Below, in pieces: positions 1 through 64,000 of a stretch of 64,000 nt of DNA. The translations under genes were made by a program, and so were the position numbers. The first letter of the stretch is position 1. Every line of letters begins with the position of its first letter. Under the pieces are notes generated by a model that was not told the DNA's origin, did not search any database, and saw only the letters and a program-made list of their open reading frames with translations. Source of the DNA: a virus; IMG/VR virus record IMGVR_UViG_3300006916_000042, positions 62,001 through 126,000 of that record; one strand, 5' to 3'.

Positions 1-1
1 G

Positions 2-1273
2 GATGAGAACGGGGAATGGAAGATTGCCTATAATGATTATGAGGAAGAATGGGCTGAGTTTGATGGTAATCCGGGTGTTCACACAGACAACAAAGAAAAG
101 AAGAAGATGACCATGAAGACACTCAAGCAGAAGATCACCGAAGCTAACGTCAGGGGTAGATCACCACGTAGTGTTGGTTTGAAGGTTGGTGCTGATGGAG
201 TGTTAGATGGTGGAACAGTCAGACCTGTGAGTAAGACCAGAACCCGTGGCAACATGGGTCGGAAGAATGATCCTGCACGTTCAAAGAAGGTTGATGATGG
301 CTCCACAAGAACACAGGTTAATAGGGCTGCAAAATCCAATCCAAGGCAACCACGGGTGAACTCGACTGCAAAAGGTGGCCAGCCAACTGATAGTGTCCAG
401 TCTCGTACATCAAGATCAAACAACACAACCGTAGCCAAGGCCCGTGAGAGAATTGCAAGACGGCAGGAGAGACAGGCTGCTTCAAAAGCTCGTTCTGCTG
501 GTGTTAAGCTAAAACCAACAACAGGTGGTAGAGACAGTCCGGAAACCAACAATACTGCAACTAAACCACAGGCAGGACCGGCAAGGAATCCAAGGTTCAG
601 ACAGGTTGGCCAGAAAACCAATCCACGGGCTGCTACAGCACCAAGCACTGTTAGAACACGTGGCAATATAGGTCGGAAGACTGACCCGGCTCGTGCTGTT
701 GGTAAGCCAACAACTGGCAGAGACAGTCCTGAGACCAATAACACTGCAACTAAACCTAAAGTCTCAAGACAGCAGGCCCAGAAGAGAAATGGTGCTACAG
801 CTAAAACCACAACAAAATTGGCTCAAGCAACAAGTGTGGGATCAAATTCGAAGAGACCGGATCGTGCTAGACCCGGTGCTACAGCTAAAACTACAACAAA
901 ATTGGCTCAAGCAACCATGGTTGGCTCAAATTCAAGAAGAACAGGTGCCCAAGGGCAGGGAAATCAGGTAAATAGAGCTAGGAAGGCTGGGGATCAACAT
1001 CCACCGTCTGTTGGGGTGGCTAAAAAGCCGGGTGATCAACATCCAGTCAACAAGCCAAGCATTGCTAATGCACCAAAGCCAAGAAGCAAGCCAGCAGTGC
1101 CGAAGCCAGCAGTGGCAAAGAGAACAACAACCATCTCCAAGCAGAAGCCTAAGTCTGGTGGGCAGACCACATACAAAGCCAATTACAAAGGTGGACAAGG
1201 CCAAAAGGCTGTTTCACTGAGTCGAATTAACCAAAACACAAGAACCAGAGCACCAAAGGACAGAGTACGATGA
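2..1273 (+). CDS. Basic repeat-rich internal/core protein with capsid-targeting-like motif (5' partial)
   Basis: I do not recognise a known enzyme. The frame is open to the left window edge, and codons 2-106 look coding (acidic, Trp-containing), so the gene may start outside the window. Alternatively it starts at ATG 107 or 113. The ATG at 113 begins MKTLKQKITE, a ten-residue peptide ending in Glu that matches the T4 capsid-targeting pattern (T4 internal proteins begin MKTYQEFIAE), cleaved by the gp21 protease after I/L-x-E. The rest is strongly basic, Lys/Arg/Thr/Asn/Gln-rich, and has internal duplications: two TRGN(M/I)GRK blocks, two GRDSPETNNTATKP blocks and two GATAKTTTKLAQAT blocks. Such composition suits a DNA-associated protein inside the capsid. 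Its stop overlaps the next start by ATGA. Confidence 0.6.
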   Translation, partial: DENGEWKIAYNDYEEEWAEFDGNPGVHTDNKEKKKMTMKTLKQKITEANVRGRSPRSVGLKVGADGVLDGGTVRPVSKTRTRGNMGRKNDPARSKKVDDGSTRTQVNRAAKSNPRQPRVNSTAKGGQPTDSVQSRTSRSNNTTVAKARERIARRQERQAASKARSAGVKLKPTTGGRDSPETNNTATKPQAGPARNPRFRQVGQKTNPRAATAPSTVRTRGNIGRKTDPARAVGKPTTGRDSPETNNTATKPKVSRQQAQKRNGATAKTTTKLAQATSVGSNSKRPDRARPGATAKTTTKLAQATMVGSNSRRTGAQGQGNQVNRARKAGDQHPPSVGVAKKPGDQHPVNKPSIANAPKPRSKPAVPKPAVAKRTTTISKQKPKSGGQTTYKANYKGGQGQKAVSLSRINQNTRTRAPKDRVR

Positions 1274-3387
1274 GAAATCATTACAACCAATTCAGAACAG
1301 ATGACAAACTGACTGAGGCAACACGTAAAATCTATAATGGAACACGTGATGATCAGACAGATCAGTTTACCATGACTGAGGAAGCTCTCACAGAGATGTC
1401 CGGTAAGGTCAAGGGTGATTTCACACCGGCTATGCTAAAACAGCTTAAGAGTGGCTTTGCAGCTATCAAGAGCCTGAAGCCGGGTACAGAGCACCACAAG
1501 AAGCTTGTAGGGATGCTGAACACACTTGACAAGAAGCAGATGGCTGCACTGGCTGATGCTGAAATCAAGTGGGTGTCTGATATTGCCGGTGCTCGTTTGA
1601 ATGAAAATGCAGACAGTCTCGTGTCCAGAGCATCTGCTGCCATGACTTCAATGACCAAGGTTGGATTCGGGAGCACTGCACCTAAAGTATCCGGAATGTC
1701 CCCATCAGGGCCGTTTGGAATGATCAGTGAAGGTAAGAAAGATTCGTGGAAAAACATGGATATGTCACACATGTCACCTAAAGCTGGTAAGAAAGCTTGG
1801 GCTAAAACTGAGAAAAAGGGACTTAAACGTGATCAGCAGGATGAAGCATATAATAAGGATGCTGTTGATAAAGAAATCAAGAAAGATACACGTATCAAAG
1901 GTAAAGAAGCCAAGAAAATTCATGGTCTTTTGAAGGGTTGGAGAGGTTCCAAGAAATCTGTTGATGAAGGTAAGGGTGATGAGCCACGTTCAGATTACAA
2001 GTCCGGTTCTGATGACAAACAGAGCAACAGTGCCCGTTGGAGAGCAGAACAACGTCTGAAGAGACGTGACCAGCAGGATGAAGAAGAGCAGATTGATGAA
2101 AAATGGGATGCTGATCGTGTCCGTGATGAATTCGACAGTAACATGAATCTGACTGTTGCACAGCTTGCCAGAATGGCTGGTATGTCAACACAAGAAGTCA
2201 AAAAGATTCTGATGTCAGAGTCTGATCTTTATGAAATGAAGATGACCCATAATGATGCTAAAAAACTCTATAAACAGGGTAAAATTGATGCTGCTTGGAA
2301 AAAGGCCCAAGAAGATGAAGGTCTTGATAAGAACATGACCAAAGAAAAATGGTTGAAGTGGATGGGTAGTCTGAATGAATCCAAGTCTGCATCCGGCTAT
2401 GAAATCTACCACAAAGATTATTCCACTGCCGTCCAACATGCTATCAAACAGGCTGAGAAGCAGGGTTATGAAGTTGATATGGAAGATGTTTCAGACAAGA
2501 TTGCATCCGGACCACGTAAGCCATCTGAGGGGAAGACAAACTCTTTCCACATCAAGGTGACCAAGAATGGTAAGCCAGTCAACAAGACTCTGAACATGCA
2601 GGTATTCAACACTGGCAGAAAGTATGAACTCAATATGTATGTTGAGGAAGCTGGCCAGATTGATGAAAGTGATGACAGAGCAACAGTGCTTTGGAATAAA
2701 GTTTTTGATGATTTAGACTCAAAATTTAAGACCTTTGATGGTAAAAAAATGCAACATCATCAAAAAATTTCTAAGTACCTACAACAACAAAGAATTCCTC
2801 AAAATGTAGCCACATCTGTTGTTTTGGATTATTCAGATTATCGTATGAATATTAAGAGTAAGGATGAGGCAATTAAAACTATTGTACAAAACCATCCACC
2901 TAAAAAAGTGAACGAAGAGCAGATTGCTGAGATTGCACCACTGGTTGCTGCTGGTGCCCGTGCACTGACACGTTATGCAGTCACAAAGGCTGTTGAAAAG
3001 GGTGCTGAGAAGATCAAGTCCAAGATGCAGTCTGAGGAAGATGATGACGAAAAGGTTAAGAAGTCAAAGTCCGACAAGGATGTCGTGGACGTTTCCGATG
3101 ATGATGTTGTTGATACATCACCAGTGGACAAAGACGACAAGACCAAGAAGAAGAGTGAAGTCAACGAACTGTCATCAGCTAAACTTAGAGCATATAAAGA
3201 CGAAGCTGATAAAAGCAGTGATCATAAGAGATATAAAGGTTCTGAATTAGCCCGTAAGAAGCTTGGTAAGGGTAAAAAAGCAATTGAGCCAGAAAAAGTC
3301 AGAGTATATGCTAAAGAAGAAAATGAAAGTTTTGCAGATCGTTTTACTGCTAAATACTATAATAGAACCGTAAAGGGAGAAGAATAA
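1270..3387 (+). CDS. Large prohead-core/internal protein with multiple protease-site modules
   Basis: 705 residues, highly charged, Lys/Asp/Glu-rich, with no membrane segment or enzyme motif that I recognise. It carries many possible T4 gp21-type cleavage sites (I/L/V-x-E): LTEA near residue 15, QIDE, QIDES, EEQIAE and VNEL. Near the C-terminus is an NELSSAKLRAYKDEA module that recurs in the 4157-5683 protein. Acidic stretches alternate with basic ones (for example EEDDDEKVKK). The position between other CTS-type proteins suggests a head-core protein processed during maturation. The start at 1270 overlaps the previous stop (ATGA) and the stop overlaps the next start (TAATG). The function is inferred from composition and context only. 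Confidence 0.75.
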   Translation: MRNHYNQFRTDDKLTEATRKIYNGTRDDQTDQFTMTEEALTEMSGKVKGDFTPAMLKQLKSGFAAIKSLKPGTEHHKKLVGMLNTLDKKQMAALADAEIKWVSDIAGARLNENADSLVSRASAAMTSMTKVGFGSTAPKVSGMSPSGPFGMISEGKKDSWKNMDMSHMSPKAGKKAWAKTEKKGLKRDQQDEAYNKDAVDKEIKKDTRIKGKEAKKIHGLLKGWRGSKKSVDEGKGDEPRSDYKSGSDDKQSNSARWRAEQRLKRRDQQDEEEQIDEKWDADRVRDEFDSNMNLTVAQLARMAGMSTQEVKKILMSESDLYEMKMTHNDAKKLYKQGKIDAAWKKAQEDEGLDKNMTKEKWLKWMGSLNESKSASGYEIYHKDYSTAVQHAIKQAEKQGYEVDMEDVSDKIASGPRKPSEGKTNSFHIKVTKNGKPVNKTLNMQVFNTGRKYELNMYVEEAGQIDESDDRATVLWNKVFDDLDSKFKTFDGKKMQHHQKISKYLQQQRIPQNVATSVVLDYSDYRMNIKSKDEAIKTIVQNHPPKKVNEEQIAEIAPLVAAGARALTRYAVTKAVEKGAEKIKSKMQSEEDDDEKVKKSKSDKDVVDVSDDDVVDTSPVDKDDKTKKKSEVNELSSAKLRAYKDEADKSSDHKRYKGSELARKKLGKGKKAIEPEKVRVYAKEENESFADRFTAKYYNRTVKGEE

Positions 3388-3725
3388 TGCCACTCTGGGG
3401 TAACATAGACAGGGCTAATAATAGTCCTAAACAGGTAGTTATGCAAGTAAATCAAGCATATACGGCCAATAATTATGCTGGACTTTACAACAACGTCACA
3501 ACTGGTGCCAGTATAGCTGGTGCTAATGTTGGTGTGTTTGGTGTGTCAGCAACAGAAGTTGCCAACACATCTTCAGAATCGGTTGCACATGCAGGCTGGA
3601 CTTTGAGAACAGAAGGAACTGGTGGTCGTGCCGGTCGTGTTCATCATGAAGTTCTGGTAGCTATGTCATCCATGACTGGTGATGCAGCAGGCAATACGGA
3701 TAATACAGTATTCCCCGGAGTCTAA
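3387..3725 (+). CDS. Conserved small virion-type protein, unknown function
   Basis: 112 residues beginning MPLWGNIDRANNSPK and ending in a Gly-rich part with GWTLRTEGTGGRAGRVHHE. From memory, proteins of this MxxWGN...GRAGRVxxE type are widespread in marine T4-like phages as uncharacterised structural proteins. There are no Cys pairs, membrane segments or catalytic motifs. It starts in a TAATG overlap with the preceding core protein and is followed after 3 nt by a CTS-tagged gene, so it sits within the head/core operon. It may be a capsid decoration or core component; nothing in the sequence decides this. Confidence 0.75.
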   Translation: MPLWGNIDRANNSPKQVVMQVNQAYTANNYAGLYNNVTTGASIAGANVGVFGVSATEVANTSSESVAHAGWTLRTEGTGGRAGRVHHEVLVAMSSMTGDAAGNTDNTVFPGV

Positions 3726-3728
3726 TCC

Positions 3729-4157
3729 ATGAATACGTTTAAGCAATATCTTGCTGAAATCAAGATTGCCCGACACAATATGCCACAGGTTAATACCGGT
3801 GATATAGAAGATATGCTGAAATGGGTTGCAGCTAAAGGGATCGTTATTTCCAAAGGGAGTATCGATCCCAAAAAGCTGATTCCAATTCAGGATATCCACA
3901 AAAAAGCTGTTAAGGCAATCGTCAAATCTAAAGCACCGGCTGCAATGAACAAACCATTGTTGATTTCCGGTGATAATCATCTGTTGGATGGACATCACCG
4001 GTATGCTGCTGCCATTGAACTAAACCGGAAGGTGAAGTTTATCCGGATCAACCTGCCTGTTTTGAAGGCACTTGATGCTTTGAAAAAGTTTCCGAAGACA
4101 GAATTCCGTGCAAAGGGAGCTATCTCCGGTGCAAAACATTATAAGGAACTTCAATAA
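3729..4157 (+). CDS. CTS-tagged ParB/sulfiredoxin-like domain protein
   Basis: 142 residues. It begins MNTFKQYLAE, a capsid-targeting peptide ending at Glu10 (cleavage pattern L-x-E), so the mature protein is probably packaged with the DNA. Residues 45-105 resemble the ParB/Srx fold: KLIPIQDIHK, then PLLISGDNHLLDGHHRYAAAIEL, where the DGHHRYAAA element corresponds to the G-x-R/H-R-x-x-AA signature of ParB-type nucleotide-binding domains. Known members include DNA-binding partition proteins, nucleases and NTP-dependent switches. A GGAG lies upstream of the ATG. The stop overlaps the next start (TAATG). Packaging and injection into the host are inferred from the CTS. Confidence 0.75.
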   Translation: MNTFKQYLAEIKIARHNMPQVNTGDIEDMLKWVAAKGIVISKGSIDPKKLIPIQDIHKKAVKAIVKSKAPAAMNKPLLISGDNHLLDGHHRYAAAIELNRKVKFIRINLPVLKALDALKKFPKTEFRAKGAISGAKHYKELQ

Positions 4158-5683
4158 TGAAATCATTCAGACAGTACATAAAAGAAGATGTTGATCTTAT
4201 GCCAGCATCCACCACGGATGACCTGCAACCGGATAATGTTGGGCAGATTGCTAACATAAACATCATGCTCAAGAGAGTTTCAAACGACATATACAAGAAC
4301 CCGTATGAGGCTCTTCAACGTCTGAGACAACAGCTTGCATATTACTCAATCCATCTCCCAAAATTCATATTCACCAATCCAACATCAGGTGAAACAGCCT
4401 TTGAGGTCCAGCAATTCGGTGGACCCATTGGTATGGATACCACTGGTCGTGTCAAGACAGAGGCCGATCCAGCCAGCATGTTCATTTACTTCTCATGGAA
4501 TGTAAACGATGAGGGTATGTATGAGATTGATGCTGAGTTGATGGATGAAGACAATCTTGAAGGTATTCTGGGTGGTCAGGAAGAAGATGCAGACGATGCC
4601 AATGCACTTGCATACCGTCAGGCAGACAACATCATGGGTGAGGAAACTCTTGATGAAGAACAGATTGATGAAATCTCAAAAAAGAAACGTGATGAGTATG
4701 GTGAGAAGGCCGGAAAGTCTTGGCAGAAAGCACAGGATGACTATCATGGTAATCAGACCGGTGGATATCTGAAGAAGAAGGCTGGACAGACTCTCAACAA
4801 GAGAGAACGTGGTTTTGCATCACTCAAAAAACGTCTTCAAAAAGAAGAAGACCTAGACGAAGGTCTGTTTGACCGGTTCAAGTCCAAGGAAAAGAAGCCA
4901 ACAAGAGGAATAAAGAGTAATTCATCTGGTGCTACTGGTGGAAAGTGGAGAGCCAATTTTGAGTGGGGTGAGCTAGACAACAACGAAAACAAGTCTATCC
5001 TGAAGAAGGGCAGAGCCAACCTGATTGCACACTACGGTTACGGTTTCACTTTGAAGGATGGTAATAAATCACTGGGTGATGGTCACTGGAGATATTCCAA
5101 GGGCTTCACATTCGAAGATGGTCCACTCAAGGGTAAGACCTTCCCAACACCTGAGAAGGTTCTGGCTGCTGTTTCAAACATCAGGGAAGAACTTATTGAT
5201 GAGAATGCTGCACGATTGGCTTGGGCTGTTGCAAACACAGATGCTGGTAAAGCTGTTGGTAAACGATTTATTCAATCAAAAGCACGTGGCATTAAAGGGT
5301 TGGCACAAAAGAGTCTACCTCTTGGGCCAAAGATTAACGAACTTTCCCCAACCACATACAAATCATACAAGGACAGAGCTTCCGGTGAGAAGAGAACTCT
5401 CGACTGGGTTGGTGATGATGAGGATGAAGCCACACGGAGAAAAAAGGCCAACCGTACACGTGGTATAAAACAAGCAAAGTCCAAGACAAATATCAATGAA
5501 CTGTCACCAGACAAACTACAACGTTATGCTGCTGCTGCTCATAATGACAAGTATCACAACCAGCAATTAAAGAAGTACAGTACCAAAAAAGAGTTTAGAG
5601 ATGAAGCTGATAGTGTTATAAATAAAAGAGACCGTGGGCTTAAACAAGCACGTAAGAAGCTTGGACTAAACAAAGAGCAATAA
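4157..5683 (+). CDS. CTS-tagged internal/core protein with repeated cleavable modules
   Basis: 508 residues beginning MKSFRQYIKE, a CTS-like peptide with Glu10. The N-terminal 120 residues look globular. The C-terminal two thirds contain at least three copies of a charged module that follows an IDE or INE site: IDEISKKKRDEYGEKAGKSW, INELSPTTYKSYKDRASGEK and INELSPDKLQRYAAAAHNDK, each ending in a basic helix such as RERGFASLKKRL or KQARKKLGL. One copy occurs at the end of the 1270-3387 protein. This beads-on-a-string layout with protease sites between modules suggests proteolysis during head maturation. No catalytic motif is seen. It is probably a prohead core or injected protein. Confidence 0.75.
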   Translation: MKSFRQYIKEDVDLMPASTTDDLQPDNVGQIANINIMLKRVSNDIYKNPYEALQRLRQQLAYYSIHLPKFIFTNPTSGETAFEVQQFGGPIGMDTTGRVKTEADPASMFIYFSWNVNDEGMYEIDAELMDEDNLEGILGGQEEDADDANALAYRQADNIMGEETLDEEQIDEISKKKRDEYGEKAGKSWQKAQDDYHGNQTGGYLKKKAGQTLNKRERGFASLKKRLQKEEDLDEGLFDRFKSKEKKPTRGIKSNSSGATGGKWRANFEWGELDNNENKSILKKGRANLIAHYGYGFTLKDGNKSLGDGHWRYSKGFTFEDGPLKGKTFPTPEKVLAAVSNIREELIDENAARLAWAVANTDAGKAVGKRFIQSKARGIKGLAQKSLPLGPKINELSPTTYKSYKDRASGEKRTLDWVGDDEDEATRRKKANRTRGIKQAKSKTNINELSPDKLQRYAAAAHNDKYHNQQLKKYSTKKEFRDEADSVINKRDRGLKQARKKLGLNKEQ

Positions 5684-5689
5684 GAAGAA

Positions 5690-6091
5690 ATGAGTAGTCT
5701 AGTGTATGATTTGAATGAGAAGAACTTTATGATTTATGCAATGAAGCATTATGATTCACCCCATTGCACTTTGAGTGAGTTTGATGAAGACCTGAAGAGG
5801 GTCAAGTGGATCAAAAGGCTTATTGGCAGGTATGAAACAACAGGGGAGTTGAAAGAACGGATGATACTTAATCATATCACTGTTCTTTCAAACGTTTTCG
5901 GGGCCGACTTCACTACGAGACTCCTGTTATTCAAGTTGGATCAGGAACGGTATCCAATCATCAAGGCTTTTCTTCTATATCTCCAATACCTACCAAGAGA
6001 ACAGGTCGTAAGGTACATTGATGGGAATACCGTGAATCTGAAAGACATCACGATGAACCAACAAGTGGTGGACAGACTGAGGATAATCTGA
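5690..6091 (+). CDS. Conserved T4-like phage protein, unknown function
   Basis: 133 residues, soluble and mostly helical in appearance (MSSLVYDLNEKNFMIYAMKHY at the start, REQVVRYIDG near the end). I recall similar proteins in T4-like cyanophages beside structural genes, but no function is known to me. It has no Cys, no membrane segment and no CTS. GAAGAAATG supplies a weak ribosome site. The stop overlaps the next ATG (TGATG), suggesting coupled translation with the following basic protein. Confidence 0.75.
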   Translation: MSSLVYDLNEKNFMIYAMKHYDSPHCTLSEFDEDLKRVKWIKRLIGRYETTGELKERMILNHITVLSNVFGADFTTRLLLFKLDQERYPIIKAFLLYLQYLPREQVVRYIDGNTVNLKDITMNQQVVDRLRII

Positions 6092-6501
6092 TGGACAAGA
6101 AAAAGAACAATGTTGCCAAGGACCTACGTACACCCAAGTACCGTAAGAGAGTCGTGGCATTAAAGAACAAGAGGCTTCCCCGTAAGGAAAAGCATAAGGC
6201 AATGGCTGAAGATGCACCAGCCAATGCAACTGGTCCAGCCGTCCCCGGTACAGGTGACACGGGTGAGGTTTTCGTCAAGAAGAAGAAGTTTGCTGGCAAG
6301 ACCTGTTTTGAAGTGAACGGTGACACATACCACAAGTGCCTACAAGGCAAGAAGCAATACAAGCACTGGAAGTCATATGTGGGTGAGTGTGATACTGGCA
6401 AGGCTATCCGTGAGTATGCATACAAGAACCGGGATGAACCAATCATCGTTCAGGATGAACGTACCGGGGCTATGACATACATCAAGTATGGCAAGAAGTA
6501 A
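6091..6501 (+). CDS. Small basic phage protein, unknown function
   Basis: 136 residues. The first 45 are strongly basic (KKKNNVAKDLRTPKYRKR). A Pro/Ala/Gly-rich linker follows, then a folded-looking C-terminal half with three Cys (KTCFEVNGDTYHKC and YVGECDTGKA) and a final TYIKYGKK. The Cys spacing does not form a standard zinc ribbon. It has TGATG/TAATG overlaps on both sides, so it belongs to the head/core operon. No function is recognised. Confidence 0.7.
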   Translation: MDKKKNNVAKDLRTPKYRKRVVALKNKRLPRKEKHKAMAEDAPANATGPAVPGTGDTGEVFVKKKKFAGKTCFEVNGDTYHKCLQGKKQYKHWKSYVGECDTGKAIREYAYKNRDEPIIVQDERTGAMTYIKYGKK

Positions 6502-6764
6502 TGAAGACGTTTAGGGAGTTTATGAGTGAATCATTATCGTTTGGTCAAAAGAGTGGTAACTGGGTATTGATCAGATCACCCAATGGTGATTGGGAAATTG
6601 AAGGTTGGTATAAATCTAAAGCTGATGCCGTTTGGTCTGCACAGTCATGGTCAGATACCCAAGACAGACCAAAAAAATCTGCCGGGTATGGATATGAACT
6701 AAACAATGGTAAATGGTTGGTAATCAAAAAATCAGACATGGAGAAGGCTGGATTCGTAAAATGA
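6501..6764 (+). CDS. Small CTS-tagged internal protein
   Basis: 87 residues beginning MKTFREFMSE, a CTS-like decapeptide with Glu10 (Met replaces the usual Ile/Leu at P3). The mature part of about 77 residues has a compact Trp-rich look (GNWVLIRSPNGDWEIEGWY, then ADAVWSAQSW, then NNGKWLVIKK). Its size resembles T4 internal proteins IPI-IPIII, which are packaged and injected to counter host defences. The role here is inferred only from the targeting peptide and size. It starts in a TAATG overlap, and its TGA overlaps the endolysin ATG. Confidence 0.75.
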   Translation: MKTFREFMSESLSFGQKSGNWVLIRSPNGDWEIEGWYKSKADAVWSAQSWSDTQDRPKKSAGYGYELNNGKWLVIKKSDMEKAGFVK

Positions 6765-7468
6765 CCAGAATAGACAAACGATATCAAAAACACATGGCCG
6801 ATCTTGGACTCTATCAGGGAAATATTGATGGACTCTATGGTCCTATGTCGAAACAATCTGTCATCATGTTCCAGAGAATGTCTGGTCTGGTAACAGACGG
6901 CAAGGTTGGATCGAAGACCAAGGCCAAGTTTGAAGAGTCTCTGAGAACTTCACCAGATGATAATGTTCACAACCCAACCATTGAGACCAAGCCATATTCA
7001 GTATGGCCCAAAGAACGTATGTCTGACCTACGGTCATTCTATGGCCGGGTGGGACAAAACCAGACACAGATACAGATGCCATACAAGCTCAAACTGGCTT
7101 GGGACACAAAGGTGGTGCTAAGTAAGATAACATGCCATGAGAAGGTCTCCAAGAGCCTTCAGGGTATATTTGAACAGATAGCATCCGACTACACACCAGA
7201 AGAACGGGCTGAACATGGCTTCGATCTGTTTGGTGGGTGCCTGAACGTCCGTAAGATTAGGGGTGGTAACCGTTGGTCCACACATGCATGGGGTATTGCA
7301 ATCGACATGGACCCAGCTAGGAACGGCCTGAGAACCAAGTGGAAAGATGCACACTTCTCTCATCCGGATTGTGCAAAGTTTGTACAGGCTTTCAGAGATG
7401 AAGGCTGGTATTCACTTGGCATGGAAAGAAACTATGATCCGATGCATTTCCAAGCTTGTTACAGGTAA
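6761..7468 (+). CDS. Endolysin: peptidoglycan-binding domain plus M15-type peptidase
   Basis: 235 residues with start chosen at 6761, where ATGA couples it to the previous stop; an upstream in-frame ATG at 6713 would lie inside the previous gene. Residues 1-60 form a PG_binding_1 repeat (QKHMADLGLYQGNIDGLYGP, then KVGSKTKAKF). Residues 105-235 carry the VanY/M15 zinc peptidase signature: S173-x-H175-x-x-G178-x-A180-x-D182, and H229 in DPMHFQ. M15 endolysins cleave the peptide cross-bridges of peptidoglycan. No signal peptide is visible, so it should need a holin. Two holin-like genes follow within 2.4 kb, making a lysis cassette. Confidence 0.88.
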   Translation: MTRIDKRYQKHMADLGLYQGNIDGLYGPMSKQSVIMFQRMSGLVTDGKVGSKTKAKFEESLRTSPDDNVHNPTIETKPYSVWPKERMSDLRSFYGRVGQNQTQIQMPYKLKLAWDTKVVLSKITCHEKVSKSLQGIFEQIASDYTPEERAEHGFDLFGGCLNVRKIRGGNRWSTHAWGIAIDMDPARNGLRTKWKDAHFSHPDCAKFVQAFRDEGWYSLGMERNYDPMHFQACYR

Positions 7469-7474
7469 AAACAG

Positions 7475-8761
7475 ATGGCAACATTTAGAATAGATAGCAA
7501 CATAGCAGACCCAAACAACCACACAACATCGTATGAAGTGTTTATGTTAGCAGATTCAACAGGTAATGTTGTTTCTCTTTCAAGTACATCAGCATCCGAA
7601 AATTCCTCAACAAATACCGTTATTGGTATCAATGAGAACAATTCTTCCACCACCCCATTAGCAAACAATGCAACATTTACCGGTGAGTGGGAAGATGTGG
7701 GTGTATATGATTCTGTGACAGTTGCCATTGCCACGGATCAGAATGGTTATTATAGTGTTCAGTTTTCTCCAGATGGAGTGAACCAAGACTCAACTCTGAC
7801 CCGATACCATAGAACAAATCGTATCAATGCACCACATAAATTCACAATCACCAGACGTTATTGTAGAGTTGTTTTCACTAACGATAATGACAGTGGTTCA
7901 GCACAGTCTTATTTTAGACTGCAAACTATGTTCAGTAACGATAGGTCGGCTTTGAATGCACCACTGGATGCAGTGCTTGCACAGGATTATGATGCTGAAG
8001 CTGTTAGACCAACCGATTATAAATATGAAGTTGCTTTAGGATTGAGACAAGGCCAACAGACTTGGAATAAGTGGGGTTATAATAGCACTGTCCCAAATAG
8101 CACCGTTGAATCTACAGTATGGACTGAAGGTGGAAGACTGGTTCCATTGACCGGGGCAAACACAATTAATATCAGATCATCAAGTGCATCTGATAACGTG
8201 TCACAAACAGGTGCACAATCAATTATCATATATGGTAATGATGCTAATAATAAGGCAACATTGGAAGTTGTTCAACTTAATGGAACATCCAATGTAAGCA
8301 CTGTAAATGAATATGTCGGTATCAACCGTATGGCTATTTATCTGGCAGGTTCATCCGGTCTTAACACTGGTAATATTACAGCAACAGCAGTAACAGCCGG
8401 GACCAGACAAGGTATTATTCCTGCCGGTGAGGGTTCAACACAGCAGGCATTCTTTTTCGTTCAGAGAGACCACACTGCTCTTGTTGACTGGTTGTGGATC
8501 AATGTAAGTAAGCAAGCTGGTAAAAACCCAATTGTTACATTGAAAATGTGGGTAAAATCACTTGTCTCTGGTGCACGATATGAGGTGTTCAGGGCAATTA
8601 TTGATACTACTGTTGAAAACGTTGTTGAACTCAAACCATCACAACCATTTGTTGTGGGTGAAGAATCATTATTGGAATTGACAGCAACATCTGATAAAGA
8701 CGATACGGTTGTAAGTGCACGATTCAGTCTTATTGAAACGAGACTGGTAGAAAGTACCTAA
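7475..8761 (+). CDS. Probable virion/tail-associated beta-rich protein
   Basis: 428 residues, Ser/Thr/Asn-rich with alternating beta-type sequence, no Cys-rich motif and no membrane segment. Segments such as ATFTGEWEDVGVYDSVTVA and GYYSVQFSPDGVN resemble jelly-roll or immunoglobulin-like folds seen in phage surface proteins. It lies between the endolysin and the holin-like genes. A role in the virion or in adhesion is inferred from composition. There is no sequence relationship that I can name. Confidence 0.7.
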   Translation: MATFRIDSNIADPNNHTTSYEVFMLADSTGNVVSLSSTSASENSSTNTVIGINENNSSTTPLANNATFTGEWEDVGVYDSVTVAIATDQNGYYSVQFSPDGVNQDSTLTRYHRTNRINAPHKFTITRRYCRVVFTNDNDSGSAQSYFRLQTMFSNDRSALNAPLDAVLAQDYDAEAVRPTDYKYEVALGLRQGQQTWNKWGYNSTVPNSTVESTVWTEGGRLVPLTGANTINIRSSSASDNVSQTGAQSIIIYGNDANNKATLEVVQLNGTSNVSTVNEYVGINRMAIYLAGSSGLNTGNITATAVTAGTRQGIIPAGEGSTQQAFFFVQRDHTALVDWLWINVSKQAGKNPIVTLKMWVKSLVSGARYEVFRAIIDTTVENVVELKPSQPFVVGEESLLELTATSDKDDTVVSARFSLIETRLVEST

Positions 8762-9169
8762 ATGTCTATAGAGACACCACCGGAAGGCTTCCAGAAGGAA
8801 CTTGAACCGGGTAAAGAACCAAACGAAATACCGAAACCAACACGGAGTCGTAATTTCAGAAGACGGTCCACCATATCAGACAGTAACAGGGTCTGGACAC
8901 TGGTTGAAACGAGTCCATTGGAAGACAGTAGGCTGAAACGGTGGTGGAGACCGTTCATGGCATGGCAATACATATTGGTGTGCCTGTTTGATTTCATCAT
9001 AGCACCAATCCTGACAATGGTTTTCTTTCAGGGCAACGAGACAAGCTATGTACAATGGGTTCCACTAACCATACAAAATGGTGGGTTGTATCATTTGTCC
9101 ATGGGGGCAATCATGGGTATTTACACATGGTCCCGTGGCCAAGAGAAAATGTCACATATAGAGAAGTAA
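8762..9169 (+). CDS. Holin-like membrane protein (GTA-type 3-TM family)
   Basis: 135 residues. The first 60 are hydrophilic, Pro/Arg-rich and cytoplasmic in appearance. Then RWWRPFMAWQYILVCLFDFI leads into transmembrane segments around residues 62-82, with a second hydrophobic region about 100-120. The WRPF...W pattern before the membrane segment resembles the gene-transfer-agent holin family (Holin_GTA_3TM). It starts one base after the previous stop and sits downstream of the endolysin, which supports a lysis role. Confidence 0.65.
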   Translation: MSIETPPEGFQKELEPGKEPNEIPKPTRSRNFRRRSTISDSNRVWTLVETSPLEDSRLKRWWRPFMAWQYILVCLFDFIIAPILTMVFFQGNETSYVQWVPLTIQNGGLYHLSMGAIMGIYTWSRGQEKMSHIEK

Positions 9170-9170
9170 A

Positions 9171-9716
9171 ATGATTACACTATTAGCAACAATTTTGGGG
9201 GCACTATCATCAGTATTACCCCAACTGGTAGAGATGTTCGATAGAAAGAACAGACTGGAGCATGAACGTGATATGGTTAAGCTACGGATGGAAGCTGCTG
9301 CTGCTGGCATTCAACTTCAGATCAGGCTTGAAGATGCTAGGGCTGATGCAAAGGAAGGAGATTCACTTCGAACTCATGATAGCTCTCTTGGGGGTGGCAA
9401 GTTTATTGAATCACTCAGAGCTTCTGTTCGGCCTGTCATTACCTACCTTTTCTTCTTTGTTTTCGTTGTTGTCAAAGGCACTGCTTTAGTGATAATGACA
9501 CAAGGTGGAGCACCATTCCAAGAAGCCATCATCCTGATATGGGATTTGGAGACAATATCCATTTTCGGTGCTATCATGGGGTTCTGGTTTGGATCACGTG
9601 TCATGCAGAAGATCAGGGACAACAACAGCTATGAAGTGATCACCAATGATCACGTGTTCATAAATAGACCAGCAACGGGTGGTAACAGACCACTCACAGT
9701 ATCTAACAAGAGGTAA
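9171..9716 (+). CDS. Second holin-like membrane protein
   Basis: 181 residues. Layout: an N-terminal hydrophobic helix (residues 1-20), an amphipathic charged helix (RKNRLEHERDMVKLRMEAAA), then RASVRPVITYLFFFVFVVV as a membrane segment and a last one ending GAIMGFWFGSRVMQK. The RPVITY...FWFGSR arrangement is typical of GTA-type 3-TM holins. It may act with the preceding holin-like protein, either as holin/antiholin or as subunits of one pore; the sequence does not say which. Confidence 0.65.
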   Translation: MITLLATILGALSSVLPQLVEMFDRKNRLEHERDMVKLRMEAAAAGIQLQIRLEDARADAKEGDSLRTHDSSLGGGKFIESLRASVRPVITYLFFFVFVVVKGTALVIMTQGGAPFQEAIILIWDLETISIFGAIMGFWFGSRVMQKIRDNNSYEVITNDHVFINRPATGGNRPLTVSNKR

Positions 9717-9721
9717 AAAAG

Positions 9722-9865
9722 ATGGATTTTCTAGGATTTTCGGTTAACTCAGCATCATGGTTTGCTGCTGGACTGTGTGTAGGTTGGTTTCTCCTGCCTG
9801 CACCTAAATGGGTTGTGGCTATGTGGGGCAAGGTGTTTGGTTCCAACGACGAACCAACAGCCTAA
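9722..9865 (+). CDS. 47-residue single-TM peptide in lysis cluster
   Basis: A short frame starting at ATG 9722, after a run of A with weak ribosome-site character, and ending TAA at 9863-9865. It contains one hydrophobic helix (residues 12-40, ASWFAAGLCVGWFLLPAPKW) and a short polar tail. It is the last gene of the lysis block. It could be a spanin-like, pinholin-like or regulatory peptide, but it has no lipobox and no diagnostic motif. Confidence 0.55.
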   Translation: MDFLGFSVNSASWFAAGLCVGWFLLPAPKWVVAMWGKVFGSNDEPTA

Positions 9866-9875
9866 AAATAATAAT

Positions 9876-9939
9876 TTGACACATTGACTTCTGGGGGCTA
9901 CTCTTCCATATTGGAAACAGTCCCCAGAGGTTTTTTTTT
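9876..9939 (+). promoter_or_regulatory. Promoter-like boxes plus hairpin with T9 tract immediately before primase
   Basis: TTGACA at 9876-9881 and TTGACT at 9885-9890 are -35-like; CATATT at 9907-9912 lies 16 nt after the second. CTGGGG (9891-9896) pairs with CCCCAG (9922-9927), with an inner TTCC/GGAA pair. AGAGG then nine T follow directly up to ATG 9940. The structure can be an intrinsic terminator for the lysis genes, an attenuator, or a structured leader whose AGAGG is the ribosome site. Confidence 0.5.
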
Positions 9940-10947
9940 ATGGCAAATGATATAATTGAAACCAAGTACCTGAATATAATATCAGGCAGCTTGAAGCTAT
10001 TCAAGCAAAAAGATTCCAAGACATGGAATTTCAGATGCCCATTGTGTGGTGATTCAAAAAAGGATAAGCTCAAGACCCGTGCCTATTTCTATAGGAAGGG
10101 ACAGGGTGTACGATTCTTTTGCCACAATTGCCGGGAAGGTTACTGGTTCAAGGATTTTCTCAAGAAATACAACCGGTCTGTTTATGATGAATTCATGCTC
10201 GAAATCTTCACACCCAGAAAGAAGCAAGTGGTTTCAAATGCTGATGATTTCAAGGTCGTGCTACCAAAACCAAAGCTGAAAATCAGGTTGCCGAAACTGT
10301 CTGATCTACCAAAAGATCATATGGCAGTCGAGTATTTCACGATAAGGAAAATACCAAATAAATTTTTGGACATGTTGTATTATGCAGAGGACTTCAAAGC
10401 CTTTGTAGATGACTTCTGGCCAGAGAATGGGAAGAAATTAATTGAGGATGAACAACGGCTTATCATCCCTTTCAATGAGAAAAATGGTGACGTTGTAGGG
10501 GTGCAAGGCCGGTCTTTCTCGAAAACGGGTATCAGATATATAACAATAAAGCCTGATGCTGAATCCATCAAGGCTTTTGGATCAGACAAGGTTGATTATG
10601 ACCTGCCAGTGAGAATTTTGGAAGGCCCTATTGATTCTATGTTTGTGAATAATGCCGTTGCTATGATGGACTGCTCATTATACAAAGCTTCAGAGATACT
10701 GGATATCCCCGAAAAGAACGTCATAGACATATACGATAACGACTATCGTAATACTGAAGTTGTCTCTCAGATCAGACGTTCTGTTGCCCGTGACCACAAA
10801 ATTGTCATATGGCCAGATGAGGTTTCTGAGTATAAGGACGTTAATGATATGGTCATGGCTGGATTTGATATTGAAAAACTGATTCGAAACAACACATATT
10901 CAGGACTACAAGCAAAATTGGAATTAGGGAAGTGGATGAAGATATGA
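9940..10947 (+). CDS. 61: DNA primase, T4 gp61-like
   Basis: 335 residues, close to T4 gp61 (342). An N-terminal zinc ribbon has C33-x2-C36 (RCPLCGDS) and C61-x2-C64 (FFCHNCRE). Downstream is a Toprim-type core: RILEGPIDSMF (acidic motif), DIYDNDYRN, then HKIVIWPDEV and KDVNDMVMAG. Gp61 makes pentaribonucleotide primers and works with the gp41 helicase at the fork. The following gene starts within its stop (ATGA). The upstream T-rich hairpin may control its expression. Confidence 0.88.
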   Translation: MANDIIETKYLNIISGSLKLFKQKDSKTWNFRCPLCGDSKKDKLKTRAYFYRKGQGVRFFCHNCREGYWFKDFLKKYNRSVYDEFMLEIFTPRKKQVVSNADDFKVVLPKPKLKIRLPKLSDLPKDHMAVEYFTIRKIPNKFLDMLYYAEDFKAFVDDFWPENGKKLIEDEQRLIIPFNEKNGDVVGVQGRSFSKTGIRYITIKPDAESIKAFGSDKVDYDLPVRILEGPIDSMFVNNAVAMMDCSLYKASEILDIPEKNVIDIYDNDYRNTEVVSQIRRSVARDHKIVIWPDEVSEYKDVNDMVMAGFDIEKLIRNNTYSGLQAKLELGKWMKI

Positions 10948-11180
10948 GTGGAGTTGTTTGCCCATATTGTGCATTTGAACACATACCATATGGTGATGAA
11001 TATGAATTCTGGGAGCCGGATACCGGGTTTGAATTTGACTGTCCAAAATGTGACAAACCATATCAAGTTGGGGTTCATACTGAAATAGCTTGGCATACTG
11101 AAGAACTGTTGGAACCATCAGCTTTTGGGAATGAAGATGAATTGTCAAAGACAAAATTTGTGAGGGTTGATAATGAGTAG
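10944..11180 (+). CDS. Small zinc-ribbon protein
   Basis: 78 residues with start chosen at 10944, where ATGA overlaps the primase stop. Two CPxC knuckles are visible (CPYC at residues 6-9 and DCPKCDKPYQ), the classic zinc-ribbon layout, followed by an acidic tail. It ends in TAG, and the next gene starts inside (ATGAGTAG), showing that TAG is used as a stop here. Similar small zinc ribbons recur at 14674-16376. The function is unknown; nucleic-acid binding or transcription modulation is plausible. Confidence 0.72.
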   Translation: MSGVVCPYCAFEHIPYGDEYEFWEPDTGFEFDCPKCDKPYQVGVHTEIAWHTEELLEPSAFGNEDELSKTKFVRVDNE

Positions 11181-11451
11181 ATATTTTGGAAGGCACACCA
11201 CAAAAGATACTGTTCATGATCAAATGAGCATCTATCTTGAAGACACCTTCGTGGTACAGGCTGTGAGAGAGAAGATCAAACGAGATAGAATTGTACCGAA
11301 AAGTGCACACTATAATGTATGGAAACATCTTGATCATGTGATCTGTACTGTAACACCATTGGATGTGGCAATGAGAAATGAGAATCGTTTTATGGCCTCA
11401 ACCAAAAACCAACTTGAATTTTTCAAAAACAACAGGAAGAAAATGAAATGA
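11173..11451 (+). CDS. Small unknown protein
   Basis: 92 residues, basic, beginning MSRYFGRHTTKD. It has no Cys and no membrane segment. It is translationally coupled to the zinc-ribbon gene (start inside that stop) and to thyX (its TGA overlaps ATGAACG). I do not recognise it. Confidence 0.65.
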   Translation: MSRYFGRHTTKDTVHDQMSIYLEDTFVVQAVREKIKRDRIVPKSAHYNVWKHLDHVICTVTPLDVAMRNENRFMASTKNQLEFFKNNRKKMK

Positions 11452-12107
11452 ACGTGAAAGTAGTGGCAGTCACCCAACCGGTGAACATAGACGGTGTTGA
11501 TACGGCAGAAGAGTTTGTGGCATATTGTGCACGGGTATCAAACCCATCAAATCAATTGAACAATGACACAGCAGACAAGCTGTTGGCATATCTGATCAAC
11601 AACAAGCACTGGTCCCCTTTTGAGATGGTCCATATGGCTATTGAAATCAAAACGACTCGTGATATTGGGAGACAAATCCTACGTCACAGGTCGTTTTCGT
11701 TTCAGGAATTCTCACAAAGATATGCACGGATCAATATTGCCGACATGGTGACCCGTGAAGCCAGACTCCAAGACCCAAAGAACAGACAGAATTCTGTTGA
11801 TGTGGATGATGAATTTCTGGAACACCAGTGGCAGGAATATCAAAACCTTGTGAGTGAACGTATTATCGAAGCCTATGAATGGGCACTGGATAATGGTGTG
11901 GCCAAGGAACAGGCAAGAGCCGTACTGCCTGAAGGAATGACACCATCCACGATGTACATGTCGGGGACTCTCAGATCATGGATTCATTATTGTGCTCTAC
12001 GTATGGGTAACGGCACCCAGAAAGAACATAGAGAGATTGCAGAACAATGCTGGAATGGTATATGTGAACATTTTCCGTCTATATCAGGACTCACTTCAAA
12101 CAATTAA
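11448..12107 (+). CDS. thyX: Flavin-dependent thymidylate synthase ThyX
   Basis: 219 residues. The family signature RHRxxSxxExSxRY appears as RHRSFSFQEFSQRY (Gln where Asn is usual). Other matches are HWSPFEMVHM and the C-terminal ARAVLPEGMTPSTMYMSGTL, which contributes to FAD/dUMP binding. ThyX makes dTMP from dUMP using methylene-tetrahydrofolate and FADH2. The neighbouring class II ribonucleotide reductase supplies deoxynucleotides, so the two form a DNA-precursor module. Confidence 0.93.
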   Translation: MNVKVVAVTQPVNIDGVDTAEEFVAYCARVSNPSNQLNNDTADKLLAYLINNKHWSPFEMVHMAIEIKTTRDIGRQILRHRSFSFQEFSQRYARINIADMVTREARLQDPKNRQNSVDVDDEFLEHQWQEYQNLVSERIIEAYEWALDNGVAKEQARAVLPEGMTPSTMYMSGTLRSWIHYCALRMGNGTQKEHREIAEQCWNGICEHFPSISGLTSNN

Positions 12108-12134
12108 CAAACAAGTAATAAGGACAAACGTAGG

Positions 12135-14051
12135 ATGTGTAACAGTTTACCCACCCAGTATCAACAATTTATTCACCTTTCAAGGTATTCAAGATGGCTC
12201 ACGGAGAAAAACAGACGTGAAACCTACCCAGAGACTGTTGGAAGGTATTTTGATTTCTTCAAGGATCACTTGAAGGATAACAATAAATTCAATCTATCTA
12301 AAACAGTCAGGGAAGAGCTTGAGCAGGCTGTACTGGATTTGAGCATCATGCCATCCATGAGATGTCTTATGACGGCTGGTGATGCCTTAAAACGTGAGAA
12401 CGTGGCTGGTTATAACTGTGCTTACACTGCTATAGATAATCCCCGTGCATTTGATGAAATCCTATACATCCTGATGAACGGGACCGGGGTTGGATTCTCT
12501 GTTGAGTCCAAGCACGTCAACAAGTTGCCGGAAGTTGCAGAGGATTTCCACCACTCAGATACTACAATCGTAGTGGCCGACTCCAAGCTGGGTTGGGCAA
12601 AATCTCTCAAAGAACTGATTCACCTTCTATACAGTGGTCAGATTCCAAAGACAGATGTTTCAAAGGTCCGGAAGGCTGGATCGATTCTGAAAACTTTCGG
12701 TGGCCGTGCATCTGGTCCAGAACCCCTCATTGCATTATTTGAGTTCTGTATTGATACATTCCAGAATTCTGCTGGACGTAAACTGACCACGTTGGAATGT
12801 CATGACATCGTTTGTAAGATTGCTGATATCGTTGTTGTTGGTGGTGTTCGACGTTCTGCACTAATTTCCCTCTCTGATCTGTTTGATGATCGTCTGAGAA
12901 GTGCCAAGTCAGGTGAATGGTACTTCACACAAAAGCAAAGAATGCTTGCAAACAATTCCTATGTGGTAGAGGGTAAAGTTGATATCGGTATTTTCATGAA
13001 GGAATGGACATCGTTGTATGAGTCCAAGTCCGGTGAACGTGGTATCTTCTCACGTGCTGCATCCCAGAAAAAGGTTGCAGAGAATGGCCGTAGAGACCCT
13101 GAATGGGATTTTGGTACAAACCCATGCTCAGAAATCATTCTACGGTCTGGTGAGTTCTGTAACCTCTCTGAAGTGGTAATCAGACCAGAAGACACGGAAG
13201 AGACACTTGCAGAGAAGGTCCGGAAGGCCACGATCCTTGGAACCTTCCAGTCAACCCTCACAAATTTCAAATACCTCTCCAAGAAATGGAAGAACAATTG
13301 TGATGAAGAACGGTTGCTGGGTGTGTCCATGACCGGTATCATGGATAATACTCTAACCAACGGTTCAACCGGACTGGCTGAACTGGGAAGCCTGCTACAC
13401 AGACTGAAGCAGGTTGCAATCGACACCAACAAGGAATGGGCTGAAAAGCTTGGTATTCCACAATCCAAGGCAGTCACTTGTGTGAAGCCGTCTGGTACAG
13501 TATCACAAATGGTTCTGTCATCGTCTGGTATCCATCCATCGTTTGCACCATTTTATGTCCGGACAGTCCGGAATGACAACAAAGACCCTGTTACCAAGTT
13601 CATGAAGGATCAGGGATTCATCGTGGAAGAGGATGTAACCAAGCCAGATACCACGTCTGTTTTCTCATTCCCGATCAAGGCTCCAGCAGACAGTGTGTTC
13701 AAAAATGACAGGACGGCTATTGAACAGTTATCCCTATGGCTTACATATCATAGATACTGGTGTGAACACAAACCCTCTATCACTGTGTATGTGAAAGAAG
13801 ATGAATGGATGAAGGTTGGATCATGGGTATATGAGCATCTGGATGAAATGTCTGGTGTGTCATTCCTGCCACACTCTGATCACGTCTATAAGCAAGCACC
13901 ATACCAAGAGATTAGTGAAGAGGAATATGAAGAGTTGTTGAAACTGACTCCACAAAATGTGGATTGGGCTAAGATGGCCGATTACGAAAAAGAAGATCAC
14001 ACTGTTGCATCACAGGAATTGGCTTGTGTTGCTGGTGGATGTGAAATCTAA
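12135..14051 (+). CDS. nrdJ: Adenosylcobalamin-dependent (class II) ribonucleotide reductase
   Basis: 638 residues. Active-site features: C95 (GYNCAY), the NPCSEII motif with radical-bearing C331, partner C342 (FCNLSEV), and the C-terminal redox pair C631/C636 (ACVAGGCEI). No NrdA/NrdB pair is present, so this is the B12-dependent, oxygen-independent type of enzyme, which implies a host that makes or imports cobalamin. It reduces ribonucleotides for phage DNA synthesis, with thiols renewed by the C-terminal Cys pair and probably the phage glutaredoxin at 18225. A structured RNA element follows its stop. Confidence 0.92.
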   Translation: MCNSLPTQYQQFIHLSRYSRWLTEKNRRETYPETVGRYFDFFKDHLKDNNKFNLSKTVREELEQAVLDLSIMPSMRCLMTAGDALKRENVAGYNCAYTAIDNPRAFDEILYILMNGTGVGFSVESKHVNKLPEVAEDFHHSDTTIVVADSKLGWAKSLKELIHLLYSGQIPKTDVSKVRKAGSILKTFGGRASGPEPLIALFEFCIDTFQNSAGRKLTTLECHDIVCKIADIVVVGGVRRSALISLSDLFDDRLRSAKSGEWYFTQKQRMLANNSYVVEGKVDIGIFMKEWTSLYESKSGERGIFSRAASQKKVAENGRRDPEWDFGTNPCSEIILRSGEFCNLSEVVIRPEDTEETLAEKVRKATILGTFQSTLTNFKYLSKKWKNNCDEERLLGVSMTGIMDNTLTNGSTGLAELGSLLHRLKQVAIDTNKEWAEKLGIPQSKAVTCVKPSGTVSQMVLSSSGIHPSFAPFYVRTVRNDNKDPVTKFMKDQGFIVEEDVTKPDTTSVFSFPIKAPADSVFKNDRTAIEQLSLWLTYHRYWCEHKPSITVYVKEDEWMKVGSWVYEHLDEMSGVSFLPHSDHVYKQAPYQEISEEEYEELLKLTPQNVDWAKMADYEKEDHTVASQELACVAGGCEI

Positions 14052-14056
14052 GAGCT

Positions 14057-14143
14057 AACCCTTTTCGGACTCCTTGATCTGGGTCCCCGTGCCGTGGACA
14101 GATTTACAAAACGGCTTATATCGTTTGTCCACCGAAAAGGGTT
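14057..14143 (+). ncRNA. Candidate structured RNA downstream of nrdJ
   Basis: A perfect 12-bp outer stem (AACCCTTTTCGG at 14057-14068 with CCGAAAAGGGTT at 14132-14143) closes an 87-nt region with two inner hairpins: GGAC/GTCC, and TGGAC...GTCCA with an inner AAACG/CGTTT pair. No T-run follows, so it is not a simple terminator. It may be a processed ncRNA or a 5' regulator of the gene at 14204. Confidence 0.5.
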
Positions 14144-14203
14144 ATTCATGCTATGGACGTGTAATATAGGCAATACGGCACACTTATTAAAGAGGATGTG
14201 ATA

Positions 14204-14674
14204 ATGACTACTGTTGAAATGAAAGTATCTGAAGTGAAGGGCAAGCTTGAACTGATCTTCAATGAACGTGATAAATTCATTGAAGATCAGAAGCAAGCCT
14301 TCATGGATGAACACAGGGGCAAAGAGATGTATCTTGGGGTTGAATACAAAAAGACAAAATCTTTTTTAGGTAAAGAAACAACAGAACATGAAGAAATATA
14401 CGGGAAACCTACAGAAGAACAGCTTGAAAACTTTTGGATTGCAGGTTTACCATGGAAGTATAACCGTCACATAATATCCACCCCTTACACACCATATTTG
14501 TATGCTTTGAAGTATGGTTCCTTTTACTATGACAAAATCTCAGCACTGTGGGATACTGTGCAGGGTTTAACACCCTCAAGAAAATTACAGGTTGATGTTG
14601 GAGATATTGAAGCTATCAACCATCTGATGAGAAGTGTTGAGTCAAGACAGAGAGAAAGAAAAGAGAAAACATAA
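14204..14674 (+). CDS. Unknown phage protein
   Basis: 156 residues with start chosen at ATG 14204, seven nt after an AGAGGA ribosome site; a GTG at 14198 is also in frame. The N-terminal 60 residues are charged and helix-like, with no Cys. It has no recognisable domain. It opens a run of overlapping small genes (to 17.7 kb) and is preceded by the structured RNA at 14057-14143. Its stop overlaps the next ATG. Confidence 0.7.
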   Translation: MTTVEMKVSEVKGKLELIFNERDKFIEDQKQAFMDEHRGKEMYLGVEYKKTKSFLGKETTEHEEIYGKPTEEQLENFWIAGLPWKYNRHIISTPYTPYLYALKYGSFYYDKISALWDTVQGLTPSRKLQVDVGDIEAINHLMRSVESRQRERKEKT

Positions 14675-15060
14675 TGTCTGGTGGATATCTATATGGAGAA
14701 AAAGAGCCGTATGAGCACTGCCCATATTGTGGACACATATGCAGTGCCGACTATGTGGACATAGGTGTAGGGATGCAGCAGTGTGGACCATTTCATTGTG
14801 TCTCCTGTCATGCCTCTGAGATAGGCCCATATGATGATTCAAGACCCTTGAGTGTTGCAGAAGAGAAGACTGGGTGGTATGCACCTGAGAGTGAACCGGG
14901 ATCATCTGCAAACGTGTTGAATGGTGAACATGTGCATCATGAACATATGAAAGAAGTTTACCAGAGATTCTTTGAAGGTAATGAGAAGTGGTTAGACAAG
15001 AAGTTTGTTGAAGAGTGGTGGCAGTGGCAAAAGAAAAGAAAGAAGATATATAATGTGTGA
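14674..15060 (+). CDS. Zinc-binding small protein
   Basis: 128 residues. Cys pairs at CPYCGH and HCVSCH, with C-x-D-Y and QQC between them, suggest one zinc ribbon. A His-rich stretch (HVHHEHM) and a Trp-rich C-terminus (FVEEWWQWQKKRKK) follow. It starts in a TAATG overlap, and its stop overlaps the next start. The function is unknown; its N-terminal ribbon resembles the other small ribbons of this cluster. Confidence 0.72.
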   Translation: MSGGYLYGEKEPYEHCPYCGHICSADYVDIGVGMQQCGPFHCVSCHASEIGPYDDSRPLSVAEEKTGWYAPESEPGSSANVLNGEHVHHEHMKEVYQRFFEGNEKWLDKKFVEEWWQWQKKRKKIYNV

Positions 15061-15511
15061 TGATATGGGAAACTTGCCCGGTCTTGATGCTCTTGTGCTT
15101 GCACTATCTAAAGAGATCGAAGAAAACCCGGTGAAGAATATTGAAGAAACTGATATCAAGATCAAGAAGCAGTTTTTTGGTAAACCTATAAACGGGTTTG
15201 ATTCCAAAATCGGGGACGTGGTGTCTATCAGGCCGGTGGGTGAGAGATACAAAGACAAGACCTTTCTTGGATTCTACATGGGTGATGTTTGTGTTGATGC
15301 CCACATTGTGTATGAAGTGAAGACAGAAACAATCATTGTACATGCACACAACAACCCGGCAATCTTTGTTCCGGAACTGAACGAAATCATAATGGGTTAT
15401 GAATCGTGGTGGGGTGGAATCAACTCAGTGGATGACTTGAAGCAGATCACAGATGATGATATCAAGAATGTGTGGTATATGAAAGCCCTGAAAGCCTTTG
15501 CCGATGTTTAG
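15053..15511 (+). CDS. Unknown phage protein
   Basis: 152 residues with start at ATG 15053, overlapping the previous stop by 8 nt; a longer frame from 15005 would run deep into the previous gene. Middle segments (KIGDVVSIRPVGERYKDKTF, TETIIVHAHNNPAIFVPEL) look like a small beta-barrel. It ends in TAG. No family is recognised. Confidence 0.68.
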   Translation: MCDDMGNLPGLDALVLALSKEIEENPVKNIEETDIKIKKQFFGKPINGFDSKIGDVVSIRPVGERYKDKTFLGFYMGDVCVDAHIVYEVKTETIIVHAHNNPAIFVPELNEIIMGYESWWGGINSVDDLKQITDDDIKNVWYMKALKAFADV

Positions 15512-15731
15512 TTTGTTGGAAAAATTCCTCATATATATGGGTATATACAGACAACCCGGTGAACACAGAAAGCTCACCCGTAACGATTACGGGTTCTGTG
15601 ACTATTGCAGTAATGGAAATTACAGGACAATGAACGATTGTTCTTGGTATGATGAGACCGGTGTGGATAGGTATGAAGACTATCCTTTTGGAATAAACAA
15701 ACCACCATGTGAGACAAAATATGAAGAATGA
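15504..15731 (+). CDS. Small Cys-containing protein
   Basis: 75 residues from ATG 15504, which overlaps the previous stop. A FCDYCSNGNY knuckle plus C in NDCSW and a C near the end could bind one zinc. The N-terminus is hydrophobic/amphipathic (MFSLLEKFLIYMGIY). It overlaps the next start. The function is unknown. Confidence 0.6.
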   Translation: MFSLLEKFLIYMGIYRQPGEHRKLTRNDYGFCDYCSNGNYRTMNDCSWYDETGVDRYEDYPFGINKPPCETKYEE

Positions 15732-15918
15732 AAATGAAACAGTAAGCTATCTGCACGGTAAGTGCCCACATTGTAAGGGAGAGACCAATCTTGAGAGTGT
15801 GGGACTCTTGGAGTGTATAGAAGAGGTTCTGATGAAATGTCCCAGATGTCACAAAACATACGTTGTAAAAATATATAGAGACATTACATATAGGTCAATG
15901 AAACTAGAGGATTCATAA
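15721..15918 (+). CDS. Small zinc-ribbon protein
   Basis: 65 residues from ATG 15721, chosen over an upstream in-frame GTG at 15709. Two knuckles, KCPHCKGE and KCPRCHKTY, make a textbook zinc ribbon. A short basic/beta tail follows. It is the fourth such mini-ribbon in the window. It may modulate RNA polymerase or bind nucleic acid; there is no direct evidence. Confidence 0.7.
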   Translation: MKNENETVSYLHGKCPHCKGETNLESVGLLECIEEVLMKCPRCHKTYVVKIYRDITYRSMKLEDS

Positions 15919-15919
15919 A

Positions 15920-16144
15920 ATGAAAACAGAATCACTCACAGGAATCGGTGATCTTCAGAGAGCCGTGGCTAAACAGGAAACTCCAACAGTAAAGGTGCTA
16001 GAGATGGAACATGCAATTCAAGAGAAATATGAGAAGGCATTGAGTGATCTGAAGGCTGGGTTGATCACAGAGAGTGAATTCTCTTTGGTCGAAGCTGAGT
16101 TCAGAGACTTTAAGGCAAGTGATAGAAAAATTTTGAATGGGTAA
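15920..16144 (+). CDS. Small helical unknown protein
   Basis: 74 residues starting MKTESLTGIGDLQRAVAK, predominantly helical and charged, with no Cys. The C-terminal half (EKYEKALSDLKAGLITESEF) resembles short dimeric coiled coils. It overlaps the following gene by 8 nt. No function is recognised. Confidence 0.62.
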   Translation: MKTESLTGIGDLQRAVAKQETPTVKVLEMEHAIQEKYEKALSDLKAGLITESEFSLVEAEFRDFKASDRKILNG

Positions 16145-16376
16145 GGTTATGAGAAAAATTCAAGAACATGTATTCGGTGATGAGAGTATTACAGTCCGGG
16201 ATGGTTGCTGGAACTGTAAATACTGGTTATCTCCAAAATGCCAGAAGTTTCCCAGACATGAGATAACCCAATATGATCACTGGTGCTGGCAATTTGAAGA
16301 GAAGGTGAATGAGGATGGTGAGTTGATGGTTACACGTGATGCATCAAAATGGTTTCCATTTGATATCAAGCTTTAA
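16137..16376 (+). CDS. Small Cys/Trp-rich protein
   Basis: 79 residues. DGCWNCKYWLSPKCQKFP and HWCWQFEE give four closely spaced Cys, a pattern that fits a compact metal- or disulfide-stabilised fold. It starts at 16137 in overlap with the previous gene. A C-x2-C-x-x-W pattern appears in many small phage proteins, but I cannot name the family. Confidence 0.62.
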   Translation: MGKVMRKIQEHVFGDESITVRDGCWNCKYWLSPKCQKFPRHEITQYDHWCWQFEEKVNEDGELMVTRDASKWFPFDIKL

Positions 16377-16379
16377 AGG

Positions 16380-16583
16380 ATGATAAAAATGAAACATAGT
16401 ACAATGAAAATATGGGCAGTGTTGGGAGCTTTTCTTACTCTTGTATATATTTTGTTTGCAATAAACATGGGTGGGGTGATTGCTTTTTACATGACAGTAG
16501 CTCCAATTATCTTAGCAATATGCATAATGACTTCTGTTGTGGTATACCTTGTCCTCTTGGAAATATTCGATCCAGACTTGTAG
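16380..16583 (+). CDS. Small two-helix membrane protein
   Basis: 67 residues with two hydrophobic segments, about residues 10-30 (IWAVLGAFLTLVYILF) and 34-60 (GVIAFYMTVAPIILAICIMT). It ends in TAG. An alternative start is ATG 16389. It is probably an inner-membrane protein; whether it acts in lysis timing or membrane takeover is unknown. Confidence 0.62.
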   Translation: MIKMKHSTMKIWAVLGAFLTLVYILFAINMGGVIAFYMTVAPIILAICIMTSVVVYLVLLEIFDPDL

Positions 16584-16591
16584 GAAGGTCA

Positions 16592-16599
16592 CATAAATA
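16592..16599 (+). promoter_or_regulatory. Late-type promoter box CATAAATA
   Basis: CATAAATA differs by one base from the T4 late box TATAAATA and lies 24 nt before the SegE-like start. The same box precedes several structural genes in this window. Confidence 0.45.
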
Positions 16600-16622
16600 C
16601 TCCCAGATAATGGAGTATGAAT

Positions 16623-17027
16623 ATGACTACCACACCTTGGATTTACAACAAAGAACCCCTGACAGAAATCCCCGAAGGCTATTATGGATTTGTCTACCTG
16701 ATCACCAATAACGTCACCCATAAGAAATACGTAGGTCGGAAATTCTTCTATGTGAGCAAGACCCGGCAAGTGAAGCTGAAGAAGAAGAAATACAAAGCTG
16801 AGTCTGATTGGCAAGACTATTACGGATCGAACAAGACGATACAGGAAGAGGTTGCCAGACTTGGGAAGGGTGCTTTCCATAGGGAAATACTTCACCTATG
16901 TAAGACGAAGGGTACGGCAAATTATTATGAAGCCAGTGAGATATTCAAACGTGATGCAATTCTCAAAGAAGAGTATTATAATGATTGGATGCATGTGAAA
17001 GTTAGCAAGAGCCATGTCAAAGAGTAA
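16623..17027 (+). CDS. SegE-like GIY-YIG endonuclease-fold protein
   Basis: 134 residues from ATG 16623, seven nt after GGAG; the ATG at 16617 is too close to it. The GIY-YIG motifs appear as GFVYLI and KKYVGRK about 15 residues apart, followed by DYYGSNKTIQEEV and HREILHLC, with a Glu in YYEASEIF as the likely metal ligand. This matches the SegE-type putative endonucleases of T4-like phages, which may be homing nucleases or nucleases without homing activity. It has its own late-type promoter, suggesting it was acquired as a unit. Confidence 0.78.
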   Translation: MTTTPWIYNKEPLTEIPEGYYGFVYLITNNVTHKKYVGRKFFYVSKTRQVKLKKKKYKAESDWQDYYGSNKTIQEEVARLGKGAFHREILHLCKTKGTANYYEASEIFKRDAILKEEYYNDWMHVKVSKSHVKE

Positions 17028-17250
17028 ATTTATATTAATTAAACATGCTGATGCTGCATCACCAGACCATATGAGATGGTTGTATGATGTATATATCAAT
17101 GTTGAATTTGTGTCTGAAGTATTAGACCCATACACAGACAGTGGGGGAAATAACTGGTGCACGATTCGTATGTCCAACAATAGGGAATATAAGGTCCCTC
17201 ACCATATTGATCATGTCATGAAGTGGATTATGGGAAATGACGAAAAATAA
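17014..17250 (+). CDS. Small unknown protein
   Basis: 78 residues starting MSKSKFILIKHADAAS, overlapping the GIY-YIG gene by 14 nt. Its pattern of short strands (YDVYINVEFVSEVLDP, NNWCTIRMSNNREYKV) suggests a small beta-rich fold. The stop overlaps the next start. It is not recognised. Confidence 0.65.
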   Translation: MSKSKFILIKHADAASPDHMRWLYDVYINVEFVSEVLDPYTDSGGNNWCTIRMSNNREYKVPHHIDHVMKWIMGNDEK

Positions 17251-17524
17251 ACAAATTCCCTATTATATCAGGACCAGTGATGTTGTCAATTTCATTGAAG
17301 GATTGAACTATACAAGAAGCTCTGAATGGGGGGAAATGGGGAAGACTGAGTGGTTAATGTTTTTCAGTATGGGTGATCCTGATATAGAGTATCATAAATT
17401 TATCCGGCTGCTTGATGGTTTCAGTAATCATAAAATGGCTAGAGGTTGTGATAAAGTTCCAAGAATGTTGCATGATTGGGCACGGAAACATAAGTATAGG
17501 AAATCTGAAAATGTCGAAGATTGA
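17237..17524 (+). CDS. Small unknown protein
   Basis: 95 residues starting MTKNKQIPYYIRTSDVVNFI and rich in aromatic and charged residues, with no metal-binding pairs. It overlaps genes on both sides by 14 nt, so it is part of a tightly packed early/middle operon. The function is unknown. Confidence 0.65.
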   Translation: MTKNKQIPYYIRTSDVVNFIEGLNYTRSSEWGEMGKTEWLMFFSMGDPDIEYHKFIRLLDGFSNHKMARGCDKVPRMLHDWARKHKYRKSENVED

Positions 17525-17711
17525 AGAATCACAAAAAGAATCACAAGAAGAATTACTCAAAAAAGACTTAAGGATACAAGCCACTATCATTAAGGCTTTA
17601 TTGGTAGAACATGGTCACAAATACAGTGTAGAAGATTTGGAATATTTTGCAAAAGAATTGGAAGATATTTTAAGTGATCTTGGTGTGGAAAGCATAACAG
17701 ATATGCAATAA
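17511..17711 (+). CDS. Small helical unknown protein
   Basis: 66 residues from ATG 17511 inside the end of the previous gene; an upstream in-frame ATG at 17412 would give an implausible long overlap. It is acidic and helical (EELLKKDLRIQATIIKALL, then DLEYFAKELEDILSDL), like a small antiparallel helical pair. No function is recognised. Confidence 0.6.
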   Translation: MSKIEESQKESQEELLKKDLRIQATIIKALLVEHGHKYSVEDLEYFAKELEDILSDLGVESITDMQ

Positions 17712-17738
17712 GGTGGATTGAGTTTTGTGCAGTGCAGC

Positions 17739-17746
17739 AATAAATA
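17739..17746 (+). promoter_or_regulatory. Late-type promoter box AATAAATA
   Basis: AATAAATA, one base from the T4 late consensus, 48 nt before the 54-residue gene at 17795. The intervening leader contains a short T7 run but no convincing terminator stem. Confidence 0.35.
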
Positions 17747-17794
17747 CAGGAGAAGTCGTGGAATCATCCATGGCTTTTTTTGTGGAGAATTCCA

Positions 17795-17959
17795 ATGTCT
17801 GCTTTGCTAAACTTTTTCAATGGCTTTGACCTATTCGGTGAAGGTCCAATGACTCGTATGATGAGAACCGAATACCGTAGAGATTACGAACATGCCGTCG
17901 AAAACAAATTCATGTCGGAAGCCCATGCCAAAGCTTTCATAAATCGTGTCAATATGTAA
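17795..17959 (+). CDS. 54-residue unknown protein
   Basis: A frame from ATG 17795 (after GTGGAGAATTCCA, GGAG spaced about 7 nt) to TAA 17957-17959. The N-terminus is amphipathic (MSALLNFFNGFDLFGEGPM), followed by a charged helix with many Arg/Glu and HAKAFINRVNM at the end. There is a late-type box upstream. The strong ribosome site and isolated position support a real gene; the function is unknown. Confidence 0.6.
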   Translation: MSALLNFFNGFDLFGEGPMTRMMRTEYRRDYEHAVENKFMSEAHAKAFINRVNM

Positions 17960-17967
17960 ATTAAAGG

Positions 17968-17996
17968 TTGACACAGCCCACCAACTCATGTATATG
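17968..17996 (+). promoter_or_regulatory. Sigma70-like promoter
   Basis: TTGACA (17968-17973), 17-nt spacer, TATATG (17991-17996). The predicted start would be near 18003, only a few bases before ATG 18007, so the first gene may be transcribed with almost no leader. Confidence 0.6.
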
Positions 17997-18006
17997 GTGT
18001 TCTATT

Positions 18007-18228
18007 ATGACAAATTTGAAATATGAAGATACCCTCACTGAGGAAGAAAAAACCTACTATGACATGTGCATGAAGCATGATTTCATGTATGAAATGTCTG
18101 AAGACATGTCATGGTATAGGCACGGTGCAGAGACATACAAACGGTTGTATGCATACGGTAAAGAACACCTCTCACCTGACCGGGCTGAAGAAATTCTGGA
18201 ATGGGTAAAATGGAAGAAGTACGGATGA
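18007..18228 (+). CDS. Small acidic unknown protein
   Basis: 73 residues from ATG 18007. It is helical, with repeated Met/Tyr/Asp (YDMCMKHDFMYEMSEDMSWY) and a C-terminal AEEILEWVKWKKYG. Start codons further upstream would lie within the promoter. Its TGA overlaps the glutaredoxin ATG. The function is unknown. Confidence 0.65.
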   Translation: MTNLKYEDTLTEEEKTYYDMCMKHDFMYEMSEDMSWYRHGAETYKRLYAYGKEHLSPDRAEEILEWVKWKKYG

Positions 18229-18509
18229 TTAAACCTGAGTTTATTGAACCTCTGTTGGTGTTGACAAAATCTGATTGCTCGTGGTGTGACAAGGCCAAGG
18301 CATTGTTGGATGAGAAAGGTATCAAGTACACTACCATATCCATTAACGGTGATGTGGGTGCTTGGAAATCCTTTCTACAGTGGAAGGGTATTGAGAAGCC
18401 TACCATGCCCATGATTTTTTCAAAATGGGGTAATGGAGACATCCATCTGATTGGTGGATATGATTCTCTCGAAAAACTATTCAAGTTCCAAGAAAATTAC
18501 TGGCCATAG
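18225..18509 (+). CDS. grx: Glutaredoxin
   Basis: 94 residues from ATG 18225 (ATGA overlap). The active-site motif C18-S-W-C21 follows a beta strand (LLVLTKSD), and a cis-Pro region (KPTMPMIF) and GGY near the C-terminus complete the thioredoxin-fold signature. Phage glutaredoxins supply reducing equivalents to ribonucleotide reductase, so it probably serves the NrdJ encoded 4 kb upstream. It ends in TAG. Confidence 0.85.
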   Translation: MIKPEFIEPLLVLTKSDCSWCDKAKALLDEKGIKYTTISINGDVGAWKSFLQWKGIEKPTMPMIFSKWGNGDIHLIGGYDSLEKLFKFQENYWP

Positions 18510-18522
18510 GAGATTATGAACA

Positions 18523-18621
18523 TTGCCACATCCACATAAGAACAGACCACCAAAGGGCCGAAGAAAGATCGGCTCCAAGAAGAGACGTGCAAGAGCTAAG
18601 AGAAAATTCTCCAAGAAATAA
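18523..18621 (+). CDS. 32-residue highly basic microprotein (TTG start)
   Basis: A frame with a TTG start at 18523, ten nt after AGGAG, ending TAA at 18619-18621. About half the residues are Lys/Arg (KGRRKIGSKKRRARAKRKF). I recall similar Lys/Arg-rich KGRRKIGSKKRR mini-proteins in T4-like phages, which supports it being real despite its size. It probably binds nucleic acid. The alternative, a 7-codon ATG frame at 18516, seems meaningless. Confidence 0.5.
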   Translation: MPHPHKNRPPKGRRKIGSKKRRARAKRKFSKK

Positions 18622-18667
18622 TTTACTCTAAGTCTTTATTATAGAACACTTTTTTCAATGAGTCTAC

Positions 18668-18731
18668 CAACCTATGGTTGTAGTTTTACAACCTATGGTT
18701 TATTGACTTTTGAAATGTGGTCCTATATAAT
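18668..18731 (+). promoter_or_regulatory. Sigma70-like promoter with two upstream palindromic boxes
   Basis: TTGACT (18703-18708), exactly 17 nt, then TATAAT (18726-18731) is a near-consensus promoter for 18762. Immediately upstream, CAACCTATGGTT occurs twice (18668-18679 and 18689-18700), 21 nt apart or two helical turns; each is nearly palindromic. This arrangement suggests cooperative binding of a regulator. Confidence 0.72.
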
Positions 18732-18761
18732 GGTGATAAGAAAATCACATGAAAGAAGACA

Positions 18762-19832
18762 ATGAAAAAACGGACAGTTGATAGAGACACGTTTGGTTCA
18801 GAGCCGATTCTTGAATCGTATCCCGATGGTGTTGACATCACCAATGCCTATAATTGGTACAACTATATGCATGGTTCCAAAAAATCATTGGACCATGTTG
18901 TAGAATTCATGAAGAATAGTGATTATCCGGATGATGAAGTCCAACAGGTTGCCAACCTCAATTACAAATCGATGATCACACTAGGTGTGTCGGTTGGTTG
19001 GATTGCTAGGATAATGACCAACGGAACTGAGCTACCATTTGAGATGGTCAACAAGGTTTCTGAAGGTATCAACCACCTGCTCGAAATCAGTCATGACATC
19101 CCAACCCGAAAACGGAAATCCCCTCAAGTATCAACCCTCATGAAATCGTATCAGTATATTGATATGCTGGATGATCAGAAGGATGATGATCTTGAGAACA
19201 AGGTCAAGAAACCCAACATATATGGATGGTTGGTTGAACATGGTGTTAAGGGTCCAGTAGCCGTCCACGTCATGGAGCATTACAAAAAGGTGCTGGAAGA
19301 AATTGACGGTGCTCTTAACAAGACACACAAGGATTTGGTTGAAGCATATCACTGCTACTCGAAAGCAGAATTGAAATATATGTCCGTATGGTTCAACACT
19401 CTGATTGCTGCTTGTGACAAGCTGATCAAAGGATCGACACGGAAACGTAAGAAGAAGGTCAAGACAGCCAGACAGCAAACAATTGCCGTCCAGTATCAGA
19501 AGGATGATCCTAAATACAAAGTGGTCTCTGTTGAGCCTGTAAAGCTCGTGGGAGCCTCTGAAGTATGGTTGTTCAATACCCGGTACAAGAAGCTTACTGT
19601 CCTCTATACGGGGACAAGGGACGGGTTCACAGTCAAGGGAACCACGGTATATGGGTTTGATCCGGATAAGTCGATCACAAAGATCGTAAGGAAACCGGAA
19701 GTCATTCTCAAACGGGTATGGGATGGTGGTAGCATAATTCGTAATAAGATCATGAAGGAACTGAAGACTAAAGAGCAGAAAGCAGTGGGTCGAATCAATT
19801 CCGACACACTCCTAGTTAGGATAATCAAATGA
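18762..19832 (+). CDS. Conserved T4-like phage protein, unknown function
   Basis: 356 residues. The N-terminal half is helical with YNWYNYMHGSKKSLDHVVEF and YLNYKS-like elements. A basic linker (GSTRKRKKKVKTARQQ) is followed by a beta-rich C-terminal domain (YKVVSVEPVKLVGASEVWLF, RYKKLTVLYTGTRDGFTVKG). From memory, large cyanophage-type T4-like phages carry homologues near replication genes, without assigned function. It has a strong promoter of its own and overlaps the next gene (ATGA). The basic linker suggests nucleic-acid contact. Confidence 0.75.
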   Translation: MKKRTVDRDTFGSEPILESYPDGVDITNAYNWYNYMHGSKKSLDHVVEFMKNSDYPDDEVQQVANLNYKSMITLGVSVGWIARIMTNGTELPFEMVNKVSEGINHLLEISHDIPTRKRKSPQVSTLMKSYQYIDMLDDQKDDDLENKVKKPNIYGWLVEHGVKGPVAVHVMEHYKKVLEEIDGALNKTHKDLVEAYHCYSKAELKYMSVWFNTLIAACDKLIKGSTRKRKKKVKTARQQTIAVQYQKDDPKYKVVSVEPVKLVGASEVWLFNTRYKKLTVLYTGTRDGFTVKGTTVYGFDPDKSITKIVRKPEVILKRVWDGGSIIRNKIMKELKTKEQKAVGRINSDTLLVRIIK

Positions 19833-20197
19833 GTGCTAACAACATAGTGAAATTTCCTGAGAAGAATGTTTTCCGTCAGGTTCCTGATGAGCAGGTTCAT
19901 CAGGCTATGTTAAACAGTATCAAAGTCAATGTTGAAAATATCGTTGATGATATAGGCAGTGAGTTGATTGAGCATATGAAAAGCTATGATATTGATGATG
20001 AGAAAACATTCCTGTTCATGTATGATATCATCAGGTCCATGGCCTACAAGAAATTTGGTATCTATCACCATCTCCACCCCTTCCTTGACAAGCACGTCAA
20101 ACTGTTCCCCATGAAAGACACCCCTAACCTTACAGTTGAATCTAAATTCCCGGATATATATGATGACATCCCAAGTGACATAGAGCCTGACACTTGA
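19829..20197 (+). CDS. Unknown phage protein
   Basis: 122 residues, starting in an ATGA overlap with the previous gene. It is acidic and helical, with an aromatic-rich middle (YKKFGIYHHLHPFLDKHVKLF) and an acidic tail (PDIYDDIPSDIEPDT). There is no metal-binding or catalytic signature. It is probably co-expressed with 18762. Confidence 0.68.
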   Translation: MSANNIVKFPEKNVFRQVPDEQVHQAMLNSIKVNVENIVDDIGSELIEHMKSYDIDDEKTFLFMYDIIRSMAYKKFGIYHHLHPFLDKHVKLFPMKDTPNLTVESKFPDIYDDIPSDIEPDT

Positions 20198-20250
20198 ATT
20201 GAACACAGATAAACCGTACATAATGATGAATAATAAAAAGGTATGGAACA

Positions 20251-21075
20251 ATGATTCTTGTAGATTTTGCACAATCGGTGATTGCCACGGTGTTTGCCGA
20301 AGACACCACTGATGAGTTGGTGGTTGAACGAAAAGTTTTTGAGGCTCTGAAAGGCTACAAGAACAGGTTTTCAGAATATGGTGATATGGTGATTTGCTGT
20401 GATGGTAAGGACTTATGGAGAAAGAAGGAATTCATCTACTACAAGGCCAACCGGAAAGCCCATAAGAAAGAATCTAAGCATGACTGGGTGCTGATATATG
20501 GTTTGATCAAAAAGATCACAGAAGCTCTCAAGGAATATTCACCCTACAAGGTTATCTATCTGAAAGAGGCTGAAGCTGATGATATCATAGCAACCCTTGT
20601 GAGATATGTTAATCTGGAAAACTCCATTATCATATCAACAGACAAGGATTTTATGCAGCTTCAGACTTATGATAGTGTGTCTCAATATTGTCCAAGGACC
20701 AAACAGTTTATGGTTATAGACAATCCGAAGCATTATCTGATGGAGAAAATCATTCGGGGTGATCAGTCGGACGGTATACCTAATATCAAGAGTCCAGACA
20801 ATTCGTTCCTGATAGAGAAGAGACAGAAGTCTATCCTGTCCAAGAATCTGGTGAACTGGGTAAACATGAAACCAGAGGAATTTTGTGACGATGAGATGCT
20901 AAAGAAATTTGAACGTAATAAGATGCTGATGGATTTTGAATACATCCCATCTGACCTAAGTATCAGTATCATGAAGGAATTCAATAATGCAAAGGTCTCA
21001 AAGAGAACCGATCTGATGAATTATTTCATGTCCAGAAGACAAAAAGAACTTGTAGAACAGATTGGAGAATTTTAA
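20251..21075 (+). CDS. rnh: RNase H / 5'-3' exonuclease, T4 Rnh-like
   Basis: 274 residues, FEN-1/T4 RNase H family. The acidic metal-binding positions are present: VDFAQ (Asp5), CCDGKDLWRK, EAEADDII, STDKDFMQL and GDQSDGIPN. The enzyme removes RNA primers and adjacent DNA from lagging-strand fragments. AAAAAGG precedes the start. It is directly coupled (TAATG) to the DUF6433-like gene, an arrangement I recall from cyanophages. Confidence 0.88.
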   Translation: MILVDFAQSVIATVFAEDTTDELVVERKVFEALKGYKNRFSEYGDMVICCDGKDLWRKKEFIYYKANRKAHKKESKHDWVLIYGLIKKITEALKEYSPYKVIYLKEAEADDIIATLVRYVNLENSIIISTDKDFMQLQTYDSVSQYCPRTKQFMVIDNPKHYLMEKIIRGDQSDGIPNIKSPDNSFLIEKRQKSILSKNLVNWVNMKPEEFCDDEMLKKFERNKMLMDFEYIPSDLSISIMKEFNNAKVSKRTDLMNYFMSRRQKELVEQIGEF

Positions 21076-21548
21076 TGAAGAATGTATATGAGGTCATGGA
21101 TGAATTCCTCAAGGCCACAAACAAGGAAGAACGTATTCAGGTTCTCCGTAGAAACCACACAGGCCCGTTTGAGTCGTTTCTGGTGGGTGTGTTCCACCCG
21201 GCTATCCAGTTCCCTGAAGCCCTAAAGAAGGTGGAGTTCAAACGTGATGACATTCCAGCAGGGATGGCATATGTCAATTTCCAATCGGAAGCCAGACGTA
21301 TGTATCTGTATGTGAAGGATCACAAAAATGCACCACACGGTTTAACCGATGAGAGACGTGTAGTGTTGTTCACACAGATGCTTGAAGGAATGGAGCCTAG
21401 AGAGGGTGACATGATGATGAGATTGGTGAACAAGGACTTGAAAATTCCTTACCTGACACCAAAATTGGTTGAAGAAGCATACCCACACGTTGACCTTGGT
21501 CTTAAGAAAGCAGAACCAGAGGTTGAAGAGTTTCCAGCAACATCCTAA
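21075..21548 (+). CDS. DUF6433-like conserved phage protein
   Basis: 157 residues. NVYEVMDEFLKATNKEERIQ and VLRRNHTGPFESFLVGVFHP match what I recall of the DUF6433 family that follows rnh in T4-like cyanophages. It is helical, with an acidic C-terminal tail, and has no catalytic motif. Constant linkage to RNase H suggests a role in replication or late transcription, but this is inference. Confidence 0.7.
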   Translation: MKNVYEVMDEFLKATNKEERIQVLRRNHTGPFESFLVGVFHPAIQFPEALKKVEFKRDDIPAGMAYVNFQSEARRMYLYVKDHKNAPHGLTDERRVVLFTQMLEGMEPREGDMMMRLVNKDLKIPYLTPKLVEEAYPHVDLGLKKAEPEVEEFPATS

Positions 21549-21562
21549 AAGGAGATTATATT

Positions 21563-22012
21563 ATGAGATGGATTGCACTTGCTATTGCAGGCTTGGTTTT
21601 TTTGACTTCCGGATACAGTAATTCGGGTGAAATGGTTCGGTATTTTGCTGAATGGCAATGGTGGTTGACCATGTGGATTCATCTTCCATTAGGTATCGTT
21701 GTTTTGCTATTTGTGACTGCTGGTCTCAGTGTAGCTGGTGCAGCCGGTGGTGATAAAGTTGGTCATATGGGTCTGGGTGCCCTGCTTGGTGGACTTTCAG
21801 GGTTTACAATAAGTTCTATTATGGTTTCAATATCCGTGATCATGGGATTGCTGGAAGCACATTTGCTATTCACAGCATTCAAGGACTCCACGTCCATTCA
21901 TCAGTTCGATCAGAACTACATGATAATGTATGTCGTTGTGCTTCTGCTAAATATAGTGAGATCAACTCTGTTGAGTTTGAATAACAGAAATAGCAGACAG
22001 GAGCCAAAATGA
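21563..22012 (+). CDS. Multi-span membrane protein
   Basis: 149 residues. Hydrophobic segments are near residues 1-18, 36-57, 72-95 and 117-133. The N-terminus (MRWIALAIAGLVFLTSGYS) could be a signal anchor. A good ribosome site (AAGGAG) lies nine nt upstream. It has no homologue that I recognise; possibly an inner-membrane protein acting in superinfection exclusion or lysis control. Confidence 0.65.
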   Translation: MRWIALAIAGLVFLTSGYSNSGEMVRYFAEWQWWLTMWIHLPLGIVVLLFVTAGLSVAGAAGGDKVGHMGLGALLGGLSGFTISSIMVSISVIMGLLEAHLLFTAFKDSTSIHQFDQNYMIMYVVVLLLNIVRSTLLSLNNRNSRQEPK

Positions 22013-22176
22013 ACGTATATGTTGTCACAGGTTACAAAAAAGGGTTCACTAGAAAATCCGGGTGGGATATGAAATCCATCCGGACTTTTCGGACTGAAAG
22101 AAAAGCCAAGATGGCCAAAGAAGCCGACTATGATGGGTATGATGACATAACCATTGAAACCGTCAGACTCGAATAG
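22009..22176 (+). CDS. 55-residue basic unknown protein
   Basis: A frame from ATG 22009 (ATGA overlap, AGGAG upstream) to TAG 22174-22176. It begins with a beta strand (MNVYVVTGYKKGFTRKSGW) followed by a basic helix (RTFRTERKAKMAKEADYDGY) and a short strand. The compact beta-alpha-beta layout and strong ribosome site support it as a real small protein. Confidence 0.6.
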   Translation: MNVYVVTGYKKGFTRKSGWDMKSIRTFRTERKAKMAKEADYDGYDDITIETVRLE

Positions 22177-22197
22177 AAAATTAGTTGTTGACACACA

Positions 22198-22227
22198 ACC
22201 CTTTCACATGTTATAAGACAATTAATA
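22198..22227 (+). promoter_or_regulatory. Sigma70-like promoter
   Basis: TTGACA (22198-22203), 17-nt spacer, TTATAA (22221-22226), or TATAAG with 18. It drives the gene at 22249. Confidence 0.65.
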
Positions 22228-22248
22228 ACGTGAATGAAAGGATTCCAA

Positions 22249-22656
22249 ATGACAGATTCCCCAACAGAAAAAACTCTGGAACAGGGTGTAGCTGAATATT
22301 GTATCCTGATGCAGAAAAGCTACATCCAGACATATGATGGTATGTCTGAGAAGAGACCAGAAAATGCACACTATTACAAAGCCCAGATCAAAGACTACTG
22401 TGATGGTATGATCATTGAGCCAACCCAGAAATACATCAAGATTTGGAATGGTGAGATTGATGATAGGGGTAATCCCAAGAAACGGTCAATTGCTGCCTTT
22501 GTGGTGAGAGCCAACAATGTTAAAACAACCAAAGGTGGGTTTTTTAAGGTTGGTGACATTCTGAAACCAGCCAGCACAGCAGGACCAGCACGGAACTTTG
22601 CACGGGGTAATGTGCTCAACAAAATGCCAACCGGTGTTAGATGGACAGGAGCCTGA
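22249..22656 (+). CDS. Unknown phage protein
   Basis: 135 residues from ATG 22249, eight nt after AAAGGA; the in-frame ATG at 22234 lacks a ribosome site. The sequence has an N-terminal helical half with two Cys and a beta-type C-terminal half that looks small-barrel-like (KRSIAAFVVRANNVKTTKGG, FFKVGDILKPA). It has its own promoter. No family is recognised. Confidence 0.68.
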   Translation: MTDSPTEKTLEQGVAEYCILMQKSYIQTYDGMSEKRPENAHYYKAQIKDYCDGMIIEPTQKYIKIWNGEIDDRGNPKKRSIAAFVVRANNVKTTKGGFFKVGDILKPASTAGPARNFARGNVLNKMPTGVRWTGA

Positions 22657-22660
22657 TATA

Positions 22661-23266
22661 ATGATTAAACCAAACCTTTTTTGCTTCATAGGTGGTAACA
22701 AGCTTTCAATATCTTGTCAGTCAATGCCAGACAGTTATCTGGTTGATGAGTATGCTGAAGTTGTTGATGTCTTGATGAACTATGTCAAGGGTGATATCAA
22801 AAGCATGAAACCAGTGGATTATTGGATTAAACAGAATATTCTTAATGCCAATTTTCTGATCAGGTATCTGAATGCCATGCATTATGAACTGGAAAATATT
22901 CGGAAATCACCTCTCAAAATCTCTGATGTTCAATTATATATGAAGGGTAAGATTGACATGCATTTTGGTAGCCAAGTACGTGCCGATATGCCCGACATGC
23001 CAAATCCTGATATGATAGAGCAGGAGTATATGAGCAAGTCAGTTAGGGATGCCTTTCACAAAAAATTCATGGAACAGGTTAAGAAGGATGTCATAAGTGA
23101 TCCAGAAGCTTTGACATACACCACCAGAGCAGTTTATGAGCCGGTATTGTCTGCAATAGCAGACCATAAGAAGCCGTATGAGTGGAACCACACCAACTTC
23201 AGGAAACATTATGATGATTTCCGGACCAGCCTTTGGAATGAAGACGGTGCCTTATCCACTAAATAG
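22661..23266 (+). CDS. Unknown phage protein
   Basis: 201 residues from ATG 22661, five nt after the previous stop; the longer in-frame start at 22598 would overlap the preceding gene. Helical, with an Asp/Met/Pro-rich centre (RADMPDMPNPDMIEQEYMSK) and a Trp/His-rich end (YEWNHTNFRKHYDDFRTSLW). It ends in TAG. No function is known to me. Confidence 0.68.
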   Translation: MIKPNLFCFIGGNKLSISCQSMPDSYLVDEYAEVVDVLMNYVKGDIKSMKPVDYWIKQNILNANFLIRYLNAMHYELENIRKSPLKISDVQLYMKGKIDMHFGSQVRADMPDMPNPDMIEQEYMSKSVRDAFHKKFMEQVKKDVISDPEALTYTTRAVYEPVLSAIADHKKPYEWNHTNFRKHYDDFRTSLWNEDGALSTK

Positions 23267-23295
23267 ATCAGTATCATAAACCATGAAGGTGAAAC

Positions 23296-23556
23296 ATGCC
23301 GATCTATTCATTCGAAAACAAGAAGACCGGGGTTCAGTACAATCTGAACCTCTCCATGTCTGAAAGAGAGACATATATCAAGGAACATCCAGAGGTTGAA
23401 CAAATCTTCACTTCCCTAAATATAGGTGACCCAGTAAGTCTGGGTGTAACCAAACCGGACCTAGCATTCCGGCAAGATATTATGGGTAAGGTGAAGGAAG
23501 CTCATCCAAGAGGAAACAACCTTGAACGAAGATACGTGGTCCCACGGGGAGTATAA
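23296..23556 (+). CDS. Small conserved phage protein
   Basis: 86 residues beginning MPIYSFENKKTGVQYNLNLS, then MSERETYIKEHPEVEQIF. I recall the MPxYxFxNxxTGxxFxxxxSxxExxxYLxxxP pattern from T4-like cyanophages. It resembles the start of FmdB-type zinc ribbons, but the Cys pairs are missing. A strong hairpin-T6 terminator follows. Confidence 0.65.
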   Translation: MPIYSFENKKTGVQYNLNLSMSERETYIKEHPEVEQIFTSLNIGDPVSLGVTKPDLAFRQDIMGKVKEAHPRGNNLERRYVVPRGV

Positions 23557-23586
23557 GTCAACAAGTAATTTTTAGTATCGTCTGAA

Positions 23587-23616
23587 GGTCATCCACTATT
23601 GTGGGTGGCCTTTTTT
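23587..23616 (+). terminator. Rho-independent terminator
   Basis: GGTCATCCAC (23587-23596) pairs with GTGGGTGGCC (23601-23610, with G-U pairs) around a TATT loop, followed by T6. It separates the operon ending at 23556 from phoH. Confidence 0.85.
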
Positions 23617-23651
23617 CGTTTATAGCCAACCAAAGGAAAGAAACACCAACC

Positions 23652-24335
23652 ATGGCCAAAAGAAACAAACCCAAGCAGCATTTTGAAATGTCCCATATAA
23701 GCCCCATGAACGACAATCAAAAGAGAGCTATGCAATCATACCGTTCAGGTCTTAATGTGGTCCTACACGGCTTTGCAGGAACGGGAAAGACATATCTATC
23801 GTTGTATTTGGCATTGGAAGAGTTGATAACCAAGAAATCCTTTGAGTTTGATAAGGTGATCATCGTGAGAAGTGTTGTGGCCAGCCGGGACATGGGATTT
23901 CTACCCGGTTCAATACGTGAGAAATCACGGATATTTGAAGAGCCGTATAAACAGATTGCTGATGATCTCTTTGGGAGAGGTGATGGCTATGAAGTCCTGA
24001 AGATGAAGAAGATGGTGGAGTTTACCACCACGTCATATCTGAGAGGTATGACATTCGAAAGGGCCATAGTGATTGTTGATGAAATCCAGAACATGACATT
24101 CTCTGAACTGGATACTGTCATAACCCGGATGGGTGACACATCCAGAATCATATTCTCTGGTGATTTCAGGCAAACTGACTTAAAAAAGTCAGAAGAGTTG
24201 TCTGGGGTGAAACAGTTTCTAAATATAACTAAGAGGATGAAGAATTTTGAGTATGTTGAATTCACCAAGGAAGACATTGTAAGGTCCGGGTTGGTGAAGG
24301 ATTACATCATTACAAAAACTGAAATGTCAGGATGA
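23652..24335 (+). CDS. phoH: PhoH-like ATPase
   Basis: 227 residues from ATG 23652; an in-frame ATG at 23601 lies in the terminator. Walker A is GFAGTGKTY (residues 40-48) and Walker B is AIVIVDEIQN, with SGDFRQTDL as a sensor-type motif. PhoH-like proteins are RecA-fold ATPases, sometimes with RNA helicase/nuclease partners, common in marine phages; their phage role is unsettled. It is followed closely by a PD-(D/E)XK nuclease gene. Confidence 0.88.
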   Translation: MAKRNKPKQHFEMSHISPMNDNQKRAMQSYRSGLNVVLHGFAGTGKTYLSLYLALEELITKKSFEFDKVIIVRSVVASRDMGFLPGSIREKSRIFEEPYKQIADDLFGRGDGYEVLKMKKMVEFTTTSYLRGMTFERAIVIVDEIQNMTFSELDTVITRMGDTSRIIFSGDFRQTDLKKSEELSGVKQFLNITKRMKNFEYVEFTKEDIVRSGLVKDYIITKTEMSG

Positions 24336-24338
24336 TAC

Positions 24339-24986
24339 GTGTTAAAGAAGCAAACACTTGATGTGAGATACGACAAGGGTTTCAGGGAATACCAGTTGCC
24401 TACGGGTGACTGGGTTCCATCTGTCACCACCATTTTAGGACAGACAAAGCCAGAATCGGCAAAGGCTGGTCTGGAGAACTGGAGAAAAAGGGTTGGTGAT
24501 GAGGAAGCCGATAGGATAACCAAAAGAGCCGGTAGCAATGGTGAGAAGCTACACACAGCTTGTGAGAATTATCTGAAATATGAGGACGTTGAATTTGAAG
24601 ACGATCCCTTCACCAAATCTTTGTTCATGAATATAAGACCGGTTCTGGACAGGATAACACCTTTCACCCAAGAAGTTCAATTGTGGTCAACACGACTCAA
24701 GACGGCTGGACGGGTTGATGTTATCGGATTGTTTGACGTTGATATGTCAATTATCGATTTCAAGAATTCCAGAAAGATGAAGAAACGGGAATGGATTGAT
24801 GACTATTTCATCCAAGCCACAACCTATTCATTGATGTATTATGAGATGACAGGGTGCTTTGTAAAGAACATCGTCATCCCTATGACTTCGTTGGAAGAGA
24901 ACTACACCAAGATTTTCAAAGGTCAGGTGTTGGACTACAAGGATGAAGCCATAAAAAGAATCACTAGCTGGAAAGAACCACCATGA
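24339..24986 (+). CDS. PD-(D/E)XK exonuclease (RecB/Cas4/MGME1-like)
   Basis: 215 residues with a GTG start at 24339, three nt after phoH stops. Nuclease core: GEKLHTACENYL (helical motif with Glu/His), TAGRVDVIG, then SIIDFKNS (the D-x-K element) and the Tyr/Gln helix DYFIQATTYSLMYYEM. This family includes Cas4, AddB/RecB nuclease domains and mitochondrial MGME1. It probably trims ssDNA ends during recombination or replication. Its stop overlaps the protease start. Confidence 0.8.
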   Translation: MLKKQTLDVRYDKGFREYQLPTGDWVPSVTTILGQTKPESAKAGLENWRKRVGDEEADRITKRAGSNGEKLHTACENYLKYEDVEFEDDPFTKSLFMNIRPVLDRITPFTQEVQLWSTRLKTAGRVDVIGLFDVDMSIIDFKNSRKMKKREWIDDYFIQATTYSLMYYEMTGCFVKNIVIPMTSLEENYTKIFKGQVLDYKDEAIKRITSWKEPP

Positions 24987-25933
24987 AAAACGTTTTCATC
25001 ACATTCTCACTAACCGTCATGATCATGATATTTGGAACACTGTACCTGTTGAACGAAAATACAGTGGAGTCTCTTGTCAAAAGGAATGTCAACTCTGTTT
25101 ATCTCGTAGAGAGTGAAAGTATCAATAAAGAAGGTAAGAAGGGTGTTGGAATGGGCACGGGGTTCCTTTTCAATAAGGAATATGTTGTGACTAATGCCCA
25201 CGTTGTTGGGAATGCAAAGGTTGTCACCTTGATTAGTAAAGATGGGAAGAAAATCCGGGTGCCGGTTGTTGCTACGGATGTAGATGCAGATGTTGCAGTG
25301 GTCCGGTTGGTTGGTGAGAATGCTAAAAATCCCCCCAGAGTTCTGAGATTTTGCAGACGTGATGAGATTGTACTGGGTGAGGATGTAATTGGTATCGGAC
25401 ACCCATGGGGTTTGATCTGGACGATCACACGTGGTATTGTGTCCGGTTATGACAGGTTTGCCGGATCAGGACGATCCGTACCATTGGTCCAGACCGACAC
25501 GAAAATCCTTCAGGGTAATTCTGGTGGTCCATTGATATCCGTAAAAAACGATTGTGTTGTAGCCATGAATACAATGGTGAATGTTGCTGATCAGACAAAA
25601 GGCAGATTCGGCAACATCCCATTCTCTATTGATGGTGATTATCTCAGAACCCGTATCCATGACCTGATCAAACATAAGAAGATTAAGAACCTGATTCTTG
25701 GAATCCAGTTCGATAGTGACAAGGGTTTGTATGTCAAGGTGGTTGTGCCGTTCAGTCTGGCAAGTAAAATAGACATGAGGATCGGTGATATCATCCATTC
25801 TATCAATGGTAAGCCGTTGACAGACGTGATGGTGTTGAAATCCACCCTGTATAAAATCAGGCAGGATGAGAAATTTATCGTTACAGTTCAAAGGGATGGA
25901 AAAAAATTGAACATTTTTGGAAAAAACTCTTGA
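24983..25933 (+). CDS. HtrA/DegP-like serine protease with PDZ domain
   Basis: 316 residues. An N-terminal hydrophobic helix (residues 3-22) acts as signal anchor, so the protease domain should be periplasmic. Chymotrypsin-fold triad: H73 (TNAHVV), D103 (DADVAVV), S180 (QGNSGGP). A single PDZ-like domain follows (about 215-310; DMRIGDIIHSINGKPLTDV). Full-length DegP has two PDZ domains, so this resembles DegS. It is rare in T4-like phages as far as I know. It might degrade envelope proteins or help surface exclusion or lysis. It starts in an ATGA overlap with the nuclease gene. Confidence 0.88.
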   Translation: MKNVFITFSLTVMIMIFGTLYLLNENTVESLVKRNVNSVYLVESESINKEGKKGVGMGTGFLFNKEYVVTNAHVVGNAKVVTLISKDGKKIRVPVVATDVDADVAVVRLVGENAKNPPRVLRFCRRDEIVLGEDVIGIGHPWGLIWTITRGIVSGYDRFAGSGRSVPLVQTDTKILQGNSGGPLISVKNDCVVAMNTMVNVADQTKGRFGNIPFSIDGDYLRTRIHDLIKHKKIKNLILGIQFDSDKGLYVKVVVPFSLASKIDMRIGDIIHSINGKPLTDVMVLKSTLYKIRQDEKFIVTVQRDGKKLNIFGKNS

Positions 25934-25958
25934 CTCTTTGAGAATGTTCAGGTAGAAC
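25930..25958 (+). promoter_or_regulatory. Candidate promoter for structured RNA region
   Basis: TTGACT (25930-25935, containing the protease stop codon), 17-nt spacer, TAGAAC (25953-25958). The predicted start lies about 20 nt before the 14-bp closing stem of the RNA at 25986. Confidence 0.45.
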
Positions 25959-25985
25959 TGTAATCAAGAAAGAAGGAAAGAACAA

Positions 25986-26123
25986 ATCAAGTGCTTTGAT
26001 GGGTTATGGGGTTTGGCCCCCGTCGATAACCACCACCGTGAAGTTCCTTGTGGTTAAGTGAACAAAACAGTGATCAGATGGCCCGGAAGTCGAGAGCCGG
26101 GGTAGCCTTTCAAAGCACTTGAT
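25986..26123 (+). ncRNA. Candidate structured RNA with 14-bp closing helix
   Basis: A perfect 14-bp stem joins ATCAAGTGCTTTGA (25986-25999) to TCAAAGCACTTGAT (26110-26123). Inside are three hairpins: GGTTAT-GGGG/CCCC-ATAACC (26002-26031), ACCAC/GTGGT (26032-26054) and CCCGG/CCGGG (26082-26101). No open frame explains the region. Position next to a tRNA-like element recalls the stable RNAs C and D of the T4 tRNA cluster, but no homology is claimed. Confidence 0.65.
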
Positions 26124-26135
26124 AAAGAATTTATG

Positions 26136-26224
26136 GTTGTGGTCGTTTAATGGAAGACAGTTGATGATTATCTAATCCTTTCTCTAATCATCAAAAGATG
26201 TTGGTTCGACTCCAACACACAACC
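26136..26224 (+). ncRNA. tRNA-like element with enlarged anticodon arm
   Basis: Canonical parts: acceptor GTTGTGG/ACACAAC (one G-A mismatch), U8-C9, D arm GTTT/AGAC with AATGGA loop, and T arm GTTGG-TTCGACT-CCAAC (26200-26216). The anticodon region is abnormal: TTGATGATTA (26161-26170) pairs with TAATCATCAA (26185-26194) as 10 bp around a 14-nt loop, so no standard 7-nt anticodon loop exists. Total length is 89 nt. It may be a non-decoding tRNA mimic or a degenerate tRNA. Confidence 0.5.
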
Positions 26225-26235
26225 AACCCTATTAG

Positions 26236-26267
26236 CTAGAGGTATTTTCTGTCCTTTCTCCCTCTAG
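26236..26267 (+). other. Hairpin 3' of tRNA-like element
   Basis: CTAGAGG (26236-26242) pairs with CCTCTAG (26261-26267). It has no T-run, so it is perhaps a processing signal for the upstream RNA. Confidence 0.4.
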
Positions 26268-26276
26268 GAAACTTGA

Positions 26277-26312
26277 CACCCCTTGGATTAATTTCCATAG
26301 GGGTGTTTTTTT
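26277..26312 (+). terminator. Rho-independent terminator
   Basis: CACCCCT (26277-26283) pairs with AGGGGTG (26299-26305), followed by T7. It ends the structured-RNA transcription unit just before the early-type promoter at 26314. Confidence 0.85.
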
Positions 26313-26313
26313 G

Positions 26314-26342
26314 TTGACACCAATCTCAGATATGCTATTGTG
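26314..26342 (+). promoter_or_regulatory. Early-type promoter
   Basis: TTGACA (26314-26319), 16-nt spacer, TATTGT (26336-26341). The downstream leader ATAAGAGGAAAGGA resembles the promoter cassettes at 27172-29497. Confidence 0.6.
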
Positions 26343-26367
26343 TAGACATAAGAGGAAAGGACACATT

Positions 26368-26547
26368 ATGGATTTCAAATTTTACATTGAGCATCATGGA
26401 GCAGTAGACCTGTTTTCCCGTGAGGGTTTCAACGAAAAGGAAGCTGCCCGTGCATATGCATCCGGTCTGGTATCCAGTCTGGAAGATGGTGACTTCATCA
26501 AGTTTGTTGAAGCTGATGAGTTTTATGACAAGAATGAGTATGTGTAA
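26368..26547 (+). CDS. Small unknown protein (early-type region)
   Basis: 59 residues from ATG 26368, eight nt after GGAAAGGA; an upstream frame start at 26311 lies in the promoter. Acidic, with MDFKFYIEHHGAVDLFSREG and an Asp/Glu-rich end. It is the first gene of a block of small promoter-proximal genes, the usual place for host-takeover factors in T4-like phages. No family is recognised. Confidence 0.65.
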   Translation: MDFKFYIEHHGAVDLFSREGFNEKEAARAYASGLVSSLEDGDFIKFVEADEFYDKNEYV

Positions 26548-26565
26548 CTAGAAAGGAAACAAGTT

Positions 26566-26844
26566 ATGATACTGAACAAGCCAATTATCCGTGTTGAGCC
26601 TGCCGATGGTACAGATGGTCTATCCCGGTTCTACACGAGCCTGAAACCTGCACTGAAGTATGCAGTCCAACAGGTCCGGAAGGGTGTTGATGGTCCTGAC
26701 TATGGGTCACAAGCCTATGTGTCGAGTACGGATATTGACTTCAAGTCCCTGAACGTGTTCCGGAACATTGGTTCTTCCAAAGTGATAGCCGACTATCACA
26801 AGGATGATGGAACTATCGGTTACTATGATCTGGGAGACCTGTAA
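26566..26844 (+). CDS. Small unknown protein
   Basis: 92 residues with GAAAGG upstream of ATG 26566. Sequence such as IIRVEPADGTDGLSRFYTS and KVIADYHKDDGTIGYYDLGD suggests short beta hairpins around a helix (KPALKYAVQQVRKGV). It lies 18 nt downstream of the previous gene in the same direction. The function is unknown. Confidence 0.65.
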   Translation: MILNKPIIRVEPADGTDGLSRFYTSLKPALKYAVQQVRKGVDGPDYGSQAYVSSTDIDFKSLNVFRNIGSSKVIADYHKDDGTIGYYDLGDL

Positions 26845-26845
26845 G

Positions 26846-27175
26846 ATGTGTGAAGTTCTGACATTTGAAGAGTTTGCTACCCAACGTGGTCTTGCACCAT
26901 CATGGGGTGATGCCGGTCTCCATTCAGGTGCTGCACATGTGCCGAAAAGATCACGGAAACGTCATCTCCAACTGGTAGCAGAAAAAGATGCTGCACTGCA
27001 ACGTGCCCGTGACCTGTTGAGGGATGTTTATGCTGGTCGGGTGGAACAAGGTTTGATCAAACCACCAAGCCACTACCAGAGAATCCGAAAGACTGCCATG
27101 GGTCATCAGGATAATGAATCTGTCCAAGCTGCCCGTAAAATCCTCTTGAAAACATATGGTGAAGAAATCACTTGA
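26846..27175 (+). CDS. Unknown basic helical protein
   Basis: 109 residues from ATG 26846, directly after the previous stop; upstream in-frame ATGs would overlap that gene. A basic run (HVPKRSRKRHLQLVAEKDAA) is followed by helices with repeated ARDLLRDVY and ARKILLKTYG, a possible internal duplication. It may bind nucleic acid. Its stop lies at the -35 of the next promoter. Confidence 0.62.
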   Translation: MCEVLTFEEFATQRGLAPSWGDAGLHSGAAHVPKRSRKRHLQLVAEKDAALQRARDLLRDVYAGRVEQGLIKPPSHYQRIRKTAMGHQDNESVQAARKILLKTYGEEIT

Positions 27176-27199
27176 CTCCATGTCTCCATGTGCTATTAT
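27172..27199 (+). promoter_or_regulatory. Early promoter cassette (variant copy)
   Basis: TTGACT (27172-27177), 16 nt, TATTAT (27194-27199), then a TATAAGAGAGAAACAGAGAGAAAGGA leader-type tail shared with the later cassettes. The GGTCAGCCC palindrome half is absent here. Confidence 0.6.
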
Positions 27200-27238
27200 C
27201 TAGTTATAAGAGAGAAACAGAGAGAAAGGAACTAAGAA

Positions 27239-27619
27239 ATGGGTATGAAATTTGAAGAGTATCAAATAGTACATGGAATTGACCTGAAACAGGGTTGGGT
27301 AGCAACCAATGCACACAAGCCAGTGAAGATCAACAAGAACACTAAAGATAAGTATGAACTGTGGGTTGATGGTGATTATAAAGCCCAGTATGATACATTT
27401 GACATAGCAACCCGGTATGCAGAAGCACAGGTTTCCTTCCACACACCATACCAGAACCCAGTCAAACCCGACACAGTGGAACTGACTGCTTGGGATGTTG
27501 CAGCACTGGAACACTCTGTTAACGTAGCCATCGAAGCCGGAAGCATCCACCGGGAAAGTGGTGAAGCCCTGCTGAAAAAGTTCAAGGGTGCCTTTGGTGT
27601 GACCCTCAAATATTCGTGA
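27239..27619 (+). CDS. Unknown protein (early-type region)
   Basis: 126 residues from ATG 27239, eight nt after AAAGGA. It starts MGMKFEEYQIVHGIDLKQGW with a beta-rich first half (KYELWVDGDYKAQYDTF) and a helical second half (DVAALEHSVNVAIEAGSIHR). No catalytic motif is seen. The strong promoter suggests early high expression. Confidence 0.68.
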   Translation: MGMKFEEYQIVHGIDLKQGWVATNAHKPVKINKNTKDKYELWVDGDYKAQYDTFDIATRYAEAQVSFHTPYQNPVKPDTVELTAWDVAALEHSVNVAIEAGSIHRESGEALLKKFKGAFGVTLKYS

Positions 27620-27625
27620 AAGAAA

Positions 27626-27689
27626 GGGTTGACTCCGGTCAGCCCTTCTGGCATTATATGGGTATAGAGAGAAACACGAGAAAGGAACT
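27626..27689 (+). promoter_or_regulatory. Repeated promoter/stem-loop cassette, copy A
   Basis: GGGTTGAC (27626-27633) and GTCAGCCC (27638-27645) form a near-perfect palindrome over the -35 TTGACT. CATTAT (27652-27657) is the -10 at 17 nt. An AGAGAGAAACACGAGAAAGGA-type leader supplies the ribosome site. Nearly identical units precede the genes at 28041, 28380, 28637 and 29498. Confidence 0.75.
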
Positions 27690-27693
27690 CCCC

Positions 27694-27963
27694 ATGAAGA
27701 ATTTGGTCCCACCGGTAGTTAACATGAACGGTAACAGCAAAAGTGATCTGGTCAATCAGATCATGAACATTGCCAACCAGTTGGAAGATGCTGTTGGTGC
27801 TCTCTACAGCACGGACATTTACCACGGTCGGAATTTCCAGACCTGCCACAATTCGGAAGAAGTTCGGGATGCTGCCATTGCTGCCTTGGGTGAACGGATT
27901 GAAGCCTTGCAGGAGATGAAGATGGATTTTGTCCGGATGGGTATGGAAGTCTCCGGACATTGA
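27694..27963 (+). CDS. Small unknown protein
   Basis: 89 residues from ATG 27694, seven nt after AAAGGA; the longer in-frame start at 27616 would translate the promoter cassette itself. Helical (DLVNQIMNIANQLEDAVGAL, then AAIAALGERIEALQEMKMDF), probably a helical bundle. The function is unknown. Confidence 0.66.
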   Translation: MKNLVPPVVNMNGNSKSDLVNQIMNIANQLEDAVGALYSTDIYHGRNFQTCHNSEEVRDAAIAALGERIEALQEMKMDFVRMGMEVSGH

Positions 27964-27970
27964 AAATTAG

Positions 27971-28032
27971 GGGTTGACTCCGGTCAGCCCTTCTGGCATT
28001 CTCTGGGTATAGAGAGAAGCAAGAGAAAGGAA
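27971..28032 (+). promoter_or_regulatory. Repeated promoter/stem-loop cassette, copy B
   Basis: GGGTTGAC (27971-27978)/GTCAGCCC (27983-27990); -10 CATTCT at 27997-28002; TTCTCT/AGAGAA inverted repeat around GGGTAT; AAAGGA ribosome site. Same layout as copy A. Confidence 0.75.
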
Positions 28033-28040
28033 ACGAGACG

Positions 28041-28289
28041 ATGACGAAACTTTCACCCAACCAGATTGAGACCATGAAAACTCTTTCCAACCATGTTGGT
28101 GAAGAAGTTTGGGTTCTCACCAGCCAAGCCACTGCCAATGTTCCTAGTAGCTTCGTTCGTAAAGCAGTGACCACAACCAAAAAACCCACTCTTGCAGGTC
28201 TGGAAAAAAAGGGTTACATTAAAATCGTATCCACATACTGGAAGGGTGCAACAATCAAAATATTGAAAGGGTATGATGATGACATTTAA
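28041..28289 (+). CDS. Small unknown protein with possible winged-helix character
   Basis: 82 residues. KLSPNQIETMKTLSNHVGEE followed by TTTKKPTLAGLEKKGYIKIV is reminiscent of winged-helix DNA-binding proteins (recognition helix, then a basic wing WKGATIKI). This is a resemblance in pattern only. If true it could be an early transcription regulator. Confidence 0.62.
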   Translation: MTKLSPNQIETMKTLSNHVGEEVWVLTSQATANVPSSFVRKAVTTTKKPTLAGLEKKGYIKIVSTYWKGATIKILKGYDDDI

Positions 28290-28307
28290 CCAATGGAATG
28301 AAAATTA

Positions 28308-28372
28308 GGGGTTGACATGAGTCGGCCCTTCTGGCATTATGTATGTGTAGTCAGAAAACAGAGAGAAAGGAA
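28308..28372 (+). promoter_or_regulatory. Repeated promoter/stem-loop cassette, copy C (diverged)
   Basis: GGGTTGAC (28309-28316) and GTCGGCCC (28321-28328); TTGACA at 28312, CATTAT at 28335-28340 with spacer 17; the leader diverges but keeps AGAGAGAAAGGA. Confidence 0.7.
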
Positions 28373-28379
28373 CTCCAAA

Positions 28380-28559
28380 ATGACTTTTACAGAAGCCCTT
28401 CAGATTATCCATGACGAATATGGTCAGGACACTTTGGTTGCACTCGAAAACATCCAGCATGATCTGGATGATGATGGAGACGGTTGGGTGGGAACCGAAG
28501 TCCGGGAAGCCTATGATGTTGCCATGGGTGGTTTCCGGAACTTGTTTGCTCCAGCCTGA
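28380..28559 (+). CDS. Small acidic unknown protein
   Basis: 59 residues from ATG 28380, after AAAGGAACTCCAAA; the longer in-frame start at 28317 lies in the promoter cassette. It starts MTFTEALQIIHDEYGQDTLV and contains an acidic stretch (DLDDDGDGWVGTEV) resembling an EF-hand-like loop, possibly by chance. The function is unknown. Confidence 0.62.
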   Translation: MTFTEALQIIHDEYGQDTLVALENIQHDLDDDGDGWVGTEVREAYDVAMGGFRNLFAPA

Positions 28560-28567
28560 AAAGAAAA

Positions 28568-28631
28568 GGGTTGACTTCGGTCAGCCCTTGTGGCACTCTC
28601 TGGTCATAAGAGAGAAACACGAAGAAAGGAA
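28568..28631 (+). promoter_or_regulatory. Repeated promoter/stem-loop cassette, copy D
   Basis: GGGTTGAC (28568-28575)/GTCAGCCC (28580-28587); -35 TTGACT 28571, -10 CACTCT 28594-28599 at 17 nt; AGAGAGAAACACGAAGAAAGGA-type leader. Confidence 0.72.
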
Positions 28632-28636
28632 ACCAA

Positions 28637-28813
28637 ATGTTCAAGATTGAATTTGATACCGGAAACGATGCTTTTCAGGATGGTCTGGGTGATCTGGAGA
28701 TTGCTCGTATCCTCTCACACCTCAAGAACAACATTCTAAATGGTATCACTGAGGGTGGTGTCTACGATATGAACGGTAACAAGGTTGGAACCTACGAATG
28801 GGAGCAGTCATGA
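28637..28813 (+). CDS. 58-residue unknown protein
   Basis: From ATG 28637 (six nt after AAAGGA) to TGA 28811-28813. Sequence MFKIEFDTGNDAFQDGLGD continues into a helix (LEIARILSHLKNNILNGI) and a strand (GVYDMNGNKVGTYEW). The regular strand-helix-strand pattern plus promoter and ribosome site support it as a real gene. It overlaps the next start by ATGA. Confidence 0.65.
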   Translation: MFKIEFDTGNDAFQDGLGDLEIARILSHLKNNILNGITEGGVYDMNGNKVGTYEWEQS

Positions 28814-28974
28814 GTAAGATTGAAGAGAAGAAGAACAAACGTATACACGAAAATCCCGGATTGTACGGGTATCGTGAAGGGATTGGTCCGGAAGAGATTG
28901 ATCAGTTTGAAGCAGAGTTGGATAAACTCTATGGTCCTGCTGAAACCATCACACTCACGAAGAGGTTCAAATGA
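28810..28974 (+). CDS. 54-residue unknown protein
   Basis: From ATG 28810 (ATGA overlap) to TGA 28972-28974, which overlaps the next start. Charged: MSKIEEKKNKRIHENPGLYG, then IGPEEIDQFEAELDKLYGP. No motif is recognised. Overlap-coupling on both sides is the main support. Confidence 0.58.
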   Translation: MSKIEEKKNKRIHENPGLYGYREGIGPEEIDQFEAELDKLYGPAETITLTKRFK

Positions 28975-29195
28975 GCAAATTCAACTGGGATGATGTTGTG
29001 TACAAAGACCCACGTGGGAAGAACAACACAACTTTCGTTGTAACCCATAGGGACATAACCGGTATGGTTGGTCCACAAGACAAATACTCCATGTGGGTTC
29101 TCGACAAGGGTAGTAAGGTCTTGGACGATCTTGGATCACACATCTCAATTGATGGTGCAAAAGCATTTGCAGAACACAGGGGTCTTGTAGGATGA
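28971..29195 (+). CDS. Small unknown protein
   Basis: 74 residues starting MSKFNWDDVVYKDPRGKNNT with a beta-type pattern (TTFVVTHRDITGMVG, YSMWVLDKGSKV) and a final helix (IDGAKAFAEHRGLVG). ATGA overlaps occur at both ends, so it is co-translated with neighbours. The function is unknown. Confidence 0.63.
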   Translation: MSKFNWDDVVYKDPRGKNNTTFVVTHRDITGMVGPQDKYSMWVLDKGSKVLDDLGSHISIDGAKAFAEHRGLVG

Positions 29196-29434
29196 AACCA
29201 CTGGATGACACAAAAGCCGACCGGAACAAGAGGATTCTTGAACAGGTCCGGAAACTCACACTTGGTGATGTCCGTGAACATCTGGAAAATGTTGATGGAC
29301 TCATGTGGATTGAAGTCAACATTCTTGATCCAATCAATGTGAGCCGGAAGTTTGCAGAAGATGCAGAAGACATCATGTTCAGGGAAATTGATGAGTTGTC
29401 AATTGAACAAACCCTGAAAGGTTTTATGGGTTGA
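29192..29434 (+). CDS. Small unknown protein
   Basis: 80 residues, charged and helical (NKRILEQVRKLTLGDVREHL, KFAEDAEDIMFREIDELS). Its TGA stop lies inside the -35 of the next promoter cassette, showing how tightly the cassette has been inserted. The function is unknown. Confidence 0.63.
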   Translation: MKPLDDTKADRNKRILEQVRKLTLGDVREHLENVDGLMWIEVNILDPINVSRKFAEDAEDIMFREIDELSIEQTLKGFMG

Positions 29435-29489
29435 CTCCGGTCAGCCCTTGTGGCATTCTCTGGGTATAGAGAGAAACACGAAGAAAGGA
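29428..29489 (+). promoter_or_regulatory. Repeated promoter/stem-loop cassette, copy E
   Basis: GGGTTGAC (29428-29435)/GTCAGCCC (29440-29447); -10 CATTCT 29454-29459; TATAGAGAGAAACACGAAGAAAGGA leader. Almost identical to copies A, B and D. Confidence 0.75.
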
Positions 29490-29497
29490 ATATGAAA

Positions 29498-29833
29498 ATG
29501 GGATATGGTTTGACTGTAAAAGCTGATGAGACTCTGGGACTGATCCAGAAGAATTTCTCAGCCGGTGATGGTTCTTCAAACAGCATCAAGTTTCCAAACG
29601 GATTGACTGGGTTCTTTGAAGTGAGCCGGAAGGATCAGCCAGATGGTGGGGTTGCCGGAACCGTGCAACGTCAGTTGAATGCCAAGGAAAAATCCTACTG
29701 GGAAGCCCGTAACGTTGAAGTGACAGACACTATGGTGGTGCCTGCCGGGTCGTTCAAGATCAATGGTGATGGTAAGGTCATCCGGTTTGCCGGTCTGCCA
29801 GTTGCCAAGATCAACAAGGAGCTTGGAGCATGA
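29498..29833 (+). CDS. Unknown protein (early-type region)
   Basis: 111 residues from ATG 29498, eight nt after AAAGGA; ATG 29492 is also in frame but too close to the ribosome site. Beta-rich with repeated Lys/Gly-Asn turns (SIKFPNGLTGFFEVSRKDQP, MVVPAGSFKINGDGKVIRFA). It overlaps the next start by ATGA. The function is unknown. Confidence 0.64.
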   Translation: MGYGLTVKADETLGLIQKNFSAGDGSSNSIKFPNGLTGFFEVSRKDQPDGGVAGTVQRQLNAKEKSYWEARNVEVTDTMVVPAGSFKINGDGKVIRFAGLPVAKINKELGA

Positions 29834-30159
29834 CATTACGTTCACAACCGGGAACAGAAAACAACAAAGTCAAGATTGGTGGGAAGACCACCCTTCATGG
29901 TGATCCAAAAATCAAACCTGAGAAACCATACACCATTATCGGTTTTCCCGGTGGTGATGTTGAAATCTCACGGACCAGTGATAACAAATACTGGATTCAT
30001 GTACGGGTGGAACAGGGGAGTGAACTGTTTCAAAATGGTGTTATTCTGGATGCCCGTGTAGATGCCAAGGGACGGTATACGGAAATCAATGATGTTCTCC
30101 GTACAGAACTGGACAAAGGTGATATTGATCACATTGCATTCTTGGTAGGTGAAGCATGA
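29830..30159 (+). CDS. Unknown protein
   Basis: 109 residues, beta-rich: KVKIGGKTTLHGDPKIKPEK, YTIIGFPGGDVEISRTSDNK, YWIHVRVEQGSELF. The order of short strands suggests a small barrel. ATGA overlaps with the genes on both sides link it to the predicted ADP-ribosyltransferase-like gene downstream. Confidence 0.63.
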   Translation: MTLRSQPGTENNKVKIGGKTTLHGDPKIKPEKPYTIIGFPGGDVEISRTSDNKYWIHVRVEQGSELFQNGVILDARVDAKGRYTEINDVLRTELDKGDIDHIAFLVGEA

Positions 30160-30884
30160 TACCCGTCAACACCACGATCAGTTTGATGCACGGAACTTCA
30201 TCAGCCAACACAGCCTCTATCATAAATGAAGGTATCCAACCACGTAAGGGTTTGGGTAACTGGTATAGAGCTTATCAGAACCCTTCTGACAGCCGTTTCA
30301 CATATCTGACCAATAACCGTGCATCTGCTGATCTTTATGCCATCAGGGCTGCTCTTATCGACGGGAGTAAGTGTTCCATCGTGGAAGTCACCACGGATGA
30401 TGAACCACTCTATCCGGATGAGAACTTTTTCAACAAAACCGGGCTTTATGACAAAGCCGATGCAAAGAAGATGCAGTCACGGATCAAGAGAAACAAACGA
30501 AGGTGGGTGGAGTGCCTTGAAAAAAGAGGTTTGGTGACACATCTTGGTGGGGTCCCACGTGAGAAAATAGTGAAACATGAAGAGTATGATGTCACAGAGT
30601 CACTGTTCTACTTTTTCCTGAAGCCGTTTCCGGATCACGAGAGGGATATTGACCGGTTTGATTACGTATTCAATGCTTGGTTACATATAGAACAGAACCG
30701 GTATTTCAAAGATGTTATCTTTCCTTACTTCGGAGACTTCAAAGAGATGATCAAAAATCTAACCATAGTCACTGTTGAAGAAGGAATAGAATTTCGTTTT
30801 GGAAAGAATTTCCGAGAAATATTTTTGGACGAAACATATGAAGAGTATTATGAAAGGAACTGTCTTGAAAAATCCAGCCACTAA
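30156..30884 (+). CDS. Predicted ADP-ribosyltransferase-fold protein
   Basis: 242 residues. The N-terminal third has the layout of the H-Y-(E) branch of ADP-ribosyltransferases: H12-G-T-S with following helix ending INEGIQP, Y50-L-T, then a helix with A-x-x-Y-A-x-x-A (residues 58-65), and a strand CSIVEVTTDDEPLYPDE. The C-terminal half is acidic and aromatic, without known match. T4-like phages use ADP-ribosyltransferases (Alt, ModA, ModB) to modify host RNA polymerase and translation proteins, so an early role would fit. This is a motif-level call with no full-length homology. Confidence 0.5.
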   Translation: MIPVNTTISLMHGTSSANTASIINEGIQPRKGLGNWYRAYQNPSDSRFTYLTNNRASADLYAIRAALIDGSKCSIVEVTTDDEPLYPDENFFNKTGLYDKADAKKMQSRIKRNKRRWVECLEKRGLVTHLGGVPREKIVKHEEYDVTESLFYFFLKPFPDHERDIDRFDYVFNAWLHIEQNRYFKDVIFPYFGDFKEMIKNLTIVTVEEGIEFRFGKNFREIFLDETYEEYYERNCLEKSSH

Positions 30885-31110
30885 ACCATCTTCCGAAATG
30901 AACGATTTCACCAACTATGTCATTAAAAACAAAGGTTGTTTTGTCAGAGTCCGATGTGGTTTCTGGGTAAGACCGGAATTTGAAGCTGCTGAAGACGATA
31001 CATGTTCCGATGGTTTTGTGACCGATTGTGGTAATTATCGTTGGAATATGGATGGAACCTCTGTCACGGGTCGTGATTATGACATGATGGAAGTTGAAAA
31101 AAGTTCTTGA
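30850..31110 (+). CDS. Small unknown protein
   Basis: 86 residues from ATG 30850, overlapping the previous gene by 35 nt; ATG 30898 is an alternative without overlap but lacks a ribosome site. It has three Cys (NKGCFVRVRCGF, DDTCSDGFVTDCG), which may chelate metal. It ends just before the tmRNA promoter, whose -35 includes its stop region. Confidence 0.6.
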   Translation: MKGTVLKNPATKPSSEMNDFTNYVIKNKGCFVRVRCGFWVRPEFEAAEDDTCSDGFVTDCGNYRWNMDGTSVTGRDYDMMEVEKSS

Positions 31111-31137
31111 CATTCGTTCAGAGAAGTGCCATAAATA
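31107..31137 (+). promoter_or_regulatory. tmRNA promoter, sigma70-type with overlapping late box
   Basis: TTGACA (31107-31112), 17-nt spacer, CATAAA (31130-31135). The -10 overlaps CATAAATA (31130-31137), the late-box motif of this phage, so transcription could continue through early and late phases. Confidence 0.65.
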
Positions 31138-31142
31138 GTCTT

Positions 31143-31465
31143 GTTAACGTTGAAGGAAACAAAAAGCACTTAAGACTGGGGGGCAGTACCCCACATCTCC
31201 ACCATGAGCACATTGAAGTGTTGGCTGTAGAACAAAGCACTCTCGATGTTAGACAGTTTTGTAAAATGACTGATGTGCTCTTGATGGGGATGAAACAGGA
31301 TCGATTAGGTGAGTAATGAGTAACTGGAGTTAACTGGTTGGCCGACTGGCTAGAAAACAAATGCAAACGATAACTTTGCACCTATGGCTCTTGCTGCCTA
31401 ACCCTTTGTGGTTAGAATCCTGAGTACGGGGGTCCGGTGGAACCTAGCAACAGAATCCACCAACT
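31143..31465 (+). ncRNA. ssrA: Circularly permuted two-piece tmRNA (ssrA)
   Basis: Gene order is acceptor piece, intervening loop, coding piece. The acceptor piece (about 31143-31204) ends in a T arm TGGGG-GGCAGTA-CCCCA (31177-31193), CATCTCC (31194-31200), A, CCA. The coding piece starts GGGGATG (31286-31292), which pairs with CATCTCC over seven bp including the alanine identity pair G3-U70. The excised segment 31205-31285 is closed by GAGCACAT/ATGTGCTC. The tag frame at 31363-31401 reads ANDNFAPMALAA then TAA. A CTAACC/GGTTAG hairpin contains the stop, and GGTGGA/TCCACC (31436-31461) follows. The RNA charges with alanine, rescues stalled ribosomes with SmpB and tags proteins for ClpXP-type proteolysis. 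The 3' end of the coding piece is approximate. Confidence 0.95.
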
Positions 31466-31470
31466 AATTT

Positions 31471-31743
31471 GAATTCCACCATGTTGGGGGTCATGCACCA
31501 ATATGGTTCCTTCGAGAGACGACCGGTTACCGGTAATTGAGAAGGTGTTACAAGAACTAAGGATCATGAACATCCTGAAAGCACACTGGGCACTAAACCC
31601 GGAAGTCCAACGTAGTTTGATTGGCCCAATTGGCTTGAGGCCGTGGTAGTGTTAAAGTAGCAGGATACTAATTCGGTTGACCGGTCGAGATTTTGTGTAT
31701 GGTGCCATGTAGAGTATACACATATGCTTGAGGGGTGGAATTC
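31471..31743 (+). ncRNA. Large candidate structured RNA with nested long-range helices
   Basis: GAATTCCACC (31471-31480) is perfectly complementary to GGTGGAATTC (31734-31743). Nested inside, CATGCACC (31492-31499) pairs with GGTGCCATG (31701-31709, one bulged C) and CGACCGGT (31520-31527) with ACCGGTCG (31680-31687). Local hairpins GGAT/ATCC (near 31561), GGG/CCC and GGCC/GGCC lie in the centre. No coding frame fits. It is about 273 nt, directly downstream of the tmRNA and without an intervening terminator, so it is probably co-transcribed. It does not show the RNase P or group I intron core motifs I would expect. Confidence 0.6.
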
Positions 31744-31850
31744 CTGATCTGTGAACAGCAGAAGTCTTGACCGGCAACCGGATGCTTATTAAACCAAAAC
31801 GTAAAAGGAAATGACAATGTTCTGAATGCCTCATTCAAAAACCACCCTAG

Positions 31851-31903
31851 TTTGATATGCAGTGACATATCAAAATGATGAAGTGATATACAATTACATA
31901 TCA
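31851..31903 (+). promoter_or_regulatory. Repeated TGATATG/CATATCA boxes upstream of 31923
   Basis: TTTGATATG (31851-31859) and CATATCAAA (31866-31874) form a perfect 9-bp inverted repeat; a second imperfect pair is TGATATA (31884-31890)/CATATCA (31897-31903). Located just upstream of the start at 31923, they may be operators or a translational control hairpin. Confidence 0.5.
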
Positions 31904-31922
31904 AACATAAGGAAACTTGAAA

Positions 31923-32288
31923 ATGAGTATCGAACTCAAAGTCAAATTCAACACCCTCTCTGAGGAAACGAAGATCATCAAACGGGAAGAACAGAAAGCC
32001 CTTAAGTATGGTCGAAAACTTTCCAAGCTGTGGAAACCAAATGATGTACAATATTGCAGGTTTGAAAACTTGCATCACCACCGGATCAGTGTGGTTCGTC
32101 CGACAGCCAGAGCCACACATCTTGCCCGTGGTTATATCCGTGGTCTGAAATATAAGCAGATTGAGAACTATACGAACAGGGTGCCGACCCATCTCATTTC
32201 AAAGATCGAACCAATGATCCAGAAGTATGGGTTGGAAAAACATGCCAATGTGACTCCGGAAGCCATTCGTGAATGGATGTTTGCATAA
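31923..32288 (+). CDS. Basic unknown protein between RNA genes
   Basis: 121 residues from ATG 31923, about eight nt after AAGGAAA; an in-frame TTG at 31917 is less likely. Basic and helical (KIIKREEQKALKYGRKLSKL, RATHLARGYIRGLKYKQIEN), ending EAIREWMFA. The fold may be helix-turn-helix-like (GLKYKQIENYTNRVPTHLIS). It sits between the structured RNAs and a tRNA-like element, so an RNA- or DNA-binding role is plausible but unproven. Confidence 0.65.
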   Translation: MSIELKVKFNTLSEETKIIKREEQKALKYGRKLSKLWKPNDVQYCRFENLHHHRISVVRPTARATHLARGYIRGLKYKQIENYTNRVPTHLISKIEPMIQKYGLEKHANVTPEAIREWMFA

Positions 32289-32295
32289 GGTTAAA

Positions 32296-32366
32296 GTCTG
32301 TGTTCACTGGGTGATCTAGGGATTTCAAACCCGATGGTTGGGGTTCAATTCCCCACACAGGCTCCA
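32296..32366 (+). ncRNA. Short tRNA-like element with encoded CCA
   Basis: Acceptor GTCTGTG (32296-32302) pairs with CACAGGC (32356-32362), discriminator T, then CCA (32364-32366). The T arm is TGGGG-TTCAATT-CCCCA. The D region is shortened (CAC/GTG with a three-nt loop) and the anticodon arm has a GGG/CCC core with an eight-nt ATTTCAAA loop, leaving the anticodon ambiguous (TTC or TCA). Total 68 nt plus CCA, shorter than standard. It may be a degenerate or unusual tRNA, or a mimic. Confidence 0.55.
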
Positions 32367-32372
32367 AAAACA

Positions 32373-32405
32373 AAAGGACCTCACTTGACAAAGGTGGGGT
32401 CCTTT
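32373..32405 (+). terminator. Terminator-like hairpin after tRNA-like element
   Basis: AAAGGACCTCAC (32373-32384) pairs with GGTGGGGTCCTTT (32393-32405) with one mismatch. The T-tract is short, so it may be a processing hairpin or a weak terminator. Confidence 0.6.
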
Positions 32406-32486
32406 ACTACCTCTACCAATGGGACTGGATGACTTTACACATGGTTCAAGACGGTCCCTCTAAATGTCTAGTAATCAGTGGGTGTG

Positions 32487-32512
32487 GTCCCGTGCCAAAC
32501 GGGACATTTTTT
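32487..32512 (+). terminator. Rho-independent terminator
   Basis: GTCCCGT (32487-32493), loop GCCAA, ACGGGAC (32499-32505), then A and T6. It insulates the RNA genes from gp59. Confidence 0.85.
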
Positions 32513-32565
32513 ATCAGGTGCATGAACTCTAAAAGAATAACAAGACAATTAGTGGAAAAGCTTAA

Positions 32566-33174
32566 ATGAGAATGGACCCTTTTGATGTGTTCAAAACATA
32601 TCTAGCTATCAAGTTACACTTCACCACCAAGCAGTATGACTACAATTTGTATGGTGGATCAATCAAGAATACCTCATTGGAAAAATTCAATGAGAGGAAA
32701 GACAAGATGTTCTTTCATAAACTGGCCAGCAAGTACCGTGAGAGTGAAATGGTAGATTTCATGGTGGCCAATCTCAAGTCCGGTGAGTCTGTATGGGTGG
32801 GTAAACTGCTCACACCAGAGGCACACAAGGAATTCACACAATTCACGAAACGGAAACAAGCTATCGGGGAATTCTTCAAGAGTGACCTTGAGAAGCTGTT
32901 CAGTCAAGTTGATGAACCCATCGAAGCCCTTCAGGTGATAGATGGGCAGAACCCATTGATACTAAAGGAAATATATTCTGGTGAGTTAGGGGTTGAAACC
33001 TTGATCATCCTTAACGATATATTGCCTATCGAATACTTTTCAGCCATAGATTCCAAACTACAGGAAGACATACTATGGCCGGATACCCGTAATAAGGCCA
33101 TGAAGCTTAGATCGTTTCTGAAATACTCTAAGCCGAAAATGAAGAACATCCTGAAGAAGTTCATCTCAGTCTAA
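32566..33174 (+). CDS. 59: Loader of replicative helicase, T4 gp59-like
   Basis: 202 residues (T4 gp59 is 217). FNERKDKMFFHKLASKYRES aligns with the conserved KRRDKYFF-QKLSEKY segment of T4 gp59, followed by FMVANLKSGESVWVGKLL. Gp59 loads the gp41 helicase onto gp32-coated forks. It lies directly before gene 32, as expected functionally. A 15-codon frame (32522-32569) with its own ATG ends in an ATGA overlap with this start and could be a leader peptide that couples translation. Confidence 0.82.
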   Translation: MRMDPFDVFKTYLAIKLHFTTKQYDYNLYGGSIKNTSLEKFNERKDKMFFHKLASKYRESEMVDFMVANLKSGESVWVGKLLTPEAHKEFTQFTKRKQAIGEFFKSDLEKLFSQVDEPIEALQVIDGQNPLILKEIYSGELGVETLIILNDILPIEYFSAIDSKLQEDILWPDTRNKAMKLRSFLKYSKPKMKNILKKFISV

Positions 33175-33253
33175 TTACGGTTTTTTGTTATGGATATGAA
33201 TATACGATTATATAAACAGCCATAATGGCAAGTAACAAAGAAGAGAACTGCAA

Positions 33254-34204
33254 ATGTATACTTTAGAAAGCCTGAAGAAGAAGTCTGGAAATCTGGAATC
33301 TCTGTCAAAAGAGATGTCAAAGATGAACAAGACTTATGAAAAAGCAGATGACCAGAGATTCTGGACTCCAACATCTGACAAAGCCGGTAATGCAATGGCT
33401 ATTATCCGGTTCCTGCCAGCCTCACCAGCAGATGGTGATGATGGTGTACCATTCCAACGTTATTGGACTCACGGGTTCAAGGGTAAGAATGGTAAGTGGT
33501 ATATTGAAAAGTCCCTAACCAGCATTCAGCAGGAAGACCCTGTTTCTGAATACAATACATGGCTATGGGACCATGGTGAAGGTACGGCACAAAGGGAGTT
33601 TGTTTCCCGGTACTCAAAAAGACGTTTGAGTTATGTGTCCAACATCCTTGTTGTCAATGATCCGGCAAAACCGGATAACAATGGCAAGGTATTCCTGTTC
33701 AGGTATGGTATCAAGATTTTTGACAAGATCAATAATCTGATGAATCCTGATGTTGAGTTGGGTGAAGTTCCTATCAATGCCTTTGATCCTTTTAAGGGTG
33801 CAAACTTCAAACTCAAGAAGAAGTTGGAAAAGTCTGGTCCAAACTCTTGGCCAAACTATGACGACTCAACATTTGAGCCGATGAGTGCTATTGACGAAGA
33901 CCCTGAAAAGGTTCTTGAAATCTGCAACAGCACATATGGTATCAAGGAATTTGTTGATCCAAAGAACTATGAATCCTATGAAACTCTTCTGGCAAAGCTG
34001 GATCGGGTTGTTGGTACATCTTCCAAGGAACTTATTACCGGATCACCATCAGGTAAGAAGAAGGAAGAGAAGCCAAAAGCAGAACAAGCTGCTAGTGATG
34101 ATGATGAAGATGATGAAGTGCCTTTTGATTTGGATGATGCAGCAGATAAAGCATCTGAAGATGACGATGATGAATTGGCATACTTCAATAATCTTGGTGA
34201 CTAA
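33254..34204 (+). CDS. 32: Single-stranded DNA-binding protein, T4 gp32-like
   Basis: 316 residues. N-terminal basic segment for cooperativity (YTLESLKKKSGNLESLSKEM), OB-fold core with KWYIEKSLTS and DPVSEYNTWLW, and a long acidic C-tail (EEKPKAEQAASDDDEDDEVP onward) that recruits replication proteins. The His-x-Cys-x-Cys-Cys zinc site of T4 gp32 is absent: this region has no Cys. I recall the same in cyanophage gp32. Upstream is an AT-rich leader; a strong bidirectional terminator follows. Confidence 0.9.
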   Translation: MYTLESLKKKSGNLESLSKEMSKMNKTYEKADDQRFWTPTSDKAGNAMAIIRFLPASPADGDDGVPFQRYWTHGFKGKNGKWYIEKSLTSIQQEDPVSEYNTWLWDHGEGTAQREFVSRYSKRRLSYVSNILVVNDPAKPDNNGKVFLFRYGIKIFDKINNLMNPDVELGEVPINAFDPFKGANFKLKKKLEKSGPNSWPNYDDSTFEPMSAIDEDPEKVLEICNSTYGIKEFVDPKNYESYETLLAKLDRVVGTSSKELITGSPSGKKKEEKPKAEQAASDDDEDDEVPFDLDDAADKASEDDDDELAYFNNLGD

Positions 34205-34216
34205 ACACTAATGAAG

Positions 34217-34246
34217 AAGAGGGGATTTTGGTCCCCTCTTTTTTTT
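34217..34246. terminator. Bidirectional terminator between gp32 and minus-strand tail genes
   Basis: AAGAGGGGA (34217-34225), loop TTTTGG, TCCCCTCTT (34232-34240), T-run on the plus strand to 34246. It works for both converging units; A-rich flanks give U-rich 3' ends in each direction. Confidence 0.85.
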
Positions 34247-36614
34247 ATACCAGTGCTGATGTCCCAATAGGATTCCAATAACCTCTTTCAGCACCTTGGA
34301 AAGATGATCTTCTCACAGCATCCACATATGATTTAGGGACCACCTTTCTATTTGCTGATGTGTCATCAGAACTTTGTTGGGGTGGCTGTTGAGGTACTGT
34401 CGATGGGGTCATCATTGCTGTTTGTTGTTGTTGTGCAGCAGGTTGTTCAGCTTCTGTATATTGAACATTCTTTTCTGGCATTGTATTAGAAGCCTGCTCA
34501 TCACCCACGGGTTTCAAATTTGGTGATGTCTTCTGATCAACAACTGGTTTGTTTTTCTTCATAAGTGGGTGCACGGTTACTTCCAATGGTTTTTCTTCAC
34601 CCTTTTCTGAATCTATAGACAACGGTGCTGGGGCTGTAGGGGGCACTGGAGAGGCTGTAGGAGCTTCTGGTGTACCCGAAGTGCTGGCATTGACTATCTT
34701 CGGCTCAGTGGGCTTTACAGCCTCTGCAACAGCAGGGTTAGGTGCAGGGTTATCTACAACATCAGCATATTGCTCAAAATCGACTCCCTTATCCCGAAGA
34801 TTCTTTACAGTTTCCTCAGTCATTGAAAACGATCCATCTCCATTATCAATAGCACCAACCTTGGCTGCATTCTTTTTGATGGTCTCCATGGCAGGTTTAT
34901 ACATATCCTTCACCATGAACGTCTTCATAGATGCCGGTGCCGGTGCTTCTGCAACTTGTGTCTCACCTGATGTTTCTACACCAGTGATTTGTGCAAGCAT
35001 CTGATTACGTTCATCCAGATTCATTTTCTTTATTGCTTCATACTGTGTAATCGTATCCTGCCCAAGCCCGGTTCGATCACGTTGAAGTGATTTTATCGAT
35101 CCTGTTCCACCAGCCTTACCTTTGTCAGTATATCCCCATGCTCTGGCTTCCATTTTAGGATCAGGCTGTAGGTGCATAGATGCATTGGAGTCAGCAAGTG
35201 GCATTCCAAGTCTGAAATTCCCTTTTGATGCCAACTGGGCTGCTGCTGCCATCTCAAGTTTAACTTCTCTACTCACACCTCTCCCGATTCTCACATGTTT
35301 ACCGTTAGCATCACTTGCTGCCAAGTCGATTGCATTGTTAACGGATGATCCCTTACCATGGTTCTTAGAATGATTATCATCACCACCACCACCGGGTGGG
35401 ATTCTTGGTTTGAGACCATTCTTTCTCAAAACTTTTGATGCTGCATCTGCTGCAATGAGAGCTTCAGTGGTAACAAGCCCACCATCTCTATCAACAATCC
35501 TGTTTCTGGCTTTCTTTAGTTCAGGGTCCACCTGATCCCATATTGGTGAATCAACACCAACTTCTTTAGGGAAGGATGATCTAAGATCATCATATGAGGT
35601 CTTGACAGGTTCTATGGCCGTGGCTGTTCCACCCTCTGATGATGTGGCTGTTCCACCCTCTGATGGTGTTGGATATGATGCACCAATAACAGTGCCATCA
35701 GTTTCCATAATCTTGTCAAATTTATTCATGAAGTCTTTACGGTTTTTCAGACCACTGGAACGATATCTGGGATCATCTATTCTCCAACGTATATAGTTCT
35801 TACCTAAAACCGTGGCCATTGCCATATCATCCATCCCATCCGGATTATTAGCCATAGCCTCACGAGTCTTTTTATAAGATGGATTATTCTGGATTTCATG
35901 ATATGCAAATGCTGCCTGTCCCTTGATGGCTGCAACACTCTCTGTTAGTCGGCCATTTTCATCAAGTGCACCCGGTACATTACCCAAAAACTCAATAAGT
36001 TTTCTAGCTCTTGAACCCTGCCAAGACATCATACCCACATTTGTTGCACCGTTTGCAGCATCTGTGTGGGTGTGGAACATAGCTGCTTTACTGAAACTGC
36101 TTTCTCTACCATTCTCACCAATCATGGCACGTGCCCAAGCTGGAGACATACCAGCTTCTATGTATCCGTTATAAACAGCTTTCATACGTTCACTCTGACT
36201 ATTCACACCTGTTTGTGGTTCAAACTGCTTTACAGGTTTACCATTAGAGCCAACAACAGGCTTTCTACCCGGTTCCTGTGCTGGAACCTGTGAACCTTTG
36301 TTTGCCCTCTCTCTGGCTACTGCCTGTGCTGCTGGGTGGGCAGGCACACCGGGGGTGTCTGGTGTACCACTACCGGTCTGGGTGGATGTTCCACTTCTGG
36401 GGGTGTCTGATGCAGTACCATCTTTTGTTGTGACTGGAACTTCCTTCTTGAAGTAATCAGGGAACAGCAATGCTCTTTCGGTTGGGGTCAGGGCATTAGT
36501 CAGGAAATCAAGCAAGCCGGTATCATCAAAATCAACAATCTCTTGTCTTTTTCGTACTGGTTGTGCTAATATGTATCTTTTAAAGTCCTTTATCTGTGAA
36601 CTGTCGTTATACAT
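34245..36614 (-). CDS. Tail-associated lysozyme with second hydrolase-like domain
   Basis: 789 residues. Residues 145-300 match the phage tail lysozyme pattern: NGYIEAGMSPAWARAMIGEN, then GRESSF with Glu167/Glu171 as likely catalytic residues, and GMMSWQGSRA. Residues 405-500 have H415, H419-G, NAID430 and MH481L, resembling an M15-like peptidase layout. The flanks are low complexity (Pro/Thr/Ser/Gln). It is expressed from the minus strand with gp26/gp51, so it is a late baseplate hub component that locally digests peptidoglycan during infection. This is consistent with the spike gene at 44826 lacking a lysozyme domain. The start overlaps the gp51 frame. Confidence 0.75.
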   Translation of the reverse strand: MYNDSSQIKDFKRYILAQPVRKRQEIVDFDDTGLLDFLTNALTPTERALLFPDYFKKEVPVTTKDGTASDTPRSGTSTQTGSGTPDTPGVPAHPAAQAVARERANKGSQVPAQEPGRKPVVGSNGKPVKQFEPQTGVNSQSERMKAVYNGYIEAGMSPAWARAMIGENGRESSFSKAAMFHTHTDAANGATNVGMMSWQGSRARKLIEFLGNVPGALDENGRLTESVAAIKGQAAFAYHEIQNNPSYKKTREAMANNPDGMDDMAMATVLGKNYIRWRIDDPRYRSSGLKNRKDFMNKFDKIMETDGTVIGASYPTPSEGGTATSSEGGTATAIEPVKTSYDDLRSSFPKEVGVDSPIWDQVDPELKKARNRIVDRDGGLVTTEALIAADAASKVLRKNGLKPRIPPGGGGDDNHSKNHGKGSSVNNAIDLAASDANGKHVRIGRGVSREVKLEMAAAAQLASKGNFRLGMPLADSNASMHLQPDPKMEARAWGYTDKGKAGGTGSIKSLQRDRTGLGQDTITQYEAIKKMNLDERNQMLAQITGVETSGETQVAEAPAPASMKTFMVKDMYKPAMETIKKNAAKVGAIDNGDGSFSMTEETVKNLRDKGVDFEQYADVVDNPAPNPAVAEAVKPTEPKIVNASTSGTPEAPTASPVPPTAPAPLSIDSEKGEEKPLEVTVHPLMKKNKPVVDQKTSPNLKPVGDEQASNTMPEKNVQYTEAEQPAAQQQQTAMMTPSTVPQQPPQQSSDDTSANRKVVPKSYVDAVRRSSFQGAERGYWNPIGTSALV

Positions 36615-36822
36615 TTAGCCGGTTCCTTGCTTCCTGTGCTGCTTTAGCATCTCGTTTTCTTTCGTCTTCGGCACTGATTTCTGCTGCCATCATATCAATG
36701 AACATATACCGTTCCCACGGAATCATCTTCTTGAATTTATCCATGTCATATTTGTGGAAATATGATAGTTGGAAACTCTGTGAGTATATACCGGCAAGAT
36801 CACCATAGCCAAAGATCAGGTA
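36607..36822 (-). CDS. 51: gp51-like frame, probably expressed as gp26-gp51 -1 frameshift fusion
   Basis: The -1 frame relative to gp26 is open from the slippery site to TAA 36607-36609 (71 residues): YLIFGYGDLAGIYSQSFQLS, then YDMDKFKKMIPWERYMFIDM and a charged helix. The KxMxPWERxxF element matches what I recall of gp51-type baseplate hub assembly proteins in T4-like cyanophages. No good independent start exists; the first ATG is residue 27 and has no ribosome site. The gp26 end carries seven T (36822-36828), reading GGT-TTT-TTT-ACC-TGA, a U UUU UUU slippery heptamer. A -1 slip yields a fusion of about 309 residues, like tail assembly chaperone pairs in other phages. Confidence 0.7.
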   Translation of the reverse strand, partial: YLIFGYGDLAGIYSQSFQLSYFHKYDMDKFKKMIPWERYMFIDMMAAEISAEDERKRDAKAAQEARNRLNV

Positions 36823-37535
36823 AAAAAACCGGAGAAATCATTATACTCCAATCTATGATCAAATCCACATGATGGGCATTGGTGTTCAGTCTCGAAATAT
36901 ACCGTGGAAGCCTGATTGACAAAATTACCCATCAGGTCAAAATGCTTCTTTGTGAGGTGGTTGACCCATTCAACCTTCTCGTGATCCGTCATATCACTGT
37001 ACACTGTTTCCTTGTCGAATATCTTTTCTATCGAATCCACAACTAGGTCCATAGCCTGCTGCTTATCATCCAGTTCATACATAGCTTGTCTCATGGCATA
37101 GAATGATGGATATCTCATCACAACACCAATACCATCACCAAGCTCTATCTGGTTATTCTTTGATGGTTCAGTGAATTTCAATTCATCTATATCAAACTCA
37201 ACGTCAAAATCATGGTTACATGGCTTCCCATCCACCACGTTATTACAATGGAATTTGACCTTCATGTCAGTCCCCACGGAAATACCCTTCATCTTGATCA
37301 ACATGTAGTCAACATCAAAATATGCCATCTCAGCAATTTTGAGATTCTTAGGCTCTATGATACATGCACCAAGAACCTGTTCGGTTGCAGTCATCATCTG
37401 CTCCTCAGACCTGCTCTCCAGTGCATGGAGAAGTATCATTTCCTCTTCAACCAAAAATGGTCTGGCAGTGACGGTCAAGCCAGAAGGTAGATGTATTTTC
37501 GTATGTGGTACAGTCGGTGATCTTGGTATTGTCAT
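36816..37535 (-). CDS. 26: T4 gp26-like baseplate hub assembly protein
   Basis: 239 residues. IHLPSGLTVTARPFLVEEEM and the helical centre fit the T4 gp26 family (T4_baseplate). Two zinc knuckles, KFHCNNVVDGKPCNHDFDVE and HQCPSCGFDH, flank the C-terminal part. Gp26 is needed for hub assembly in T4. The last codons contain the slippery T7 that can shift ribosomes into the gp51 frame, so this protein probably has a short and a long form. Confidence 0.8.
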   Translation of the reverse strand: MTIPRSPTVPHTKIHLPSGLTVTARPFLVEEEMILLHALESRSEEQMMTATEQVLGACIIEPKNLKIAEMAYFDVDYMLIKMKGISVGTDMKVKFHCNNVVDGKPCNHDFDVEFDIDELKFTEPSKNNQIELGDGIGVVMRYPSFYAMRQAMYELDDKQQAMDLVVDSIEKIFDKETVYSDMTDHEKVEWVNHLTKKHFDLMGNFVNQASTVYFETEHQCPSCGFDHRLEYNDFSGFFT

Positions 37536-37573
37536 TATATCTCTCTTTTTTAAAGTTTTTTTTCATTTGCCTC

Positions 37574-37601
37574 TTGACAAGCCTAAAACTCGTGTTATAT
37601 A
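37574..37601 (+). promoter_or_regulatory. Sigma70-like promoter antisense to minus-strand tail genes
   Basis: TTGACA (37574-37579), 16-nt spacer, TATATA (37596-37601) on the plus strand, pointing into the 3' end of the gp54-like gene. Downstream, GAGTCGTT occurs twice and GAGTC/GACTC can pair. No plus-strand gene follows. The rest of 37536-37688 holds no gene. Confidence 0.4.
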
Positions 37602-37688
37602 GTATACTGTCCCGTTTTAAGGATTATAGAGTCGTTTAGAGTCGTTATGGTTTTCTAAGTAGCTTGACTCATCTCCAGAATCCAAAAA

Positions 37689-38363
37689 TCATTGAATTCT
37701 AGCTGGTACAATTTGAGGTAGTCTTGTACCACCTTCTCTCTTGATAGATGTACCCGGTATGTCAACAAGTTGAAAGTCTGATGGTTGTGGATCAACATCA
37801 TCACGATACAATCTCTCATACACAAAAGAGACCTCAAGCTTCCCAAAGGAATTATCAGCATCAGTCAATGGAATTGTTGCAATTGAAGTTGGCCAAGCCT
37901 TTTTCAATGTAACACTATATGTGCCTGTGAACTCAGTGTCTTTACTCTTTGATAATGTATATACACGAATGTCTACACAATAATCCTTCTTATATGAGAA
38001 TCCCCAATCATGACCCGGTTGGATAATTTCCATCCAGTTGTCAAAATATTGCTTTTCAAGCATCTGGTCACGTAGAATGAACTGTACATTGAATTGCTCA
38101 TACTCTTGTGTGACTGGTTGGATACGTGTTGGTCCATTATACTTGTATGGGTCCAGCAACCAACCACGGCTGGGTAGGGATGCTGTATCACACAGATATG
38201 CCAGTTCTTCCGTAAAGCCGTTAGATGAGCCGAAAATAAGTGGGGCTGGAATAACCACAGCAAACCGATTTGGCCTCATTGGTCCACCATACTTTGATAC
38301 GGTAGACCAGTATGAGTTTATACCACCCATGTCGGGGGCATTTTGGATTGGATATGATGCCAT
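37689..38363 (-). CDS. 54: Tail-tube-like baseplate protein, T4 gp54-like
   Basis: 224 residues. RPNRFAVVIPAPLIFG, TASLPSRGWLLDPYKYNGPT and QFNVQFILRDQMLEKQYFDN, WMEIIQPGHDWGFSYKKDY are the pattern of gp19-fold proteins that start the tail tube (gp54/gp48 group). In T4, gp54 sits on gp48 and nucleates gp19 tube polymerisation. The alternative is gp19 itself, but the position beside baseplate genes favours gp54. It overlaps the next minus-strand gene by one base. Confidence 0.7.
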   Translation of the reverse strand: MASYPIQNAPDMGGINSYWSTVSKYGGPMRPNRFAVVIPAPLIFGSSNGFTEELAYLCDTASLPSRGWLLDPYKYNGPTRIQPVTQEYEQFNVQFILRDQMLEKQYFDNWMEIIQPGHDWGFSYKKDYCVDIRVYTLSKSKDTEFTGTYSVTLKKAWPTSIATIPLTDADNSFGKLEVSFVYERLYRDDVDPQPSDFQLVDIPGTSIKREGGTRLPQIVPARIQ

Positions 38364-38965
38364 TATCTTCTTCTCTTCCTAAGTGGGGCTGCTGGGCCTT
38401 TTTGATTTGACCAGTTTTCAGCAGGTAGATATATTGCAATATCCCATTCATCTGCTGGAACAAAGATAAACCGGCTTCGTATGTGTGAGTACAAATATCT
38501 CTTGATAGCTGGTTTTGCTATTTCAAATTTTGAAGCCGATTTCAGAACACCATATGAAATCCTGATTCTGGTGTTGTGATCATAATGCTTATTAGTGAGC
38601 AATTCACTCAGACGGTTCAAGAGAACTGCCCTTTGTGGTGGGATGAGATAATGGAGATTCAATCCCAGAAAACCATTCCCGTAAAACTCCATGGGGATAA
38701 CCAGAGGGAATTTATCGAAGTATGGTAACTTGTCTTTCCATTTAGCATCATACACAAAGAAGTACATGCTCCCGATATCCACGGACTGTCGTTTACGGTC
38801 TGTGTCTCTCAGGATACGTTTCTGTTGTGTAGGCCCGAATACAGCTTCCTTGGCTTTGTCAATAAGCCAGTTTGCTGCATCCTTGGTCTTGCCAAGAAAT
38901 GCACGAGTCGTTATAGCCTTTTTGAGCTTATCTAATAGATTGTTGTCTTTGGGTTCTGTTGCCAT
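38363..38965 (-). CDS. Conserved late protein of T4-like phages, unknown function
   Basis: 200 residues. A basic N-terminal helical part is followed by a conserved-looking core: DIGSMYFFVYDAKWKDKLPY, FDKFPLVIPMEFYGNGFLGL, NLHYLIPPQRAVLLNRLSEL, and a basic tail. I recall this core from cyanophage late genes next to gp4/gp53, without assigned role. A late-type box (AATAAATA on the minus strand) lies just before the start. Confidence 0.72.
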   Translation of the reverse strand: MATEPKDNNLLDKLKKAITTRAFLGKTKDAANWLIDKAKEAVFGPTQQKRILRDTDRKRQSVDIGSMYFFVYDAKWKDKLPYFDKFPLVIPMEFYGNGFLGLNLHYLIPPQRAVLLNRLSELLTNKHYDHNTRIRISYGVLKSASKFEIAKPAIKRYLYSHIRSRFIFVPADEWDIAIYLPAENWSNQKGPAAPLRKRRR

Positions 38966-38969
38966 ATGT

Positions 38970-39434
38970 CTATTTATTAGACCCTCTCAATTCTTTTTCA
39001 GTAACAATCACGAATTCCCACCCTTTAGTCTTACAAAACTGTTCGGCTGCATCCCATTTGGCTTCATTTGTTGAATACGTGACAGCTTCCTTGATGAGAG
39101 TTTCCTTTTTCTTCCTACCCTTGGTGTTTGGTGGTTTTGTCTGGGAATATGGCTTTATTTCGACAACCATAGTCTTGATCTTGTCACCCTTTTTGGCCTT
39201 CATCCAGAAATCTGGAAAATACCTTCTTGGTTTGTTCTTGGCTGGGTCAAAATATGGTATACAGAATTCTTCTGATGCCCATTCCAGAACATGTGGGTTG
39301 TTATCTAAATAATTGCAGAACTCCAACTCCAGAGAAGATCGATATATGATCCCCTTTGGGTTGCCCTTATACTTTTCGGGGTGCCGTGGAATGAATTTCC
39401 CCTTCTGGATGTTCCTATAACCTTTTCTTTTCAT
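38970..39434 (-). CDS. 4: Head completion protein, T4 gp4-like
   Basis: 154 residues from ATG 39434. It aligns with T4 gp4: PEKYKGNPKGIIYRSSLELE (T4 KYRGDPKKITYRSNWE), IPYFDPAKNKPRRYFPDFWM and VEIKPYSQTKPP, ending with YSTNEAKWDAAEQFCKTKGW. The D-x(n)-E-x-K elements belong to a TnsA-like PD-(D/E)XK fold. Gp4 (also called 50/65) finishes the DNA-filled head before tail joining. Its TATAAATA box is five nt upstream, so the mRNA may be leaderless or the true start lies slightly later. Confidence 0.85.
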   Translation of the reverse strand: MKRKGYRNIQKGKFIPRHPEKYKGNPKGIIYRSSLELEFCNYLDNNPHVLEWASEEFCIPYFDPAKNKPRRYFPDFWMKAKKGDKIKTMVVEIKPYSQTKPPNTKGRKKKETLIKEAVTYSTNEAKWDAAEQFCKTKGWEFVIVTEKELRGSNK

Positions 39435-39439
39435 GTGTA

Positions 39440-39451
39440 TATTTATAAGTA
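39440..39451. promoter_or_regulatory. Overlapping divergent late promoter boxes
   Basis: TATAAATA on the minus strand (39447-39440) for gp4 and TATAAGTA on the plus strand (39444-39451) for gp48 share four bases. Both match the T4 late box with zero and one mismatch. Confidence 0.6.
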
Positions 39452-39479
39452 AACTAGAAACCAAAGAGAAATCAGAAAA

Positions 39480-40529
39480 ATGGCCGACTCATATTTTGAT
39501 CAGGCAATCACTGCAATTAAAGATGTCCTGAAAAACAGAACAGGGGCTGAATTACCAAGTGATGTGCCGTCAGACTTCACACTCACCCAAAGTGAGTATG
39601 ACTTCACATATAGGGTATTCCCAAAAGATATTGGTGAACAGTCTGATCAGGCACATTATATGATCATCAATATCAACGTGCCTAACAAATCAACATACCA
39701 AACGTTGAACGGCACACGTCTATTCACACCAATGGAGAATGAACTCTCCAAGACGGATGCACTCAGATTCAACATAGACGGTCAGTATTTTGATAATGAT
39801 GGAACTGTACAGAACAACCCGGCAAAGGTATCAAGGCCACGGTTCACAAGACGGATCAAAGAGTCTATTGCATTATATATCCCCGATACCATGCAGTATT
39901 CACAATCTGCAATGTATGCAGACGTATCACTGACTTCCATCACGAATGCTGCTGCAAGAACCCTTGTCAACACAACAGCTTCATTTATATCCGGTTTCAT
40001 ATCACCACTGTTCCCATCCATTGCCAATGGTATAACAAACCTTGCTACGGGTGCCACATCTCTTGGTGATAGTGCTGCAACACCCGGTGGTGTGCTGAAT
40101 AGGGGTGCACAGCTACTTGGTGCACCTATCAATCCAAAGATTGAATTCCTGTTTGAAAATAGTCCACAACGTGGCTTCGATTTCACATTTCTCTTTGCAC
40201 CAGAGAGTCAGGAAGAGTCTGATGCCATGTATGACATCATTAAATCACTCAGATTCCATGCAGCACCGGAAATCGATTCATTGTCACTTGGTTTTACATA
40301 CACTCCACCATCAGAGTTTGACATAACCTTTTTCTATAAAGGCAAGGAAAATCTGGCAATCCCAAGAATAAACACGTGTGTGTTGGAAAACATTGCAGTT
40401 GACTATGCACCACACTCTGCTTCCCGGTGGGTGACGTTCTCTAATGGACATCCGGTAATGTGCAGACTGACTTTGAAATTCCGTGAGACTGAGGTTCTAT
40501 CAAAGTTGAGAGTGGCACAAGGATTCTAA
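39480..40529 (+). CDS. 48: Baseplate tail-tube cap, T4 gp48-like
   Basis: 349 residues (T4 gp48 is 364). The C-terminal half fits the family: PINPKIEFLFENSPQRGFDF, TFLFAPESQEESDAMYDIIK and SLRFHAAPEI, with FRETEVLSK near the end. Gp48 caps the baseplate hub and lies between gp27 and gp54. It has a late-type box 28 nt upstream. Adjacent gp53 begins after one nt. Confidence 0.82.
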   Translation: MADSYFDQAITAIKDVLKNRTGAELPSDVPSDFTLTQSEYDFTYRVFPKDIGEQSDQAHYMIININVPNKSTYQTLNGTRLFTPMENELSKTDALRFNIDGQYFDNDGTVQNNPAKVSRPRFTRRIKESIALYIPDTMQYSQSAMYADVSLTSITNAAARTLVNTTASFISGFISPLFPSIANGITNLATGATSLGDSAATPGGVLNRGAQLLGAPINPKIEFLFENSPQRGFDFTFLFAPESQEESDAMYDIIKSLRFHAAPEIDSLSLGFTYTPPSEFDITFFYKGKENLAIPRINTCVLENIAVDYAPHSASRWVTFSNGHPVMCRLTLKFRETEVLSKLRVAQGF

Positions 40530-40530
40530 A

Positions 40531-41238
40531 ATGGCAGATTTTTATTCTAAATTTCCAACCATAAACTACAACATCAACAGGGGTGAAGTCGGGGTTAACA
40601 ACTATACGGCTGTTACCAATATCCTGTTCAGGTTCGGATTTCTCACAAACATACTCAATAACTCCACAGCCTATGAAGAGTATATCCTCAAGGATGGTGA
40701 GACACCGGAGATTTTGGCAGACAGATGGTATGGCAATCCGGAAGCCCACTGGGTAATTCTCTTGGCAAACAATATCATCGATCCACAATATGATTGGCTG
40801 ATGGATAACCGGAGTTTCGATAACTTCATAGTCAACAAGTATGGGTCGTTTGAAATTGCACAAACAACTTATCACCACTGGGAGAAGATAGTCACCAGAA
40901 AGGACTCGTTAACCGGGGAAGAGACTGTTCAGAAATTCCAGATAGATGAAGCAGACGTGGGGGCTGATGATCTTGAGGTCCCATATGATAACTACACTGA
41001 TCTTGCAGTAACCGTCACTGAAACATATGATATAGGTAATGGATCATCATGTATAGAGACAATAACAAAAGACCGTGTTTCATTTTATGACTATGAATTT
41101 CTTCTAAATGAGTCCAAACGTACAATAAAGATTATCGATCCCGGTTATTATCCACAGATCAGGGAAGAATTCAGTAAATTAGTAAGCAGGGTTGGTGGTA
41201 ATAGACTTGCCAACTACGGTCTGAGGTCCCTCACATAA
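40531..41238 (+). CDS. 53: Baseplate wedge protein, T4 gp53-like
   Basis: 235 residues. The N-terminal domain FPTINYNINRGEVGVNNY and the hallmark PEILADRWYGNPEAHWVILL, ANNIIDPQYDWLM match the gp53 family, which includes a LysM-like element. Gp53 joins wedges around the hub. The stop overlaps the gp27-like start (TAATG). Internal acidic Asp/Glu segments around residue 145 are extra relative to T4. Confidence 0.88.
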   Translation: MADFYSKFPTINYNINRGEVGVNNYTAVTNILFRFGFLTNILNNSTAYEEYILKDGETPEILADRWYGNPEAHWVILLANNIIDPQYDWLMDNRSFDNFIVNKYGSFEIAQTTYHHWEKIVTRKDSLTGEETVQKFQIDEADVGADDLEVPYDNYTDLAVTVTETYDIGNGSSCIETITKDRVSFYDYEFLLNESKRTIKIIDPGYYPQIREEFSKLVSRVGGNRLANYGLRSLT

Positions 41239-42509
41239 TGCCAGAAAATCAATACGACAAGGGTTTGAAGAGCTATACTGGTGATCAGAAAGTCTATTTT
41301 GTGGCTGATGTTGAGGGTGTGCCCGATAACATCAAATCGGATATGCTTTCCATAATGGAATTCAACCTCTCCGAATCTTTGCTCACACCCGGCTTACAGA
41401 CATCTGTTGCAGTTCAAGACACCATTCACCATTCACCAACCCGTAAGGTTCTGGATGAATACTCTGGAAAGAACCTGAAACTGAGATTCAATGCACCGAT
41501 TCTTGAACAGTATGGTGTTCAGCACACTATGGATACCAAACAGGTTATCTACAGGCTGGATAATAGAGCACCCCAATCCACGTCAATCCAGAACTACAAC
41601 CTGAATGCATGTGATCCGTCAATGCTGCTGGATGCCAATATGCTTGTGTCAAAGTCATGGTCATGCACCAAACCGTCACAGGTTGTGAGGGACGTTCTCT
41701 CACAATGTATAGGTGCAAAGAACATGGATATAGAAGATGCTGATCCGAAGAGGGATTACATTGCTGAAAACATACACCCGTTTCAGGTAGTATCACAACA
41801 GGCTGATGTTGCACTTGCCGGTGGTAATGATCCATCATTCGTTCATTTCATGACATACGAGAATTCAAACGATGATGATGGTGGGACCCATAAGTTTAAA
41901 TCACTCAAGGAAATGACGAAACAGACTGTTCCGGAGAGTCGTAAGTTCATCTTTCATGAGAAGGGTGTTTACCAGTCCGGTCTATATGATCCTTTCAATA
42001 TCATATCATACTCATTCCCATGTGATTTCGACGTGCTGAGTGACATTCTTAACGGTGTTGGTCAGTTTGGGTCACGTAGGTCTATATTGCCATTCAATCC
42101 AAGCAATGGAGCTTTTTCTGTCATTGGTGACAAATCATCCACATGTGGAATCGGTGGGGCTGCTGCTCTTGCTGCCACAACGAATTTTGGAACAGCAAGC
42201 CAGCTTGACTCCTGTGAGGTGGCTGTTGAGAAGTATGGTCTTTTAAGACAGGCACGTATGGGGCTGCTTGAAGAAGACAAGCTTGGTTTGAGAGTCGTGC
42301 TCCCGTGGAATCCTTCTTTACATGCCGGTCAGATGATCAACGTAACGTTCATAAATAAGGGTACTGAGGGTGTTAAGCCAACTGATCCAAGGAATTATGG
42401 TTCAGGTGACTACTTGATAGCTTCAATGACCCACACGGTGAAAGCTGGTGGTCTAGGTCTCACAACACTGGATTGTGTATCTAAAACAGTAGGATTCGGA
42501 AAAGTCTAA
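41238..42509 (+). CDS. 27: Baseplate hub protein, T4 gp27-like
   Basis: 423 residues (T4 gp27 is 391). IMEFNLSESLLTPGLQTSVA is the start of a hub barrel domain, and the C-terminal LEEDKLGLRVVLPWNPSLHA, GQMINVTFINK, GDYLIASMTHTVKAGGLGLT is the gp27/VgrG-N type closing domain. It forms the trimeric torus under the tail tube that holds the spike. Genes 48, 53, 27 and the spike follow in functional order. Confidence 0.8.
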   Translation: MPENQYDKGLKSYTGDQKVYFVADVEGVPDNIKSDMLSIMEFNLSESLLTPGLQTSVAVQDTIHHSPTRKVLDEYSGKNLKLRFNAPILEQYGVQHTMDTKQVIYRLDNRAPQSTSIQNYNLNACDPSMLLDANMLVSKSWSCTKPSQVVRDVLSQCIGAKNMDIEDADPKRDYIAENIHPFQVVSQQADVALAGGNDPSFVHFMTYENSNDDDGGTHKFKSLKEMTKQTVPESRKFIFHEKGVYQSGLYDPFNIISYSFPCDFDVLSDILNGVGQFGSRRSILPFNPSNGAFSVIGDKSSTCGIGGAAALAATTNFGTASQLDSCEVAVEKYGLLRQARMGLLEEDKLGLRVVLPWNPSLHAGQMINVTFINKGTEGVKPTDPRNYGSGDYLIASMTHTVKAGGLGLTTLDCVSKTVGFGKV

Positions 42510-42510
42510 C

Positions 42511-43425
42511 ATGAAAACGTTCAAACAGTACATAGATGAGGCTCTTAAGAGAAAGAAAACTGAAAAACAGTTGAAGGATGATGGCTGGACCAAAGAGACT
42601 ATCGAAATTTCCTGTGATTGTGCCATGTGTCAACCCAAAGAAATTACAGAAATGGCCATGCCAAGCCATAACCTGCCACGGTTGTTCACTGAACTCAACA
42701 CCAAATATTGGAATAGTGAGATACCCACTGTTCCGGTCAAGTATGCCAGCCTCAAGGGAAAAACCGGGGTGGCCAGTGCTACATACTTCAGTAAAGGCCG
42801 GGGTCGTAATAAAGAGTACCGGTTGGATAAACTCAACTGGATCAAGATCAACAAGAACGTGCTGATGGATATCGACTATACCAGTGATATCATGATGCAT
42901 GAAATGATACACCTCAAGATGTTCATGCAGGATATTTTTGTAACCAGTGGTGGTGACAAGGCACATGGTAGAGAATTCTTGGCTGAAAAACGGGTCCGTG
43001 AAAAGATATACCCAAGAACCATCCCAGTTTCAGATGACATTAATCATGAATTGTCTGATGCTGCAACCAAAAAACATGGCATATTTACTTTCGAAAAACC
43101 TGATGGAAGTCTAGTATACCAGCTATATAATCTTAACCCATGGCAGAAAGAACAAGACTCATTGGAGTTTTCTGTTCAACGTATATTGAAACAAGTCAAA
43201 GATAAGAACGTGAGTACACACTTGCTTAACTATAAGATTGTGGCTGGTAATATAGAAAGCACACTGCATCTGGATACCAAAGTAAAAAGAGGTTTCATTA
43301 TGGGTAAACTATTCTCTGGTTATCAAGCAACTCCCGATGAAAAAGCTTTTATACTTAAGAATATGACAAACCGTAAAGAAATCAAATATGATCCGAATCT
43401 ATACAGTTCCAAGGAAGTACGATGA
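42511..43425 (+). CDS. CTS-tagged SprT-like zinc metalloprotease
   Basis: 304 residues. It begins MKTFKQYIDE, a capsid-targeting decapeptide with I-x-E cleavage site at Glu10. Residues 55-165 form a SprT-type domain with H130-E131-x-x-H134 (MMHEMIHLKMF) and a third ligand H152 (AHGREF). Four Cys near residues 35-40 (SCDCAMC) may bind a second metal. SprT/Spartan proteases cut DNA-bound proteins. The targeting peptide suggests it is packed into the head and perhaps injected, or that it acts in head maturation. It lies oddly among baseplate genes. Confidence 0.82.
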   Translation: MKTFKQYIDEALKRKKTEKQLKDDGWTKETIEISCDCAMCQPKEITEMAMPSHNLPRLFTELNTKYWNSEIPTVPVKYASLKGKTGVASATYFSKGRGRNKEYRLDKLNWIKINKNVLMDIDYTSDIMMHEMIHLKMFMQDIFVTSGGDKAHGREFLAEKRVREKIYPRTIPVSDDINHELSDAATKKHGIFTFEKPDGSLVYQLYNLNPWQKEQDSLEFSVQRILKQVKDKNVSTHLLNYKIVAGNIESTLHLDTKVKRGFIMGKLFSGYQATPDEKAFILKNMTNRKEIKYDPNLYSSKEVR

Positions 43426-43616
43426 AAACATTCAAACAGTTTATAGATGAGGCAGAAGGTGGTTTGGTTGGTAGAACAAACAGGCTCCAGATGTTAGGAG
43501 CATCCAAACAACAACCCATCAAGAGGAAAGTCCCTGTGCCTGCACCAAAAAGCAGAGCATCGTTAATGAGTGGTGTCAGGACTTCCCAAAGATCAACCGG
43601 GGGTTTGAGGGGTTAA
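43422..43616 (+). CDS. Small CTS-tagged internal protein
   Basis: 64 residues beginning MKTFKQFIDE (Glu10), followed by a basic, Gly/Ser/Pro-rich mature part of about 54 residues (VGRTNRLQMLGASKQQPIKR, SRASLMSGVRTSQRSTGG). It starts in an ATGA overlap with the SprT gene. The composition resembles T4 internal peptides and head-packed basic proteins. The function is unknown. Confidence 0.75.
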   Translation: MKTFKQFIDEAEGGLVGRTNRLQMLGASKQQPIKRKVPVPAPKSRASLMSGVRTSQRSTGGLRG

Positions 43617-44825
43617 ATGTCAATTCAAAGAGATACTGCCAACCAGCACCAGTTTGGGGTTGCAGGTCCGGGAGCTAACCCAGAAAATACATGTTCACTC
43701 AACAACATGCAGCTTAAGGCCCGTATTCCACAGAAACATGGTCGGGACGTGCTGGATGAGCACTTGGCATTCTCTACTGTTATCATACCAACAGGTCAAC
43801 AGCATGTGTGTGCACCGGTTATTGACCAAGGTGCAAGCCTTATGGCTGTTCAAACCGTTGGACAACCGGGTACAAACCACTCCATAATCCACGGTACGAT
43901 ACCATCTGTTGGTAATCCAAACTTTGGTATTCCCGTTAACTCACCACTGGACTTTATTTTCGGGACAAGAAGCCGTCCATCAGGCACAAAGATTCCACCA
44001 AAATCCAAACGGGTTGGTGAGGTGTTTGAGCTTGTCGAGAAAGGTATCGAACACTCACTATCCCTTGCCAACCATCTCCCATCACATCTGGCAACGTCAC
44101 AGATAGCCGGTCTGAAAAACAAGGCACTCAAATCTGTTGCAACAGCCAAACAGCAATTTGAGAAGATACTGACTGGTGACATGTTAGCACAGATACCCGG
44201 CCTGAAATTCTCCATGGGTGATATGTTAAGCCAGATGACAACCGGTCAAAAATCAGAGATGTTCTCAGATATGCCTGCTGAAGTCAAGGGGGCTATTGAA
44301 AATGCAATGGTTCTCATGCAGTCTGACATATCAGCAGACAGTGGTGGGTTCTCCACAGATGACAAGATCAACCCAGATGTGTTCCTGCAAAATGCAGTAG
44401 ATGCACTGAAAGGTTCCAAGACCGTAGAGGATGTGTTCCAAACATTACAGAGTCTTGAGGATGATGCACTTAGAGGTCTGGACCAGTATGCCAACGTGGC
44501 TATAGAAATTGAGACTGCATTTGGTAATGTAGTCCAGCAGGTCGATTCTTCCGGTGGTGTGTCTATTGATATTCCGGATGCCGTCCAGTCTGCACTAGCT
44601 GCCTTTCAGACCCAGATGGGACAGCTTCCCGGTGCCGGTGGTGCATCAGCAGGGATGTTCGATCAATCAGCAATCAAAAACATATTCAACAGACTGACAA
44701 CAACAAACCAGAACAAATTCAAAACACTCATAAAAGATCATGTGGATTCCGGTAAAGCACCAAGAGACCGGATCAATGGTAGTGATGGATTATTTGGTGA
44801 TGGAAAGTTATTTCCGGGATTCTAA
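43617..44825 (+). CDS. Baseplate/spike-associated structural protein
   Basis: 402 residues placed between hub and spike genes. The first 130 residues look beta-rich (GVAGPGANPENTCSLNNMQL, GQQHVCAPVIDQGASLMAV), followed by long helices (VFELVEKGIEHSLSLANHLP, VATAKQQFEKILTGDM) and a Ser/Gly-rich end. It may be the OB-fold/connector part of a split gp5-like spike, but this is positional inference. I do not recognise a domain. Confidence 0.68.
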   Translation: MSIQRDTANQHQFGVAGPGANPENTCSLNNMQLKARIPQKHGRDVLDEHLAFSTVIIPTGQQHVCAPVIDQGASLMAVQTVGQPGTNHSIIHGTIPSVGNPNFGIPVNSPLDFIFGTRSRPSGTKIPPKSKRVGEVFELVEKGIEHSLSLANHLPSHLATSQIAGLKNKALKSVATAKQQFEKILTGDMLAQIPGLKFSMGDMLSQMTTGQKSEMFSDMPAEVKGAIENAMVLMQSDISADSGGFSTDDKINPDVFLQNAVDALKGSKTVEDVFQTLQSLEDDALRGLDQYANVAIEIETAFGNVVQQVDSSGGVSIDIPDAVQSALAAFQTQMGQLPGAGGASAGMFDQSAIKNIFNRLTTTNQNKFKTLIKDHVDSGKAPRDRINGSDGLFGDGKLFPGF

Positions 44826-45578
44826 ATGGCAGATTTTAACACACCAGCAAAAGAGACTGTATCGAACCCGGTTGCAACAACACCGGATGAATTCGAAACA
44901 CCGAAAGATGCCCGTAAGGACACTAATGCCGGGAAGTATCCTCTTTACTATTCACATAAGACTCGTTCCGGCCATGTCTTGCAGATGGACGACTCACCGG
45001 GTGCCGAATCTGTAACACTACAACACAGATCAGGTTCATCTATCCAGATGATGCCGGATGGTGCTGTTACGTTCACGAACAAAAAAGGTAAGTATGAGGT
45101 CACATTTGGTGAGCATAGGATGATTGTAACAGGTGCATACGATGTGGTTGTTCAAGGTGGTGCTTCACTGAAGGTTGAAGGTGAGTATAACATGACTGTG
45201 AATGGTGACATGAACACTGTTGTGAATGGTGAAATCAACACCATAGCCAACAAGAAATCAGAAGCCATTTTGGGTGACTCAGACTTGGCAGTTCAGGGAA
45301 ACCAGTCAACAAAGGTCAAAGGCAATTCCATACACGGAACAGAAGGAAGATCACTCATCTCAGGAGATGGTGGTGTGGCTATAGCATCACAGAACGATGC
45401 CGTGGGCATACAGGCTGCAACAGCACTGGGTATGAAGTCTGGTCAGGCTCTGATGATTGAAAGTGGTGCAAAGATGTCACTGAAGGCTGGTGGCATGGTT
45501 GGTATCGATGGAACAGAAACATGGCTACAATCTGGTGAAGCAGATGCTGCTGCATTCAACTATACCAAGGACTTCTAA
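44826..45578 (+). CDS. 5: Spike beta-helix protein, T4 gp5 C-terminal-like
   Basis: 250 residues. Residues 60-200 are short beta repeats with VxGxx(N/D) spacing (YDVVVQGGASLKVEGEYNMT, VNGDMNTVVNGEINTIANKK), the trimeric triple-stranded beta-helix of gp5/VgrG spikes. There is no lysozyme domain, unlike T4 gp5. A PAAR tip gene follows after 5 nt, so spike and tip are encoded together. Gene number 5 is used by function. Confidence 0.78.
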   Translation: MADFNTPAKETVSNPVATTPDEFETPKDARKDTNAGKYPLYYSHKTRSGHVLQMDDSPGAESVTLQHRSGSSIQMMPDGAVTFTNKKGKYEVTFGEHRMIVTGAYDVVVQGGASLKVEGEYNMTVNGDMNTVVNGEINTIANKKSEAILGDSDLAVQGNQSTKVKGNSIHGTEGRSLISGDGGVAIASQNDAVGIQAATALGMKSGQALMIESGAKMSLKAGGMVGIDGTETWLQSGEADAAAFNYTKDF

Positions 45579-45583
45579 ATATC

Positions 45584-45943
45584 ATGGCCGGTAAACCAGC
45601 ACATAGGAACGGTGATCTGAGAAGTTGTGATGCCACAACAACTGTACTTTTACAGACAAAGGTTTTTGTCAATAGCAAGCTTTGGGCAGTCAAGGATGAT
45701 ATCAACTCCCACGGCAATGGTCAACTGATTCCTACATACAACAAGATTTACATAAATGGTATCAAGGCTATCATGGATGTACCGGATAATGCAAAACCAG
45801 ATAATGCTGGACATACAAACCCAATGACTGCACAGGGTTCCGGAGATACATATGGTGGCAACGAAACAACAGACACCTCAACACCGGTTGTAACTACAAC
45901 AACCTTCCAAGGTGACGGATTCCAAGGGGATACATTCCAGTAA
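45584..45943 (+). CDS. PAAR-repeat spike tip protein (gp5.4-like)
   Basis: 119 residues. MAGKPAHRNGDLRSCDATTT and the following VFVNSKLWAVKDDINSH and IYINGIKAIMD give the PAAR fold with His/Cys zinc ligands. The C-terminal 30 residues form a Thr/Gly/Asp-rich tail (FQGDGFQGDTFQ). PAAR proteins sharpen the spike. The stop overlaps the fibre gene (TAATG). Confidence 0.82.
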   Translation: MAGKPAHRNGDLRSCDATTTVLLQTKVFVNSKLWAVKDDINSHGNGQLIPTYNKIYINGIKAIMDVPDNAKPDNAGHTNPMTAQGSGDTYGGNETTDTSTPVVTTTTFQGDGFQGDTFQ

Positions 45944-47475
45944 TGGCCAATACAGGACTATTAATACAACACACGTTCTATTCGAATGTTGCTGATACCG
46001 GTGAAACCGATAAGGTTGGTCCAGCACAGTGGAATGGCAACACTGCCCATTTTGTCGTTGGAAACCTTGAGTGGGCTAATGTAGCCAACTCACCTGTGTA
46101 TGTCATATATGATCTGTCTAACACAGCATTAGCCACAGCACAATCTGCTTATGATCAGGCCAACACAGCCAGTGGTGGACTAGGACCGGCATTTGATCAA
46201 GCTAATGCTGCATACACCCAAGCAAACACTGCATACACAACTGCCAATGATGCCTCAACATTGGCAAACACAGCAAATGTCAATGCCGTGGCTGCTGGAG
46301 CTTTGGCTTCTGGATCATATGATCAGGCCAACACTGCATCTGCTGCTGCTATAACTGCTTCAGATACTGCCAATGTTGCATCTGCTACGGCCACAACAGC
46401 CAACACTACTGCCAATGATGCATCCATTGCTGCTATAAATGCTTATGGTACTGCCAACGGGGCTGTTATAACGGCTTCCGGTGCATATGATACGGCTAAC
46501 GGTGCTACTATTACAGGTGCTGCTGCCTTTGACACTGCAAATGCTGCCAGTATTACGGCTGCATCTGCTAATACGGCTGCTGGTGGGGCTTATGATACAG
46601 CCAACGGTGCCAATGCTGCTGCTATATCTGCTTTCGGAACAGCCAATTCTGCACAGATAGCTGCTTCTGGGGCTTATGATACGGCTAACTCAGCAAACGT
46701 GTTTGTTGTGTCAACATATGGGACAGCCAATGCTGCCTATGCTGCTGCTGTTGCTGCCTTTGACACTGCCAATGGATCAGTAGCTCTTCCATCTGCTGCC
46801 TTTGATCAGGCCAATATTGCTCTGGATACAGCACAATCTGCTTATGGTCGGGCAAACAGTTCAATGTTACAATACAATACCACTATTGGAGATACCAATA
46901 TTGAAATCAATAGTGGGGGTTCTGGTGATCGACTTGCATACATAGATTTTCATGGGGATGATACTTATACAGACTATGCTTTAAGAATTATCAGATTCAG
47001 CACTGGTGCCAATGCTGAATCCCGTATAGAACATCATGGAACGGGTAGATTGAATCTACAAACTGATGAAGCCGGTGGTGATGTTGGGGTAAAGATTAAT
47101 GGAATAACTCAATTATTGGTAGACGATACCGGGGTACAGGCAAATAATTTTATTGAAAAAAGAAATGCAATCGGCTCAATTGGTGGTGGTACACAGGATA
47201 TTGATTTAAAACTTGGTACGATTGTGACCGGAACCGTTGATACATCAGCAACAACATTCACATTCTCCAATGCTGCTGTTTCTGGTCTATCATCAAGCTT
47301 TACATTGATATTAACAAATGGTGGATCACAAACAGTTAACTGGCCAGCATCCGTTGATTGGGCCGGTGCTACTGCACCAACACTAACAACATCCGGGGTT
47401 GACACCTTAGAATTCATCACATCAGATGGTGGCACCACGTGGTATGGCTATGCATCTGGTCTGGATATGGGATAA
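45943..47475 (+). CDS. Tail fibre/adhesin with alanine-rich AYDQAN repeats
   Basis: 510 residues. The N-terminal 60 residues may attach to the baseplate. Residues 60-305 contain about 20 heptad-like units of the form A(Y/F)DxAN(T/A)A, which should form a long trimeric coil. The C-terminal part is beta-rich (DIDLKLGTIVTGTVDTSATT, SSFTLILTNGGSQTVNWPAS), resembling terminal domains of other phage fibres. Repeat number may change by recombination, altering fibre length. Confidence 0.75.
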   Translation: MANTGLLIQHTFYSNVADTGETDKVGPAQWNGNTAHFVVGNLEWANVANSPVYVIYDLSNTALATAQSAYDQANTASGGLGPAFDQANAAYTQANTAYTTANDASTLANTANVNAVAAGALASGSYDQANTASAAAITASDTANVASATATTANTTANDASIAAINAYGTANGAVITASGAYDTANGATITGAAAFDTANAASITAASANTAAGGAYDTANGANAAAISAFGTANSAQIAASGAYDTANSANVFVVSTYGTANAAYAAAVAAFDTANGSVALPSAAFDQANIALDTAQSAYGRANSSMLQYNTTIGDTNIEINSGGSGDRLAYIDFHGDDTYTDYALRIIRFSTGANAESRIEHHGTGRLNLQTDEAGGDVGVKINGITQLLVDDTGVQANNFIEKRNAIGSIGGGTQDIDLKLGTIVTGTVDTSATTFTFSNAAVSGLSSSFTLILTNGGSQTVNWPASVDWAGATAPTLTTSGVDTLEFITSDGGTTWYGYASGLDMG

Positions 47476-47481
47476 CATAAA

Positions 47482-47961
47482 ATGCAATACAAATACGATT
47501 ACTCTAACGACATGTTTTTCAAGGTTAGCCTGAATGAGGGTGTGTATAGCATCGAAAAAGGTCCAATGAGATTACCATTCAACACCAAAAACGTATCTGG
47601 GGTGTGGAATATGAGCCTGTTTGAATTAATTGATAAGGGAATGTGGAAACAAGTTGAATCCGGACAGGATAGTGTTGTTGGTGTGAACGAAAAACTATCG
47701 GGGCCGGTACACAATGTTGATCCGGTTCAGAAAGTGGTATTCTCAACATGGACAGTTGAACCAAAGACACAAGAAGAAATTGATGCAGAAAATATCGAAA
47801 AAGAATTAGACATTACTGAAAATGCTAAAAGATTTATTAGAGGAATAAAAGGACAACTTTTTTTTCATATAATGAATGATATACGAGTTTTACAGGGTGA
47901 GCCAAAATATACTAATAAACAATTCCTAAAATTTATTGAAAATTTGGAAAGAAATGAATAG
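47482..47961 (+). CDS. Possible tail fibre assembly/chaperone protein
   Basis: 159 residues. MQYKYDYSNDMFFKVSLNEG is a beta start, and VVFSTWTVEPKTQEEIDAEN leads into a helical C-terminus (ENAKRFIRGIKGQLFFHIMN). Phage tail fibre chaperones often combine a small beta domain with an amphipathic helix. It ends in TAG, showing TAG as a working stop in a late gene. The assignment is tentative. Confidence 0.55.
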   Translation: MQYKYDYSNDMFFKVSLNEGVYSIEKGPMRLPFNTKNVSGVWNMSLFELIDKGMWKQVESGQDSVVGVNEKLSGPVHNVDPVQKVVFSTWTVEPKTQEEIDAENIEKELDITENAKRFIRGIKGQLFFHIMNDIRVLQGEPKYTNKQFLKFIENLERNE

Positions 47962-48607
47962 TCATAGACAAAGACGTGCATCGGCTGGGCAGGGTGCTGA
48001 TATTCCAGATATAACACGGATTGCATCAGCTAGAAATAATGGTAATGGTGGTTCAATTACAGTACCCGGTACTGTAGAGGCTGGTGATTTGTGCCTAATA
48101 GTCCATGTATCGGATTCTGCAAGTGGTGAAACGAAACCAAGTGGATTTATTTCAATTGGAACGGATGGTCAAACAAGTGCTAATGAAATAGGTGCTTATA
48201 AAATATGGACAGGTTCGGAAGGGTCTACTCTAAGTGGTCTTAATGGTCAGGCATGGTGTGCTGTTTGGTATAGATATGTTGATCAAACAACACCTATGGA
48301 CGTATCACCCCAAAAAACAACAAATTCATTCAGTGGAGCAATTGATCCACCATCAATTACAACAGTAACAAATAATTGCCAAATAGTAACTATGGGTGCT
48401 TTAGATGATGATGATGTAACATTTGGTGCACCATCAGGATATACAAGTATTGTACAACAGAATGCTAATAATAATGGAACTGCTGGAATAATGGAAAGAA
48501 ATGCCCTTCTATCTCCAGCAGGTTTCCATAATCCACCGGCTTGGAGTAATGGGTCGGATGCAGCAGGAGAATATACAATTGCATTAAGACCAGCCAACGG
48601 TGGTTAA
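47954..48607 (+). CDS. Fibre-type beta-sandwich protein
   Basis: 217 residues from ATG 47954, overlapping the previous stop. Gly/Ser/Asn/Thr-rich, with SITVPGTVEAGDLCLIVHVS and AWCAVWYRYVDQTTPMDVSP. This pattern is common in phage adhesins and host-range proteins. The C-terminus ends ALRPANGG. It is probably a tail tip adhesin, unconfirmed. Confidence 0.62.
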   Translation: MNSHRQRRASAGQGADIPDITRIASARNNGNGGSITVPGTVEAGDLCLIVHVSDSASGETKPSGFISIGTDGQTSANEIGAYKIWTGSEGSTLSGLNGQAWCAVWYRYVDQTTPMDVSPQKTTNSFSGAIDPPSITTVTNNCQIVTMGALDDDDVTFGAPSGYTSIVQQNANNNGTAGIMERNALLSPAGFHNPPAWSNGSDAAGEYTIALRPANGG

Positions 48608-48632
48608 ACATCAGCAGTACACTATAAACATC

Positions 48633-48640
48633 CATAAATA
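48633..48640 (+). promoter_or_regulatory. Late-type promoter box CATAAATA before gp25
   Basis: CATAAATA five nt before ATG 48646. The short leader suggests a leaderless or near-leaderless gp25 message, or transcription also from upstream. Confidence 0.5.
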
Positions 48641-48645
48641 GGTAT

Positions 48646-49047
48646 ATGGAACAGTCAATAACCCGTAAACCAGATTATAGAGACCTTGATCTTAACTTCG
48701 AAAAACACCCGGCAACTGGGGACGTTTCGAAGTTAATTGGTGCTGAAGCAATCAAAAGATCAATCAGAAATCTGGTTCTCACTCATTTCTACGAGAGAAA
48801 ATTCCAACACTCTATTGGTTCAAACGTCACTAAGCTATTGTTTGAAAACATAAATCCTATGACGGCAAACTTTTTGGAGAATGCAATCAGTGAGGTGATA
48901 TATAATTATGAACCAAGAGCCAATTTGCTTGAAGTTAGTGTAACACAGATGCCTGACCAAAATCAGTATGAAGCATCTGTAGTTTTCAAGATACGTGGAC
49001 TGACAACACCGGTCACATTTTCACTATTTCTAAAGAGAATCAGATAA
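48646..49047 (+). CDS. 25: Baseplate wedge protein, T4 gp25-like
   Basis: 133 residues (T4 gp25 is 132). YRDLDLNFEKHPATGDVSKL, the AIKRSIRNLVLTHFYERKFQ helix and VTFSLFLKRIR end are typical of the gp25-like wedge family. With gp6 and gp53 it makes the conserved inner wedge that triggers sheath contraction. It has a late box upstream, and gp6 begins immediately after its stop. Confidence 0.92.
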   Translation: MEQSITRKPDYRDLDLNFEKHPATGDVSKLIGAEAIKRSIRNLVLTHFYERKFQHSIGSNVTKLLFENINPMTANFLENAISEVIYNYEPRANLLEVSVTQMPDQNQYEASVVFKIRGLTTPVTFSLFLKRIR

Positions 49048-51144
49048 ATGACAACCTCAAATACAAATCTAAGAATCACTGAACTGGATTATGATCAGAT
49101 CAGGGAAAATCTGAAAGACTATTTGGCAGGTCAGGCTGAATTTACAGACTATGATTTTGAAGGTGCCGGTATGTCTGTCCTGTTGGATATTTTGGCATAT
49201 AACACCCACTATATGGGCTTTTATGGCAACATGATAGCCAATGAGGCATTTGGTGACACTGCACAGGTCCGGGCTTCAATCCTTTCACATGCCAAACATA
49301 TGAACTATGTACCCGGCTCACAAGTTGGGGCCTTGGCTCTTGTAGACATTGCAGTCACACCCGGTGGTGCTGAAGATCAAGCCTCAAACACAGCAACTCT
49401 TTCAAAGTTCACCAAGTTCCTATCATCTGCCAAGGATGGGACCAATTACCAGTTTGTCACAATCCACTCAAACACAGCCACAAAGAATGTCACATCAGGA
49501 TCATTTGAGTTTTCAAACGTATGGTTGAAACAGGGTGAAGTTGTAACAAAACAGTATCTCATGGATGTGGTTGGAAACCCAGATAGACGTTTCACCATCC
49601 AGTCATCAAACGTAGACACCTCAACAATCACAGTGAGTGTCCAGCAGTCCACAACCAATACTGCCAAGTCCATATACACACAGGCACAAGATATCACAGA
49701 AGTGACAGCCAACTCAAGGGTTTTCTGGATTGAAGAAAATTCAGATGCCAATGGGCAATATACCATCTATTTCGGTGATGATTATATAGGTAAAAAGCCA
49801 GCTAATGGGTCTGTTGCAATTGTGACATATCTTGATGTTGCTGGAGAGGCTGGTAATTCTCTGGATAGATTTGTGGCCACAGATGCAGTAGACGGCTTCA
49901 ATGCAAACATTGCCGTATCCACAATAACAAAGTCAGCATCTGGTGCTTCACGTGAAACAATCGAAGAAATCCGTAAACGTGCACCTATCCATTACACATC
50001 ACAGAACAGGGCCGTGACTGATGAAGATTTCCAGCTTCTTATGCTGAGAGATTATCCAAATCTGGATGCTGTATCAGTCTGGTCCGGTGCTGAAAACGTT
50101 CCACCCGTGTATGGTAAAGTTTTCCTCTCCCTGAAACCAACAGACAATTATGAGATAACTGCTGTTGAGAAAGATAGAATCAAGAACGAGATTATTGCCA
50201 ACCGGTCAATCATGACAGTTATCCCTGAGATTGTTGATCCGATATACACCTATTTGCTATTGAACGTCCATGTAAGTTATGATCCAAAGAAGACAACACT
50301 GACCAGTAACGAATTGAGTCAGCTTGTCAGGCAGACTATTATCGATTACAGGGATAGTGAACTGAAAACTTTTGAATCCGTGTTCAGGGAATCTGCACTC
50401 CACCGTCTGATAGCAGATTCTGAGGCTTCGATCATATCATCAGAGATAACCATATATCTACAAAGACGTGTCGAATTCACTCTTGATGAAACCCTGACAT
50501 ATGAAATCCAGTTTTATCAGGCATTGGATAAATTGTCATTCCCTGATCAGGCATACTCATATCCATCATTCACAGTCACTGATTTGGCTGGTGTTGAGAG
50601 AAAGGTCTTTTATGAGGTAACACCGGATAGTTTTACGGGTATTGACTCAATCACTGTTGTTGATACTGGACAAGACTATACGGAAATTCCAACAGTAACC
50701 ATCTCCGGTGACGGTTCCGGGGCCACTGCTACGGCTGTTGTCGTGAACAGGAAGGTTGAATCCATAACCCTGAATGAAAGGGGTTCAAATTATTCCCGTG
50801 TGACCGTTTCTATTACAGGTGGGGGTGATGGGTCCGGAGCAACTGCTACCGGGGTTCTGGGGGGTGATACGGGGGTCCTACGGACATTCTACTACAAAGA
50901 GAATGGTGAAAAAGAGATTATCAATGAAAATGCTGGAACAATCCGGTTTGACACCGGGGTTGTAACATTTTCTGAAGTTCTTCCGTTGGCTGTTACGGAT
51001 AACATCCAGTATTCAACCAACATCATAACGTTCAACATCCAACCTGATGAGGAAACCGTCCGGACAGTTCGTAACAATATTATTGATATCGATGTCAATG
51101 ATCCAAAATCGATCACAATAGAAATGTTGGCAGAAAATATCTAA
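49048..51144 (+). CDS. 6: Baseplate wedge protein, T4 gp6-like
   Basis: 698 residues. LRITELDYDQIRENLKDYLA and DILAYNTHYMGFYGNMIANE are gp6 N-terminal hallmarks; the J-like domain contains RKRAPIHYTSQNRAVTDEDF. An extra Gly-rich beta module (residues about 530-610, DTGQDYTEIPTVTISGDGSG) is inserted near the C-terminus and recurs in other wedge proteins here. Gp6 forms the continuous inner ring of the baseplate. Confidence 0.9.
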   Translation: MTTSNTNLRITELDYDQIRENLKDYLAGQAEFTDYDFEGAGMSVLLDILAYNTHYMGFYGNMIANEAFGDTAQVRASILSHAKHMNYVPGSQVGALALVDIAVTPGGAEDQASNTATLSKFTKFLSSAKDGTNYQFVTIHSNTATKNVTSGSFEFSNVWLKQGEVVTKQYLMDVVGNPDRRFTIQSSNVDTSTITVSVQQSTTNTAKSIYTQAQDITEVTANSRVFWIEENSDANGQYTIYFGDDYIGKKPANGSVAIVTYLDVAGEAGNSLDRFVATDAVDGFNANIAVSTITKSASGASRETIEEIRKRAPIHYTSQNRAVTDEDFQLLMLRDYPNLDAVSVWSGAENVPPVYGKVFLSLKPTDNYEITAVEKDRIKNEIIANRSIMTVIPEIVDPIYTYLLLNVHVSYDPKKTTLTSNELSQLVRQTIIDYRDSELKTFESVFRESALHRLIADSEASIISSEITIYLQRRVEFTLDETLTYEIQFYQALDKLSFPDQAYSYPSFTVTDLAGVERKVFYEVTPDSFTGIDSITVVDTGQDYTEIPTVTISGDGSGATATAVVVNRKVESITLNERGSNYSRVTVSITGGGDGSGATATGVLGGDTGVLRTFYYKENGEKEIINENAGTIRFDTGVVTFSEVLPLAVTDNIQYSTNIITFNIQPDEETVRTVRNNIIDIDVNDPKSITIEMLAENI

Positions 51145-51145
51145 C

Positions 51146-53251
51146 ATGGCAAACACCCGTATATCCAATCTTGTAGAAAGTCAGCTTCCGTTCTTTGTCA
51201 GGAACGATCATCCATTATTCATAGCTTTCATGAAGGCTTATTTCGAGTACATGGAGCAGACTGAATCTGTCCTGAATTAGGGTAAGGTAATTGAACGGCT
51301 CAAGAGTTTTCAGGATTATGTTGACATAGACAAGACCCACGTAGACCTTGAAGACAAGTTATATACATGGTTCATGGAATCATTCCCTGAACAGATGGTT
51401 GCAGACAAAAAGATGATCCTTAAGAATGTCAAGGATTATTACCGGGCACGGGGTACGGAAAAGAGCCTGAAATTCCTTATGAGGGCAGTCTATGGTGATG
51501 ATAACGTAGAGGTGTATTATCCGAAACTGGATATCTTGGAATATTCCGGTGGTAACTGGTTTGTTCAGAGAGCACTAAGACTCGAAGATGTGAAAATAGA
51601 TGGGGTTGCCAACTCAACCTTCTCTGCTGTTCAACTATTCACATCATCACGGCTTGTTGGTCAAACCTCAAACACAACTGCCGTTGTTGAAGGAATCGAC
51701 CGGTTCTTCGAATCTGGTCAACAGGTGGATGAATTATCACTTTCATCAGTCAGTGGTTCATTTGAAGATGGTGAAACCATATCATCAAATGTTAACACAG
51801 GTGGTGGGATTGTGGAACTCACAGCCAACGTTTTTGGTGGTGGTATTATAACGGCTACGGTAACGAATGCCGGTTCTGGTTATTCCGTGGGTAACCCCGT
51901 TATTATAACAGACTCAGGTGATGGTACAGGGGCCGACATCAAGGTAAGTTCCGTCACATCAGGTAACGTTGCCACTATCATTATGGTTAATGGTGGTGCC
52001 GGTTTCCAAGCAAATGACTTTCTTCTTATCACGGGTGGTGGTGGCTCTGGTGCCAATGCAGAAGTTCTTACCGTGGCTGATGATGGCAGTGTGCATCAAA
52101 ACAGTTATAACATATACATATCATCCATTGCTGATGAGGCTAACACACTGCTGGCAAATACATATGCAAACCTGAACAATGCCGTGGCAAACACGATCAT
52201 GGCAAATGCCTTTACAGCTTTCATGTATGCAAACACGGGTCCTGCTTCAATTATCAGGGTCAACTCACCCGGTGATAACTACACAACAAATCCAACTGTT
52301 GATATTAGAGCAAACACCCGTGTAAAATCTCTTGGTATTATCGGACGTGTGGATGTCATTGACGGTGGATCAGGTTATTCCAATGGTGATATCTTGGAGT
52401 TCCAGAATGTATTGGGTGGATATGGTGTTGGTGCCAATGCAGTGGTTGAAGTGGATGGAACGGGTATTATAACAAATATCCAATTCACACCCGGTGGACC
52501 TTTCCCAAATGGGGGTATTGGTTACACACAGAGTAAATTACCGACAATCAATATTGCCACATCCACCGGGGCCGGGGCCAATCTACAAACAAAAGCAATT
52601 CTGGGTGATGGTGAATCAATGACCATCTCGACCGGTTCTATTGGTGTTATATCAGGTCTGACAGTTTTTTCACAGGGTTCTGGATATTCAGCACCGGTTG
52701 GAAACCTTGCAGCATATGGTGACGGTACGGCAACTGTTGATCTTACAGCCATTTCCGGTGATTTCTCATTCCCCGGTAGATATCTTGATGATGAAAGTCA
52801 CCTTTCATCATTCAGTTTCCTTCAGGATAAGGACTATTACCAGAGATTTTCATACGTTATCCGAATGAAGAAGAGTCTCAAGGATTACAGAGATTTGGTA
52901 AATGAGGTGATCACCCCATCAGGTGTTATACTCTTTGGTGACTATATGCTAGAAGAGAGTTTCACTCCAAACGTTGCAAATGTTGCACTGGCATGTTGTG
53001 ACAATCAACTTATCTCTACCGGTACTTATACTGCTAATGGACAGAATGTTCAGCTAACACTTTCATTCGATCACAATCTTGTGGTTGGTAATACTGTTTA
53101 TATTGAATTTGTTTCTGGTGACACTGCAAACTTGACCAATGGTGTGTTTAATGTTGATAGTGTTGGTTCAGTAAATACATACAATATCGTTCATGTAACA
53201 GGAACGACTGAAACGTCCGGTGATCTATACTCAACATTTATCAAAATATAA
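51146..53251 (+). pseudogene. Baseplate structural gene at gp7 position, interrupted by in-frame TAG
   Basis: From ATG 51146 to TAA the frame is continuous except for one TAG at 51278-51280 (codon 45). It otherwise encodes 701 residues. Both sides belong to one conserved family: MANTRISNLVESQLPFFVRN before the stop, and GKVIERLKSFQDYVDID, RARGTEKSLKFLMRAVYG after it, which I recall as one protein in T4-like cyanophages. The rest holds several Gly-rich beta modules. A second start at 51374 lacks a good ribosome site. The cause may be CAG to TAG mutation, programmed readthrough or sequence error. Listed as pseudogene because it is formally broken, though it may be functional. Confidence 0.75.
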
Positions 53252-53259
53252 CATAAATA
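53252..53259 (+). promoter_or_regulatory. Late-type promoter box CATAAATA before gp8
   Basis: CATAAATA 21 nt before ATG 53281, spaced as a T4-type late promoter; the leader contains ACGAGAAAC. Confidence 0.55.
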
Positions 53260-53280
53260 ACTGAAACAACGAGAAACAAC

Positions 53281-54603
53281 ATGTCTGCTGGTATATTCAA
53301 ATCAATCAACACATTTACGGCTGAACAGTTCAAGGAATCCGTTTCTGAAAGTTCGGGTAATGTTAGCATGTATATGACATATTCCCAGATCACAGCATGG
53401 CCTGATGAAGCAAATCCACCTGCTGCAAATGTGGTTTTTTCAACTGAGGTGAATCATTGGAACGGTATGATCGGTGGTAAACGTGTAACTGGTGATGATA
53501 TTGAACACTGTGTCCGTAGATTTGACTGGGAAGCCAACACTACATTCATCAGCTTTGATGGTGAAAATCCGGACCTGTATAACAACACCATGTTTTATGT
53601 CCTGACATCAGATTACAACGTTTACAAGTGTCTGTCCAACAATAACAACTCAATATCAACTGTTGAACCAAGCTCTACCAACCCAAACACGATTACCGGC
53701 ACAGCCGATGGGTACATCTGGAAATACATGATGACCCTCAACTCCAAGGACAAGTTTCGATTTCTGAATGATACATACTTCCCTGTGAGCACACTACCAT
53801 CTGATGATGGTTCAATTCAATGGGATGTTCAGCAGAATGCAGTTGATGGTGCAATCTATGACATCCGGATAGATAATGCTGGCAATTACACAAATTCAGA
53901 TAATATAACATTGGCAATCAGTGGTGATGGTAGTGGTGCCAACGTATATTGTAACGTAAACACCGTATCAAACACCATCCACACCCTAACTATTGACGAT
54001 TATGGGACTGGTTATACCAATGCAATTGTCACGATCACAGGTGGTGGTGGAACAGGTGGTGGAGTATTAAGACCCATCCTGTCACCAAAGAACGGACATG
54101 GCTCTAATCCATTGTATGAACTAGGTGGAAAGAACCTGTTTATCAACATGAGAATCAGAGGAACTGAAAACGGTAAGCTGCCAATTGTCAATGACATAAG
54201 ACAAATTGGTTTGATTATCAACCCTTTGATACTTTCTTCAAATAACATAATATCAAACACTGCCTTCAAGCAGACAACAGACCTTACACTCACTGGTGTT
54301 TCATCAAATTATGAAGCTGATGAGTATGTATATCAGGGTGCATCATTAGATACTGCAACATTTTATGGTAGAGTTGTTGAATATGACTCTGCAAACTCAG
54401 TTTTGAAACTAAATAGAACACAAGGGTCCATCACAGCAGACACCATTATTGGTGCAAACACAAGTGAAACCGGGTTTGTTGTTTCTGAAAGTAACCCAGA
54501 ACTTGAACGATACACTGGTGAGATGATCTTCATAGATAATGTTGAACTAATCGAAAGAGACGAAAATCAAACCGAAAATTTTCAGATAATTTTGGGTTTT
54601 TAG
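53281..54603 (+). CDS. 8: Baseplate wedge protein, T4 gp8-like
   Basis: 440 residues (T4 gp8 is 334). Conserved segments: WNGMIGGKRVTGDDIEHCVR, NTMFYVLTSDYNVYKCLSNN and GTADGYIWKYMMTLNSKDKF. About 70 residues of a Gly-rich beta module (NAGNYTNSDNITLAISGDGS through VTITGGGGTGGG) are inserted, explaining the extra length. It lies after gp25, gp6 and the gp7-position gene, as in T4. Confidence 0.85.
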   Translation: MSAGIFKSINTFTAEQFKESVSESSGNVSMYMTYSQITAWPDEANPPAANVVFSTEVNHWNGMIGGKRVTGDDIEHCVRRFDWEANTTFISFDGENPDLYNNTMFYVLTSDYNVYKCLSNNNNSISTVEPSSTNPNTITGTADGYIWKYMMTLNSKDKFRFLNDTYFPVSTLPSDDGSIQWDVQQNAVDGAIYDIRIDNAGNYTNSDNITLAISGDGSGANVYCNVNTVSNTIHTLTIDDYGTGYTNAIVTITGGGGTGGGVLRPILSPKNGHGSNPLYELGGKNLFINMRIRGTENGKLPIVNDIRQIGLIINPLILSSNNIISNTAFKQTTDLTLTGVSSNYEADEYVYQGASLDTATFYGRVVEYDSANSVLKLNRTQGSITADTIIGANTSETGFVVSESNPELERYTGEMIFIDNVELIERDENQTENFQIILGF

Positions 54604-54612
54604 GGACATCAA

Positions 54613-57600
54613 ATGGCTAGAGCAAACGTAGCAAACACAAAAATCGTAGCAAGTTCAACAACAGTTAGACCGTTCTATGATGATTTTGATGAGAGTAAGA
54701 ATTTTCACAAGATTCTTGCCCAGCCGGGTTATGCTGTTCAGGCCCGTGAAGTAACCCAACTCCAGACAATACTCCAGAACCAGATTGAACGTCTGTCTTT
54801 GCATCTTTTCGAACAGGGATCATCTGTTGTTGGTGGGGATATGTCTGTATCCGATATCAAGACTATGAATCTTGCATCTACATATGCCAATACGAACATT
54901 GTAGCTGCCAATTTCCTCAACAAGACAATTCGGTATGCAGATGCAAACAACATGGTTATTGCTCGTGTTGTCAATACGGCTGAAAGCTCAAACACTGAAC
55001 CACCATGCTTACAGCTTAGATTCCTGACTGGTGATGAGTTTGTAGCTGGTGATACGATCAAGGTTGATTCAGAAGAAATCTATGCCAACGTGGTGCCAAC
55101 ATCCAATGTGTACTCAAATGGGTCCATGGCTTTCATCTATGACTCAATATATTTCTATAACGGTTATCACATCAAGGTGCCGAAGCAGTCTATCATTCTG
55201 ACAAAACACCATGCACAAGCCAACGTAAGAATCGGTCTTGAGTTTGATGATGAAATCGTAACGGTTGACTCTGATACATCACTCAGAGACCCTGCAATTG
55301 AATCATCCAACTACCAAGCACCCGGTGCTGCACGATACAAGGTGGAATTGAACCTATCCACACGTGACCTCTCATCTGAAGATGATACATCGTTTATCGA
55401 AATTGCCAGAATGGAAAATGGTAAGATCAAATCGAAGGTGGTCTATCCGAAATATTCAGAGATTGAAGAAGTTTTTGCACGAAGAACATATGATGAGTCT
55501 GGATCATACACTGTAAATGAGTTTGGAATTCGTCTCGACACGTCAGAAACAGACAGTCAAAACAACGTGTTAGCTGTAATATCACCCGGTAAGGCATATA
55601 TTCGTGGATATGAATATGAGACAATTTCTGATAACAGCATTGAAATCCCACGTGCCAGAACAAAAGCCAATGTAGCTGCATACGATCTGAACCTGAATTA
55701 TGGTAACTACGTGATCGTAGATGCCCTTGAAGGACTGTTTGATCCAACAACCCAAGAGCTTGTGGATATTCACAGTGCCCAATATGGTGCTGTTGACTTC
55801 TCAAACACATCACAATATGCACTGACAAAAATTGGTACAGCCAGACTCAGAGATATTGAATTCTTCTCCGGTGACACGGATGTGACTGCACGTAAGCATG
55901 AATTTTATATCTTCTCTCCTGAATTCTCAGCAGGTAGCTTTGCCAATGCAAACTCATTCATAAAGCATTCAAGCTATACAACTGGTGCTAGTTCAAATGC
56001 CAATTGTAACATAACCACCCTCAACAAAGACAATGGTTTGGCTAACGGTTCTACACAGATCACAGAACCATCACTCCGTAAGCTTATCTTCCCATTCCCT
56101 GAGAAGTATGTAGCTGAAGGATCATTGGCACTGCAAGCATACACATTCCGTAAGAAATATTCTGGTGTACAGTTTACAGACGGGGCTTCTGCTGCAATCA
56201 CAGCCGGAACCGATGAACAATTTATAGGTGCAACATCTTCATCCAACGTAGCATCCACAATCACAGACAATTTCCTTGTCATTGTGGAGAACGATCAAGG
56301 CTCTGCACGTGCTAACGGTGAACAGATCAAGGTCACAACTTCCGTGGCTGGTGATCCTGAACAGGTTACATTTGATACAGCCGGTGGTGGTGGTGATACA
56401 TTCACTGCAACCGTTTTGGCCAAAATGGAAATCGACGGTGCTTCAGCAACTGCACGTGTAAAGTCATTGGTGAAAGCCAACACACAGACATTTGCATCAG
56501 AAGCCACATCAAATACATTTGTCAACACAACAGGCTCAACAACGAACATCTATCTGACAACTGGTCAGGTGACAATCGAAAGTCCATCCAGAACACCCGG
56601 TACGAGAGAATCGTTGTTCATATCTGATGTTATATCTATCCAGAAAATTTATGATCTTGCTGGTGCTGCCATTCCAGCCGGTGGGGCAGACCTGACCGGT
56701 TATACTGATGTCACAAACAGATTTGAACTGGACCCCGGCCAAAGAGATACACACTATGACCATGCATCCATATTCCTGAAACCGGGATTTGCTGCACCGG
56801 CTGGCCCACTCATTGTTTGTGCAAGGTACTTCACCTCAACAACAGACAGTGGTTATTTCTCCGTAGACTCATATCCATCACTGGATACCGATATAACGGA
56901 AGAGGGAGTATCCATAGGGACCGGGTATGCCATAATACCCACCTACACCCCAGTCAATGGTGAAAAGCTGTTCCTGAGAGACTGTATCGATTTTAGACCA
57001 GTCCGGAAAAATGCTGCCAACACATCACCAAACTACACATTCACATCCTCAACCATCAGGATGCCATCATCTACAACTGATTTCCAAACCGATTATCGGT
57101 ATTACCTTGGACGTAGAGACCTGATCGTATTGACCGAAAACAAATCTCTAACAAGAATTGAAGGTACTCCAGCCAAATTTCCACAGAACCCATTACAGCC
57201 AACATCTTCAATGGTGCTTTATTCACTTGGTGTGTCACCATACACAGCTTATCCATCAAACGTTGCCGTAAAGTATATTGATAACAGACGTTATACGATG
57301 AGAGATATTGGTCTAATTGATAAGAGACTGAAAAATGTTGAATACTATGTGTCACTGAATACTCTGGAAAAGAATGCTCTTGACATCATTGTAACCGATG
57401 TGGATGGCCTAGAGAGAACTAAATATGGTATATTGGCCGACAACTTCAACGGGCACTCACTGGGTGCTTCTGACAGGTTCGATTACCAGTGTGCAATGAA
57501 TTACAAGCAGGGTTGGTTGCAGCCGAAGGCAAACAATTCAGCAATAAGACTGGATGTGGATGACTCTTCTGTATCTTCTGTCAAGGTATTTGATGAGAAA

Positions 57601-57906
57601 ATCCTGCTTAACTTCACCGAAGAAGTGATGATAGCACAGAATTCAGCCACAAAGTTCACTGCCGTTGCAGAGTTTCTGTTTGCTGATTATGAAGGTGAAG
57701 TGATGATGCTCCCAGAATCCGATATCTGGAAGTCAACAAACAATGCACCAACCGTGATCAATACAACTTTCGAGAATAATGAAGAATTTAACACTATTGA
57801 AGTTGATAGCCAGAGACAAGCTGAAGATGCCATCAATGACATCCTTGGTGGAGATAGCCAATCAAGGTCAAGAAGTAGAACAACAACCAGAAGAAGAAGA
57901 AGATAA
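54613..57906 (+). CDS. Large virion structural protein with DUF4815-like N-terminus
   Basis: 1097 residues. VRPFYDDFDESKNFHKILAQ and PGYAVQAREVTQLQTILQNQ match my recollection of the DUF4815 family, widespread in T4-like cyanophages downstream of gp8 where T4 has gp9/gp10. The middle is beta-rich; the C-terminus is charged and ends SRSRSRTTTRRRRR. It is probably the outer baseplate or fibre-attachment protein. Its stop overlaps the next start (TAATG). Confidence 0.8.
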   Translation: MARANVANTKIVASSTTVRPFYDDFDESKNFHKILAQPGYAVQAREVTQLQTILQNQIERLSLHLFEQGSSVVGGDMSVSDIKTMNLASTYANTNIVAANFLNKTIRYADANNMVIARVVNTAESSNTEPPCLQLRFLTGDEFVAGDTIKVDSEEIYANVVPTSNVYSNGSMAFIYDSIYFYNGYHIKVPKQSIILTKHHAQANVRIGLEFDDEIVTVDSDTSLRDPAIESSNYQAPGAARYKVELNLSTRDLSSEDDTSFIEIARMENGKIKSKVVYPKYSEIEEVFARRTYDESGSYTVNEFGIRLDTSETDSQNNVLAVISPGKAYIRGYEYETISDNSIEIPRARTKANVAAYDLNLNYGNYVIVDALEGLFDPTTQELVDIHSAQYGAVDFSNTSQYALTKIGTARLRDIEFFSGDTDVTARKHEFYIFSPEFSAGSFANANSFIKHSSYTTGASSNANCNITTLNKDNGLANGSTQITEPSLRKLIFPFPEKYVAEGSLALQAYTFRKKYSGVQFTDGASAAITAGTDEQFIGATSSSNVASTITDNFLVIVENDQGSARANGEQIKVTTSVAGDPEQVTFDTAGGGGDTFTATVLAKMEIDGASATARVKSLVKANTQTFASEATSNTFVNTTGSTTNIYLTTGQVTIESPSRTPGTRESLFISDVISIQKIYDLAGAAIPAGGADLTGYTDVTNRFELDPGQRDTHYDHASIFLKPGFAAPAGPLIVCARYFTSTTDSGYFSVDSYPSLDTDITEEGVSIGTGYAIIPTYTPVNGEKLFLRDCIDFRPVRKNAANTSPNYTFTSSTIRMPSSTTDFQTDYRYYLGRRDLIVLTENKSLTRIEGTPAKFPQNPLQPTSSMVLYSLGVSPYTAYPSNVAVKYIDNRRYTMRDIGLIDKRLKNVEYYVSLNTLEKNALDIIVTDVDGLERTKYGILADNFNGHSLGASDRFDYQCAMNYKQGWLQPKANNSAIRLDVDDSSVSSVKVFDEKILLNFTEEVMIAQNSATKFTAVAEFLFADYEGEVMMLPESDIWKSTNNAPTVINTTFENNEEFNTIEVDSQRQAEDAINDILGGDSQSRSRSRTTTRRRRR

Positions 57907-60900
57907 TGGTAGATATCGTAAGCCGTGTCGGGGATGTCATTTCGAATGACACCGTATCATCCACAAGTCAAGACGGGAACAGAATAACTGTAACCCAAAC
58001 ATCTACTGTTGACCGGGATGGTGGTTCTATATTGACGGATGTGAACTACATTCCTTACATGAGAAGTATACCTGTTGATTTTGCTGGTTACAAACTCAGA
58101 CCTGTAAGACAAGTCCACTTCTACTTCGATGATAAGAACGTCTCACATTTTATTCAGAGACCTAATGTTATTGAACTGGATAATCGTGTAGCACTTAAAG
58201 ACATTCCATCAGGACAACGTGAAAAAGTACAGATAAACTCAGGTAATGCTTCTATATTTGTTAATGAAACAGCTATTGATTCACAGAACACACGTGTCTA
58301 TATCAATCATGTAGAGGGTACTGCAAACCCTATTGTTTCCGGTAATGTCGTAACTGGCCTTACATCAGGATTGATAGGTAATGTTGTTTCATACCTGCAC
58401 CAGTCCGGTATATCCGGTTCTGGGTCAAATGTTAACAACATTATCCTATCAAATGATGCCGACAACACCACAGATGATTACTATACAGGTAACGTCATCA
58501 CCCTCATGTCTGGGGAATCTTCAAACATCGTTGCATATAATGCAGCTTCCAGAATTGCCAATGTCAGTCCTGCTTTTGGTAGTGTGGTGGCAAATTCTAT
58601 CTATTCCATAGGTGATACACGGAATAGTTGGTCTTCCAACAACAGACAATCACATTACACCACAGAAAAAGGTCTGGTGTGTGGAACCATGTGGCTTCCT
58701 GATCCATCTGCCAATGCAGATTACAAATTCTTCACTGGTGATCGTATGTTCAGAATTTTGGACAATGGTGCCAACGATCTGAACGATTACACAACAAGAG
58801 CCGATTATCGTTTCACGACACATGGTCTTGAAATTGACATGACTCAGATTGTGAACAGAACCGTTACAACAAATGTGGCCACAACCACTGTCCGGGTTGA
58901 CCCACCACGGACTTCAAACCCACCACGGACTTCAAACCCATCAAATGGTAATGGTGCTGCATGTTGTTTCACGGGTGAAACACTTGTTACGATGTCTGAT
59001 GGAAGCTATAAGAGAATCGATGAAATCAATATTGGTGACAGGGTTCTTGATCCAGCCGGTGGATATAACTGTGTTCTGGGTGTTGAAATTCCCAAGCTTG
59101 GTAACCGTATGTTGTGGGCAATCAACAAAGGGGAGCCATTCGTAACAGATGAACACCCTATGATGGTAGCCGGTGAGGGTTGGTCATGTTTCAACCCAGA
59201 TTCATGGGCAAACCAACACATCATTAACGGGGAATCCGTTACACGTGCAATTCGTATTGGTGATAAACTGGTAACCGAAAATGGTGAAGTTGAGATAACA
59301 AGCATTGAAATGTATCCAGATTTGGATTCACTGCTTGTCTATAACCTCATGTTGGACGGCTCACACACATACTATGCTAACGGATACCTAGCACACAACA
59401 AGGGTGGTGATCCAACTGCACAGCAATTCTTCATATCAGCAGATACATATCCTGAAGGTGTGTTCCTGACAGGGGTTGACCTGTATTTCAAGAACAAGGA
59501 TGCTATCCTGCCTGTTGAAGTTCAGATCAGACCAATGGTCAACGGTGTTCCATCATCATACGAAATCCTTCCAAATGCTACAAGAGTTCTTGAGCCGGAA
59601 GATATCAACATATCAGATTCACCAAATGTGGCTAATTCTGATACTGCAACAACATTCATCATGCCTTCACCAGTTTATCTGATGCCGGGTAAGGATTATT
59701 GCTTTGTTGTGCTCACAGACAGTTTCGACTATGACTTCTTCGTAGCAGAGATGGGTGAGACCATTCTTGGTTCTAACCGTGTTGTTTCCAGACAGCCATA
59801 TGTCTATTCAATGTTCAAATCCCAGAATGCACTGACATATACAGCTATCCAGTCTGAAACAGTGATGTTCCAGCTTAGAAAGGCTGTGTTTGATAGTTCT
59901 GGTTCATTGTCATTCAATGAACAGAAGCTGAATTCATACAACTCACCCGGTGAGTCTAACACAGTATTCGATCTGTTCCAAGTACATTCAGACTCTGCTG
60001 AATTGCCGGGTACATCTATCACGTATGAATACAAGGCAACATCAAATGCCAATGCAGCCTTTGATGGTGCATACACACAGTTCCAACCGGACAAAGACAC
60101 GGAAGTGCCTGTCAGAAAAGTTGTATTCGGACCTGACATTGATACCGTTGGGTATGAGATGAAGATGAGTCTTGTAACAGAAAACACAGACATCTCACCT
60201 ATCGTATGGAAAAACAGACAGAACCTCATCCCTGTTGAAAACATAATCAACAACATGGGTATTGAGAACACTTCAATTTCCATTGCAGCAGTTGGTAGTG
60301 GTTACACAGCAGCTAATACATCACTGGCATTCACAGGACCAACAGGGTCTGGTGCTAACGGATACATCACAGCAAGTGGTGGTGAAATCACAGATGTCAT
60401 CATGGATGCAACAGGTTTGGGTTACTTCGACAACGTAACTTGTGCAATAACATCATCTGATGGGTCCGGTGGATCAATCCTTGTCAACTCTGAAGAAGGA
60501 AAATCTGGTGGGCTTGCACTAGCCAGACAGATTTCCAAGCCAGTATCTTTGGCTGATGGGTTTGAAGCTGGTGACCTCAGAACACGTATCACAGTGTCTA
60601 AACCACCATCATCAAACGTGCAGGTGTACTATAAGGTATTGAATGCTCTTGATGGTGACACACTGGATGACAAAAACTGGCTCAAGATGGCTCAGAAGAC
60701 ATCTATCTACAAGACTTCAAAGAATCTTGAAAAGATCGAACTTGAGTTTACACCTAACCTGACCTCAAACAATATCGTGTACACATCCGGAAGTGCTACA
60801 TACGACACATTCAACCAATATCAGATCAAGATTGTGTTGTCATCATCCGGAACAGGCCCACGTGACCTGCCGTATGTGCATGATGCTATAACCACAGCTT

Positions 60901-60920
60901 ATCCGGCAGATGAGTTCTAA
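57906..60920 (+). CDS. Baseplate/fibre protein with internal Hint (intein-like) domain
   Basis: 1004 residues. The flanks form one structural protein: the segment after the insertion (KGGDPTAQQFFISADTYPEG, VFLTGVDLYFKNKDAILPVE) is the DPxAQxF region typical of T4-like cyanophage structural proteins. Inserted at C354-N498 is a mini-Hint domain: CFTGETLVTMSDGSYKRIDE, INIGDRVL, TDEHPMMV, and YYANGYLAHN ending H497-N498, followed by Lys499. There is no endonuclease domain. The +1 residue is Lys, not Cys/Ser/Thr, so ordinary splicing is unlikely; N-S shift, Asn cyclisation and cleavage, as in BIL domains, are possible. A duplicated NPPRTS linker precedes it. Confidence 0.85.
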   Translation: MVDIVSRVGDVISNDTVSSTSQDGNRITVTQTSTVDRDGGSILTDVNYIPYMRSIPVDFAGYKLRPVRQVHFYFDDKNVSHFIQRPNVIELDNRVALKDIPSGQREKVQINSGNASIFVNETAIDSQNTRVYINHVEGTANPIVSGNVVTGLTSGLIGNVVSYLHQSGISGSGSNVNNIILSNDADNTTDDYYTGNVITLMSGESSNIVAYNAASRIANVSPAFGSVVANSIYSIGDTRNSWSSNNRQSHYTTEKGLVCGTMWLPDPSANADYKFFTGDRMFRILDNGANDLNDYTTRADYRFTTHGLEIDMTQIVNRTVTTNVATTTVRVDPPRTSNPPRTSNPSNGNGAACCFTGETLVTMSDGSYKRIDEINIGDRVLDPAGGYNCVLGVEIPKLGNRMLWAINKGEPFVTDEHPMMVAGEGWSCFNPDSWANQHIINGESVTRAIRIGDKLVTENGEVEITSIEMYPDLDSLLVYNLMLDGSHTYYANGYLAHNKGGDPTAQQFFISADTYPEGVFLTGVDLYFKNKDAILPVEVQIRPMVNGVPSSYEILPNATRVLEPEDINISDSPNVANSDTATTFIMPSPVYLMPGKDYCFVVLTDSFDYDFFVAEMGETILGSNRVVSRQPYVYSMFKSQNALTYTAIQSETVMFQLRKAVFDSSGSLSFNEQKLNSYNSPGESNTVFDLFQVHSDSAELPGTSITYEYKATSNANAAFDGAYTQFQPDKDTEVPVRKVVFGPDIDTVGYEMKMSLVTENTDISPIVWKNRQNLIPVENIINNMGIENTSISIAAVGSGYTAANTSLAFTGPTGSGANGYITASGGEITDVIMDATGLGYFDNVTCAITSSDGSGGSILVNSEEGKSGGLALARQISKPVSLADGFEAGDLRTRITVSKPPSSNVQVYYKVLNALDGDTLDDKNWLKMAQKTSIYKTSKNLEKIELEFTPNLTSNNIVYTSGSATYDTFNQYQIKIVLSSSGTGPRDLPYVHDAITTAYPADEF
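58965..59399 (+). other. Hint domain coding segment within 57906 gene
   Basis: Residues 354-498. Block A: Cys-FTGETLV; block B: TDEHPMM with His; C-terminal block ends with His-Asn. At 145 residues it is the size of a mini-intein. Cys353 directly precedes Cys354, so the exact first residue is uncertain. Confidence 0.82.
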
Positions 60921-61138
60921 TGGCTATACATCATAAAATAAAAGACCATAGAGGGCTTGTCAAAGACAAACGGTCTGGTGCTGTCCTAAATACTAACAGA
61001 GCAGAGGCTGAAGAATATAGGGCCAAGAAAGCTGCAATATCTGCAAACAGAAGAACCATAAACACAGAAGAAAGACTGGACAAGCTAGAACAGGACCTTT
61101 CTGAAATCAAAAATCTACTGATCAAGGCATTGAAGTAA
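60920..61138 (+). CDS. Small coiled-coil protein
   Basis: 72 residues. The basic N-terminus (HHKIKDHRGLVKDKRSGAVL) resembles short linker proteins. The C-terminal half (NTEERLDKLEQDLSEIKNLL) is a clear heptad coiled coil. It overlaps the Hint-protein stop (TAATG). It may be a fibre trimerisation or attachment factor. Confidence 0.65.
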   Translation: MAIHHKIKDHRGLVKDKRSGAVLNTNRAEAEEYRAKKAAISANRRTINTEERLDKLEQDLSEIKNLLIKALK

Positions 61139-61139
61139 A

Positions 61140-61931
61140 ATGGCATTAGGTAACATAGCAGTAAGCACAAATAGCTTCTACGAATGGATTGTGAGAACAA
61201 ACCAGTTGGTTGTTATTGCCAATCTTCTAACAGAGGGGCAGGCCAATTCAACAGGCACACTATCCCTTACCAATGCCGGTGGAGTGAACGGTGGTGTAAC
61301 ACTGAACGTGGCTTCCGGATTGATTAAGGGTGATGCTGGTCTTGTAACAAACGTCCGTTCATCATCCTTGACCGTAAACTCGTTCTCACTGATATCCAAC
61401 ACCACAGGTATTGTTGTGTCGGGTGGGGCCGGGGCTGTTCTGGGTAGTACAATATATCTTGAAGTGGGTGCTCTATCAGAGAGTGTCACAGACACATCCA
61501 ACACAAACATAGCATCTGCACTGAGTGTTTCACAGACATACACCCATGCCAATTCAGCATATGCAGCAGCTAATGCAGCCGTTACAGACTATTCACCAGC
61601 CTTTAATCAGGCCAACACTGCCTTGGCCAATGCAGATAATGCACAGGTCACAGCAGATGGCTCGTTTGCAAAAGCCAACCTTGCAGCAACATTTGCAAAC
61701 GATGCATCCACACTGTCAACTGGAACAGTTCCACCGGCACGGGTTGTTGGTCAATACACTAGCATTAATGCCGTAGGGGTAATTGACCAGACACTGAACG
61801 TGGCAAACACAGTCAAGACTACAGTAGGGTATCAATTCCCTAACGGAAACACAATCACAAACTGGACCGTATCGACTGCCGACCCATCAGGTGGGTCTGA
61901 AGGTGACGTATGGCTCAAAATAACTGCATAA
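61140..61931 (+). CDS. Fibre protein with AYxxAN coil
   Basis: 263 residues. The N-terminal domain (NIAVSTNSFYEWIVRTNQLV) resembles attachment domains of phage fibres. The middle is beta (SGLIKGDAGLVTNVRSSSLT), and residues 125-190 carry Ala-rich units (YAAANAAVTDYSPAFNQANT) like those of the 45943 fibre. The C-terminus ends GGSEGDVWLKITA. It is a likely short tail fibre. Confidence 0.7.
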   Translation: MALGNIAVSTNSFYEWIVRTNQLVVIANLLTEGQANSTGTLSLTNAGGVNGGVTLNVASGLIKGDAGLVTNVRSSSLTVNSFSLISNTTGIVVSGGAGAVLGSTIYLEVGALSESVTDTSNTNIASALSVSQTYTHANSAYAAANAAVTDYSPAFNQANTALANADNAQVTADGSFAKANLAATFANDASTLSTGTVPPARVVGQYTSINAVGVIDQTLNVANTVKTTVGYQFPNGNTITNWTVSTADPSGGSEGDVWLKITA

Positions 61932-61942
61932 GGTAATACATA

Positions 61943-62290
61943 ATGGCAACAATAACAGATGTACTCCAATTCTATTATGCTGATCAAACGTGGAGAATCA
62001 CGGCTGATCAATATGAAACACTTGATTGGGCAGCAGATAATCCAAAAAAGAAACCCTCACTGAAAACTCTTGAGAATCGGCTTGATGAAGCAGAAGCCAA
62101 GAAACAGATGGATGAAATCAGAAGAAACCGTAATAGGCTTTTGAGAGAATCTGACTGGACACAATTGAAGGACATCCCTGAAAAGATATCAAAACCGTGG
62201 GCTGATTATAGAAAGAAGCTTAGAGACATTCCGGAATTCTTTGATGATCCGGATTTTGTGGTATTCCCTGATAAACCAGAAGTTGAATAA
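61943..62290 (+). CDS. Phage tail assembly chaperone-like (APC family)
   Basis: 115 residues. NRNRLLRESDWTQLKDIPEK and WADYRKKLRDIPEFFDDPDF match the R(N/D)xLLxxSDWTQLxD...YRxxLRD pattern of Phage_tail_APC proteins, found beside tail fibre genes. The N-terminal half is helical (TDVLQFYYADQTWRITADQY). It probably helps fold or assemble the fibre encoded downstream. It overlaps the next start (TAATG). Confidence 0.75.
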   Translation: MATITDVLQFYYADQTWRITADQYETLDWAADNPKKKPSLKTLENRLDEAEAKKQMDEIRRNRNRLLRESDWTQLKDIPEKISKPWADYRKKLRDIPEFFDDPDFVVFPDKPEVE

Positions 62291-64000
62291 TGGCCAACAG
62301 AATAATATATCATGAAGAGAGCCTGACTGTCAATAGCACAACTTCAACAGCCAATGCAACACAATGCTCTTTGACGTTCACACCATCTGCTAACAATTCG
62401 AATCTTGCAGTGTTCTGGCAGGCCCTTGGATCAGCAACCAGCACGACTGAATCTTGTCAGATACGGTTAACTAATGGCTCAACGGTTTTACAATCACAAG
62501 TTCAGGAACCCAAAGATTCTACAGACATATTGTGGTTTGGTGGGATGTATATTATTGAAGCTGTGTCCAATGCAGCACCAAGCACATTAAATGTAGAATA
62601 TAGATCACAAGATACTGGTTCAGTCAGTATTCAAGATGCTAGAATTTCTGTTGTTGAGCTTATAGATACAGACTTTTGGGCTGTTGATTCAACTGAATCT
62701 ACCAGTTCCACAACTGCTGATGGTGATGATGTATATAACACATATGTTCAAATCACACCAACACTAACTGCAAATTACTCCATATCTGCTTCATGTGGTT
62801 TCATAGATACTAATGGTGGTGTTGATACATGGGATGAAGGCCGTGTTCTTGTTTGGGATGATACAAATAATCTTCCATATGGTTATGTATCAAACCCATC
62901 TGGTAAGGATATTAATAACACAAGACCATATTGGTGGACCGGAACATTTGCCAACACATCTGCAAATTTTGACCTGAGAGCAGAGGGTACTGATTCTGGA
63001 ACAATTAGAATCAGAGAGAAAGCTATTCTAGCCCTAAATCTTGATGAATGGCCAACCGGTTCAAGCAATCATGTTGAAAGAACGGCTTCAACAACATTAG
63101 CAACACCAGTCGAAGCAATATCACTATCGTTCACATTGAACACTGCTGATAAGGCTCTCATTCTTGCTTCAATGCATAATATAAGAGACTCAACAGCAAG
63201 TTCTTTCTTGAAAAATTTTAAGGTTAATGGAACATATCAATACACTGCAAACTCAACAACTGAGATGGACAATTCCGGAACAGCTTTTGGTTCATTAGCA
63301 GAATCAGTAATGGGTGGTTTCATGGGTGTTGTTGATTTAACAGCCGGTGTTAACACATTATCTCTGGATTACTGGGGTGAAACTTCTGCTGTAGGAACTT
63401 ATGTAAGAGCACGGAACATAACAGCATTAGTAGCAAACGGGGCATTTGGTATGTCTGCACACACTGGTGCCGGATATGTAGATGGGTCTTCTCTAAGTGT
63501 TTACAATGGTGGAACATGGAAAGAGGTTGCACCATATGTATACACAAGTGGAGCTTGGAAATCCGTAGGAGCCGGTGGACAAGGTTATCTTGGTGGTTAT
63601 GTTGATGCAACTGCTGGTGATATATACACCAACGTCTTCCCAACAACACCGACACCGACACCATCACCGTCACCATCACCGTCACCGACACCATCACCGG
63701 GGCCGGTGTGTTGTGTTGTGGCTGGAACACTTATCACTATGGCAGATGGTAGATTCTTGGAAATCGAAAACATCAAGGTTGGAGACAGAGTCAAGACAAT
63801 GACCGGTCTTGGTGGTCTTGTAACTGATATTGATACCCCGGTTCTGGGAACAGAACGTGGTATTATGGATGTAACACACCCATCAGGAAAGGTATTGTCA
63901 ATTTCTGATGACCATGATATGTGGGTGGATATTCTTGGTGAGCAACAGTGGGGCACATTCAACTATGCACAATGGTTGAGGGAAGCAGAATTCTTTGGAG
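62290..64000 (+). CDS. Large adhesin with Pro-rich linker and second Hint domain (3' partial)
   Basis: The frame opens at ATG 62290 and runs off the window end (570 codons seen). Residues 1-430 are Ser/Thr/Asn-rich beta domains with repeated YVYTSGAWKSVGAGG-like turns near the end. A proline spacer (PTPTPSPSPSPSPTPSPGP, about residues 453-471) then leads to a Hint start: C474/C475, VVAGTLITMADGRFLEIENI, KVGDRVK and SDDHDMWV. The His-Asn end is outside the window. Together with the Hint domain at 58965 this suggests self-processing of tail proteins. Confidence 0.8.
   Translation, partial: MANRIIYHEESLTVNSTTSTANATQCSLTFTPSANNSNLAVFWQALGSATSTTESCQIRLTNGSTVLQSQVQEPKDSTDILWFGGMYIIEAVSNAAPSTLNVEYRSQDTGSVSIQDARISVVELIDTDFWAVDSTESTSSTTADGDDVYNTYVQITPTLTANYSISASCGFIDTNGGVDTWDEGRVLVWDDTNNLPYGYVSNPSGKDINNTRPYWWTGTFANTSANFDLRAEGTDSGTIRIREKAILALNLDEWPTGSSNHVERTASTTLATPVEAISLSFTLNTADKALILASMHNIRDSTASSFLKNFKVNGTYQYTANSTTEMDNSGTAFGSLAESVMGGFMGVVDLTAGVNTLSLDYWGETSAVGTYVRARNITALVANGAFGMSAHTGAGYVDGSSLSVYNGGTWKEVAPYVYTSGAWKSVGAGGQGYLGGYVDATAGDIYTNVFPTTPTPTPSPSPSPSPTPSPGPVCCVVAGTLITMADGRFLEIENIKVGDRVKTMTGLGGLVTDIDTPVLGTERGIMDVTHPSGKVLSISDDHDMWVDILGEQQWGTFNYAQWLREAEFFG
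63645..63708 (+). repeat. Short tandem repeat encoding Pro-Ser/Pro-Thr linker
   Basis: Repeats of CCATCACCGT and ACACCGAC units encode alternating Pro with Ser or Thr in front of the Hint domain; such repeats vary in copy number by slippage. Confidence 0.75.

Follow-up and report, generated by a model that had tools for sequence, protein, structure and literature searches.

Phage-borne tmRNAs of the permuted, two-piece type have been in the literature since 2022, and the novelty implied by a sequence-only reading of the present locus was therefore overstated. Of the 133 unique tmRNAs that the survey published with phage Melnitz counted in phages, 53 were two-piece forms, 50 of them marine or aquatic (PMC9004378), and the tmRNA database holds 79 phage tmRNA sequences (PMC11915505). 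Melnitz itself has a two-piece tmRNA and infects a gammaproteobacterial OM43 host; its alpha-like tmRNA was read as the record of an earlier SAR11 host, and the same paper discusses the ability of phages to integrate at, or acquire, ssrA (PMC9004378). Permuted tmRNAs are present in phages Melnitz, Mosig and HTVC008M, and examination of Cr30, phiM12, P-RSM4 and HMO-2011 revealed no tmRNA gene. The tmRNA is thus dispensable in related phages, since Cr30, phiM12 and P-RSM4 are T4-like relatives that lack the gene.

The window analysed here, i.e. the whole stretch of 64,000 nucleotides, corresponds to positions 62001-126000 of a virus record that is 161,858 bp long, with a G+C content of 42.4%. 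The record belongs to a T4-like phage, as it encodes a gp59 helicase loader, gp32, and baseplate and tail proteins; a search for close DNA relatives among known phages returned none. An intact permuted tmRNA gene lies on the plus strand of the window at 31103-31465 and is recognized by ARAGORN (permuted tmRNA, 31112-31492, tag ANDNFAPMALAA*) and by two Rfam models well over their curated cut-offs, namely RF01849 alpha_tmRNA (130.4 bits, cut-off 50, E 2.7e-35, span 31103-31465) and RF04321 tmRNA_permuted (102.4 bits, cut-off 47). This covariance search bears out the proposal that the phage genome carries a complete two-piece tmRNA, and every RNA feature named in that proposal was found in the sequence. 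The tRNA-like domain is encoded with its 3' half first, followed by a precursor loop and then by the 5' half with the tag. The acceptor piece (31143-31204, 5' end approximate) contains the T arm (31177-31193, loop GGCAGTA), the acceptor 3' strand CATCTCC (31194-31200) and A73-CCA (31201-31204). The precursor loop (31205-31285) is closed by a stem, GAGCACA (31206-31212) with TGTGCTC (31274-31280), and is presumably cut out during processing as in known two-piece tmRNAs. The coding piece (31286-31465, 3' end approximate) begins with the acceptor 5' strand GGGGATG (31286-31292), which pairs with CATCTCC across the two pieces to form a 7-bp acceptor stem that includes the alanine charging determinant G3-U70 (G3 at 31288, U70 at 31198). 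The tag frame ANDNFAPMALAA (codons 31363-31398, TAA 31399-31401) ends in a hydrophobic degron followed by the stop, and is succeeded by a stop-codon hairpin (CTAACC-CTTTGT-GGTTAG, 31398-31415) and, still within the coding piece, by a 3' hairpin (GGTGGA 31436-31441 with TCCACC 31456-31461).

The expression signals are less clear. The gene had been credited with its own promoter and a late box; the evidence for the promoter is weak, and a significant late box was not supported. A possible promoter, unproven, consists of TTGACA (31107-31112), a 17-nt gap and CATAAA(TA) (31130-31137), and matches the consensus at 10 of 12 positions; a sigma-70 consensus scan did not call this pair at 31107-31137. 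For the candidate late box, the whole record contains 11 copies of CATAAATA against 7.3 expected and 5 of TATAAATA against 4.8, so that a significant late-promoter box was rejected for want of clear enrichment.

The tag peptide itself is characteristic of phages. Searched as a degenerate pattern that included the stop, ANDNFAPMALAA was present in 75 viral contigs and in none of 84,980 prokaryotic genomes, a collection from which near tags, e.g. ANDNFAPVALAA, were readily recovered. As ANDNFAPMALAA occurs in several separate phage groups of the trees described below, it was either inherited from a common ancestor of these phages or has arisen more than once. ALAA is an ordinary tag C-terminus, and bacterial tags with MALAA endings exist (ANDNEMALAA and ANDNRMALAA). 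The suggestion that the APMALAA end changes recognition by ClpXP was consequently abandoned, there being no ground for an altered ClpXP fate when the C-terminus is ordinary and bacteria use such endings themselves. Some related phage tmRNAs have short tags: ANESYAMAA, ANELAMAA and ANDEQFALAA, in the loci L011, L038 and L185.

The position of the gene is conserved. Upstream lie its syntenic neighbours PhoH (23601-24335, +, phrog_170) and a PD-(D/E)XK-type exonuclease (24339-24986, +, phrog_298), and downstream lie the gp59 helicase loader (32566-33174, +, phrog_269, PF08993) and the gp32 SSB (33254-34204, +, phrog_224). In the window, the exonuclease and the tmRNA are separated by a protease gene and small ORFs; the protease is trypsin-like with a PDZ domain (HtrA/DegP-like, 24983-25933, +). 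Relatives were fetched as phage contigs by a gp32 protein search and through a short tag motif, which matched at least 120 viral-contig stretches, and the window phage proteins were then matched to the fetched contigs. The gp32-fetched records, many of them short, contained a permuted tmRNA above cut-off in 10 of 40 cases. The common gene order was PhoH, exonuclease, tmRNA, gp59 and gp32, and a thymidylate synthase or a tRNA was frequently close by. Of the 41 contigs that combined the exact tag with a permuted call by ARAGORN, PhoH/exonuclease upstream or gp59/gp32 downstream was present in 38, and both in 23; with a looser tag pattern, at least one side was present in 31 of 52 contigs among the matches listed, and both sides in 16. 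The exonuclease, tmRNA, gp59 and gp32 neighbourhood taken as a mark of the T4-like phage tmRNA lineage (Mosig, Melnitz, HTVC008M) is present around the window gene. This replication-gene neighbourhood of the tmRNA, kept across dozens of metagenomic phage contigs, is new here. In six of the related loci (L196, L211, L232, L236, L239 and L244) a tRNA-Ala(tgc) gene lies directly 3' of the phage tmRNA, and in the same six ARAGORN also reports an overlapping tmRNA of standard, non-permuted order, again with the same tag.

The region 3' of the tmRNA in the window contains several further structures. In a strong multi-branched RNA fold on the plus strand (31668-31788), three hairpins are enclosed by a helix of about 21 bp; the fold has a predicted stability of -48.9 kcal/mol (z -5.7, none of 200 shuffles as stable), for a region picked after a longer fold had been seen; it has no Rfam match, and blastn found no match to it or to the other downstream RNAs in the fetched loci. 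Two tandem palindromes, TGATATGCAGTGACATATCA and TGATATACAATTACATATCA (31850-31906), lie just 5' of an ORF (31917-32288) and look like operator sites. A tRNA-like element follows at 32296-32366 (+), with a 7-bp acceptor stem, an encoded CCA, a perfect T arm and an odd D/anticodon region (GGG-ATTTCAAA-CCC); it received no ARAGORN call and only weak Rfam matches, below cut-off, to tRNA-Sec and mascRNA, and a strong hairpin lies 3' of it. Stop-codon recoding, considered on account of its UCA-like loop, was rejected because TGA commonly serves as a stop, ending 45 of 131 long ORFs.

The relationship to bacterial tmRNAs was analysed with core sequences, comprising the acceptor piece and the coding piece through the tag. 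The alphaproteobacterial rows had three origins: the members of this class among 81 genome loci that an 18-base motif matched, the high scorers in a set of 289 alphaproteobacterial genomes, and 30 genomes with lower scores, most of them small; no SAR11 rows were identified by name among them. In the first of the trees, which were unrooted (no outgroup), had about 150-190 columns and contained phage rows mostly chosen by tag motif, 79 phage rows were split from 89 bacterial rows with support of 99/94. When the tag codons were removed and Melnitz and HTVC008M were added, the 88 bacterial rows grouped with one long-branched phage row, L119 (support 97/98). A single clean phage/bacterium split was thus not recovered without the tag codons, L119 being the sole stray row, and such a split was not rejected either (AU p 0.40). 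In both trees the window tmRNA groups with phage and not with bacterial tmRNAs, its nearest rows being those of three other phages (L106, L145 and L008; 73-78% identical), and the clearest diagnostic columns between phages and bacteria lie towards the 5' end of the acceptor piece. Bacterial alpha tmRNAs score 240-312 bits at the top and 97-203 bits in the low tail, and the window gene, with 130 bits, falls under most of them. To judge from these sequences, the phage tmRNAs look like an old phage-owned lineage and not like a recent copy of host ssrA, since their separation from about 88 alphaproteobacterial tmRNAs argues against recent host capture.

The tRNA-like domain shows signs of selection. 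All of the 44 diverse phage tmRNAs compared have G3-U70; in three acceptor pairs and in the T stem the two partners vary together, and pairing is never lost. Some mismatched pairs occur outside these stems, where the pairing is less certain given that the consensus fold was derived from the same 44 sequences. An invariant G3-U70 and matched changes of this kind are the expected outcome of selection for alanine charging and folding.

With regard to the host, the two-piece form had been thought to pinpoint an alphaproteobacterium. Such a host is likely, but the form does not pinpoint it, as Melnitz on gammaproteobacterial OM43 has the same type and the phage tmRNAs branch apart from the bacterial ones. 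An own alpha tmRNA was present in 263 of the 289 alphaproteobacterial genomes searched, so the host machinery should be present, very likely together with an ssrA gene of the host. The record carries 25 tRNA genes, all outside the window, which point to a broad translation kit in this phage. The whole record encodes no SmpB gene, and the tmRNA should therefore depend on host SmpB.

The best explanation, with a probability of roughly 0.72, is that host SmpB, AlaRS and EF-Tu use the phage tmRNA for ribosome rescue, that the tagged products are degraded, and that the gene is a long-kept part of the translation equipment of T4-like phages, not a recent ssrA copy. It is built on the anatomy, the synteny, the selection on the tRNA-like domain and the phage/bacterium separation, and the steps from processing to benefit would then run as follows. 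The precursor RNA would be cut by host tRNA-processing enzymes into two base-paired pieces, and host AlaRS would charge the tmRNA via G3-U70. During infection, host SmpB and EF-Tu could then deliver it wherever ribosomes stall on cut or non-stop mRNA, and it would append ANDNFAPMALAA to the stalled products. ClpXP-type host proteases would destroy the tagged product, returning ribosomes to phage translation. The likeliest gain for the phage would be added rescue capacity while mRNAs are cut in infection. Against this explanation count the score, which is lower than that of most bacterial alpha tmRNAs, the lack of the gene in Cr30, phiM12 and P-RSM4, and the small number of columns and mostly tag-selected phage rows behind the trees.

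The rival that survives best, though still unlikely, is that the phage tmRNA acts chiefly as a decoy, competing with or poisoning host trans-translation and thereby shifting tag fate or proteolysis in favour of the phage. A tag missing from 84,980 genomes could be expected of such a molecule, but the tag frame is unbroken, the ALAA degron at its end is an ordinary one and resembles the MALAA endings of bacteria, and a decoy would have no need of a conserved tag frame and stop hairpin. It is more doubtful still that the gene is decaying in this phage and has lost its function; the low score relative to bacterial genes and the mismatched pairs beyond the acceptor and T stems could be taken as signs of decay, yet G3-U70, CCA, tag frame, stop and both hairpins are all intact. 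That the gene is a recent passenger, a host ssrA acquired without any phage-specific role, is just as doubtful and largely refuted, for although ssrA integration or pickup by phages has been discussed (PMC9004378) and the RNA is of the alpha type, its position is kept in many diverged phages, the phage copies stand apart from 88-89 bacterial tmRNAs in the trees, and base-pair changes are matched among the phage copies.

The finding suggests that ribosome rescue belongs to the regular equipment of some T4-like phages and is no accident of gene capture. A broader proposal, for which the chances seem about even, is that the tmRNAs of T4-like phages of alphaproteobacteria and their relatives form an old lineage that belongs to the phages and evolves separately, with tags of its own and an altered motif in the acceptor piece. 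Such a tmRNA would be adapted to the phage as a ribosome-rescue RNA and would travel with it from host to host. The type of a phage tmRNA is unsafe as a simple host marker of the kind used to infer a host switch for Melnitz; a phage-owned lineage, if true, would explain the alpha-like tmRNA of Melnitz equally well as an earlier SAR11 host. The phage-private tag makes phage-driven tagging measurable by mass spectrometry.

Compared with known systems, the window gene shares with the Caulobacter-type chromosomal tmRNA (RF01849) the permuted order, the T loop GGCRGUA, G3-U70 and an ANDN-type tag. Alphaproteobacterial chromosomal tmRNAs differ in forming a separate tree branch, in scoring higher and in their acceptor-piece motif, which is AUAAACG-like in bacteria and GUUGA-like in phages. 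Methylophilales phage Melnitz (MZ577097), which is marine, is likewise T4-like with a two-piece tmRNA, but it has the tag ANDNYVPVDYALAA, an OM43 host and a predicted glutamine riboswitch at the 3' domain, for which the region 3' of the window tmRNA gave no Rfam match at E<=1. The Pelagibacter phage HTVC008M (NC_020484) is also T4-like with a permuted tmRNA and has its own tag, ANFNEYALAA. Mosig EXVC030M (MT647606), another Pelagibacter (SAR11) phage, is T4-like and has its permuted tmRNA in the same place, annotated as SsrA in the order nuclease, tmRNA, gp33, ThyX, gp59 and gp32; its tag GEDNFALAA is unlike ANDNFAPMALAA, and where Mosig has gp33 and ThyX the window has an apparently non-coding RNA stretch. 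Phage-borne two-piece tmRNAs were thus already known, and what is added here is their conserved position, their grouping on the phage side and a phage-private tag.
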